Part shown: positions 1 to 36,328 of the stretch, piece by piece
Position numbering within the stretch: the stretch's first letter is position 1
Layout: each line of letters starts with the position of its first letter
From: Alphaproteobacteria bacterium
GTDB lineage: Bacteria > Pseudomonadota > Alphaproteobacteria > RF32 > CAG-239
Length of the DNA stretch: 36,328 bases
Assembly: GCA_017626035.1 (NCBI GenBank)
Contig: JAGAJR010000018.1
Coordinates: 1 to 36,328, forward strand
Reading direction: 5' to 3'
The notes under the pieces: model-generated
Seen by the model: only the letters and a program-made list of their open reading frames with translations
The model's database searches: none
Told to the model about the DNA's origin: nothing
Made by a program: the position numbers and the translations under genes

Positions 1-816
1 AGGCTGTCCTTTGTCTTTATAACAAGTTCTTCCGTAAGTACCGGAAGTTACAGTATCGCAATCATGGTTAGTCGGACAGGTCGAAAGAAATCCGCTTTCT
101 TCACAAGTTGGTTGTTTACAGTTGGTATAACAAGTATTGCTACAGTAAGTCGTTGAATCACATTTGTTGTTAGTTGGGATAGAAGACTTGTAACCGCCGT
201 TTTCACAGGTTTTGTTGGAAACATCTTTGTAACAGGTTTTGTTGGCAAAAGAAACAGCGGTACCGTTCTGACAAGAAGTTAAGGAAGCAGTGTATCCGCC
301 TTCGGAACAGGTTTTGTCCCGACATTGGTAACAGGTGCTTCCGGCTTCGTTGGTATAAGAGGCGGTCTGCACCTGAGTTGTCGAATTACAGGCGGATTTT
401 GAATAACCGTCATCACAGGAAGTATTCGCATCGCGACACTTGAAATAAGACTTATTGTGCGGACAACGGTTGTTTTCGTCCGGTACTTTTCCTTCAGGAC
501 AAGATTTAACATATCCTTCATCGGAGCATTGACTGTCATCATCCAAATTCATTGAGTTGTTTCCTTCTCCAAATTTTAATCCGGCACACCCGCCGCCACC
601 GACAGAACAAACCGCCGCAAGTTTGACGGCATTATTCGGATTAAAGGCAGACAGTTTGTTTAGGGAAATTTCCGGAGAAACAACAGATTCGGAGAAAGAA
701 GAATTTTCTCCCGTAAATACCAAATTAAGATTATTATCGTTAACAAGATTTGCGGCGGCCTGTAGCGAATACGTACAAGCAACCGCGGCCAAAAGGCCGA
801 CATATATATTTTTCAT
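1..816 (-). CDS. Cys-rich secreted protein, N-terminal 272 residues (3' end outside window)
   Basis: Function unknown. The reading frame is open from an ATG at 814-816 to the window edge. A signal peptide (about residues 1-21, ending LQAA) is followed by a low-complexity Ser/Asn stretch and a motif FNPNNAVKLAA, then SVGGGGCAG and FGEGNNSM. After about residue 85 come repeated Cys modules (CRDKTCSEGGY, CENGGYKSS and CYxxC types), suggesting a disulfide-rich exported protein. It is clearly paralogous to the gene at 19054-21429: both share AVKLAAVC-VGGGGCAGL, the PHNKSYFKCR segment and the Cys modules. A GGGG-type ribosome site (AGGGGTG) lies about 9 nt upstream. I infer a cell-surface or secreted location. 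By analogy with the paralogue it may carry a C-terminal DUF1566-type domain beyond the edge, but that is not seen. Confidence 0.85.
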   Translation of the reverse strand, partial: MKNIYVGLLAAVACTYSLQAAANLVNDNNLNLVFTGENSSFSESVVSPEISLNKLSAFNPNNAVKLAAVCSVGGGGCAGLKFGEGNNSMNLDDDSQCSDEGYVKSCPEGKVPDENNRCPHNKSYFKCRDANTSCDDGYSKSACNSTTQVQTASYTNEAGSTCYQCRDKTCSEGGYTASLTSCQNGTAVSFANKTCYKDVSNKTCENGGYKSSIPTNNKCDSTTYCSNTCYTNCKQPTCEESGFLSTCPTNHDCDTVTSGTYGRTCYKDKGQP

Positions 817-861
817 CACACACACCCCTAGTAATATACGGGCCCACAGCCCACTACAATT

Positions 862-890
862 ATGATAATTTATTTTTTATTTATTTACAA
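862..890 (-). promoter_or_regulatory. Putative sigma70 promoter for the Cys-rich gene at 1-816
   Basis: On the minus strand, TTGTAA (885-890) and TATCAT (862-867) are separated by 17 bp, with an AT-rich spacer. It lies about 45 nt upstream of the ATG at 816. A GGGC-TGTGG-GCCC short hairpin follows in the predicted leader. Confidence 0.4.
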
Positions 891-941
891 CAGAAAAGAG
901 CACGGCGGAATGATTGTCATAATTTCGTTACATTTGCACAT

Positions 942-968
942 AAAAAACAAGATGCCCGAAAAGGCACC
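942..968 (-). terminator. Hairpin terminator, minus strand
   Basis: Read on the minus strand, GGTGCC pairs with GGCATC (one G-U pair) around a 6-nt loop and is followed by TTGTTTTTT. It would stop transcripts coming from the 1020-1076 remnant before they reach the Cys-rich gene at 816, which then needs its own promoter. Confidence 0.5.
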
Positions 969-1019
969 TTGCCGATAATCATAAAAAATCGTTATTAAGC
1001 AAAAATAATGGAAGATTTT

Positions 1020-1076
1020 TTACTTATATTTGACGGCATAATCCGGATTGAAATGGAATATAGGCTTTAGCTCCAT
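1020..1076 (-). pseudogene. Remnant of a Cys-rich protein gene (18 codons)
   Basis: The minus strand reads ATG (1074-1076) through 18 codons to TAA (1020-1022), giving MELKPIFHFNPDYAVKYK. This matches the conserved segment ELKPIPLFNTDNAVKLA of the paralogue at 19054-21429 (its residues 50-66) and FNPNNAVKLA of the gene at 1-816, at both protein and DNA level. Nothing of the signal peptide or Cys region remains. I read it as a leftover of a third copy or of a recombination event, not as a functional gene. With the 817-1133 stretch otherwise holding only a promoter and two terminators, no other gene is visible there. Confidence 0.55.
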
Positions 1077-1079
1077 AAC

Positions 1080-1115
1080 AAAAAAGGCTTGTTTCAAATG
1101 AAACAAGCCTTTTTT
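1080..1115. terminator. Strong bidirectional intrinsic terminator
   Basis: A perfect 16-bp stem (AAAAAAGGCTTGTTTC paired with its complement) encloses a 4-nt AAAT loop, with A and T runs on either side so it can work on both strands. It sits 18 nt after the stop of the minus-strand gene at 1134-1499. Confidence 0.9.
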
Positions 1116-1133
1116 GTTAGTGGTTGAAGGGAA

Positions 1134-1499
1134 TTACTGAACAGGAACAACTCTGATGAATTGCTCATGGAGGTAAGGGTCGTCCTGATAATATTCTATC
1201 TTCCAGTTTTTTCCTTCAAAATCCATGAAAATTGCCTGTCGAGAACTTTTACACATGAGCTTTGCAAAGACTCTTACTTTCCACAAGCCTCCTCCCTCAC
1301 TATAATAGCAGAATATTTTGTTCTGGTATTCTGTTGCGTAAATGGTTGAGGAATGTTCATCTCCGGGAATAACTATATCTTTTGAATTACACACCGGAAT
1401 ATCAGTGATTTCCAGAGTTTTTTCATCGATATGTTTCAATACCAATTCTCTAAAGTTTGAAATAGCAACAAAGCCATTTCCTAATTCATGTATTTTCAT
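1134..1499 (-). CDS. Hypothetical protein, 121 aa
   Basis: I do not recognise this protein. It is a soluble-looking 121-residue polypeptide with no signal peptide or membrane segment and many beta-prone stretches (IYATEYQNKIFCYYSE, IFMDFEGKNWKIEYY). It has its own promoter (TTGACG-17-TATTCT at 1531-1559) and its own terminator (1080-1115), so it is a monocistronic unit. No Shine-Dalgarno is visible before the ATG at 1499. It lies just downstream of the regulator pair at 1572-2436 on the same strand. A link with the phage cassette is possible but not shown. Confidence 0.65.
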   Translation of the reverse strand: MKIHELGNGFVAISNFRELVLKHIDEKTLEITDIPVCNSKDIVIPGDEHSSTIYATEYQNKIFCYYSEGGGLWKVRVFAKLMCKSSRQAIFMDFEGKNWKIEYYQDDPYLHEQFIRVVPVQ

Positions 1500-1530
1500 A
1501 ATAAATCTATTTTTATATTAATACATTTTT

Positions 1531-1559
1531 AGAATAGCATATTTTCCGTATTTCGTCAA
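1531..1559 (-). promoter_or_regulatory. Sigma70-type promoter of the 1134-1499 gene
   Basis: On the minus strand the -35 TTGACG (1554-1559) and -10 TATTCT (1531-1536) are spaced by exactly 17 bp, about 30 nt before the ATG at 1499. Confidence 0.65.
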
Positions 1560-1571
1560 GTTGATGTGAGG

Positions 1572-1799
1572 CTATTTTTGTCTAATTGCATAATCCCGAT
1601 AAGTTTTTAATTCTTCCTCCAGAAAATAAGTGCTTAATTTTTTCTGGTGGGCTTGGGCAATTGCTTTTGTCCGGTTATAACAAAGCTTGTCAACAGATTT
1701 CCGCTGCACTTCATCGGTCGAAAAAGGCGGCAGAGTGTCGTATTTGTTTTCAGTGTCTTTAATCGCGGCAAAAGAATTTTCCAAATAGAATTTTTGCAT
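1572..1799 (-). CDS. Small hypothetical protein, 75 aa, co-transcribed with the S24-fold regulator
   Basis: Unknown function. The ATG at 1799 follows the stop of the regulator gene by only 13 nt and has an AAGGAAA ribosome site, so it is the second gene of a two-gene operon with it. The protein is highly polar, largely helical by composition, and rich in Lys/Gln (KAIAQAHQKKLSTYF). There is no signal peptide or membrane segment. Small partners encoded directly after phage-type repressors are sometimes modulators of the repressor, but nothing in the sequence proves that here. Confidence 0.65.
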   Translation of the reverse strand: MQKFYLENSFAAIKDTENKYDTLPPFSTDEVQRKSVDKLCYNRTKAIAQAHQKKLSTYFLEEELKTYRDYAIRQK

Positions 1800-1812
1800 G
1801 TTTTTTCCTTAT

Positions 1813-2436
1813 TTATTGGCTTGCCCAGACAATTCTGTTGACCAGAGCAATATTTTGAATGGTTATGGTGCTTTCAATATCTTTATTTAACAAATCGCAG
1901 ACTTCCAACGAGGAAGATGTCCGGCGGATAAATTCGTTGATAAGAACCCGTCCGTCTTTAAGCAAAACAACGATTCGGTCTCCTTGGCGTATTTCTGAGT
2001 TCTGGCTGATAATAAGCGTTGTATTTCTGCGATAAAAAGGCTCAAAAAAGTCAACATCCACCTCAACGGAATAGATGTTGCAGACAGTATCTGGAAACCG
2101 GATTTTACCCCATTGGTCGGTAATGACTTTGGCGTCTTCAATCGGGTTGTTGGCTATTTTTGAGAATTTTACATAAGGAACAAAATTTTGTGTCTCCGAA
2201 ATAGCATTGTTTTCGTTCATCAGATTGTAGAACTGATCAAAAGTCATATTGCAGACTTCCAAAATTTTATTGAGGCTGTCCAGAGAAGGCCATCTTTTTT
2301 TTCCGTCCGGACGGATTCGTTTGCTTTTGTTAAAAGTTGTGGAATCTAAGCCGGCTTTTTTAGCGAGTCCGGAAGGGGACAGGCCGTTAATTTTTGCCAA
2401 CTTATCAACAGCTCCCCATACATTTTCGTACTTCAT
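1813..2436 (-). CDS. XRE-family regulator with a degenerate S24/LexA-like C-terminal domain
   Basis: Transcriptional regulator of 207 aa. Residues about 5-70 form the helix-turn-helix, with the GLSPSGLAKKAGLDSTTFNK signature typical of a conserved alphaproteobacterial S24-family regulator. The C-terminal half follows the S24 fold (VEVDVDFFEPFYRRN, QGDRIVVLLKDGRVLINEF) and ends IVWASQ. Active homologues carry GDSM for the nucleophile and an ELKRR-type Lys; here these positions read VDFF and NEFIRR. Both Ser and Lys are therefore missing and self-cleavage should be impossible. The gene is divergent from the phage cassette and shares the 2437-2599 intergenic region, where a 7-bp inverted repeat overlaps the cassette promoter. 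I infer that it controls the cassette. A GAGAGGGA ribosome site supports the start. Confidence 0.85.
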   Translation of the reverse strand: MKYENVWGAVDKLAKINGLSPSGLAKKAGLDSTTFNKSKRIRPDGKKRWPSLDSLNKILEVCNMTFDQFYNLMNENNAISETQNFVPYVKFSKIANNPIEDAKVITDQWGKIRFPDTVCNIYSVEVDVDFFEPFYRRNTTLIISQNSEIRQGDRIVVLLKDGRVLINEFIRRTSSSLEVCDLLNKDIESTITIQNIALVNRIVWASQ

Positions 2437-2487
2437 ATTCCCTCTCTATGGCTTGAATTTTGGCGATAACTTCATCATAAATCATTC

Positions 2488-2531
2488 TTTGTTAGGAATC
2501 AATTCTTTTTTTATATTGAAATTCCTACAAC
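2488..2531. promoter_or_regulatory. Inverted-repeat operator candidate overlapping the phage cassette promoter
   Basis: TAGGAAT (2493-2499) and ATTCCTA (2521-2527) are exact inverted copies. The similarity extends outwards as TTGT and CAAC with a one-base offset. The left arm overlaps the -35 box and the right arm overlaps the predicted transcription start of the plus-strand promoter. A dimeric repressor bound here would block the promoter. The obvious candidate is the divergent regulator at 1813-2436. Confidence 0.5.
2489..2517 (+). promoter_or_regulatory. Sigma70 promoter of the phage structural cassette
   Basis: -35 TTGTTA (2489-2494), 17-bp spacer with an eight-base T tract, -10 TATATT (2512-2517). 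The predicted start is near 2524, about 75 nt before the first gene. It is the best promoter seen before the cassette, and the first genes are closely spaced behind it. Confidence 0.65.
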
Positions 2532-2599
2532 CTTATGTATAAGTTCAAATTATTAACAAATAGTTAAAGCAGTTTATTGCAACTTTATGGAGAAGAAAT

Positions 2600-2932
2600 A
2601 TGAATGAAGAATATGAGCCGTTTGACAATGTGGAACAGGTCTGGTTTTGGTTTTGCGGCTGTCTGATTGTGCGGGGAGACGGTGTCCGCGGCTGTCAGGA
2701 TTATGTTGGTAAACTCAGAAATTGTGAGATTGGGGATATTTACCGGATAATCAAAAGAATGAAGTTTCTGCATCAGATAACCAATCGTCATCTGAGAATC
2801 ATGGCAAAATGGGGAAATTTATATTGTCCGCCGTATTATGACAAACGAGCCAAACGTAGCGAAATCCGCCTTTGGGACGAGGGAATGAAGGTTTTGGAAG
2901 CACATCTGAAAGAAAAGAGGATTATTTTATGA
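2600..2932 (+). CDS. Hypothetical protein, 110 aa, first gene of the phage cassette
   Basis: Function unknown. The N-terminal part has an aromatic helix (VEQVWFWFCGCLIVRGDGVRG). The middle looks like a winged-helix-type segment (IGDIYRIIKRMKFLHQITNRHLRIMAKWG), followed by a PPYYDKRAKRSEIRLWDEGM motif. The pattern resembles short alphaproteobacterial proteins with an ITxxHLxxLxxxGxxxxPP...LWDEA core that I have seen without assigned function; that is recollection, not a search. The ATG has a GGAGAAG ribosome site. The stop overlaps the next start (ATGA), implying translational coupling. It precedes the packaging genes, so a regulatory or DNA-binding role is possible. Confidence 0.7.
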   Translation: MNEEYEPFDNVEQVWFWFCGCLIVRGDGVRGCQDYVGKLRNCEIGDIYRIIKRMKFLHQITNRHLRIMAKWGNLYCPPYYDKRAKRSEIRLWDEGMKVLEAHLKEKRIIL

Positions 2933-3339
2933 ATGTTGAGCTTTCCGGATTAAAGCATTTCAAAGCCGTATATGTGGTTTTTGTTGACAATACAAGCCTT
3001 TGGTGGCTGAAATTGTTGAAAAGAAATTTTCGCCATTGTTATGTTTTGTTTCAGGTGGATGGGCAGGGAACCTGGTTGGAATTGAATCCTATGTCAAATC
3101 AAACGATAATAAATTTATATGAATATAGTCCTGATTTTGATTATATTTCCTATCTGGAAGATTCTCAAAATGCCGTTTGCGTCCGGACGAATGTTGTGTC
3201 TTCTCCCTTAAAACCGGCTCCCATAATGGCATTCACCTGCGTCGAGTTTGTCAAAAGAATTATCGGCCTGCACAGCCGAAAGGTATTTACTCCTCATCAA
3301 TTGTATAAAAAAATACAAGTTGTAGGAAAAAAGTCTTGA
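2929..3339 (+). CDS. Hypothetical protein, 136 aa, possible permuted papain-like fold
   Basis: The start chosen is the ATG at 2929, which overlaps the previous stop as ATGA and has AGAGG 8 nt upstream; the frame is open further upstream only inside the previous gene. The protein has a hydrophobic, Trp-containing first half (VYVVFVDNTSLWWLKLL), a His in RHCYVLFQ and, near the C-terminus, TCVEFVKRIIGLH followed by FTPHQLYKKI. His first and a Cys at the head of a helix later is the order of circularly permuted NlpC/P60 or LRAT-type enzymes, so a cysteine amidase/peptidase is possible. This is weak inference. It may instead be a non-catalytic virion or packaging accessory protein. Confidence 0.7.
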   Translation: MNVELSGLKHFKAVYVVFVDNTSLWWLKLLKRNFRHCYVLFQVDGQGTWLELNPMSNQTIINLYEYSPDFDYISYLEDSQNAVCVRTNVVSSPLKPAPIMAFTCVEFVKRIIGLHSRKVFTPHQLYKKIQVVGKKS

Positions 3340-3436
3340 CAAATGATTTTTTTTGTGTTACGTATTCTCACATGCCACTTGCCAGTAGTGTATCTAAAAT
3401 AAATAAAATTAATCTTAACGAAATTGATTGAACAAG

Positions 3437-3459
3437 GACCCGGACAGGGTCTTTTTTTT
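3437..3459 (+). terminator. Weak hairpin with T run between early genes and terminase genes
   Basis: GACCC and GGGTC pair around a 5-nt loop, followed by eight T. The stem is short, so it is probably leaky; it would attenuate transcription into the terminase genes. The 132-nt gap it sits in (3340-3471) is the largest inside the cassette. It also holds a TTGACA (3336-3341) with no good -10 at the usual distance. Confidence 0.45.
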
Positions 3460-3471
3460 ATGGAGTTTTTT

Positions 3472-3780
3472 ATGACGGTAAAAAAAGTAAAAACTCTGAA
3501 AGCTCTCAAAAATCGTTTGAAAAAAACACTGCCGGAAAAAATATCTGAAGTCATCGCCAGTTACGAAGTGTTTTCGGAGCATCCTGTTCCCGAAGACGCC
3601 AAAGGTTTCGGAGCCCATCACACCGCTTGCAAAGCTGCGGTCGTTCATGCCGAAACCCTTTTGAAACTGGCTAAATGGACGGATGACAAGGAAATGGCGG
3701 AAACAAAAACGAATGAAGATATTTTGGAGATGATAGCACAAGCCCGAAACGAGTTGAGCCGAGACGATGATGACGATTGA
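3472..3780 (+). CDS. Putative terminase small subunit
   Basis: 102 aa. The ATG at 3472 is chosen because GGAG lies 6 nt upstream; the longer frame would need a TTG start through the hairpin. The basic N-terminus (KKVKTLKALKNRLKKTL), helical middle (AHHTACKAAVVHAETLLKLAKW) and acidic tail ending DDDDD suit a small DNA-recognition subunit that contacts the large terminase. It overlaps the TerL start by 14 nt. The assignment rests on position and size; no helix-turn-helix is obvious, so it could be another packaging accessory. Confidence 0.55.
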   Translation: MTVKKVKTLKALKNRLKKTLPEKISEVIASYEVFSEHPVPEDAKGFGAHHTACKAAVVHAETLLKLAKWTDDKEMAETKTNEDILEMIAQARNELSRDDDDD

Positions 3781-5254
3781 CTTTTTTGAGTTTGTTTATG
3801 TCTGGTTCCGGCTGCAGGGACTAAGCGTTCCGAAACATCAGCGGAAAATGGCGAAATGGCTCTCAAAGCTTTATGCCGAAGACAGCGGAAGGCAGGCTCT
3901 TCTGATGGCTTTCCGCAACTCGGGAAAATCAACGGTTGTCGGTTTGTTTTGTGCCTGGGCGTTATATCGGGACAATGCCTGCCGGATTTTGGTGATTGCC
4001 GCCGATTATGCTTTGGCAAAAAAAATGGTGCGGAACGTAAAGCGGATTATTGAGCAGCATCCTTTAACCGGAAATCTAAAGCCTTCCAAATTGGAACAAT
4101 GGGCTTCGGATCAGTTTACGATTAAAAGGAAACTGGAACTCAGGGATCCGTCCATGCTTGCCAAAGGTCTGGATGCCAATATTACCGGTTTGCGGGCGGA
4201 TTTGATTATTTGTGATGATGTGGAGGTTCCCAGGAATTGCGATACGCCGCTCAAACGTCGGGAGATGAGGGAAAAGCTCAAGGAATTGGATTATATTCTG
4301 ACCCCGGGCGGCATTCAACTCTATATCGGCACGCCGCATACGTTTTATACGATTTATCAGACGGAGAGAAAAGAGGAAAAACAAGAAACAGAACCTTTTC
4401 TTTTGAATTTTGCAAAATTGGAAATTCCGATTTTGAATAATGAGGGGAAAAGCAGTTGGCCGGAACGTTTTTCTGAAGAAAAAATCGCCTCAATCCGGCA
4501 ACGCTCCGGCGAAAATAAATTTATGTCGCAGATGATGCTGAAACCGCTAAACCTCAAAAACAGCCTTCTTAATCCCGATCGCCTGAAACCGTATCGGCAA
4601 GAGTTGTCTCTGACTTTCGCCAACGGAAAAACAATTCTGAAAATCGGAGAACGAAAAATGCTCTCGGCATCGGCTTGGTGGGATCCGTCCTTTGCAGCGG
4701 AGAAAAGCGACAACAGCGTTGTTGCCTGCGTTTTCACTGATGAGGATGGGCAATATTGGCTTCATGATTTGGAATATATCCGGATTGATAAAAAAGACGA
4801 GGATAAAGCCGCCACGCTTCAATGTGAAAAGATTGCGGACTTCATTGAAAGAAACCATTTGCCGTCGCTGCGGATAGAAGTTAACGGCATCGGCAGATTT
4901 CTGCCCGGAATTTTGAAACAAACGCTAAAAAATCGAAAAATACGGGCGGCTGTTTTGGAAGTTTATTCCAGCAGTAATAAAGAAAAGCGGATACAGGAGG
5001 CTTTTGAGGTGTTGTTGGCCGAGCGGGCATTGAATGTTCACGGCCGCATTTGGCAAACGCCGTTTATTAAGGAAATGCGGGAATGGTCGCCGCTCGGTTC
5101 GGTTAAAGATGATGCTTTGGATGCCGTTGCCGGATGCCTGCGTTCCGAACCGCTTCGTTTTGCATCTGCAGGTGTATCGGGGGAGATATTAAAGGGAGCG
5201 GATTGGCAAGGCGGCGGACAAGCTTTTTATGCCAAGTCCGATTTTGAAATTTAA
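3767..5254 (+). CDS. terL: Phage terminase large subunit (ATPase plus nuclease)
   Basis: Packages DNA into the procapsid, using ATP hydrolysis and cutting concatemeric DNA. 495 aa, a normal length. The ATPase domain has a Walker A AFRNSGKST (residues 48-56), Walker B LIICDDVE (146-153) and a coupling motif YIGTP (186-190). The nuclease domain shows an RNase H-like set: Asp in WWDPSFA (about 306), Glu in RIEVNG (about 371) and the KDDALDAV segment (about 448-453). All key residues are intact, so it is probably active. A second in-frame ATG immediately follows the first. The gene is overlapped by the TerS-like gene and followed by the lysis genes. Confidence 0.93.
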   Translation: MMTIDFFEFVYVWFRLQGLSVPKHQRKMAKWLSKLYAEDSGRQALLMAFRNSGKSTVVGLFCAWALYRDNACRILVIAADYALAKKMVRNVKRIIEQHPLTGNLKPSKLEQWASDQFTIKRKLELRDPSMLAKGLDANITGLRADLIICDDVEVPRNCDTPLKRREMREKLKELDYILTPGGIQLYIGTPHTFYTIYQTERKEEKQETEPFLLNFAKLEIPILNNEGKSSWPERFSEEKIASIRQRSGENKFMSQMMLKPLNLKNSLLNPDRLKPYRQELSLTFANGKTILKIGERKMLSASAWWDPSFAAEKSDNSVVACVFTDEDGQYWLHDLEYIRIDKKDEDKAATLQCEKIADFIERNHLPSLRIEVNGIGRFLPGILKQTLKNRKIRAAVLEVYSSSNKEKRIQEAFEVLLAERALNVHGRIWQTPFIKEMREWSPLGSVKDDALDAVAGCLRSEPLRFASAGVSGEILKGADWQGGGQAFYAKSDFEI

Positions 5255-5267
5255 GAAGGAAACAACA

Positions 5268-5522
5268 ATGTTTAATGAATATTATACGTGGGCGGCAATG
5301 ATTGAAATTCCGGTCTTTGCCGCTTTATTTCGAATGTTGGTAAAACAGAAAAAGGAATGTGAAACGGATATCGGACGCTGCCGGGAGGCATTGTCTGAAT
5401 TCAAACTTCACGTTGCCCGAAATTATGTATCCGTCAATTATTTGAAGGATGTAGAAAATCGTCTGACCAACCATTTGCTGCGGATAGAGAAGAAACTTGA
5501 TGACGTGGGGAGGCCGAGATGA
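5268..5522 (+). CDS. Small membrane-anchored coiled-coil protein of the lysis module
   Basis: 84 aa. The ATG at 5268 has AAGAAGGA upstream. A short hydrophobic N-terminal segment (WAAMIEIPVFAALFRMLV) is followed by a charged helical/coiled-coil region (YLKDVENRLTNHLLRIEKKLDD). This layout is common for small phage proteins located next to holin and endolysin genes, and it could be a spanin-like or holin-accessory protein. No lipobox is seen. The stop overlaps the next start (ATGA). Confidence 0.65.
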   Translation: MFNEYYTWAAMIEIPVFAALFRMLVKQKKECETDIGRCREALSEFKLHVARNYVSVNYLKDVENRLTNHLLRIEKKLDDVGRPR

Positions 5523-5950
5523 CAAATAAAGATGCGGATATTTTGGCCCGGACAATTTACGGGGAAGCAAGAGGCGAGAGCATTTCCGGACAGGAGGCAA
5601 TCGCCTCTGTTGTTTTAAACCGGGTAAATTTCTCTTTGCAAAAGGGGCGTTACTGGTGGGGAAACAGCATATCGGACGTGTGCAAATCTCCTTATCAGTT
5701 TTCTTGTTGGAACAAAAATGACCCGAATTTTGAGCGGCTTAACAAGGTAGATGAGACGGATATAAATTTTTGTATTTGCAAACGAATTGCCTTGCGTGCG
5801 GTTTCAGGACTTCTGGAAGATAAAACCGGAGGGGCGACACATTATCATGTAAAAAATCTTCGTCCCCGCTGGTCAGTCGGAAAAATCCCCTGTGCGGAAA
5901 TCGGACGCCATGTCTTTTATAACGATATTGAGAAACAGCCATGCGGTTAA
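5519..5950 (+). CDS. Cell wall hydrolase, SleB type (Hydrolase_2 family), likely endolysin
   Basis: Peptidoglycan hydrolase of 143 aa, expected to act as the endolysin. It has the family signature ARTIYGEARGES (residues 10-21, Glu16 being the likely catalytic acid), then IASVVLNRV and the late THYHVKNLRPRWS segment (about 107-119) typical of PF07486. It has no signal peptide, so export would depend on the neighbouring holin-like protein. The gene is translationally coupled on both sides: 4-nt overlap upstream and 10-nt overlap downstream. SleB-type hydrolases are also found in alphaproteobacterial gene transfer agents and prophages. Confidence 0.88.
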   Translation: MTNKDADILARTIYGEARGESISGQEAIASVVLNRVNFSLQKGRYWWGNSISDVCKSPYQFSCWNKNDPNFERLNKVDETDINFCICKRIALRAVSGLLEDKTGGATHYHVKNLRPRWSVGKIPCAEIGRHVFYNDIEKQPCG

Positions 5951-6279
5951 AACGGTTAAAATTTTTTCGAAATTTGCTTGGCGGAATAAAATTTTCTCCG
6001 GCAGGCGAAGAAGGCCGAAGCCTTTTGGAGAGGTTTTGGCGGCCGCTGTTCGGATATTGCGTTTCATTAACCTGGGTCGCCTACATTTTAACAATCTGTT
6101 GGACAGCTTTGAGCAGAGGAGAGCACACGGCCGAAATAATCAATGCCCTGCTGGAAGCCGTGTCTTTATGGAGCATGGCACTGGGCGTTTTGGGCGTATC
6201 GGTCGTAAAAAGCAGTTCGGCAAAACAGAAGTCGGTTTCAAAACAAGAAACGGATATGAAGCAACAACATAAACTTTAA
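5941..6279 (+). CDS. Holin-like membrane protein
   Basis: 112 aa. A basic N-terminus (MRLKRLKFFRN) is followed by WRPLFGYCVSLTWVAYILTI (a transmembrane segment, about residues 32-57) and a second hydrophobic segment IINALLEAVSLWSMALGVLG (about 66-88), then a charged tail. The 'RP + TM + short loop + TM with Gly' layout resembles the 3TM holin family first named from gene transfer agents (PF11351). That is a pattern judgement, not a search. It starts inside the end of the hydrolase gene, as expected for a coupled lysis pair, and would open the inner membrane for the hydrolase. Confidence 0.65.
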   Translation: MRLKRLKFFRNLLGGIKFSPAGEEGRSLLERFWRPLFGYCVSLTWVAYILTICWTALSRGEHTAEIINALLEAVSLWSMALGVLGVSVVKSSSAKQKSVSKQETDMKQQHKL

Positions 6280-6292
6280 GAAAGGAAAAAAT

Positions 6293-6505
6293 ATGGGAGG
6301 AGTATTTAGATTCAGTGCCCCGTCGTCGGCACCGGTCATTGTCGATAATTCAGCGGAAATTGCCAAACAGCAGGCGGAAGAAGAACGCAAAAAGGCCTTG
6401 GAACGCCAAAGAAGAGGCTGGGAAAGCAATATTAAAACATCTTATGCCGGATTGTTGGGCGAGAAGGAAAACAACCTTCAGCGTAAAAAACTGCTTGGAG
6501 AATAA
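6293..6505 (+). CDS. Small coiled-coil phage protein before the portal gene
   Basis: 70 aa. It starts MGGVFRFSAPSSAP, then a long charged helix (AEIAKQQAEEERKKALERQRRGW) and a C-terminal SYAGLLG segment. Many podoviruses and siphoviruses carry a small protein with an MGG-F-PxxP start and an Ala/Glu/Arg helix near the portal or tail genes; its role is not settled. AAGGAAAAA precedes the ATG at 6293. Two nucleotides separate its stop from the portal start. Confidence 0.7.
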   Translation: MGGVFRFSAPSSAPVIVDNSAEIAKQQAEEERKKALERQRRGWESNIKTSYAGLLGEKENNLQRKKLLGE

Positions 6506-6507
6506 CC

Positions 6508-8016
6508 ATGGAAAACAGACTGGAAAAACTGGTCGAACGCTATAAAAAAGCGGCGGAACGAAAACAAAATTGGGAACCTCATTGGCAGGAATGTTATGAA
6601 TACGCATTTCCGCAGAGAGAAAACGTTAGTTTTTCTTCGGCACAAAATGATTACGGAGCGAAAAAGAACGCACATTTGTTTGACGGAACGGCTCCCGATG
6701 CGGTTGACCAGCTGGCTTCGTCCCTGTTGGCGGAACTGACGCCGTCTTGGGCCAAATGGTTTGGACTGCGTGCCGGAAACGAACTGGGAGATATTGAAAA
6801 AGAACAAATTTCCGGGTTGCTGGAACAAACTTCGGATATTATGCTGCAAAACTTTGAACATTCTAATTTTGCAGTGGAAATTCACCAGTGTTATTTGGAT
6901 TTGATAATCGCCGGAACAGCTTGCCTGATGTTTGAGGAAGCCCCTCTGGGAGAAGCGACGGCGTTTCATTTTTATGCGGTTCCTTTGCGGGAGATTGCCA
7001 TTGAGGAAAGTGCCGACGGAAGAATAGATACGACATTCCGCCGGTCGCAAATAACGCTGGACGGGATAAGAATGCGTTTTCCGGAAACGGAAATTCCGCC
7101 CGAAGTTTTGGAACGCAGCCAAGAAGACAGAAACTTCAAGTTTAATTTGATAGAAGCCGTTCAGCCTCGCAATTATGCAGGCGGTGCCATGGGATATGAC
7201 TATACGGCTTTTATTTTGAATGAAGACAATCCGGGAACGGAAAGCTGGATTTTGAAAGAAGGGATTTTTGAGACGTCGCCTTTTATCAATTTCCGCTGGT
7301 TGAAAGCACCGGGAGAAATCTACGGGCGTTCTCCGGTAATGAAAGCTTTGCCGGATATTAAAACCGCCAATAAGGTTGTGGAACTGATTTTGAAAAATGC
7401 GTCAATTTCAGTAACCGGAATTTGGCAGGCGGATGATGACGGCATTTTAAATCCGTCAAACATAAAACTTGTTCCGGGAGCGATTATTCCCAAAGCGGTG
7501 GGGTCTAAAGGGCTGACTCCTTTGGAAGCTCCGGGAAAATTTGACATCTCCCAGCTGGTATTGGAAGATTTGCGGAAACGCATCAACCATGCTTTGCTGG
7601 CGGACAGGCTTGCTCAGGTGGACAGCCCTTCAATGACGGCAACCGAGGTGTTGGAACGTTCGGCGGAAATGGCCCGGATTTTGGGAGCCAGTTTCGGAAG
7701 GCTTCAAACTGAGCTTTTAACCCCGCTTTTGAAAAGGGCTTTTCATATTTTGAGAAGGCGGGGAGACATCAGGAATTTTGACCTTGACGGCAAAATTGTT
7801 GATTTGCAGTATAAGTCGCCTTTGGCTTTGGTGCAGGCACGCAAGGATGTGGGAAACATATCAGAGTGGATAAACTTAGTGGCAACGCTTGGTGAGCAGG
7901 GAATGTCCGCCGTCAATTTTTTTGAAGCGGCAAAATGGCTCGGCAAGACTTTAAGCGTTCCCGCAAACTTGATTGTTGAAACAAAACCGGAGGCAGCTGA
8001 TGCAGGGGCTGTATGA
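6508..8016 (+). CDS. Portal / head-to-tail connector protein (T7 gp8-like family)
   Basis: Forms the dodecameric portal ring through which DNA enters and to which the tail tube attaches. 502 aa, in the usual range for the PF12236 head-tail connector family of podoviruses. Recognisable segments are RKQNWEPHWQECYEYAFPQ near the N-terminus, FDGTAPDAVDQLASSLL (about residues 54-70), the LTPSWAKWF stretch, GEIYGRSPVMKALPDIKTAN (about 269-288) and MTATEVLERSAEMARILG (about 374-391), all typical of this family. The gene is uninterrupted and overlapped at its 3' end by the next gene. Confidence 0.92.
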   Translation: MENRLEKLVERYKKAAERKQNWEPHWQECYEYAFPQRENVSFSSAQNDYGAKKNAHLFDGTAPDAVDQLASSLLAELTPSWAKWFGLRAGNELGDIEKEQISGLLEQTSDIMLQNFEHSNFAVEIHQCYLDLIIAGTACLMFEEAPLGEATAFHFYAVPLREIAIEESADGRIDTTFRRSQITLDGIRMRFPETEIPPEVLERSQEDRNFKFNLIEAVQPRNYAGGAMGYDYTAFILNEDNPGTESWILKEGIFETSPFINFRWLKAPGEIYGRSPVMKALPDIKTANKVVELILKNASISVTGIWQADDDGILNPSNIKLVPGAIIPKAVGSKGLTPLEAPGKFDISQLVLEDLRKRINHALLADRLAQVDSPSMTATEVLERSAEMARILGASFGRLQTELLTPLLKRAFHILRRRGDIRNFDLDGKIVDLQYKSPLALVQARKDVGNISEWINLVATLGEQGMSAVNFFEAAKWLGKTLSVPANLIVETKPEAADAGAV

Positions 8017-8224
8017 CACGGCAAAAATGACCGATGAGGAAATCAGGATGTCATTTGCCAAATGTTTTGGCAGCCGGGAAGGACGTATTGTCCTTTCATT
8101 TTTAAAACGAATAACCATGGAGCGGTATCTCGGGCCGGATTGCACCTCGGACGAATTACGTCATTTGGAAGGGCAGCGGAGCTTAATAGGTTATATTTTT
8201 TCGCTCCTTAATAATCATTGCTGA
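8000..8224 (+). CDS. Small hypothetical phage protein, 74 aa, overlapping the portal 3' end
   Basis: The ATG at 8000 has a CGGAGG ribosome site 6 nt upstream, inside the last codons of the portal gene, giving a 17-nt overlap in another frame. The protein is helical (MTDEEIRMSFAKCFGSREGRIVLSFLKRITMERYL) and ends LRHLEGQRSLIGYIFSLLNNH. Short proteins with 'SxEGxxVLxxL...EGxRxLxxxI' between portal and scaffold genes are common in T7-like phages. The function is unknown; a head-completion or scaffolding accessory role is only a guess from position. Confidence 0.75.
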   Translation: MQGLYDTAKMTDEEIRMSFAKCFGSREGRIVLSFLKRITMERYLGPDCTSDELRHLEGQRSLIGYIFSLLNNHC

Positions 8225-8245
8225 TTTTTTTAGAAAGGAAAATTT

Positions 8246-8947
8246 ATGAACGAAAACAAAACGGAAAATCTGTTGGAACAACCGGAAGGCAAAATGTCTT
8301 CTTCTCTCCGCAGATATAATCTGCCGGAGAAATTTTACGATGCCGGCACCGGAGAAATAAAGGTGGAGGAATTGGCCGCCGCTTATAACGAACTGGCCGC
8401 AAGGGACAGTAATCTGGTGGAGGGAAATATCAGAAACATTCCGTCCAGCTATGACAAATACGAGATTAAAATTCCCAATCCGCTTTTGGAAAGGGATGAT
8501 GAGGTTTTAAAAAGATTTCATCAATGCGGTTTCAGCAACGAACAGGCACAATTGGTTTATGACCTTGCCAATGAACGCGTTATTCCGGTAATCGACCAAT
8601 TGACGGTTAATTTTGAAGCTCAGAAACAGTTGGAAAAACTGGTGAGATATTTCGGCGGACAAGAACGTTTCAATGAAATTTCACGCCAGATTTCAACTTG
8701 GGCAAAAGGCAATCTGCGTCCTGAAATTTATGATGCTTTGGGAACGACTTCCGAAGGCGTGATTGCTCTTTACAAAATGATGTCGTCCAATGAACCGGGA
8801 TTGGGAAAAGACGGTTTTACGGAAGAAGAGTTAAGCGAGGATAAACTTCGTAAGATGATGGAGGATCCTCGGTATTGGCGGGATAAGGACAAGTCCTATA
8901 TTGCCAAAATCACCAATGGCTTTGAGAAGTTATACCCTGAGAAATAA
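8246..8947 (+). CDS. Capsid assembly / scaffolding protein
   Basis: Guides capsid assembly and is later lost. 233 aa, acidic and mostly helical, with the N-terminus disordered and charged and the C-terminus basic (KSYIAKITNGFEKLYPEK), as in scaffolding proteins that dock to the capsid shell through a positive C-terminal helix. It lies between portal and major capsid genes, the fixed position for this function in T7-like phages. The motif PEKFYDAGTGEIKVEELAAA matches the 'PEKFxDxxGxxxxxxLxxxY' start seen in many such proteins. AGAAAGGAA precedes the ATG. Confidence 0.82.
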   Translation: MNENKTENLLEQPEGKMSSSLRRYNLPEKFYDAGTGEIKVEELAAAYNELAARDSNLVEGNIRNIPSSYDKYEIKIPNPLLERDDEVLKRFHQCGFSNEQAQLVYDLANERVIPVIDQLTVNFEAQKQLEKLVRYFGGQERFNEISRQISTWAKGNLRPEIYDALGTTSEGVIALYKMMSSNEPGLGKDGFTEEELSEDKLRKMMEDPRYWRDKDKSYIAKITNGFEKLYPEK

Positions 8948-8963
8948 ATCCTTGGGGTTTTTT
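8934..8963 (+). terminator. Weak hairpin with T run before the capsid gene
   Basis: ACCCTGAG pairs with CTTGGGGT through two G-U pairs around a 9-nt loop and is followed by a T run. It overlaps the scaffold stop codon. It could be a leaky attenuator or an mRNA processing site that stabilises capsid mRNA. Confidence 0.35.
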
Positions 8964-8994
8964 ATTATAAAATTTTATCAATGGAGAAAAATAT

Positions 8995-9834
8995 ATGTCT
9001 ACGAAAGTAAGTGAATCTTTTATCAAGCAGTTTGAAGCCGATGTTCATTTGGCTTATCAGCAGTCAGGCTCCAAACTGAGAGATACCGTTCGTTATAAGA
9101 ATGATGTGAAAGGCTCGTCCACCGTTTTTCAAAAAGTGGGAAAAGGCATTGCTTCGCAAAAAGCCCGCCACGGTTTGGTTCCGGTGATGAGTTTGGATCA
9201 TACGCCGGTGGAATGTGAATTGCAGGATTATTACGCCGGTGATTGGGTTGATGCTCTGGATGAGTTGAAAATCAGCATTGACGAAAGAAGAGTGATTGCC
9301 AATTCCGGAGCTTATGCTTTGGGCAGAAAAACCGATGAGTTGATTATCGGGGCATTGGCTAAAGCTTCTTCAGGCAATGATGTCGGCGATTATACCAAAG
9401 TCATGTCTAAAAAAGACATTTTGGATGCGTTTGCCAAATTAAACGAAAACAATGTGCCTGACGACGGGCAGCGTTTTGGCCTGGTAGGTCCTCACCAGTG
9501 GAATGCCTTGTTGAATATTCCGGAGTTTTCCAGCTCTGACTATGCCGGAGACAATCTGCCGTTTTTAAAAGGGACGGAATGTCGCAAATGGCTTGGCATT
9601 AACTGGATTATGCACACCGGATTGCCTTTGGATGGAACGCAGCGTGATTGCTTCATTTTCCATAAAACCGCGGTCGGACATGCTTCCGGGCAGGATGTCA
9701 AAACCGATATTACCTGGCACGGCGATCATGCCGCCCACTTCATTAATAATATGATGAGCCAGGGAGCTTGTCTGATTGATGAGAGCGGCGTTGTCCGGAT
9801 TAAGTGTAAAGAAGCGGCTGCTGTAACCGCATAA
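8995..9834 (+). CDS. Major capsid protein
   Basis: Main shell protein, 279 aa, shorter than T7 gp10 but normal for the compact podovirus/phage capsid family. An N-terminal helical region (SESFIKQFEADVHLAYQQSGSKL) is followed by the VRYKNDVKGSSTVFQKVGKG strand region, a long central helix-rich part (DERRVIANSGAYALGRKTDELI) and VGPHQWNALLN. The C-terminal part has DITWHGDHAAHFINNMMSQGA, the conserved end of this capsid group. A strong ribosome site (ATGGAGAAA) and a terminator soon after the next gene fit the need for high expression. Confidence 0.9.
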   Translation: MSTKVSESFIKQFEADVHLAYQQSGSKLRDTVRYKNDVKGSSTVFQKVGKGIASQKARHGLVPVMSLDHTPVECELQDYYAGDWVDALDELKISIDERRVIANSGAYALGRKTDELIIGALAKASSGNDVGDYTKVMSKKDILDAFAKLNENNVPDDGQRFGLVGPHQWNALLNIPEFSSSDYAGDNLPFLKGTECRKWLGINWIMHTGLPLDGTQRDCFIFHKTAVGHASGQDVKTDITWHGDHAAHFINNMMSQGACLIDESGVVRIKCKEAAAVTA

Positions 9835-9854
9835 TTTTTTGAAAGGAGAAAACA

Positions 9855-10127
9855 ATGGCTTTTAACAGTAAAGATTTCAGCGTCATGGCTTATGCCAACG
9901 GTTTCACATTATGGAACTATGCTTCGGCGGATAAATTGGCGGCAGTAAAGGGAACCGGATATTTCAATGAAACGGCTCCGTTTGTTTGCAAAGGAGATAT
10001 GATTTTGACCGTTGCCAATAAGGAGGCGGCAATTGAAAGTGCAATCCTCAGTGTCGAAAATGTCGGCGACGGAAGCGTTTCCGTCAGTGATATGACGACA
10101 GCGGCAGTGTCGACGCCTGCTTCTTAA
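9855..10127 (+). CDS. Small phage protein after the capsid gene, possible decoration protein
   Basis: 90 aa. It contains the sequence MAYANGFTLWNYASADKLAAV, followed by GYFNETAPFVCKGDMILT. This is a recurrent 'ANGFTLWxYxTxD...GYFN....VGDxI' pattern in proteins encoded next to phage capsid genes. The body is beta-rich with a Ser/Thr/Ala tail. Position and beta content suggest a capsid-stabilising or head-surface role; this is inference. AAAGGAG precedes the ATG. The intrinsic terminator at 10160-10188 follows. Confidence 0.78.
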   Translation: MAFNSKDFSVMAYANGFTLWNYASADKLAAVKGTGYFNETAPFVCKGDMILTVANKEAAIESAILSVENVGDGSVSVSDMTTAAVSTPAS

Positions 10128-10159
10128 TAATTTTATTTTTACATACTGGAATTTGGCTG

Positions 10160-10188
10160 GGGGCTGTTTTCGGACAGCCCCGTTTTTT
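10160..10188 (+). terminator. Strong intrinsic terminator after the capsid genes
   Basis: GGGGCTG (10160-10166) and CAGCCCC (10175-10181) form a GC-rich stem with an 8-nt loop, followed by G and six T. It separates the head genes from the tail genes. T7 has its main late terminator at the same place, after the capsid gene and before tail tubular A. No promoter is evident after it, so tail genes would depend on read-through. Confidence 0.88.
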
Positions 10189-10205
10189 ATGATTGGAATA
10201 ATTAA

Positions 10206-10775
10206 ATGAATTACACCGACTTAAGCATTTGCTCCAATGCACTGCTCAAACTCGGAGCGGAAAGCATAACGTCTTACAAAGACGGGACGGCGGAAGCGGA
10301 AATCGCCTCTTCGCTGTATCCGTTGATAAGGGACAGCCTTTTGTCCTCTTATCCGTGGAAGTTTGCCGTCGCTCAAAAAAAATTGCAGCGTTTGGCGGAT
10401 TCTCCTATTGCGGATTACCGTTATGCCTATCTTCTGCCGAATAATTTTTTACGGGTAATTTCCGCCGGCGAAGGCGGACGCGGGCAGGGAATAACCTATG
10501 CGATTAATGAAAACCGCCTGCATACCGATAAAAGCGAAGTTACGTTGACTTATATTTTCCGACCTCCGGAAAGTTTGTTTCCTGCTTTTTTCTGTGAGGC
10601 GTTGGTAGCCAAACTTGCCGCGGAATTTTGCCTGCCGTTGACGGAAAGCACCAGCCGTGCGGAAATGCTTGCCAAAATCAGCGATGATTTGGTAGCTAAA
10701 GCCCGTCTGATTGATGCCCAGCAGGCAACACCGTCATGCTTTGAAGATTATACATTGGTGGAGGCAAGAAAATGA
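10206..10775 (+). CDS. Tail tubular protein A (T7 gp11-like, gatekeeper)
   Basis: Forms the ring that joins the portal to the tail nozzle. 189 aa, close to T7 gp11. The N-terminal ICSNALLKLGAESITSY and the SLYPLIRDSLLSSYPWKFA segment (about residues 34-53) are diagnostic for the family, followed by YAYLLPNNFLRVI (about 73-85). Its stop overlaps the start of tail tubular B by four nt (ATGA). It comes directly after the mid-cassette terminator. Confidence 0.9.
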   Translation: MNYTDLSICSNALLKLGAESITSYKDGTAEAEIASSLYPLIRDSLLSSYPWKFAVAQKKLQRLADSPIADYRYAYLLPNNFLRVISAGEGGRGQGITYAINENRLHTDKSEVTLTYIFRPPESLFPAFFCEALVAKLAAEFCLPLTESTSRAEMLAKISDDLVAKARLIDAQQATPSCFEDYTLVEARK

Positions 10776-12673
10776 GCAATATGATTTCGGTAAAAACAAA
10801 TTTCACGTCGGGGCAGGTGTCGGAAAATCTGTTCGGACGGGGTGATTTGAAAATTTTTGAAAACGGAGCTTCTTGTTTGGAAAATGTGCTTATTCAACCG
10901 ACCGGCGGCGTTTCAAGAAGGTATGGAACCAGATTTGTGGAGGAGTTGTCCAAACCGGCAAAGTTAATTCCTTTTGAGTTTAATACGGAACAAATTTACC
11001 TCATATGTATCATGGACAGTGAAGTGAAAGTTTATAAAAACGACGAGTGTATTGCCGATTTGGAAGCTCCTTGGAAAGAAGAACACCTTCACAACCTGAA
11101 TTGGACACAGAGTGCCGATACGTTGCTGATTGTAACGCCGGATGTTCCGCCTCAGCAGATAAGCAGGAATAACGGAGAGGTATGGGAAATTGGCGAATGG
11201 AAGTTTTATACGGCAGACGGGTTTGTTTATTGCCCTTACTATAACTTTTTCAAATATAAGGAAAAAATAAACACGACCGGTTCTTCGGGAACGATAAACA
11301 TCACGGCGGCTAATGATATTTTTGACGAGAATTATGTCGGCAGCCTGATAAAAATTAACGGCGGGCTGGTGGAGGTAAGCGAGTATGTCAATGCCAAAAC
11401 GTTAAAAGGCGTTGTGCAGAAAACGCTTACGTCCGTGAAGGAAACCGACGATTGGGAAGAAAGTTCCTTTTCAAAGAGAAGAGGATATCCGTCTTCGGTA
11501 ACGTTTCATCAGGACAGAATGGTTATCGGCGGTTCAAAAAGTCTGCCCAATCGCTTATGGTTGTCAAAATCTTCTGATTTGTTTAATTTTGATTTAGGCG
11601 AGGGCAAAGATGACGAGGCAATAGAATTTGCCATTTTGTCAGATCAGGTAAATGCGATTAAAGCTGTTGTTTCCAGCCGCCATCTTCAGGTATTTACCAC
11701 CGGGGCGGAATGGATGGTCAGCGGCGATCCTTTGACGCCGTCAAGTATTCAGCTGCACCGCCAGACCAGTATCGGTATTTATTCCGGAAAAAATCTTCCT
11801 CCGCAGCCGATTGGCGGAGCGACGGTTTTTATCTCATCCAACGGAAAACAATTGCGTGAATTTTTGTATACGGATTTGGAACAGGCTTATCAGGCAAAGG
11901 ATTTGACGTTGATGAGTTCCGATATGCTCAGTTTTCCGACGGATATTGTTTTTAATCCGGATGAAGCCGTTTTGTATATCTTGCAGGAAGACGGAACAGC
12001 TTCTTGCCTGACCAGTTATCGTTCGGAAGAGGTAAATGCCTGGAGCAGGATTAAAACAAACGGGCACTTCTTGTTTATGACGGTTATCGGAGCGGACGTC
12101 TATGTTTGCACACTCAGAAACGGCCGGTATTTTTTGGAGAAATTTGACAAGGAAACCTATTCTGATTGCACTCTTTTTCTAAGTTCGGAAACCCCGAAAA
12201 AAGAATGGTCGGGATTAGACGTTTTGGAAGGAAACGAAGTTACGGTTATCGCGGATGGTTTCAGCGTCGGCAAACAGGTTGTAACCGGTGGCGGAATTGT
12301 TTTGCTGGATGCCGCAAAAGAAATCATTGTCGGAATACCCTATCTTCACGTCATCGAGCCTCTGCCGTTTATGGTGGATGCGGTGCGTCCGTATGCTCCT
12401 TCGGCTCTGCGGATTGTGTGGGGAATGTTTCGCCTTATTAATACCAGGGCGTTTTGCATAGATATCGGCTGCGGGTATTTTCAGGTTCCGCTCAAACGTG
12501 TTCATCGGGATGTTATACTTGATTCGCCGCCGTCATATTATTCGGGGGATGTGTGTTTACGGTCGTTAGGGTGGAAAAGAGAAATGAAAAAGCCGTTGTG
12601 GAGTATAAAAAGCGATGAACCTTTGGCGTTCACATTACTTTCGGCGGCGTTGGAAATTAAAGTTAAAGGATAA
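10772..12673 (+). CDS. Tail tubular protein B (T7 gp12-like nozzle)
   Basis: Forms the hexameric tail nozzle of a podovirus. 633 aa, compared with about 790 for T7 gp12, so a short version. The N-terminal NFTSGQVSENLFGRGDL and NVLIQPTGGVSRRYGTRFV segments (about residues 10-52) are the family hallmark. Later blocks are IPFEFNTEQIYLI, YPSSVTFHQDRMVIGGSKSLPNRLWLSKS (read as two adjacent motifs at about 235-265) and the VNAIKAVVSSRHLQVFTTGAEW stretch. GTGGAGG precedes the ATG. In full podoviruses, internal core and fibre genes follow; here only two small genes do. Confidence 0.9.
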   Translation: MSNMISVKTNFTSGQVSENLFGRGDLKIFENGASCLENVLIQPTGGVSRRYGTRFVEELSKPAKLIPFEFNTEQIYLICIMDSEVKVYKNDECIADLEAPWKEEHLHNLNWTQSADTLLIVTPDVPPQQISRNNGEVWEIGEWKFYTADGFVYCPYYNFFKYKEKINTTGSSGTINITAANDIFDENYVGSLIKINGGLVEVSEYVNAKTLKGVVQKTLTSVKETDDWEESSFSKRRGYPSSVTFHQDRMVIGGSKSLPNRLWLSKSSDLFNFDLGEGKDDEAIEFAILSDQVNAIKAVVSSRHLQVFTTGAEWMVSGDPLTPSSIQLHRQTSIGIYSGKNLPPQPIGGATVFISSNGKQLREFLYTDLEQAYQAKDLTLMSSDMLSFPTDIVFNPDEAVLYILQEDGTASCLTSYRSEEVNAWSRIKTNGHFLFMTVIGADVYVCTLRNGRYFLEKFDKETYSDCTLFLSSETPKKEWSGLDVLEGNEVTVIADGFSVGKQVVTGGGIVLLDAAKEIIVGIPYLHVIEPLPFMVDAVRPYAPSALRIVWGMFRLINTRAFCIDIGCGYFQVPLKRVHRDVILDSPPSYYSGDVCLRSLGWKREMKKPLWSIKSDEPLAFTLLSAALEIKVKG

Positions 12674-12685
12674 AAGGAGACTAAA

Positions 12686-13126
12686 ATGGGAGGATTGTCA
12701 TCAATAGCGTCAAGCAGTGTCGGAGATGCCGTAAAAAAGACGATAAAAACGGGCGGAATGGCCGCTCCGTTAATTCCGACGGCCTTTGTCGGCAAACAGC
12801 TGACACAGTTGTCCGATAATAAAAATCAACTGAATAAGCAGTTAATATCGTTAAAAAACAGTCAGGAAATAAACCGCAGGAACAAAAAGAACATTCTTGA
12901 AGAACAGCTTGCATCAAGAAGAGCCAGATTGGGCAGTATGGGCATATCCGTCGGCGGTTCTGCGGTGGCCGGACAGCAGGGATTGTCCCGAAAAATTTAT
13001 GAAGACATTGCTCAGGATGATACCCGATATGACGAACGTTATTCCGATATTTACAACGACTATCAAAAACGGCTGCGTCAACAATTGTTAAGCACGGTTG
13101 ATACGGCGTCCAAGGTTATTAAATAA
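12686..13126 (+). CDS. Putative internal virion protein (T7 gp14-like)
   Basis: 146 aa. A Gly/Ala/Ser-rich hydrophobic N-terminal part (SVGDAVKKTIKTGGMAAPLI) is followed by a long helical region (QINRRNKKNILEEQLASRRARLGSMGISVGGS) and a Gln/Arg/Tyr-rich helix (YSDIYNDYQKRLRQQLL). The order 'helix with repeated N/Q/R, LGSxGIxxGG, then YxxxYxxQL' resembles T7 gp14 and its relatives, which enter the cell envelope at infection. The match is by pattern only. AAAGGAGA precedes the ATG at 12686. Confidence 0.62.
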   Translation: MGGLSSIASSSVGDAVKKTIKTGGMAAPLIPTAFVGKQLTQLSDNKNQLNKQLISLKNSQEINRRNKKNILEEQLASRRARLGSMGISVGGSAVAGQQGLSRKIYEDIAQDDTRYDERYSDIYNDYQKRLRQQLLSTVDTASKVIK

Positions 13127-13137
13127 AGGAGAAAAAA

Positions 13138-13329
13138 ATGCCGAGATTAAAACTGACTTATGCGGAAAAACGGCGTCGGGATTTTGAAAAGGAACTTCCT
13201 GTTGCGGAACAGCTGGATGCGATTCTGAAAGCTTTTGACATGGTTTTGCAGGAAGGCGGAGAACTTCCTTACGACTTGATAAATATCATTGAAAAATGGC
13301 AGGAAATAAAATTTCGTTATCCGAAATAA
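13138..13329 (+). CDS. Small phage tail-module protein, 63 aa
   Basis: A short acidic-basic helical protein with KRRRDFEKELPVAEQLDAI near the N-terminus and IEKWQEIKFRYPK at the C-terminus. The pair 'P(x)xxQLDAI ... IKxxYPK' recurs in small proteins encoded near phage tail or fibre genes, whose role is unclear. It is the last gene of the cassette: AAAGGAG upstream, terminator 5 nt after the stop. Its position is where a tail fibre or tail-assembly gene would normally be found next. Confidence 0.72.
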   Translation: MPRLKLTYAEKRRRDFEKELPVAEQLDAILKAFDMVLQEGGELPYDLINIIEKWQEIKFRYPK

Positions 13330-13333
13330 GAGG

Positions 13334-13369
13334 CTCCCCCTGTGCAGACAGGGGGAGTTAATTTTTTTT
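13334..13369 (+). terminator. Intrinsic terminator ending the phage cassette
   Basis: CTCCCCCTG and CAGGGGGAG form a perfect 9-bp stem with a 6-nt loop, followed by TTAATTTTTTTT. A second, weaker TTAAC-GTTAA hairpin with a T run follows at 13411-13432. It cleanly separates the cassette from the esterase gene. Confidence 0.92.
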
Positions 13370-13474
13370 GTTTTAAATGGATGAATTATCAAAATTTATT
13401 CAAGCAGAACTTAACTTCATGTTAATTTTTTTTGTTTATGAGTATAAGCGAAAACAGCTAAGAAAGTATGTGTG

Positions 13475-14188
13475 ATGAAATACGAAATCAGCGAAGAAGT
13501 CGCCCATATTAACGGTCATCCGGAGAAACTGGTAATATTTCTGCACGGGTATATCGACAGTGATACCTCGGTTGATAAGCGGCTGTCTTATTTAATTGAT
13601 AATCTTGACAATACGGCGATTCATATTCCGCAGGCTCCGTTGCAGTGCGAAATCCACGAACGGAAACGTCAATGGTATTCCATGCACCGTTTTGATCCTG
13701 ATGATGCCCGAAAAACCGTTGCCACAATGGAAGAATGTGCCGTTTTTTATAATCGCATGGGCGATGGTTTTAATGAAGCGTTTATGTATTTGAATCCTTA
13801 TATCGACCAGTGTTTGAACGAATATCAGCTGGAAGATAAAGACTTGTATATCTGTGGTTTTTCTCAAGGGGCGATGCTGGCGGTTTATACTTCTTTGATG
13901 CGTGAGGAAACAATAGGCGGCTGTATCAGTTTCAGCGGCATTTTGGCTCCGCACGGTTATCTGATGAAAAATCACAACGCCACGCCGGATATGTTGTTAA
14001 TCCATGGTGATGCCGATACGCTGGTTCGGTATGAAGCTTTGGAGTTCAGTCGTTCCCGCTTGGAGCAGATGGGCTGCCGGACGACAACTTTCACGGTTTC
14101 CGGCGGACAGCATACAATCAGTGAAGACGGGCTAAAACAAGCCGTGGATTACATTAAACAACATTCTATAAGAAAGATTGCGGTCTGA
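13475..14188 (+). CDS. Serine esterase, phospholipase/carboxylesterase family
   Basis: Alpha/beta hydrolase of the Abhydrolase_2 family (PF02230), 237 aa. LVIFLHGYIDS is the oxyanion-hole strand; GFSQGAML (about residues 128-135) holds the nucleophile Ser; LLIHGDADTLV (about 173-183) gives the Asp; and SGGQHTIS (about 210-217) gives the His. No signal peptide, so cytosolic. I prefer the ATG at 13475 over the GTG one codon earlier. It is not a phage gene by family. Its 3' end overlaps the convergent gene at 14166-15185 by 23 nt, with no terminator between them. Confidence 0.88.
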   Translation: MKYEISEEVAHINGHPEKLVIFLHGYIDSDTSVDKRLSYLIDNLDNTAIHIPQAPLQCEIHERKRQWYSMHRFDPDDARKTVATMEECAVFYNRMGDGFNEAFMYLNPYIDQCLNEYQLEDKDLYICGFSQGAMLAVYTSLMREETIGGCISFSGILAPHGYLMKNHNATPDMLLIHGDADTLVRYEALEFSRSRLEQMGCRTTTFTVSGGQHTISEDGLKQAVDYIKQHSIRKIAV

Positions 14189-15185
14189 TAAGCCCGCCGT
14201 TTTTCATAAGTTGGTTTTCTTTGCGTTCCATAGCCAGTTCGGAATCTTTACCGAGATTCTTTTCATAAATTTCTCCGAAGTTTCCGATTTCGGCAATAGC
14301 TTTTCTGACCCAATCCGGCTTAAGCCCGAATTTTTGCCACAATTCCGGATTGTCGCCTAAGAGATTTCGGGTAGAAGTCTCTTTTGTGCCGATAAAAACT
14401 TTAATGTTCTGAGAAGTCGCTTCTTTTTCTTCGGCGAGTTTAAGAGCGTTAATAATCCATTTGCTGATGATTCTCAGCGTAATGTTGTCTTTGGCAACAT
14501 AGGCGTAAACAGGATTAACGGCAATTGTTTCCGGCAAAAGGGCAACATCGTCTTTACCGGCGTAATTTTTAGTGAGAATACTTTTCAGATAAACGGCATT
14601 TCCGGTAAGAAGCTGACAGCGGTTAAGCAGGAAAGCTTCTCTGGCCTTGTTTTCGGAACGAAACAGCAGAGGATTGAAATCAAGCTTGTATTTTTCGCTG
14701 TATTCCTGAAGGCGGCTCAAGTCTTCGGAATTTGTAACCGTGCAGACTTTGCTTCCTTTGTAAGCTTCCATGGAATCTGCATCGTCAATTTTTTTAGCCA
14801 GAAACATTTGCCGGTCATAATAAAGGACATCGGCCGGCGAAGCTTTGCCGGAGAGTTCAGTGCTTGCGGAATAAGGCATGCCGCCGAACATAATGTCAAT
14901 TTTGTTGGTTTTTAAGGCTTTGTCGGCATTGGCGGATGAAACGTTAACCATTTCAAATCTGTCGCTTCTGCCGAATACCGCAAGAGAAAAAGCTTTACAG
15001 AAATCAACGTCAATTCCGCTCCAGATTCCGTCCTCGTCTTTTTTGGCATAAGTATCGGAAGACAAATCCGTTCCGCAACGGACAATCCCCCGGGTAGTGA
15101 TATAACGCAATCCGGCATCGGCGGCAAAAGTGTTTTGAGCAGCAAGCAAAGATAAAAAGCAGCAGATAGAAAATTTAAGTTTCAT
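14166..15185 (-). CDS. Amino-acid ABC transporter substrate-binding protein (AapJ/BztA-like)
   Basis: Periplasmic binding protein of 339 aa. The ATG at 15185 starts a clear signal peptide (MKLKFSICCFLSLLAAQNTFAA). A longer TTG start gives a worse signal. Characteristic family blocks are RGIVRCGTDLSS, IWSGIDVDFCKAFSLAVFG (about residues 54-72), YYDRQMFLAKK, and the C-terminal ENQLMKNGGLIRP, the degenerate counterpart of the 'N-LWxxGGLxYAPP' end of general L-amino-acid binding proteins. No permease or ATPase genes adjoin it, so its partners must be elsewhere. It has a good divergent promoter at 15204-15231. Confidence 0.85.
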   Translation of the reverse strand: MKLKFSICCFLSLLAAQNTFAADAGLRYITTRGIVRCGTDLSSDTYAKKDEDGIWSGIDVDFCKAFSLAVFGRSDRFEMVNVSSANADKALKTNKIDIMFGGMPYSASTELSGKASPADVLYYDRQMFLAKKIDDADSMEAYKGSKVCTVTNSEDLSRLQEYSEKYKLDFNPLLFRSENKAREAFLLNRCQLLTGNAVYLKSILTKNYAGKDDVALLPETIAVNPVYAYVAKDNITLRIISKWIINALKLAEEKEATSQNIKVFIGTKETSTRNLLGDNPELWQKFGLKPDWVRKAIAEIGNFGEIYEKNLGKDSELAMERKENQLMKNGGLIRPQSFL

Positions 15186-15203
15186 TTTATTAACCAATTT
15201 TGT

Positions 15204-15231
15204 ATTATAATAACTGAAAGTTTTTCTACAA
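15204..15231 (-). promoter_or_regulatory. Promoter of the amino-acid binding protein, with an overlapping plus-strand -10
   Basis: On the minus strand TTGTAG (15226-15231) and TATAAT (15204-15209) are 16 bp apart. The same bases give a plus-strand TATAAT at 15206-15211 for the divergent mlaC-like gene, though its -35 is poor. The two divergent genes may compete for polymerase here. Confidence 0.55.
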
Positions 15232-15246
15232 TATAGGGCAATTTTT

Positions 15247-15918
15247 ATGAAAAGTAACTATTTTTTGCGACTTATCATCGGGTGTTTTATGCTGTTGTCT
15301 GCCGGTAGTGCTTCCGCCGCTCAGATAAGCGGTGCCGAAGCCAAAAGCTGGGCGGATGAAAAAGGCCAGATGCTTTTGGAAACTTTCTCTGAGCCGGATC
15401 TCGGAAAACGCTATGAAAAATTGGATGAACTGTTTCTGAATTATGTTGATTTGGAATATATCGGCAAATTTGTCATGGGAAAATATTGGCGGCAGATGAC
15501 CCCGGAACAGCAAGAGTTGTATCAAGACCTTTTCCGCCGCTATGCTTTGGCAATATATAAAGGGTTTCCGCTGAATTTTGACGCCTCGAAAATCAAATAT
15601 GAATTAGGCGGAGCCCGCCCGGGACCGTCATATACGGACGTAACCGCAAACATCCGCTTTGATATGGGAATGAAAAAAGGCCAAACGGAAGTTGAAAGTA
15701 TTTTGATCGAATTCCGTCTTCATCGGGTAAACGGGGAGATTCGCCTGATTGACCTGAAATTGGCGGAAAGCAGCCTGATTCTTTCTTATCGCGGCCGTTT
15801 TGCCGAGATGATAATGAAGAACGACGGAGATATTGGCTGGTTCCTTGAAGATTTGGAGATGATAACCTCTTCGGCAGAGCAGTCAAACGCAGAAAAACTG
15901 CAGGATGAGGAATACTGA
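15247..15918 (+). CDS. MlaC-like periplasmic phospholipid-shuttle protein
   Basis: ABC-transporter auxiliary protein of the MlaC/Ttg2D family (PF05494), which carries phospholipids between outer- and inner-membrane complexes. 223 aa with a signal peptide (about residues 1-25, ending AGSASAA). The family core is FLNYVDLEYIGKFVMGKYWR followed by MTPEQQELYQDLFRRYAL (about residues 62-102), then the IEFRLHRVNGEIRLIDLKLAESSLIL strand region (read in two parts, about 150-177). The gene stands alone: no mlaE, mlaF or mlaD beside it. The C-terminus is Glu/Gln-rich. Confidence 0.87.
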   Translation: MKSNYFLRLIIGCFMLLSAGSASAAQISGAEAKSWADEKGQMLLETFSEPDLGKRYEKLDELFLNYVDLEYIGKFVMGKYWRQMTPEQQELYQDLFRRYALAIYKGFPLNFDASKIKYELGGARPGPSYTDVTANIRFDMGMKKGQTEVESILIEFRLHRVNGEIRLIDLKLAESSLILSYRGRFAEMIMKNDGDIGWFLEDLEMITSSAEQSNAEKLQDEEY

Positions 15919-15936
15919 AAATATTATAAAAACTCC

Positions 15937-15965
15937 TTGAATTTATGGAGATAAACTTATATTAT
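15937..15965 (+). promoter_or_regulatory. Promoter of gltX
   Basis: -35 TTGAAT (15937-15942), 17-bp spacer, -10 TATTAT (15960-15965). The predicted start is near 15972, giving a short leader of about 30 nt before the ATG at 16004. Confidence 0.55.
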
Positions 15966-15996
15966 CCACGTTAGTTTGTTTAAAATTAACGTGGAT
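15964..15996. promoter_or_regulatory. 10-bp perfect inverted repeat between mlaC-like gene and gltX
   Basis: ATCCACGTTA (15964-15973) and TAACGTGGAT (15987-15996) are exact inverted copies with a 13-bp spacer, followed by TTTTG. It overlaps the -10 and start point of the gltX promoter, and its right arm contains the only Shine-Dalgarno-like GTGGA before the gltX ATG. It can be read as an operator, as a terminator for the upstream gene, or as both. Confidence 0.6.
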
Positions 15997-16003
15997 TTTT
16001 GTT

Positions 16004-17326
16004 ATGAGTGAAATTAAAGTGAGATTTGCTCCGAGCCCGACCGGGTTTATGCATATCGGCAATACCAGAACCGCACTGTTTAACTGGCTTTTGGCTAAAA
16101 AACTCGGCGGAAAATTTATGCTCCGGATTGATGATACTGATTTATTGCGTTCCAAAAAAGAATATGAAGATGCTATCCGCGACATTCTAACCTGGCTTGG
16201 TTTGGATTGGACGGAAGAAGCCAGACAGACGGCTCGTTTTGACCGTTATAACGAAGTTACCGAAAAGCTCAAAAAAGAAGGCCGGATTTATGCTTGTTAT
16301 GAAACGCCGGAAGAGTTGGAGTTTATGCGTAAACGCCTTATGAACAAAGGCTTGCCGCCGATTTATGATCGTGCTTCGCTGAATTTGAGTGAGGAACAGA
16401 TAAAAAAATACGAGGCGGAAGGGCGTAAACCTCACTACCGTTTTAAATTGGTTGACGGCGATATTGTCTGGAACGATATGGTGCGGGGCGAGTGCAAATA
16501 TACCGCACAAAACCTGAGCGACCCGATTATTATTCGTGAAGACGGAAGTTTTCTGTATCATCTGCCGTCGGTTATTGACGATGTTGATTTCGGCATTACC
16601 CATATTGTCCGCGGCGAAGACCATGTTACGAACACGGCGTCCCAAGTGCAGATGTTTGAAGCCATCGGCGGTAAAGTTCCGACCTTTGCCCACCTGCCGT
16701 TGTTGACCGGAAAAGAGGGTAAACTCTCCAAACGTCTGGGCAGCCTCGGGGTAAGAGAATTGCGGGCCGAAGGAGTGGAAGCCATGGCAATTTGTTCATT
16801 CCTGGCCAAACTCGGAACTTCGGAAGCCATAGAACCTTTCTATTCTCTGGAAGATTTGGCCGCTTCTCTGGATTTAAGCAAAATCGGAAGAGCCCAGCCG
16901 AAGTTTGACGAAGAGGAATTGAAACATTTCAACACCAAACTTGTCCATGGTATGCCGTATGAAAATGTAAAAGACCGGATTGACGTGGATGAAAATTTTT
17001 GGCAGGCGGTTAAGCCGAATTTAAATATCGTGGATGACGTAAAAACATGGGCGGAAATCTGTCATCAAAAAGTTGAACCTTTACTTGAAGATGAGACGTT
17101 AACGCAAATGGCTGCTGATGTTTTGCCGCAAGAGCCGTTTGATGAAAACACCTTTAATGTTTGGTTGAACGAGGTCAAAGCCAAAAGTGGAAAGAAGGGA
17201 AAAGAGCTTTTTCATCCGCTCCGCAAAGCCTTGACTGCACAGGAAAACGGACCGGAATTAAAAATTCTTCTGCCGCTTATCGGCCGGGAAAAAGCATATA
17301 AAAGACTAAAAGGCATTGCTGCCTGA
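16004..17326 (+). CDS. gltX: Glutamyl-tRNA synthetase, GluRS2 type
   Basis: Class I aminoacyl-tRNA synthetase, 440 aa. The HIGH motif reads HIGN (residues 17-20, in FAPSPTGFMHIGNTRTALFN) and the KMSKS motif reads KLSKR (about residue 240). The sequence after it, GSLGVRELRAEGVEAMAICS and LAKLGTSEAIEP, is typical of the second GluRS of alphaproteobacteria, which is often the form that handles tRNA-Gln or works beside GatCAB. Whether a second gltX exists cannot be seen here. The start has no strong ribosome site; GTGGA lies in the right arm of the hairpin just upstream. It is followed by cysS after 28 nt. Confidence 0.95.
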   Translation: MSEIKVRFAPSPTGFMHIGNTRTALFNWLLAKKLGGKFMLRIDDTDLLRSKKEYEDAIRDILTWLGLDWTEEARQTARFDRYNEVTEKLKKEGRIYACYETPEELEFMRKRLMNKGLPPIYDRASLNLSEEQIKKYEAEGRKPHYRFKLVDGDIVWNDMVRGECKYTAQNLSDPIIIREDGSFLYHLPSVIDDVDFGITHIVRGEDHVTNTASQVQMFEAIGGKVPTFAHLPLLTGKEGKLSKRLGSLGVRELRAEGVEAMAICSFLAKLGTSEAIEPFYSLEDLAASLDLSKIGRAQPKFDEEELKHFNTKLVHGMPYENVKDRIDVDENFWQAVKPNLNIVDDVKTWAEICHQKVEPLLEDETLTQMAADVLPQEPFDENTFNVWLNEVKAKSGKKGKELFHPLRKALTAQENGPELKILLPLIGREKAYKRLKGIAA

Positions 17327-17354
17327 TAATATCACTTAAGGAAAGGAAATAAAA

Positions 17355-18731
17355 ATGCAGGACATATATTTAAGCAATACGCTGACTCGCAGAAAAGAAA
17401 AATTCGAGCCGATTGATTGCTGTAATGTGAGAATGTATGTCTGCGGTCCGACGGTTTACGACCGGGCTCATCTGGGCAACGGCAAAACCCCGGTGTCTTA
17501 TGACGTATTGTTCCGTCTGCTTCGCTATGTTTACGGGGCGGAACACGTTACTTATGTTTCTAACATTACCGATGTGGACGACAAGATTTTAAACAAACAT
17601 AAGGAAACCGGAAAACCAATTCGCGAGATTACGGAAGAAACTTATAACTGGTATATTGCCGATATGAAAAAACTGGGCAATCTGGAGCCGAATGCTCGTC
17701 CGAGAGCGACGGACTACATTGCTGACATGATTGAACTGGTAAAGCGTCTTTTGGCTAACGGCCACGCTTACGAGGCTCAGGGACATGTTTTGTTTGATGT
17801 TGATTCCATGCCGTCTTACGGCAGCCTTTCCGGCCGTTCCATGAAAGAAATGCTGGCCGGAGCCCGCATTGAAGTTGCCGATTACAAGAAAAATCCGGCG
17901 GACTTTGTGTTGTGGAAGCCTTCCGACGCTGACGAACCGGGGTGGGACAGCCCTTGGGGATACGGCCGTCCGGGGTGGCATTTGGAATGTTCTGCTATGA
18001 GTTCCAAATTGCTGGGTAATGATTTTGACATCCACGGCGGCGGCAATGACCTGATTTTCCCTCACCACGAAAATGAATGTGCCCAGTCTTGCTGTGCGTT
18101 TGAAGGATCTCGTTTTGCCCGTTATTGGGTGCATGCGGGAATGTTGATGGTGGACGGCGTGAAAATGTCCAAATCTTTGGGCAATTTCTATACCCTGGAT
18201 GAGATTTTGGAAAAAGCTCCGGCGGAAGCTCTTCGCCTGCTGTTCCTTTCCGCACATTATCATCAGCCGTTTAATTTTACGTTTGAGGGATTAAATCAAG
18301 CCAAACAGACACTGGATAAATTCTATAACGCTTTGCTTAAAAATATTGATGTAAAAGTTGAAGATGTCGAGCCAAGTGAAGAATTAATCAAGGCTTTGGC
18401 AGATGACTTGAATACGCCTCTGGCAATCAGTTATCTGCATGAAAACGTCAATAATCTGAACAAGGCCGAAAGTTTGGAAGATAAAATCAAATATAAATCT
18501 CAGCTTTTGGCTAATGCCTACATGCTGGGACTGCTGTGGCAGGATCCGGAAACATGGTTCAAGGGCGATGCCGGCGGAGATGACGCTGAAATCGAAGCAA
18601 AAATTCAGGCTCGTCTGGAAGCCAAAAAGAATAAGGATTGGGCGACGGCGGATGCTATCCGTAATGAACTGAAAGAGCAGGGCATTATTTTGGAAGACGG
18701 TCCGTCCGGAACAACTTGGAAAAGAGCTTAA
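17355..18731 (+). CDS. cysS: Cysteinyl-tRNA synthetase
   Basis: Charges tRNA-Cys. 458 aa, usual length. The zinc-binding Cys is in VCGPTVYD (Cys30), with further ligands in WHLECSAMS and HHENECAQS. The HIGH motif reads HLGN (39-42) and KMSKS is perfect ([10 protein letters not shown], about residues 270-279). The C-terminal part carries the DALR-type anticodon-binding helices and the typical [20 protein letters not shown] ending. AAGGAAA precedes the ATG. It probably shares a transcript with gltX. A strong terminator follows at 18737. Confidence 0.97.
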
Positions 18732-18736
18732 TGATA

Positions 18737-18770
18737 AAGCCCTCTCAAAACGAGAGGGCTTTTAATTTTT
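18737..18770 (+). terminator. Intrinsic terminator after cysS
   Basis: AAGCCCTCTC and GAGAGGGCTT form a perfect 10-bp stem with a 5-nt loop, followed by TTAATTTTT. It also lies just past the stop of the minus-strand Cys-rich tail at 18777, but the A run on that side is poor. Confidence 0.92.
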
Positions 18771-18776
18771 ACCATT

Positions 18777-19085
18777 TTACAAGAGATTTTCACCAAGGAT
18801 AGCGGTTTCGGTGCAGAAATGGGCTGCGGTAATGTCGTTGCCGGTATGAGTGCCGCCGCAGGCACAGGCACTGCCTCTGGCACCTCTTTCACAACGCTCT
18901 GTGTTTGAGGAGGCTGGACATTTTTTGCATACTCCGCCGACACACTCGGTTTTAAAACCGCATTCAACACAGGAAAGTCCTCCGGTATTGCCCGTATCGA
19001 CAGGTTTGTAACCATATTCACAGTTGCAGTTTTCTTTCGTGAAAAATCCGTAATCACTGCAGGTTTTGTTCGGTGTAATTGGCGT
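18777..19085 (-). pseudogene. Out-of-frame Cys-rich C-terminal segment of the 19054-21429 gene
   Basis: Directly downstream of the 19054-21429 gene, in the frame offset by one base, the minus strand is open from 19085 to a TAA at 18777-18779. It encodes a Cys-rich segment of about 100 residues with at least 12 Cys, including TCSDYGFFTKENCNCEYGYK, GLSCVECGFKTECVGG, CKKCPASSNTERCERG and SACACGGTHTGN. It has no start codon or ribosome site of its own and begins exactly where the upstream frame ends. It therefore looks like the proper C-terminus cut off by a one-base change, or a tail reached by +1 frameshifting. A different minus-strand frame here (18728-19057) is also open but has no Cys pattern. 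Confidence 0.6.
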
Positions 19086-21429
19086 TTAATGCCTTTTCAA
19101 CAAAATCCCGATAATGAACAAAGAGATAAGTGTTATATTGGGTTTCAGGATTAGCCCCGTAAATGTTTCCGTTACTGTAGTAACACTGGGAGCCGTCCAT
19201 TCCCTGAGTAGACATCCAGATTGGTTCTTTTTCAATTAAAGGATATGTGTACTCTCCGTAATATTTGTTCAGTTCGGTTATAATATCATTAAGTTCGTTT
19301 CTATAGGAGAAAGTGGTATCTGCTTCATAATATCCCGGAACATATAACAGGCCTTTTACGTCATCAATTTGATCAAGCGTATAGCCTTTTGTTTGTCCGA
19401 AGATTTCTCTGTGATGTGCACTGGTATACGTCAAAATCCATTCATAGAAACCTGTGGCATGGGCTTTCTTGGCGTTTTTGGTGTTTATTTCGCCGTCATT
19501 CAAAACCATACCATTGCGTGTTCTGCATTCGCAAAGATTATTATAACATCCCGGAGAAATACTTTGAATATAAGGGGTAAACGTCTCATAAGTTCCCAAC
19601 TTGCAGTTTCCGTCTTCGTCTTTTGTACAATTGTGCAACCCTAAAGAAGTAAATTGGCTGTAACCTTTTAAGGCAGAATTGTAAATAACAAGAGCAAAAG
19701 CCCGGTCTTGAATGTTGGTAGAGTTGACATCGTCATCAGAGATAATAATGGCATAAGGAGTTTTGCTCGGAACGATGTTAGCACAGATAGAACCGTCTGT
19801 GTAAACAATACTGAAACTGCTTTCCCATTCGTCACATTCTATCGTTTCATCTATTGCTTCATAAGTAATCATCGGCCAGACGTAGAAAGTGAGCTTTTTA
19901 GTGGCATAGGCATTATAATAATCATCATTGAGATATTCCCAAGTAAAGATGCTATCGTACTCAGTAGACGACCAATACGGCCCATCCATTTCACTCAATA
20001 ACGGTTTACCAAGCAGTTTCAAAGTTGCATCGACCATATTTCTTGCTTTATAAATGCTTCGCTGCTCGGCGTAGCTTGGCAAATGCCAATCCCCAGCTTT
20101 TGTACCAGGGGTTGTATACTTGTTACAGTATTCTGCTGCTGGGTAAGAAATATTATTTGCCTTTCCGAAAGCGATAATCGCCGCAGTATTCGCCTTGCCA
20201 TCTGTACCGCAAGAAAATGGTTCACTGCTACAATTTTTCAAGCTTGGAATATCTGTCAGGTAGCCTCCCCATTCTAATCTGCTTGATGATTGGTCTAAGG
20301 CAACAGCCAGCCGCTTATTGGTATCCAACACAATGCCGATAGGGGTTTTCCCTTTAATAATTTTATCATCCACAGTCATATCTGAATAAAGGATTGGTAA
20401 ACCGGCTGTAACGTTTTTACAGTCGTTTTGATAACAGGTTCTGCCATAGTAGGTAATCGGGGTACAGGTTTGTCCGGTAGGTTGTGCACCCAAATATCCG
20501 CCGTTGTCACAAGTTGGCAGATAACAGTTGTCAAAGCATTTGTTGCCGAAATAATTTACTTGAGTACAAACATTGTTGGTCGGAATGTCTGTTTTATATC
20601 CTCCGTCGGAACAGCTTGGCTGTCCGTTGTCTTTGTAACAGGTCTTGCCAGCAAAATCTGTTTTTGTTTCACAATCGTGATTCTCCGGGCAAGCGGACAT
20701 GTATCCGTCTTTGTCTTCACATTCCAAAGGACGACAATCCGTTTGACAGGTCATGTCGCAAAAAGAAAAAGGCGTGCAGGTATAATTTTCAGGAACAGTA
20801 GACAGCAAGCCTTCTGATTCGCAATCTTTTGGGGAAACATCCTGATAACAGGTTTTGTTAGCAAAGAAAACTGCTGTACCGTTTTGGCAGGATGTCATGG
20901 AATCAGAATATCCCCCCTCGGCACAAGTCTTGTCCCGACAGAGAGTGCAAATGTTTCCTGCTTCGTTGGTATAGGAGTTTTCGGATGTTTGTTCCGCTCC
21001 GCAAGTGGTACTAAGAGTATAGCCGTCCTCGCAAGAATCGTCAGCTGTTCTGCATTTGAAATAAGACTTATTGTGCGGGCAAAGGTTATTGGTATCTTTG
21101 ATTTGTCCGGGAGGGCAGGAACGGACATATCCATCGTCAGTACATAGGGAGTCTTCGTCCAAGCTCATGGAGTTATTGCCTTCTCCAAAAGTTAACCCAG
21201 CACATCCGCCGCCGCCGACAGCACAAACAGCGGCAAGCTTAACAGCGTTATCCGTATTAAAAAGGGGTATAGGCTTCAGCTCGTTGGGTGTGTGTAGTTG
21301 TGTGTGTAATGCTGAACCGTGTGAGAATATATCAGACGAATCATAAGTTAGTTTGAAGTCAGAAGCCTGCACATTGCCTGAAATCAGCAGACAGGTTGAA
21401 ATATATAACAAATACTTAGTATTAATCAT
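19054..21429 (-). CDS. Cys-rich secreted protein with DUF1566-type domain, probably cut short by a frameshift
   Basis: 791 aa from the ATG at 21429 (GAGG 6 nt upstream; the longer GTG start removes the signal peptide from the N-terminus). Order: signal peptide (1-22), ELKPIPLFNTDNAVKLAA and GGGGCAG (50-77), a Cys-rich repeat region (about 69-337, modules such as CxEGGYxxxxTxCxNGT and GxxCYxxxC, about 40 Cys), then a region from about 345 with DWHLPSYAEQ (447-456) and YWSSTEY (485-491), the core of DUF1566/Lcl C-terminal domains. A second, related, low-Cys half reaches the C-terminus. I infer an extracellular or envelope adhesin-like protein; the true function is unknown. Paralogue of the gene at 1-816. 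The stop at 19054 is followed by an out-of-frame Cys-rich tail. Confidence 0.82.
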   Translation of the reverse strand: MINTKYLLYISTCLLISGNVQASDFKLTYDSSDIFSHGSALHTQLHTPNELKPIPLFNTDNAVKLAAVCAVGGGGCAGLTFGEGNNSMSLDEDSLCTDDGYVRSCPPGQIKDTNNLCPHNKSYFKCRTADDSCEDGYTLSTTCGAEQTSENSYTNEAGNICTLCRDKTCAEGGYSDSMTSCQNGTAVFFANKTCYQDVSPKDCESEGLLSTVPENYTCTPFSFCDMTCQTDCRPLECEDKDGYMSACPENHDCETKTDFAGKTCYKDNGQPSCSDGGYKTDIPTNNVCTQVNYFGNKCFDNCYLPTCDNGGYLGAQPTGQTCTPITYYGRTCYQNDCKNVTAGLPILYSDMTVDDKIIKGKTPIGIVLDTNKRLAVALDQSSSRLEWGGYLTDIPSLKNCSSEPFSCGTDGKANTAAIIAFGKANNISYPAAEYCNKYTTPGTKAGDWHLPSYAEQRSIYKARNMVDATLKLLGKPLLSEMDGPYWSSTEYDSIFTWEYLNDDYYNAYATKKLTFYVWPMITYEAIDETIECDEWESSFSIVYTDGSICANIVPSKTPYAIIISDDDVNSTNIQDRAFALVIYNSALKGYSQFTSLGLHNCTKDEDGNCKLGTYETFTPYIQSISPGCYNNLCECRTRNGMVLNDGEINTKNAKKAHATGFYEWILTYTSAHHREIFGQTKGYTLDQIDDVKGLLYVPGYYEADTTFSYRNELNDIITELNKYYGEYTYPLIEKEPIWMSTQGMDGSQCYYSNGNIYGANPETQYNTYLFVHYRDFVEKALNANYTEQNLQ

Positions 21430-21481
21430 AGTACACCTCACACAGTTATAGAACCAAAGCCTATACTATCCATACTAAGTC

Positions 21482-21494
21482 TTTTTTTTTTTTT
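21482..21494. repeat. 13-nt homopolymer (poly-T, poly-A on the coding strand) in a promoter region
   Basis: Thirteen consecutive T lie about 55 nt upstream of the Cys-rich gene start at 21429. On the minus strand TTGTTG lies just before the A tract and TAGTAT just after it, with an 18-bp spacer that consists mostly of the tract. Slippage here would change promoter spacing. The 21430-21773 stretch otherwise holds only a terminator (21541) and a loose inverted repeat (21734). Confidence 0.6.
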
Positions 21495-21540
21495 GCAACA
21501 AAAAAGTGTATATACCCGAAACTTTAATATTTCTGTTACA

Positions 21541-21570
21541 AAAAAAGCCCGCTGAAAAGCGGGCTTTTTT
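21541..21570. terminator. Strong bidirectional intrinsic terminator
   Basis: AAAAAAGCCCGC and GCGGGCTTTTTT form a perfect 12-bp stem with a 6-nt loop and A/T runs on both sides. It lies between the minus-strand gene at 21774-21989 and the promoter of the Cys-rich gene, so it probably insulates that promoter from upstream minus-strand transcription. Confidence 0.9.
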
Positions 21571-21733
21571 ACTTGTTCGTTGAATGGAAACACAAAAATA
21601 AATGTAACGATTTTATAAAAGCACTTATAACAACTGAGATTATTATAAGAGTGATATAATTTTATGCTGAGACATAAATCATATCCGAAATACATATTTA
21701 CAAATTATACTCACTGCTGTTTTAGTAGAGATA

Positions 21734-21765
21734 TTTACTGCCGTTGAGTATGGTGTCGCAGTAAA
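21734..21765. repeat. 8-bp inverted repeat downstream of the 21774-21989 gene
   Basis: TTTACTGC and GCAGTAAA are exact inverted copies 16 bp apart. There is no T run behind them on the minus strand, so a terminator is unlikely; it may be a protein-binding site or a mere mRNA 3' structure. The same TTTACTG core occurs in the palindrome at 24654-24679. Confidence 0.35.
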
Positions 21766-21773
21766 ATCTTTTT

Positions 21774-21989
21774 TTAGTTTTTCAGATTGGAAGTTATCTG
21801 ATTATTTTGAATGTTTTTGAAAATTACTTCGGCAAAAGATTTTTTTGCAACATAAGTAATAAAAAGCGGTTCCTCAAGTTTTAACTTCCCGAGTGTCTCT
21901 TCCAAAGCTTCAAAACTCTGGTAAATCTTGCTGATTAAAGTAATGTTGCTTTCAATAACATCATTGTAAAGTGCGGCTTCTTTTTTCAT
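21774..21989 (-). CDS. Small hypothetical protein, 71 aa
   Basis: Unknown. The ATG at 21989 is chosen because a very good AAAAGGAGAT ribosome site precedes it; the longer upstream frame lacks one. The protein is soluble and helical: MKKEAALYNDVIESNITLIS, then a helix (KIYQSFEALEETLGKLKL) and a FITYVAKKSFAEVIFKNI segment. No signal peptide, membrane segment or known motif. Confidence 0.65.
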   Translation of the reverse strand: MKKEAALYNDVIESNITLISKIYQSFEALEETLGKLKLEEPLFITYVAKKSFAEVIFKNIQNNQITSNLKN

Positions 21990-22161
21990 TAATATCTCCT
22001 TTTCTAAACAGTAATCTGTAAAAATATCTGTAGTTCGTTCTATAAAGAATAATAATTTTAATATTAGAAATTGTGTATATGATAAAATTCCATTCCTGGT
22101 ATAGAAAAAGTCGAACACCCGTCATTGGGAAGTAGAAAAGCTGATTTTGTCCAAAAACACA

Positions 22162-22190
22162 TTGACCAAACAATGGAAATATGATATTTT
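22162..22190 (+). promoter_or_regulatory. Promoter of the DUF218 gene, possibly leaderless
   Basis: TTGACC (22162-22167), 17-bp spacer, TATTTT (22185-22190). The predicted start near 22197 falls within a few bases of the ATG at 22201, so the mRNA would have almost no leader. Confidence 0.5.
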
Positions 22191-22200
22191 GTCTAAACAA

Positions 22201-23070
22201 ATGAGTGAATTATCTGAATGTATCATTATAAATTACAAAGTTATGAGTAAAAACGATCAAGTATGTGCAACTCTCATTCATGAAAAGTTATGCATTACCT
22301 CCGATTGCGGAGCCGGAACAGGGTTAAAAAAAGTTGATTACATTATCTGTATTGACGATGACGCTACTTCGGCACTTTGTGCATCGGCACTCGCATGGCG
22401 GCACAAGAAAGTCCACAAAATTTTCCCGACAATGTTGTGTGTCGGCGGAAAAGGACTGATGTCAAGATGGACGCATAAAACCACCGAAGGCCGCCATTTG
22501 GCAGAGGTTTGCAAACGCTGCGGCATTCCAAAGGGGAGAATTGTTGTACTGGACAAAGGAACCAATACCGGTGCCAACATTCAGGAAATCTGGAATGCGG
22601 TTTTGAAGCTGGGGGAAGGAAACAGAGTTCTGTTTGCCTGTACCAAACGCCTGTCGCTTCGTTTGAAGCTGACACAGCAAAAACAGGCTCCCAAAATGGA
22701 CGCTTGCTACTATGTCCTCCCTGAAAGTATGGATGCTGCCTGTAAGTGGTATAACGGAAAACGCCTTGGCGGATGTGAAATGATGTATCACGAGTTGGCA
22801 TCGATTCTCGACCGTTGTGAAGCTTATGCCGGAACGTTCCAAGAGCCGATTCCTTTCGAGATTACACCGGATGTGCGAGCCGCGGCGGATTATCTTGCTT
22901 CTCGTTATCGCCTGAAGATGCCGAGGAACCTGCTTCAGAACCTGCGGGCGATTCCCCAGTTCCTCAAACTGTATTTTGCCATTATCCGTAACCGGCAATT
23001 GATGGAAGACGAACTGGAAACCGATATCCAAAGAACGCTTACGCACATTGAAACCGTGATTAAGCCTTGA
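22201..23070 (+). CDS. DUF218 (YdcF/ElyC/SanA-like) family protein
   Basis: 289 aa from the ATG at 22201. The frame is open back to a TTG at 22147, but the promoter found at 22162-22190 lies inside that extension. The core matches DUF218 (PF02698): VDYIICIDDDAT, KIFPTMLCVGGKG, then TTEGRHLAEVCKRCGIPKGR and the IVVLDKGTNTGANIQ segment (about residues 95-140), the family's 'T..EA..m...L...GVP...I..E..S.NT..N' pattern. Relatives are linked to envelope polysaccharide metabolism or are uncharacterised. No signal peptide or membrane segment, unlike SanA/ElyC, so it is probably cytoplasmic. The C-terminal helical extension (about 215-289) is not part of the usual domain. Confidence 0.8.
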   Translation: MSELSECIIINYKVMSKNDQVCATLIHEKLCITSDCGAGTGLKKVDYIICIDDDATSALCASALAWRHKKVHKIFPTMLCVGGKGLMSRWTHKTTEGRHLAEVCKRCGIPKGRIVVLDKGTNTGANIQEIWNAVLKLGEGNRVLFACTKRLSLRLKLTQQKQAPKMDACYYVLPESMDAACKWYNGKRLGGCEMMYHELASILDRCEAYAGTFQEPIPFEITPDVRAAADYLASRYRLKMPRNLLQNLRAIPQFLKLYFAIIRNRQLMEDELETDIQRTLTHIETVIKP

Positions 23071-23101
23071 TGATTTTGCCGATATAAAATCATTACTCAT
23101 C

Positions 23102-23136
23102 AAAAAGCCCCGGGAATTTTCCCGAGGCTTTTTTTT
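23102..23136. terminator. Bidirectional terminator between convergent genes
   Basis: AAAAAGCC-C-CGGG and CCCG-A-GGCTTTTT pair with one mismatch around a 6-nt loop, followed by a T run on the plus strand and an A run before it. It serves the DUF218 gene and overlaps the stop of the minus-strand gene at 23135. Confidence 0.85.
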
Positions 23137-23332
23137 AATGGATGGTTGTTTTTTGAGAATTGACCGTATCATTTACAAAAATATGGTGAACCGGTTCGGA
23201 AAGATATTGTTTGGCAGACCATTGGTCAACGACGGCGGCAATCAGTTCCGGTTCGGAAACCAGCCCTTCTCTTATGAACAGGCGGTTGGCAAGATTATGA
23301 ATCAAGTAGTTTGCTATGGTTACTTTTAACAT
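23135..23332 (-). CDS. Small hypothetical protein, 65 aa
   Basis: Unknown function. AAAGGGGAAT lies 6 nt before the ATG at 23332, which supports a real gene. The sequence is amphipathic helical at the start (MLKVTIANYLIHNLANRLFI), then PELIAAVVDQWSAKQYL and a polar C-terminus. No motif recognised. The stop lies in the T-run region of the shared terminator. Confidence 0.6.
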   Translation of the reverse strand: MLKVTIANYLIHNLANRLFIREGLVSEPELIAAVVDQWSAKQYLSEPVHHIFVNDTVNSQKTTIH

Positions 23333-23419
23333 TTTTATTCCCCTTTAAAAATGTTGATCCAATTTACGATATAATCATTTTATGACAGGGAATGAATAGG
23401 CATAAATCTAATGTCTATA

Positions 23420-24241
23420 TTAAAAACGTTGATTTTTTGATTGACAAAGGGCTGCGGTAAGCGTGTTGGAAGCTTGGTTTCCGCCAAATGCCAGCCGTTT
23501 TAAGGCTTCTTCTCCCCATAGGCACATTAAGCCGTTTATGTTGCAAACGTCCAGAGATTTGTCTTCTTTCCGATAAGTGCATGGAATATCGCATTTAATG
23601 AAAAAGTCGCCGCCCATGGCTCGAAGAAATTTTTGGGAATCATTGTAAACATAACAGCTGGTCATCATTCCTCTAAAGCCGAGTTTCCAAACTTCCTGAG
23701 CATATCGGGTAATGAGCTTTTTCCCGATTCCGGAACGCTTAAAAGCCGGATCGGTATATAAAGAACTGGAACCGGCAATTTTTTCTTTCGGCGGCAGCGG
23801 AATTTCTCTGGTATCGTTATAAGTGTTAATCCCGAAATAATTTTCTTTTTTGCGGATTAAAGCACGTTTTTTGTTTTCTTTGGCATAACGTTCATACTCG
23901 ACGTCTTCCAATGGCAGAGCGTATCCTTTGCGGAAACCGATGATTTTTTTGCCGCTCGGCGTATTAATTTCCGCCACAAAACAGATAAATCTTTTTTCGG
24001 GATTATCCAGATTTTGCATGGCTTTTTTCCAGTAGTCGCGAAAAGTGCTGAGGCTTTGTCCCGTGTCTTTTTCTTCATCGGGAACCAACTCCGGATAAAC
24101 TCTCAGCGATGCTCCGTAACGGGCGGTAACTTCTCGGTTGAAAAAACGGTCGTAGTAAGCCCTGTATGCCAGTTCGGCCAGTTCTTTTTCATCTTCTCTT
24201 GTTGCTTTGCGGATAACAATATTATCAAATGAGGTCATCAT
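23420..24241 (-). CDS. GNAT-family N-acetyltransferase
   Basis: 273 aa. The acetyl-CoA-binding motif A is LYTDPAFKRSGIGKKLI (residues 161-177; RSGIGK matches R/Q-x-x-G-x-G/A), followed by a motif B region YVYNDSQKFLRAMGG. The N-terminal VIRKATREDEKELAELAYRA is a typical GNAT start. A basic insertion lies between beta strands (residues 115-150: YERYAKENKKRALIRKKENY and onwards), and the C-terminal tail of about 60 residues is extra. Substrate unknown. AGGAG lies 8 nt upstream of the ATG at 24241. Confidence 0.85.
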   Translation of the reverse strand: MMTSFDNIVIRKATREDEKELAELAYRAYYDRFFNREVTARYGASLRVYPELVPDEEKDTGQSLSTFRDYWKKAMQNLDNPEKRFICFVAEINTPSGKKIIGFRKGYALPLEDVEYERYAKENKKRALIRKKENYFGINTYNDTREIPLPPKEKIAGSSSLYTDPAFKRSGIGKKLITRYAQEVWKLGFRGMMTSCYVYNDSQKFLRAMGGDFFIKCDIPCTYRKEDKSLDVCNINGLMCLWGEEALKRLAFGGNQASNTLTAALCQSKNQRF

Positions 24242-24272
24242 TATTACATCTCCTGTTCATCGTTTAAAATAT

Positions 24273-24310
24273 AAAAAAATTGGTACTTAAAAGGTATGCT
24301 CAAGTATCAA
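24273..24310 (-). terminator. Weak terminator after the YerC-like gene
   Basis: Minus strand TTGATACTT pairs with AAGTACCAA (one A-C mismatch) around a 13-nt loop, followed by seven T. It sits about 40 nt past the stop at 24350 and before the acetyltransferase start. Confidence 0.5.
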
Positions 24311-24349
24311 TGTCGATGATGCAGAAATGTAATAATCATATTTAACATT

Positions 24350-24625
24350 TTATTTTTTCATTCTCTTTAAGACGGTTTTGTAACCGCCGTTATTTTCGTC
24401 TTTTAAAAATCTGGCAACACGGGTAACTGTGGTCAGACTGGCTTGCGTCTGTTCGGCAATGTCTCTGTAGGACAAATCCGTCTCATCAAGCAGGCGGGCA
24501 ATTTGCAAACGGTCGGTAAAGTCTTTCACTTCCTTGGGCGTGCAGAGATCTTTGAGAAAATTCTCCACGTCTTTGCTGGTTTTCAAAAGCAGAAAGGCCT
24601 TATATAACTGTTTGTAATTATCCAT
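24350..24625 (-). CDS. TrpR-fold transcriptional regulator, YerC/YecD family
   Basis: 91 aa DNA-binding protein of the Trp-repressor superfamily (PF01371). Blocks: LYKAFLLLKTSKDVENFLKD, LCTPKEVKDFTDRLQIARLL, then the helix-turn-helix DLSYRDIAEQTQASLTTVTR and VARFLKDENNGGYKTVL. The family usually starts a few residues before LYxAFLxLK, so I choose the ATG at 24625 over 24652; no strong ribosome site is present for either. A 26-bp palindrome (24654-24679) directly upstream is a plausible autoregulatory operator. The ligand is not known for this family. Confidence 0.88.
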   Translation of the reverse strand: MDNYKQLYKAFLLLKTSKDVENFLKDLCTPKEVKDFTDRLQIARLLDETDLSYRDIAEQTQASLTTVTRVARFLKDENNGGYKTVLKRMKK

Positions 24626-24653
24626 GACAACAATATCCCGATATTGCAACATT

Positions 24654-24679
24654 GTTTTACTGTAGTGGTACAGTAAAAC
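24654..24679. promoter_or_regulatory. 26-bp perfect palindrome, operator candidate of the YerC-like regulator
   Basis: GTTTTACTGTA (24654-24664) and TACAGTAAAAC (24669-24679) are exact inverted copies around 4 bp. It lies 28 nt before the chosen start and in the expected promoter area. TrpR-type dimers bind short palindromes with ACT/AGT half-sites (trp operator ACTAGT), so the ACTGTA-TACAGT halves fit. A second smaller palindrome AATATC-CC-GATATT lies at 24632-24645. Confidence 0.6.
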
Positions 24680-24706
24680 AAAAAATCTTTAAAGTAAAGA
24701 ACTTTT

Positions 24707-25474
24707 TTATTTTTCTTCGGAGGAAGGTGTCTCGTCTTGGTAGAGTTTAAGCTTCTCTTCAATTTCAACACGTTCTTTATAACGCGTACAAATGCTCCAG
24801 TCGTGCTGGTAACTGTTCAGATTGTCGAGTTTTTTCTGTTCATTGTCCCGTGCTTGTTTGAATTCGTTTAATATCGGGTCGATTCTGGAATGATAATAAG
24901 AATAAAGTTCTTCAAAGCCTCTTTTTTTATCTGCTTCGTCATTGGTGCGGATTTTCACGGCTTTAACTTCGTCAATGGCTTTGCGAAGCGTCTTATCCAA
25001 AATCGGCAGATAATACTCCAAAGTTAATTTGTTGATTCTCTGATGAACCTGCTCGTGCCGGATAATTTGGGAAAACTCGCAGCTCTGAGGAGAATATTTG
25101 TTTGAAACATAAATCAATGGGTTTTTATAACCGATAAAAATTTCGATTTCTTCCGGCATAATACAGGAATATTCGTTATCAAGCCGTTTCAAAATTGCTT
25201 TTTTGATATGAAAGGAGGTTGAAGTCGTAATCGGGGCGACGCCGGCCGTCAATAATCCGTTTTCTTGAATGACGGGACTGTTTTTTCCCAGATTGTTAAC
25301 AAACTCCGGAGATTGGGAAATATCGTGAATGAGTTTCCCGTAAGAGGATTTGAAAATAACGGCAGGTTGAGGGTTAATGTCGTTACATGAAACAAACTCA
25401 CCCAAACTCCAAGCATGAGCGTTGAAAGATGCGAAAAAAGCCGCTAGGCCGGAAAAGAAAATTTTTGTATTCAT
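24707..25474 (-). CDS. Periplasmic protein with HExxH motif, DUF922-like putative Zn-protease
   Basis: 255 aa. The ATG at 25474 (GAGGCAG upstream) starts a signal peptide (MNTKIFFSGLAAFFASFNAHA). The motif IIRHEQVHQRI gives HEQVH at residues 140-144, a HExxH zinc-binding signature in a helix, followed by a third possible ligand region (LEYYLPILDKTL). Four or more Cys (30, 104, 132, and in SICTRY) suggest disulfides. Length and layout resemble DUF922-type predicted proteases. Catalysis is inferred from the motif only. The C-terminus is a charged helix. Confidence 0.7.
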   Translation of the reverse strand: MNTKIFFSGLAAFFASFNAHAWSLGEFVSCNDINPQPAVIFKSSYGKLIHDISQSPEFVNNLGKNSPVIQENGLLTAGVAPITTSTSFHIKKAILKRLDNEYSCIMPEEIEIFIGYKNPLIYVSNKYSPQSCEFSQIIRHEQVHQRINKLTLEYYLPILDKTLRKAIDEVKAVKIRTNDEADKKRGFEELYSYYHSRIDPILNEFKQARDNEQKKLDNLNSYQHDWSICTRYKERVEIEEKLKLYQDETPSSEEK

Positions 25475-25565
25475 ATCTGCCTCATAAAACCCCAACCTCA
25501 AAATATTATCATTTAATTAAAAAATATTTACTAAAATAACACAGCAGTATCACAAGAGGTGAAAT

Positions 25566-25898
25566 ATGAAAAAAACAGCGTTGATATTTTTATTGCTTTT
25601 GTTTGCGGGAGAAATAAAAGCTGCGGACGAGACGGCACAACAAACGGAAGAATATCTTCAGGCGGGCAGGGAAGATGCCGAACTCATGCGGAAATATTTT
25701 GAGAATATGGATAAACCGGCATATCAGAAAGCTTATGATGATTATCAAATGGATTTGGAATATATTGCGTCTTACGGCGTGGCTCCCGATAATGAAGCCC
25801 TGTATAACGACTTACGGGAGATGAACAGCGAAGAACCGTTTGTCTATTCCCGCAGCGAAAGGGACAATCGTTTTGATTATAAACGTTACAGTTATTGA
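25566..25898 (+). CDS. Small exported protein of unknown function, 110 aa
   Basis: A clear signal peptide (MKKTALIFLLLLFAGEIKA, cut before ADE) is followed by an acidic, Tyr-rich, helical mature part (YLQAGREDAELMRKYFENM, YQMDLEYIASYGVAPDN) and a basic-aromatic end (RFDYKRYSY). AAGAGGTG precedes the ATG. I do not recognise the family. It is divergent from the HExxH gene and shares its promoter region. Confidence 0.75.
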   Translation: MKKTALIFLLLLFAGEIKAADETAQQTEEYLQAGREDAELMRKYFENMDKPAYQKAYDDYQMDLEYIASYGVAPDNEALYNDLREMNSEEPFVYSRSERDNRFDYKRYSY

Positions 25899-25908
25899 GG
25901 ATATAAAA

Positions 25909-25938
25909 AAACTCCCGCTTAAAGCAGGAGTTTTTTTT
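25909..25938. terminator. Bidirectional terminator between the 25566 gene and tRNA-Leu
   Basis: AAAACTCC-C-GC and GC-A-GGAGTTTT pair around a short TTAA-type loop with one mismatch; a T run follows. It ends 3 nt before the encoded CCA end of the minus-strand tRNA. Confidence 0.8.
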
Positions 25939-25941
25939 GAT

Positions 25942-26027
25942 TGGTAGGGATAGTGAGACTTGAACTCACACTGCCTGAGGCAACAAGATTTTGAGTCTAG
26001 CGCGTCTACCAGTTCCGCCATATCCCC
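25942..26027 (-). tRNA. tRNA-Leu, anticodon CAA
   Basis: 86 nt with encoded CCA. Acceptor GGGGATA pairs with TATCCCT (G-U at pair 1). The D arm has GCG/CGC with GGTAGA in the loop, the anticodon loop CTCAAAA gives CAA, the long variable arm TGCCT-CA-GGCA is the class II type of Leu, and the T arm is GTGAG-TTCAAGT-CTCAC. The anticodon stem CTAGA/TCTTG has a T-T mismatch at the second pair. No integrase is nearby, and the tRNA is intact. Confidence 0.93.
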
Positions 26028-26130
26028 ATAACGTGAACACATAAATATAATATTTAATTGATAACGTCAATATTTTTTTTACTATACGGGAGTATTTTAT
26101 TTAAAATTTTACAAAAACAGGATATTTGTC

Positions 26131-27657
26131 GTGGAAAATCAAGAAACAGCAGCCAAAAATTTTTATCAGAACAAGCAATATGCCGAAGCGGCAAAACTGT
26201 ATGAAGCTTTAATAAAAAAAAATCCGAAAAATGAATTTTTTTATATTGCCTGTGCCAACAGTTATGACCTTGCCGGTAATAAAAAAAAGTCAATGGATTT
26301 GTATCGCAAAGCATTAAAAATAAACAAAAATTCATTACCGGCCTTGTCTAATCTGGCCACGTCCTATTATGAAATAAATGACTTTAAAAACGCTGAAAAA
26401 TATTGCCTGAAAAGTTTAAAAATCGATTCTTCCAATGCTTCGTCCTGGGTAAACCTCGGCAACATAAATTATCGGAACGGAAATTTGTATGAGGCTCTGA
26501 AAGATTATCTGACAGCGTCTTCCGTCAGAAAGGATTATTATATTGCCGAAATAAATATCGCCAATACTTATTATGATTTGAAAAAATACAAAGAAGCCGT
26601 CATCTATGCCCGTCGAGCTTTGCGTCTGGATTCTGACAGTGTTATGGCTTTGAGTATTATCGGCAATTCTTTTTTGGAATTGGAACAATATGACGAGGCT
26701 CTTAAGGCTTTTTCTCAGGCGTTAAAATTGGATTCCGAAGATGCGTGGTTGTTTAATTCCGTCAGTCAGGTTTGTCAGAAAAAAGGCGAATGGGAAGATG
26801 CTTTGAAAGCCGGATGGATGGCTGTGGAAAAAAGTTCGGACAAGGATTCCCACCATATTAATTTTGGCTACCTTCTGTATGAATGTTCAATGGAAAATCA
26901 ATGTGTAAGTTATGAAAAATATGCGGATAAATGGTTGTCCGAATATCATGATAATCCGATTGTTCTGCATATGGGAAATGCGGTGAAAAACGGCTTAAAA
27001 TTAGACCGTGCCAATGATGCGTATATTAAAAATATTTTTGATATTTTTGCCGAGGATTTTGAAAATGTTTTGGATTCTTTGGAGTATAAAGCACCGGAAT
27101 ATGTTTCTGAATTTATGAAGGAGATTTACGGGGATTCCCCTCGGCATAAAATGCGGATTCTGGATGCCGGATGCGGCACCGGATTATGCGGCAGATTCTT
27201 AAAAAAATATGCGGCGTTTTGGGGATTGCAAGGCGTTGATTTATCTGAAAAAATGCTTGAAATTGCCAAAAAGAAAAAAGTGTATGACCGCCTATATAAC
27301 CGGGAGCTGATTTCCTTTGTTCGGGAGCAGAAAAACAAATATGATTTAATCGTTTCTTCCGATGTTTTTACCTATATCGGAAATCTGGAAATTTTGTTTC
27401 GGAATTTGTTTGATTCGCTGAAAAAAAACGGACGTTTAATCTTTACGGTTTCTGAAAATCCGGAAGATGAAAACGACTATGTTTTGCATGCTTCGGGAAG
27501 ATTCCTGCATGGTCGGAATTATGTAAAAAACATGTTGGAAAAAAACGGATTCCGCATTGAAAAATTTGAACGGAAAAAGCTTCGGAACGAAGGGGAAAAA
27601 AGTGTATTCGGCTTTGTGGTTTCCGCTTTGAAATCTAACGAAAAAACCCCGGATTAG
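26131..27657 (+). CDS. TPR-repeat protein fused to an SAM-dependent methyltransferase
   Basis: 508 aa from a GTG at 26131 (AGGA upstream). Residues about 1-235 are successive TPR repeats (for example AEAAKLYEALIKKNPKNEFF, KAFSQALKLDSEDAWLFNSV). After a linker (about 240-320), a Rossmann methyltransferase follows: motif I RILDAGCGTGLCGRFL (about 342-357), LQGVDLSEKMLEIAKKK, YDLIVSSDVFTYIG, RLIFTVSENP. The TPR-methyltransferase combination is known in proteobacteria. I infer modification of a protein or small partner recruited by the TPRs. The stop codon lies in the loop of the terminator. Confidence 0.88.
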   Translation: MENQETAAKNFYQNKQYAEAAKLYEALIKKNPKNEFFYIACANSYDLAGNKKKSMDLYRKALKINKNSLPALSNLATSYYEINDFKNAEKYCLKSLKIDSSNASSWVNLGNINYRNGNLYEALKDYLTASSVRKDYYIAEINIANTYYDLKKYKEAVIYARRALRLDSDSVMALSIIGNSFLELEQYDEALKAFSQALKLDSEDAWLFNSVSQVCQKKGEWEDALKAGWMAVEKSSDKDSHHINFGYLLYECSMENQCVSYEKYADKWLSEYHDNPIVLHMGNAVKNGLKLDRANDAYIKNIFDIFAEDFENVLDSLEYKAPEYVSEFMKEIYGDSPRHKMRILDAGCGTGLCGRFLKKYAAFWGLQGVDLSEKMLEIAKKKKVYDRLYNRELISFVREQKNKYDLIVSSDVFTYIGNLEILFRNLFDSLKKNGRLIFTVSENPEDENDYVLHASGRFLHGRNYVKNMLEKNGFRIEKFERKKLRNEGEKSVFGFVVSALKSNEKTPD

Positions 27658-27670
27658 AACCGGGGTTTTT
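27642..27670. terminator. Terminator overlapping the stop of the TPR-methyltransferase gene
   Basis: AAAAACCCCGG and CCGGGGTTTTT form a perfect 11-bp stem. The TAG stop (27655-27657) is in the 7-nt loop. It is symmetrical, so it can also serve the convergent gene at 27697. Confidence 0.9.
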
Positions 27671-27696
27671 AGGAAATCTCTTCTTAAAATCCGTAA

Positions 27697-27915
27697 TTAT
27701 TTTGCAGATTTTTTAGCAGAAGTTTTCTTTGCGGAAGAAGTCTTGCTTGCAGTTGTTTTGCAAGAAGATTTTTTGCAAGAAGATTTGTTGTTGCATCCGC
27801 AGATTTGTTCTACGGCCATAGACCAGAAAACTTCGTCCTGGCCTTGAGGACAACCAGCATTTTGCCAAATGTAGTAAGCGGCTTCTCTGATTGCATTTTC
27901 ATTATTTTTAACCAT
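27697..27915 (-). CDS. DUF2934-like protein with a Lys/Ala/Ser/Cys tail
   Basis: 72 aa from the ATG at 27915 (GGAG upstream; the longer frame has none). The N-terminal half NAIREAAYYIWQNAGCPQGQ and DEVFWSMAVEQI follows the DUF2934 pattern 'IRxRAYxIWxxxGxPxGxDxxxWxxAExxL' (PF11154). The C-terminal third is a low-complexity tail of Lys, Ala, Ser, Thr and Cys (KTTASKTSSAKKTSAKKSAK) like histone H1 tails, with CGC and SSC(K)KSSC before it. Nucleic-acid binding is possible; this is inference. Confidence 0.8.
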   Translation of the reverse strand: MVKNNENAIREAAYYIWQNAGCPQGQDEVFWSMAVEQICGCNNKSSCKKSSCKTTASKTSSAKKTSAKKSAK

Positions 27916-28144
27916 AACTAACTCCAAATAAAAATAAATTTTGTTTGATAAACAATGTTCAATATACATTTAAAATTTTATACGTCAATATTAAATCGTT
28001 TGTATATGTTGTATTTGCAAAATAAAATTGTCATAAAGTTTAATTTGCTTGCATTTAAAACTATAAGAATTTATAGATAGTTTTTAAAGATGTCGAAATT
28101 ATAAAAAATCTAATTATGTTTGTTAGTCTATTAGGGGGCTATAT

Positions 28145-30343
28145 ATGGAAAATTTATTATCAAAAGAAGAAATGAAAGCAATCATTGACGGTAATCACGG
28201 CAATGTTTTTTCCGTTTTGGGAATTCACCGCGACAAGGGAAGCAAAGAGGTGTTTATAAGAACTTATCAGCCGAATTCCAAATCCGTAGAATTGTTAAAA
28301 CAGGACGGAACTTCTCTGGGACAAATGTCCAAACTTGATGACTGCGGTTTTTATCAGATTAACCTCGGTGCAATTGAAAATTTTGCTTATAAATTCAGAA
28401 TAGAAAATGATCAGGGAACCGTTTATGAAGAGGAAGATCCTTATCGTTTTCCGTCCATCCTCGGAGATATTGATGTTTATCTTCTGGCCGAGGGCAATCA
28501 CCTTGATATGTATAAAAAACTCGGAGCCCACCCGATTGAACTAAACGGCGTAAAAGGGGTAAGTTTTGCCGTATGGGCACCTAATGCCAAACGTGTTTCC
28601 GTTGTCGGAAATTTCAATAACTGGGATGGTCGTAAACACGCTATGCGTAAACACCCGACCTGCGGTGTGTGGGACATCTTTATTCCGAACATCGGCGAAG
28701 GCGAACTTTACAAATATGAAGTTAAAACACAGGAAGATTATATTCTTGTTAAATCCGACCCGGTTGCGTTTTTTGCCGAAAAACGTCCGAATACGGCATC
28801 TGTTGTTTTTGATATTGAAAAATACCAATGGAATGACGAAGGCTGGATGAACTATCGCGAACAGGCTAACAGTTTTGATAAACCGATGTCTGTTTATGAA
28901 GTCCATTTGGGCTCTTGGCGTCGTAAAGGCGAACATGGAGAAGAATATCTGACTTACCGTGAATTGGCCGACCGCCTGGTTCCTTATGTCAGCAACATGG
29001 GCTTTACCCACGTCGAGTTTTTGCCGGTTGCCGAACACCCGCTGGATGCTTCTTGGGGATATCAGGTTATCGGAATGTTTGCACCGACCTCCCGTTTCGG
29101 CACGCCGGATGATTTCCGCTATTTGATTGACCAGCTGCACCAGGCCGGTATCAGTGTGATTATGGATTGGGTTCCGGCACACTTCCCTAAAGACGGACAT
29201 GGTTTGGTTGAGTTTGACGGAACGCATTTATATGAGCATGCCGATCCTCGCAAAGGGGAACATACCGATTGGGGAACAAAGATTTATAACTACGGACGGA
29301 CGGAAGTCTGTAACTATCTTTGTGCCAGTGCCTTGTATTGGATGAGAGAATTTCATATCGACGGATTGCGTGTGGATGCGGTTGCTTCCATGCTGTATTT
29401 GGATTATTCCCGTAAAAACGGCGAATGGATTCCAAACATTTACGGTGGTAACGAGAATATTGAAGCAATCGCCTTTTTAAGAAAAATGAACGAACTGGTT
29501 TATGGCTATAATAAAGGGGCCATAACCTGTGCGGAAGAGTCGACGGCATGGCCGATGGTTTCCCGTCCGACATCAATGGGCGGTTTGGGATTTGGTTACA
29601 AATGGAATATGGGCTGGATGAATGATACGCTGAAATACATCAGCAAAGATCCTATCCACCGTAAATATCACCATGGTATGCTGACTTTCGGTCTGTTGTA
29701 TGCTTTTAACGAAAACTTTATTCTGCCGATTTCCCATGATGAGGTTGTTCACGGCAAAGGCTCAATGCTGGCTAAAATGCCGGGAGACGAGTGGCAGAAA
29801 TTTGCCAACCTGAGAGCATATTACGGATTTATGTATACCCACCCGGGCAAAAAGCTTTTGTTTATGGGATGCGAGTTCGGACAAGACTGGGAATGGAATG
29901 CGGAAGAAAGTCTTCGTTGGCACCTTCTTGAATATCCGATGTATAAGGGAATGCAGAATTGCGTTCGTGATTTGAACCTGATGTATAAGGGTAATGCCCC
30001 TTTGTATGAAGAGGATTTTGATTATCGCGGCTTTGAGTGGATTGATCATTCCAATGCGGATGACAGCGTTATCTCTTATATGCGTAAAGGACACAATCCG
30101 AATGATTATCTGATTGTCATTTCCAACTTTACGCCGGTGGTTCGTAAAGATTATCGGATTGGGGTTTACGAGGATTGCGGTTATCAAGAAATTTTTAACA
30201 GTGATGATGTAAACTACTGGGGAAGCGGCATTAAGAATGAGGGGACAATGTATTCCGAAGCCCAGGAATGGAATATGAAACCTCGTTCCATCAAAGTTAC
30301 GCTTCCGGCTTTGTCAACGATTGTCTTGAAGCCGATAAGATAA
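28145..30343 (+). CDS. glgB: 1,4-alpha-glucan branching enzyme
   Basis: Makes alpha-1,6 branches in glycogen (GH13). 732 aa, full length. The N1 domain is present (IIDGNHGNVFSVLGIH), as is the CBM48 domain (VSFAVWAPNAKRVSVVGNFNNWDGR). The catalytic (beta/alpha)8 barrel has the nucleophile Asp in HIDGLRVDAVASMLYLDYS (about 411), the acid Glu in ITCAEESTAWP (about 463) and ISHDEVVHGKGSM (about 530). The C-terminal beta domain ends IVLKPIR. AGGGGG precedes the ATG. It is the first of three genes (glgB-glgX-malQ). Confidence 0.97.
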   Translation: MENLLSKEEMKAIIDGNHGNVFSVLGIHRDKGSKEVFIRTYQPNSKSVELLKQDGTSLGQMSKLDDCGFYQINLGAIENFAYKFRIENDQGTVYEEEDPYRFPSILGDIDVYLLAEGNHLDMYKKLGAHPIELNGVKGVSFAVWAPNAKRVSVVGNFNNWDGRKHAMRKHPTCGVWDIFIPNIGEGELYKYEVKTQEDYILVKSDPVAFFAEKRPNTASVVFDIEKYQWNDEGWMNYREQANSFDKPMSVYEVHLGSWRRKGEHGEEYLTYRELADRLVPYVSNMGFTHVEFLPVAEHPLDASWGYQVIGMFAPTSRFGTPDDFRYLIDQLHQAGISVIMDWVPAHFPKDGHGLVEFDGTHLYEHADPRKGEHTDWGTKIYNYGRTEVCNYLCASALYWMREFHIDGLRVDAVASMLYLDYSRKNGEWIPNIYGGNENIEAIAFLRKMNELVYGYNKGAITCAEESTAWPMVSRPTSMGGLGFGYKWNMGWMNDTLKYISKDPIHRKYHHGMLTFGLLYAFNENFILPISHDEVVHGKGSMLAKMPGDEWQKFANLRAYYGFMYTHPGKKLLFMGCEFGQDWEWNAEESLRWHLLEYPMYKGMQNCVRDLNLMYKGNAPLYEEDFDYRGFEWIDHSNADDSVISYMRKGHNPNDYLIVISNFTPVVRKDYRIGVYEDCGYQEIFNSDDVNYWGSGIKNEGTMYSEAQEWNMKPRSIKVTLPALSTIVLKPIR

Positions 30344-30371
30344 ATTTGATTTTATGATTTAGGAGCAGACA

Positions 30372-32447
30372 ATGTCAGAATTCAAACCTCAGGCGGGAAA
30401 GCCTTATCCTTTGGGAGCGACTTATGACGGCAGGGGTGTGAATTTTGCATTGTTTTCTGCTTATGCCGAAAAGGTGGAGTTATGCCTTTTTGACGAGAGC
30501 GGTTCTCAGGAAAAAGAACGTTATGTCATCACGGAAAATGACAATAATATTTGGCACTTGTATCTCCCTGAAGCCAAGCCGGGACAAGTTTACGGCTATC
30601 GGGTTTACGGACCTTACAAACCGGAGCAGGGTTACCGCTTTAATCCGAACAAACTTTTAATCGACCCTTACGGACGCAAATTGGTCGGAAAACTGATTTG
30701 GCATAAAGCTATTTTCGGATATGATTGGGACAGCCCTGAAAAGGATTTGTCTTTTTCAACATTGGACAGTGCCCCTTATGTGCCGAAATCCGTGGTAACG
30801 GAAAATAATTTTGACTGGGAAGGGGATGTTTCTCCGCATTATCCTTATGAAGACAGCATTATCTACGAAACACATCTTCGCGGATATACCAAACTCCATC
30901 CTCAACTTCCCGATGCCAAACGCGGAACGTTCGCGGGGTTTGGCAGCAAGTGTGTTACCAGTTATCTGAAATGGCTGGGAGTAACCGCCGTGGAATTTTT
31001 GCCGATACACACATTCTTCGGCAATCGCCATAAAAAAGGATATGTTATTGATAATTATTGGGGCTATGAAAGTTTTACCTTCTTTGCTCCGGAACAATCA
31101 TATCTGGAAACGGACGATATTAACGAATTTAAGCAGATGGTTAAAACCCTGCACAAAAACGGTTTGGAAGTTATTCTTGATGTGGTTTACAACCATACCG
31201 GAGAAGGCAACCAGCTTGGGCCGACGTTGTGCTATCGCGGGATTGACAACCTGTCATACTATACCTTAAATCCCGATAACAAACGTTATTATTACGACAG
31301 CACCGGGTGCGGGGCGTCGTTTAATGTTCAGAACCCTTATGTGCTGCGTCTGGTTATGGATTCTTTGCGTTATTGGGTGGAAGAAATGCACGTCGACGGT
31401 TTTCGTTTTGATTTGGCTCCGACACTTTGCCGCCAGAATACCGTTTTTTCTCAACGCAGCGGTTTTCTGTATGCCGCCGGTCAGGATCCTGTTTTGCAAC
31501 AGGTTAAGCTGATTGCCGAACCATGGGATATCGGCATGGGCGGTTATCAGGTGGGAGCTTTCCCTCCGGGCTGGGCGGAATGGAATGATAAGTATCGTGA
31601 TGTGGTCAGACGTTTTTGGAAGGGAGACCAGTTTCAAACGCCGGAACTTGCCAGCCGGATTGCCGGTTCAAGCGATGTGTTTGACTATAATAACCGAAAT
31701 ATCTGGAGCAGCATTAATTTTGTAACCGCTCATGACGGTTTTTGCTTGAGAGATTTAGTCAGCTACAATCATAAACATAATTGTGCCAACGGAGAGGAAA
31801 ACCGGGACGGAACCGACAGCAACTGGAGTTGGAATTCGGGAGCGGAAGGAGAAACGGAAAATGCCGTTATAACCGAAAATCGGACAGCCCGAGCCAAGGC
31901 GATGCTGGCAACTTTGTTCTTCTCATTCGGAACGCCGATGATGGTGGCCGGAGACGAGTTTGCCCATACCCAGTTCGGCAATAACAATCCGTATTGTCAG
32001 GATAACGTTCTGACCTGGATTGCGTGGGAAGCCATTCGGGAACAAGATAAAAGTTTTGTCCGCTATGTGAAGAAAATTATTAATCTTCGTAAAAAGCTGA
32101 AGATATTTGAAAGACACCATTTCTTTACCGGAAAGATTTTGAAAAGCGGGGTAAAAGACATTACCTGGTATACGGAAAAAGGGGAGGAATTTGCTCAGGC
32201 CGATTGGCATGACGGAAATCGCAAGAGTTTGTCTTACAGCGTATTTACCGGATCTAAATATATTATGTGTATCTTTAATGCAAACTTTAACGAGCAGGCC
32301 TGGAAACTTCCCGAGATAAACGAGCATTTGGGGTGGCATTTGTTGTTGGACAGCTCGTCTAAATTTAAGGATGAAAAACTTCTGGCTTCCGGAAAAACAA
32401 TTCGGGTGCCGGGGTGGAGCGTATTGTTGTTTGAAATTAAAAAATAG
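30372..32447 (+). CDS. glgX: Glycogen debranching enzyme
   Basis: Hydrolyses alpha-1,6 branches of phosphorylase-trimmed glycogen (GH13). 691 aa. It starts GKPYPLGATYDGRGVNFALF, the isoamylase/GlgX N-terminal CBM48. The catalytic residues lie in HVDGFRFDLAPTL (Asp about 346), KLIAEPWDIG (Glu about 382) and VTAHDGFCLRDLVSYN (Asp about 454). GDEFAHTQFGNNNPYCQDN is diagnostic for GlgX. AGGAGCAGA precedes the ATG. It follows glgB by 28 nt and is followed by malQ after 20 nt. Confidence 0.97.
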   Translation: MSEFKPQAGKPYPLGATYDGRGVNFALFSAYAEKVELCLFDESGSQEKERYVITENDNNIWHLYLPEAKPGQVYGYRVYGPYKPEQGYRFNPNKLLIDPYGRKLVGKLIWHKAIFGYDWDSPEKDLSFSTLDSAPYVPKSVVTENNFDWEGDVSPHYPYEDSIIYETHLRGYTKLHPQLPDAKRGTFAGFGSKCVTSYLKWLGVTAVEFLPIHTFFGNRHKKGYVIDNYWGYESFTFFAPEQSYLETDDINEFKQMVKTLHKNGLEVILDVVYNHTGEGNQLGPTLCYRGIDNLSYYTLNPDNKRYYYDSTGCGASFNVQNPYVLRLVMDSLRYWVEEMHVDGFRFDLAPTLCRQNTVFSQRSGFLYAAGQDPVLQQVKLIAEPWDIGMGGYQVGAFPPGWAEWNDKYRDVVRRFWKGDQFQTPELASRIAGSSDVFDYNNRNIWSSINFVTAHDGFCLRDLVSYNHKHNCANGEENRDGTDSNWSWNSGAEGETENAVITENRTARAKAMLATLFFSFGTPMMVAGDEFAHTQFGNNNPYCQDNVLTWIAWEAIREQDKSFVRYVKKIINLRKKLKIFERHHFFTGKILKSGVKDITWYTEKGEEFAQADWHDGNRKSLSYSVFTGSKYIMCIFNANFNEQAWKLPEINEHLGWHLLLDSSSKFKDEKLLASGKTIRVPGWSVLLFEIKK

Positions 32448-32467
32448 ACTTTGACGGGAGTATTTTT

Positions 32468-34621
32468 ATGGAAGAAAATTTATGGAAACTGGCTGATAAA
32501 GTTGGAATTGTAACCCATTTTTCAGATGCCGGAATTTGCCGGAAGAATTATGAGGCAGATGAAAACACGGTTTGTTTCCTGATTGAAAAACTCGGATTTA
32601 AAGCCGGAAATGCCGCCGAGATAGAAAAATCTCTGGAAGATTTTGATAAAAAACGCTGGCAGAAAACATTGAACAGTATTTATATTGTTCCTCAAAATAA
32701 CGTGGAATTTGATGCTGTCGTTTCCGAAGCCAATGAAGGCGTGGATTTTGCTCTTGTTCTCCAAAATCGGGATACCAAAGTCAAAGAAGATGTCTCCTTT
32801 GAAGTCATTACCACGGAAGAAAACAACACTATCGGTAAAACAAAATATGTAAAACTGCTGATAAAAATAACGTCGGCTTTGGATGTCGGTTATTATGATT
32901 TGGTGTTTAAAGTCGGCACCAAAAATTACAAAACCGTTTTGGCGGTGGCTCCGGATAAATGTTATGAAAATCCGGCTTTGTCAGAAGGGCGGATTTGGGG
33001 TTATGCCTTACAGTTGTATTCTGTTCGCAGCGAAAGAAACTGGGGTGTCGGCGATTTTACGGATTTGAAAAATTTTGTGAGAATTTGCTCTTCCTGCGGA
33101 GCCGATGTTATCGGTTTAAATCCGCTGAATGTTCTGCCGCATTATTTTCCGGAAGATGCCAGTCCGTATGCCTCAATAAGCCGTCTGTTTCTGAACCCGA
33201 TTTATATTGATGTGGAAAGCGTGCCGGAATTTAAATCGGAAGACAAGGCCGGTTTGGAAGAAGAGCTGGAGAACTTACGCAACAGCGAATTAATCAGATA
33301 CACGGAAGTCTATAATCTGAAAATTCAGGTAATGGAAAAACTTTTTGCAAGATTCAAAACCGAGAAAAATAAAGAAAGGACGGCGGCTTTTGAAGCCTTT
33401 TGCAAAGAGCAGGGCGAAGAGCTGTTTAAATTGGCGGTTTTTGAGTGCCTGAATGAAGAAAAATGCCGCAATCCGTATGTCTGCGGCTGGAATACTTGGG
33501 AAGAAGAATACAGAAATTCTAATTCTTTAGCAGTCAGACAATATGCCAAAGACCATGCCGACAGAATTGAATTTTTAATGTTTTTGCAGTTTGAAGCAGC
33601 CCGTCAATTGGCAGAAGCTTCAAGAATGGTCGTCGACTGCGGATTGAAAATGGGTTTTTATAATGATTTGGCCGTAGGTGTCAGCAAAGACAGTTCGGAA
33701 TATTGGACGGATCCTGATGTCTTTATTCACGGAGCCGGTGCCGGAGCTCCTCCGGATGCCTTTTTCCCTTGCGGACAGAAATGGGGACTGGGGGCGTTTA
33801 ACCCATACGCTCTGAAAGAACGGGGATATGAACCGTTTATTCGGATTTTGCGAGCCAATATGAAGAGTGCCGGAGCACTGCGTATTGATCATGTGATGGG
33901 ATTAATGCGGCTGTATATCATTCCGGACAACAGCAAACTCGGAACTTATGTGCTGTATAATTTTGAAGATATGCTCAATATTGTGGCGATAGAAAGCCAC
34001 TTGAACAAATGCACCGTGGTCGGAGAAAGTATCGGCAACGTTCCGGAAGGTTTTCTGGATAAATTGAAAGAGAAAAACATTTATTCTCTGAGTGTTTTGT
34101 GGGCAGAAAGAAAAGATGCCGGCTGGGGAGATTTTAATTCTCCGTCCGAATATCCTGTCAAAGCGTTTACTTCCGTGGGAACACACGACATGGCTCCTCT
34201 GCGAATGTGGTGGTTTGGTTATGACATTGAACAGCAGCGTCGCTTGGGAATGATTGAAAACGATGAAGCCAAACATCAGGCCTATCACAAACGTGAAGTG
34301 GACCGCTGGAAACTTTTGTTTGCTTTGGACAGCAACGGCGTCTGGCCGGAAGACAATCAGCGGATGGACAATTATATTTACGGACAGGGGTATCCGCAGG
34401 GAATAGAAGAGGCGGTACACCGTTTTGTGTCCCGTTCTGCCTCAAAAGTCTTTTTGGCACAGCCGGAAGATATCCTTCATGTCGAGAAGTTGCAAAACCT
34501 TCCGGGAACAGATCGGGACAAACACCCGAACTGGCGTCGCAAACTTCCGGTTACCTTAGAAAAACTGGAAGGGGATATTGCTTATATCCGCAATATAAAC
34601 GCAATCAGGAGAGAAAGATAA
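32468..34621 (+). CDS. malQ: 4-alpha-glucanotransferase (amylomaltase)
   Basis: Transfers glucan chains between malto-oligosaccharides (GH77), recycling the short chains released by GlgX. 717 aa, the longer bacterial form with an N-terminal extension of about 150 residues. Family blocks: WGYALQLYSVRSERNWGVGD, FYNDLAVGVSKDSSEYW, GAPPDAFFPCGQKWGLGAFN, then ALRIDHVMGLMRLYIIP (catalytic Asp about 472), VVGESIGNVPEGF (Glu about 519) and SVGTHDMAPLRMWW (Asp about 573). All three acids are present. GACGGGAG precedes the ATG. It is the last gene of the glycogen operon. Confidence 0.96.
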   Translation: MEENLWKLADKVGIVTHFSDAGICRKNYEADENTVCFLIEKLGFKAGNAAEIEKSLEDFDKKRWQKTLNSIYIVPQNNVEFDAVVSEANEGVDFALVLQNRDTKVKEDVSFEVITTEENNTIGKTKYVKLLIKITSALDVGYYDLVFKVGTKNYKTVLAVAPDKCYENPALSEGRIWGYALQLYSVRSERNWGVGDFTDLKNFVRICSSCGADVIGLNPLNVLPHYFPEDASPYASISRLFLNPIYIDVESVPEFKSEDKAGLEEELENLRNSELIRYTEVYNLKIQVMEKLFARFKTEKNKERTAAFEAFCKEQGEELFKLAVFECLNEEKCRNPYVCGWNTWEEEYRNSNSLAVRQYAKDHADRIEFLMFLQFEAARQLAEASRMVVDCGLKMGFYNDLAVGVSKDSSEYWTDPDVFIHGAGAGAPPDAFFPCGQKWGLGAFNPYALKERGYEPFIRILRANMKSAGALRIDHVMGLMRLYIIPDNSKLGTYVLYNFEDMLNIVAIESHLNKCTVVGESIGNVPEGFLDKLKEKNIYSLSVLWAERKDAGWGDFNSPSEYPVKAFTSVGTHDMAPLRMWWFGYDIEQQRRLGMIENDEAKHQAYHKREVDRWKLLFALDSNGVWPEDNQRMDNYIYGQGYPQGIEEAVHRFVSRSASKVFLAQPEDILHVEKLQNLPGTDRDKHPNWRRKLPVTLEKLEGDIAYIRNINAIRRER

Positions 34622-34629
34622 AAAGCAAT

Positions 34630-34658
34630 AAAAAAACCGGAATTCTTCCGGTTTTTTT
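34630..34658. terminator. Bidirectional terminator between malQ and the flagellar gene
   Basis: AAAAAAACCGGAA and TTCCGGTTTTTTT form a 13-bp stem with a 3-nt loop, with A and T runs on each side. It serves malQ and the convergent FlgL-type gene. Confidence 0.92.
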
Positions 34659-34691
34659 ATACAATCCTTTCTGGATAAAGGCCTTCTGAAA

Positions 34692-36328
34692 TTACTTGAG
34701 ATAATTCAACAAAGATAAGCTTGTTGCCTGTTGCAAAACGGAATAGGACGCGGCAAGGTTGTTATAAGCCAGCAGAGCCTTGACGGTAGCTTCGGTTTGG
34801 TCAACGTTTTTCAAAGAAGTAATATTGTTTTCCAAATTGTTTTTAACCAGAGTTTGATTTTCGGAAACCGAGTTCAAAATAACGCTGCTGGAATTGACTT
34901 TAGCCGTTACCGTATACAAATCGGCGTTCTTAACGGAAGCGTTTTCACCAGAGTTAAAAATGGCGGATTGAATCAAGTCCAAAGATTCCGTAACCCGATT
35001 GATTGTATCGTTAATGTCAATCAGAGTATCCATCCCCTCTGCCGGATTTCTGGTATCGACAAGATTACCCTGAGCAATTTGTCCGAGAGCCCGGAACAGT
35101 TTTTCAAATGCCGGATCTTTGGCATTGATGTCAAGCGTGATTGACTGGTTTTCCGAAATGCGTTTTTCGGAAGACAGATCGCCGCCCTTGTAATAAGATT
35201 CACTGTTGAGGCTCCATTTGCTGGAAGCCGGAATAGTCATATCAGGAAAACGATCCGGATCGGCGGTAACATATAATGTGGAACCGTCATCGCTGATACC
35301 CGTTACCTGAACATTAGAGGCAATGTTGCGATTATTAAATCCGTCCATATTGATAATGGCACCAACCGGGAAAGAAGAACTGAACGTTACTTTGTTGGCG
35401 GCGGTATTGTCCGGTGTTACTACCAAATCTTCGACAATCGGCGTGTCTTCGCTGACGGTAATGGTTTTTCCGTCAGTAGAAATTGACTTGATGACATAAG
35501 CTTTGGCGTTGTTGCCTGCACCGTCTCCGCCGATAACAATCGTGTCGCCTTCGCTCAAAGTGTTAAAGGCACCGTATTCCGTGGCATTAATGGTGTTTTT
35601 GTCGGCGTTAAAAGTCAATTTTCCGGTTGTTTTGTCATTGGCACTGATGTTTTCTTTTAAGAAACCGCCGGCTTTTTCCGCCGTAATCGTTCCGGTGTTT
35701 GTTCCCGGATTCTGATGCAGGGTAATAGCCCCCGTATCTTCGGCGTTAACACTGTAATTAGACAGGTTGGCACTGGAGTTGGTCGGATAAGTAATGTTGA
35801 TTCCGTCATAGTAAGACTGAAATTCTTCCAGTGTCGTGAACGGAAAATCAACAGGAGATTCTTTGGAAACGCCGCCGCCGAAAAGATATTTTCCGTTGGC
35901 AAACGTGTTCAAGCTGTCTACCAGCATTTTCAAAGAGGCGAAAGCCTGATTTTGCAATTGCTGCATATTCAGATACTGATCCTGATTCATTTCATGAGGT
36001 GTTCCCGTTTCTACGACATTGCTGTCGGCCAGAACAGTGGATGTTCCGTTGACGGTATATAACGGAAAAGTCATTTTGCTGCCTTCCACCTTAATGTCCG
36101 GATTGTTCGGAACTTGAGCCTGAACTTTGGCATAGAGGGCATTCATAATATCTTCGGCGGAAGTCAGCCCGTTAATGTTGACAACTTCAGAACCGTCAAC
36201 CGGCGTATCATTGTCGGTAAAGGTATATTTAACGCCGTCGATGGTAATGTTTTTATTAAGATAATCAGCCGGCGTGTCGCTTTTGAATGTAATTTCTCCG
36301 CCGGTATAGTCAGGCGTAATATCTTCCA
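34692..36328 (-). CDS. flgL: FlgL-type hook-filament junction protein, C-terminal 544 residues (5' end outside window)
   Basis: The minus-strand frame is open from the stop at 34692 to the right edge; the first Met visible (36146) is internal, because the frame continues upstream with coherent sequence (for example LTSAEDIMNALYAKV). The C-terminal helices DTLIDINDTINRVTESLDLI and VKALLAYNNLAASYSVLQQA followed by TSLSLLNYL are typical of FlgL/flagellin D0 ends, and NMQQLQNQAFASLKMLVDSL and FANGKYLFGGG match the N-terminal side of the FlgL core. About 290 residues between them are beta-rich, Gly/Asn/Thr-rich inserted domain(s). Even partial, it exceeds the common length of about 300-400. Whether it is FlgL or a large flagellin cannot be fully settled, but YLFGG and the C-terminus favour FlgL. 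Confidence 0.8.
   Translation of the reverse strand, partial: EDITPDYTGGEITFKSDTPADYLNKNITIDGVKYTFTDNDTPVDGSEVVNINGLTSAEDIMNALYAKVQAQVPNNPDIKVEGSKMTFPLYTVNGTSTVLADSNVVETGTPHEMNQDQYLNMQQLQNQAFASLKMLVDSLNTFANGKYLFGGGVSKESPVDFPFTTLEEFQSYYDGINITYPTNSSANLSNYSVNAEDTGAITLHQNPGTNTGTITAEKAGGFLKENISANDKTTGKLTFNADKNTINATEYGAFNTLSEGDTIVIGGDGAGNNAKAYVIKSISTDGKTITVSEDTPIVEDLVVTPDNTAANKVTFSSSFPVGAIINMDGFNNRNIASNVQVTGISDDGSTLYVTADPDRFPDMTIPASSKWSLNSESYYKGGDLSSEKRISENQSITLDINAKDPAFEKLFRALGQIAQGNLVDTRNPAEGMDTLIDINDTINRVTESLDLIQSAIFNSGENASVKNADLYTVTAKVNSSSVILNSVSENQTLVKNNLENNITSLKNVDQTEATVKALLAYNNLAASYSVLQQATSLSLLNYLK

Follow-up and report, generated by a model that had tools for sequence, protein, structure and literature searches.

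A conserved putative operator and a probable two-tier control region at a podovirus-type particle cassette of Alphaproteobacteria

The window, the whole stretch of 36,328 nucleotides that was analyzed, carries a cassette of phage-type particle genes beginning beside a divergently oriented regulator gene, and the question raised by the locus is which promoters and binding sites would control these genes. An earlier note had proposed a single near-consensus promoter for the whole cassette, overlapped by an inverted repeat with one arm on the -35 element and the other on the start point, which together would make a simple repressor switch. The letters on which this proposal was built are present: TTGTTA at 2489-2494 and TATATT at 2512-2517 with 17 bp between them, TAGGAAT at 2493-2499 with its exact inverse ATTCCTA at 2521-2527, and a divergent regulator reading frame that starts at 2436, 52 bp away from 2488. 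The genome of the window is 1.64 Mb long with a completeness rating of 100%, and the exact spaced inverted repeat was found in it once with no mismatches, in the window.

Among the 152 genomes of the window's family, relatives of the regulator were found in 35 and TerL in 26. In nearly all carriers, as far as the contigs extend, the cassette has the regulator on one side and the same phospholipase, solute-binding protein, MlaC and GltX genes on the other. The features of the window are listed in Table 1.

Table 1. Features of the control region and the cassette in the window
Feature	Position	Strand	Description and basis
Regulator REG	1813-2436	-	207 aa; HTH and S24-like domain, RogA-like, Ser/Lys dyad lost (Pfam, alignments)
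Regulator promoter	2474-2502	-	TTGATT (2502-2497), N17, TATGAT (2479-2474); from the conserved comparison
Putative operator O1	2493-2508		TAGGAATCAATTCTTT, TAGGAA-N4-TTCCTA type; contains the left arm
Promoter P1	2516-2543	+	TTGAAA (2516-2521), N16, TATAAG (2538-2543); 23 of 25 loci
Putative half-site O2	2521-2527		Right arm ATTCCTA, directly behind the -35
CtrA-type box	2553-2567		TTAA-N7-TTAA, just behind the predicted P1 start point
g1	2600-2932	+	110 aa; candidate Q21-like antiterminator (AlphaFold model, fold matches)
g2	2929-3339	+	136 aa; invariant His36, Cys37 and Cys104
Promoter P2	3323-3364	+	TAGGAAAAAAGTC, operator half overlapping TTGACA (3336-3341); weak -10 near 3359-3364
Leader inverted repeat	3376-3390	+	CACT-N7-AGTG; conserved in most of the window's family
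Intrinsic terminator	3434-3454	+	Between g2 and the terminase block
Late block	3472-13329	+	g3, TerL, cell-wall hydrolase, portal, scaffold-like protein, major capsid protein, tail tubular A and B, small genes

Arms and promoters between the regulator and g1

The intergenic DNA between the regulator and g1 was aligned for the 25 loci of the window's family that carry both the regulator and the cassette. The block at 2493-2543 had a mean identity of 0.90, against 0.45 and 0.42 in the neighbouring intergenic DNA, and the mean pairwise identities of the left and right arms were 0.97 and 0.96, respectively. TAGGAAT-N20..22-ATTCCTA was present in 23 of the 25 loci and absent from the shuffled sequences; the two exceptions (L086 and L087) have one or two changes in the arms. 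Conservation of the arms where regulator and cassette are both kept, which the earlier note had proposed as a check, was thus borne out. In nine genomes of a single genus the regulator still stands next to the phospholipase gene, and the cassette and the arms are both missing. Judged by its conservation, the arm site is a real and strongly conserved control site.

The promoter assigned by the earlier note was not supported by the same alignment. TTGTTA had an identity of 0.55, was found in one of the 25 loci, the window itself, and averaged 2.4 of six consensus matches across the relatives. TTGTTA-17-TATATT matches the sigma-70 consensus at 9 of 12 positions, and 22 sites of this quality occurred in 8 kb, compared with 15.0 ± 3.7 in shuffles; since such matches are common here, the sequence of a single genome could not decide on the promoter, and the decision came from the comparison, by which this candidate was dropped because it is not conserved. 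The conserved promoter, P1, begins 27 bp downstream. Its -35 element TTGAAA is identical in all 25 loci, and in 23 of them it is followed by N16-TATAA (0.03 expected). A second, divergent promoter precedes the regulator and is kept in the form TTGATT-N17-TATnnT in 23 of the 25 loci (0.12 expected). The two promoters face away from each other, each arm lying beside or on one of the -35 elements.

The arms were also considered as one simple operator, and this was rejected, as they belong to a longer layout. Their centres are 27-29 bp apart, a wide spacing for a single dimer, and the poly-T tract between them can differ in length by 2 bp. The left arm makes up one half of a putative 16-bp operator of the form TAGGAA-N4-TTCCTA, which occurs at a level of at least 9 of 12 positions in all 25 family loci (4.0 expected), and the right arm has no second operator half. 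The operator TAGGAATCAATTCTTT ends 7 bp before TTGAAA, which gives independent support for TTGAAA as the -35 element; the same gap is the commonest one in the Rhodospirillales loci. Of the repressor layout drawn by the earlier note there remains an operator that adjoins a promoter and most likely belongs to the divergent regulator, while the hexamers assigned to that promoter are replaced.

The regulator and the distribution of its putative operator

The Pfam matches of REG, HTH_26 and Peptidase_S24, were both under the gathering score, and no solved structure matching REG by sequence was found. In the alignment of relatives, every member of the window's family has other residues at the Ser and Lys positions of the catalytic dyad; a relative was also aligned with LexA/CI. 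The dyad is retained in many REG homologues of Rhodospirillales, and the C-terminus of the protein is conserved throughout the class; the dyad-keeping relatives outside the window's family may be ordinary prophage-like repressors. As the dyad is lost in REG, release by SOS self-cleavage would not be expected. One regulator copy (genome G128, locus L042) has an internal TAA.

Caulobacter RogA is a LexA-like repressor with missing catalytic residues that recognizes GGAA-N4-TTCC at its target promoter and acts on gafYZ (PMC9632790). Going by the published description, RogA is a protein of ~210 aa (about 213 aa), close to REG in length, with an N-terminal HTH and a C-terminal S24-like domain, and the LexA/CI catalytic residues are missing in RogA as they are in REG and its family. 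The GGAA-N4-TTCC of RogA is placed at the core promoter; sites that appear to be of the same form are conserved at P1, with half-sites at P2.

Relatives outside the family were found by a class-wide search with g1 and by a search of named genomes with the portal protein, and there are hundreds of relatives. The divergent pair followed by g2 and the portal, scaffold, capsid and tail tubular genes was found in Magnetospirillum, Azospirillum, Caenispirillum, Telmatospirillum, Skermanella and others, and the order REG, g1, g2, portal, scaffold, MCP, TTA, TTB was seen, within the reach of the contigs, in several dozen named loci. TAGGAA-N4-TTCCTA occurred at a level of at least 9 of 12 positions in 38 of 49 Rhodospirillales loci, compared with 3.3 expected. 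The site ends 4-9 bp before TTGAC, and often there is a second site 36 bp upstream, over the start codon of the regulator. A published repressor motif is thereby linked to another kind of cassette, of podovirus type, which occurs in Magnetospirillum, Azospirillum and gut bacteria. Three loci that carry the cassette (L268, L273 and L314) have record titles naming Lactobacillaceae, Stygiobacter and Methylocystaceae, which look misassigned.

The arms could instead be bound by a different protein, such as an activator that recruits RNA polymerase at P1, with the regulator acting elsewhere. The co-occurrence of arms and regulator fits this as well, the arms flank the -10 element rather than cover it, and the genus mentioned above keeps the regulator without them. 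However, the motif matches the published RogA site in form, and similar motifs stand at P2 and, in Rhodospirillales, over the start codon of the regulator itself, so that we find this explanation unlikely. The model of an operator shared by the two promoters and bound by REG rests on the conservation of the motif, its placement and its match to the published RogA motif. REG, as a RogA-like repressor of LexA/CI shape, would bind TAGGAA-N4-TTC(C/T) at and between the -35 boxes, and its binding would shut its own promoter and P1 together.

The small genes, the second promoter and predicted antitermination

In the earlier note, one promoter was to serve the whole cassette. P1 would in fact drive only two small genes, g1 and g2, and P2, followed by a terminator in the window and most relatives, precedes the terminase and structural genes. 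Searches with g1 by sequence and profile in Pfam, PHROGs and PDB gave nothing of weight. The structures that its AlphaFold model (pLDDT 84) matched best in fold were those of phage 21 antiterminator Q (6p1c and 6jnx_P, with Z 6.0 and 5.9, the next at 2.5); the match at Z 6.0 is weak and spans 89 residues, and the Foldseek match to Q21 is likewise weak (probability 0.20, E 2.8, TM 0.48). As the fold hint and the genomic layout agree, antitermination was taken as likely, and g1 is probably a Q21-like antiterminator. The conserved residues of g2 (Table 1) do not vary within the class, a pattern like that of a cysteine enzyme. A known enzyme was looked for among its fold matches and rejected, since these reached at most Z 4.4 with no clear match, and no PHROG family was found for g2.

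The P2 motif TAGGAAAAAAGTC is the sole copy without mismatches in the genome and is conserved in relatives. In Rhodospirillales the P2 operator was present at a level of at least 10 of 14 positions in 30 of 53 loci (1.6 expected). The operator of the window's family is one base shorter toward the -35 element, and it does not stand out when scored with the Rhodospirillales consensus. The terminator scan was positive at 18 of the 25 family loci, with no match in shuffles, and at 18 of the 53 Rhodospirillales loci, with 1.5 expected; it gave nothing in the other 7 and 35 loci, respectively. By these counts a terminator is shown in the window and in most members of its family, and outside the family in a minority only. 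Late promoter, leader and terminator together occupy 3323-3454 of the window, as in late control of the Q21 type. At one locus (genome G014, L092 3583-4911), g2 and g3 are separated by about 1.3 kb that includes short repeated pieces, 3' of the P2 leader.

The TTAA-N7-TTAA box was present in all 25 family loci (1.8 expected), in most of them 8-10 bp behind the -10 element of P1, and its spacer is poorly conserved. A CtrA orthologue with 71% identity is encoded in the window's genome. CtrA control of phage promoters has been reported in Alphaproteobacteria (PMC9437464); there, as here, a box of the host CtrA type stands in phage-type promoters, whereas the window has one predicted box, inside a chromosomal cassette. 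The conserved box behind the P1 start suggests that the host cell-cycle regulator may be involved in control.

The layout thus has two tiers and includes a probable antiterminator as well as a CtrA-type box, unlike the simple switch of the earlier note. While REG holds the shared operator, g1 and g2 would not be made; when repression lapses, g1 would load on RNA polymerase at P2, where the -35 element overlaps an operator half, and transcription would continue past the leader terminator, where there is one (the window and most relatives), to reach the terminase, lysis and structural genes. REG lacking the S24 dyad would not be released by SOS self-cleavage, and the CtrA-type box would bring in the host cell cycle. 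The single promoter TTGTTA-17-TATATT with a repressor over its -35 element and start point has its letters in place and an ideal spacing, but the poor identity of TTGTTA, the alternative -35 element identical in every locus, and the second promoter and terminator ahead of the structural genes make it highly improbable. We consider the model as a whole, with divergent promoters sharing an operator, a RogA-like repressor, P2 with antitermination and a GTA-like element, to be fairly likely.

For the Caulobacter GTA, control has been shown to involve a repressor first and then antitermination, by which transcription passes a terminator located after the first gene (PMC11150451). The likeness to RogA-gafYZ lies in a repressed operon that makes an antitermination factor, in the window a candidate one, and in a terminator close to where the particle cluster begins. 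The window differs in that its regulator is divergent from the cassette and adjoins it, its structural genes are of podovirus type, g1 and g2 are without known family, and a CtrA-type box stands at the promoter. The predicted structure of GafZ has no similarity to Q (PMC11150451). The phage 21 and lambda Q systems, with Q and a terminator in the pR' leader, share with the window an early operon, in the window one with a predicted Q21-like fold, and then a late promoter, short leader, terminator and late genes. In contrast to them, g1 has no detected sequence similarity to Q, the late promoter of the window also has a repressor half-site, and no replication or integration genes were recognized among the cassette proteins examined. 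The window is likely a second example of repressor and antitermination control of phage-like particle genes kept by bacteria.

Nature of the cassette

The portal, capsid and tail proteins of the window belong to podovirus-type families, and among annotated phages a Pelagibacter podovirus comes nearest (36% for the portal, 42% for the capsid). The chromosomal site of the cassette is fixed across genera, the distances of its proteins track those of the neighbouring host genes (r 0.74-0.96), and its median dN/dS was 0.02-0.08, with no internal stops (21 loci). By these comparisons the cassette is vertically inherited in the window's family. It has, as a GTA does, phage-derived particle genes that are under purifying selection and inherited with the host, and is best read from these data as a gene-transfer-agent-like, domesticated element derived from a podovirus. 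A podovirus-type GTA-like element of gut bacteria has been described in FpGTA of Faecalibacterium (PMC12946183), which is alike in particle type, although its host belongs to another phylum. In a machine-learning survey, none of the Rhodospirillales examined was classed as a carrier of RcGTA-like clusters (PMC6821227).

The element could also be an ordinary temperate prophage, defective or still active, with a CI-like repressor and with the switch working as described. The repressor, the early gene with a Q-like fold and the late promoter do recall the late control of lambdoid phages, the S24 dyad is retained in many Rhodospirillales homologues, and relatives are counted in hundreds. Nevertheless, the single chromosomal site across genera, the co-divergence with neighbouring host genes and the strong purifying selection speak against it, and no annotated phage exceeded 42% for the capsid, the one closer record being an unannotated faecal scaffold of 5 kb. 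This makes an ordinary prophage doubtful, though less so than the other alternatives above. Returning to the domesticated element, the cassette would tentatively, at somewhat below even chances, represent a widespread and so far undescribed podovirus-type GTA lineage of Rhodospirillales and gut relatives, with a RogA-type repressor and a Q21-like antiterminator, in which the repressor of the gut family has lost self-cleavage and CtrA has been wired in.

The faecal scaffold, MT838907.1 (L166), is a human record titled 'Bacteriophage sp.', with its portal 75% and its capsid 82% identical to those of the window, which makes it a probable fragment of such a cassette. None of the 80 IMG/VR contigs listed was longer than 22.8 kb. 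In some Rhodospirillales (L139, L281 and L305), several kb of other genes separate the scaffold and capsid genes. In genome G026 (L101 5377-5583) the terminase, portal and capsid genes are absent and g2 is directly followed by a short piece and tail tubular A, with P1 and the arms kept.
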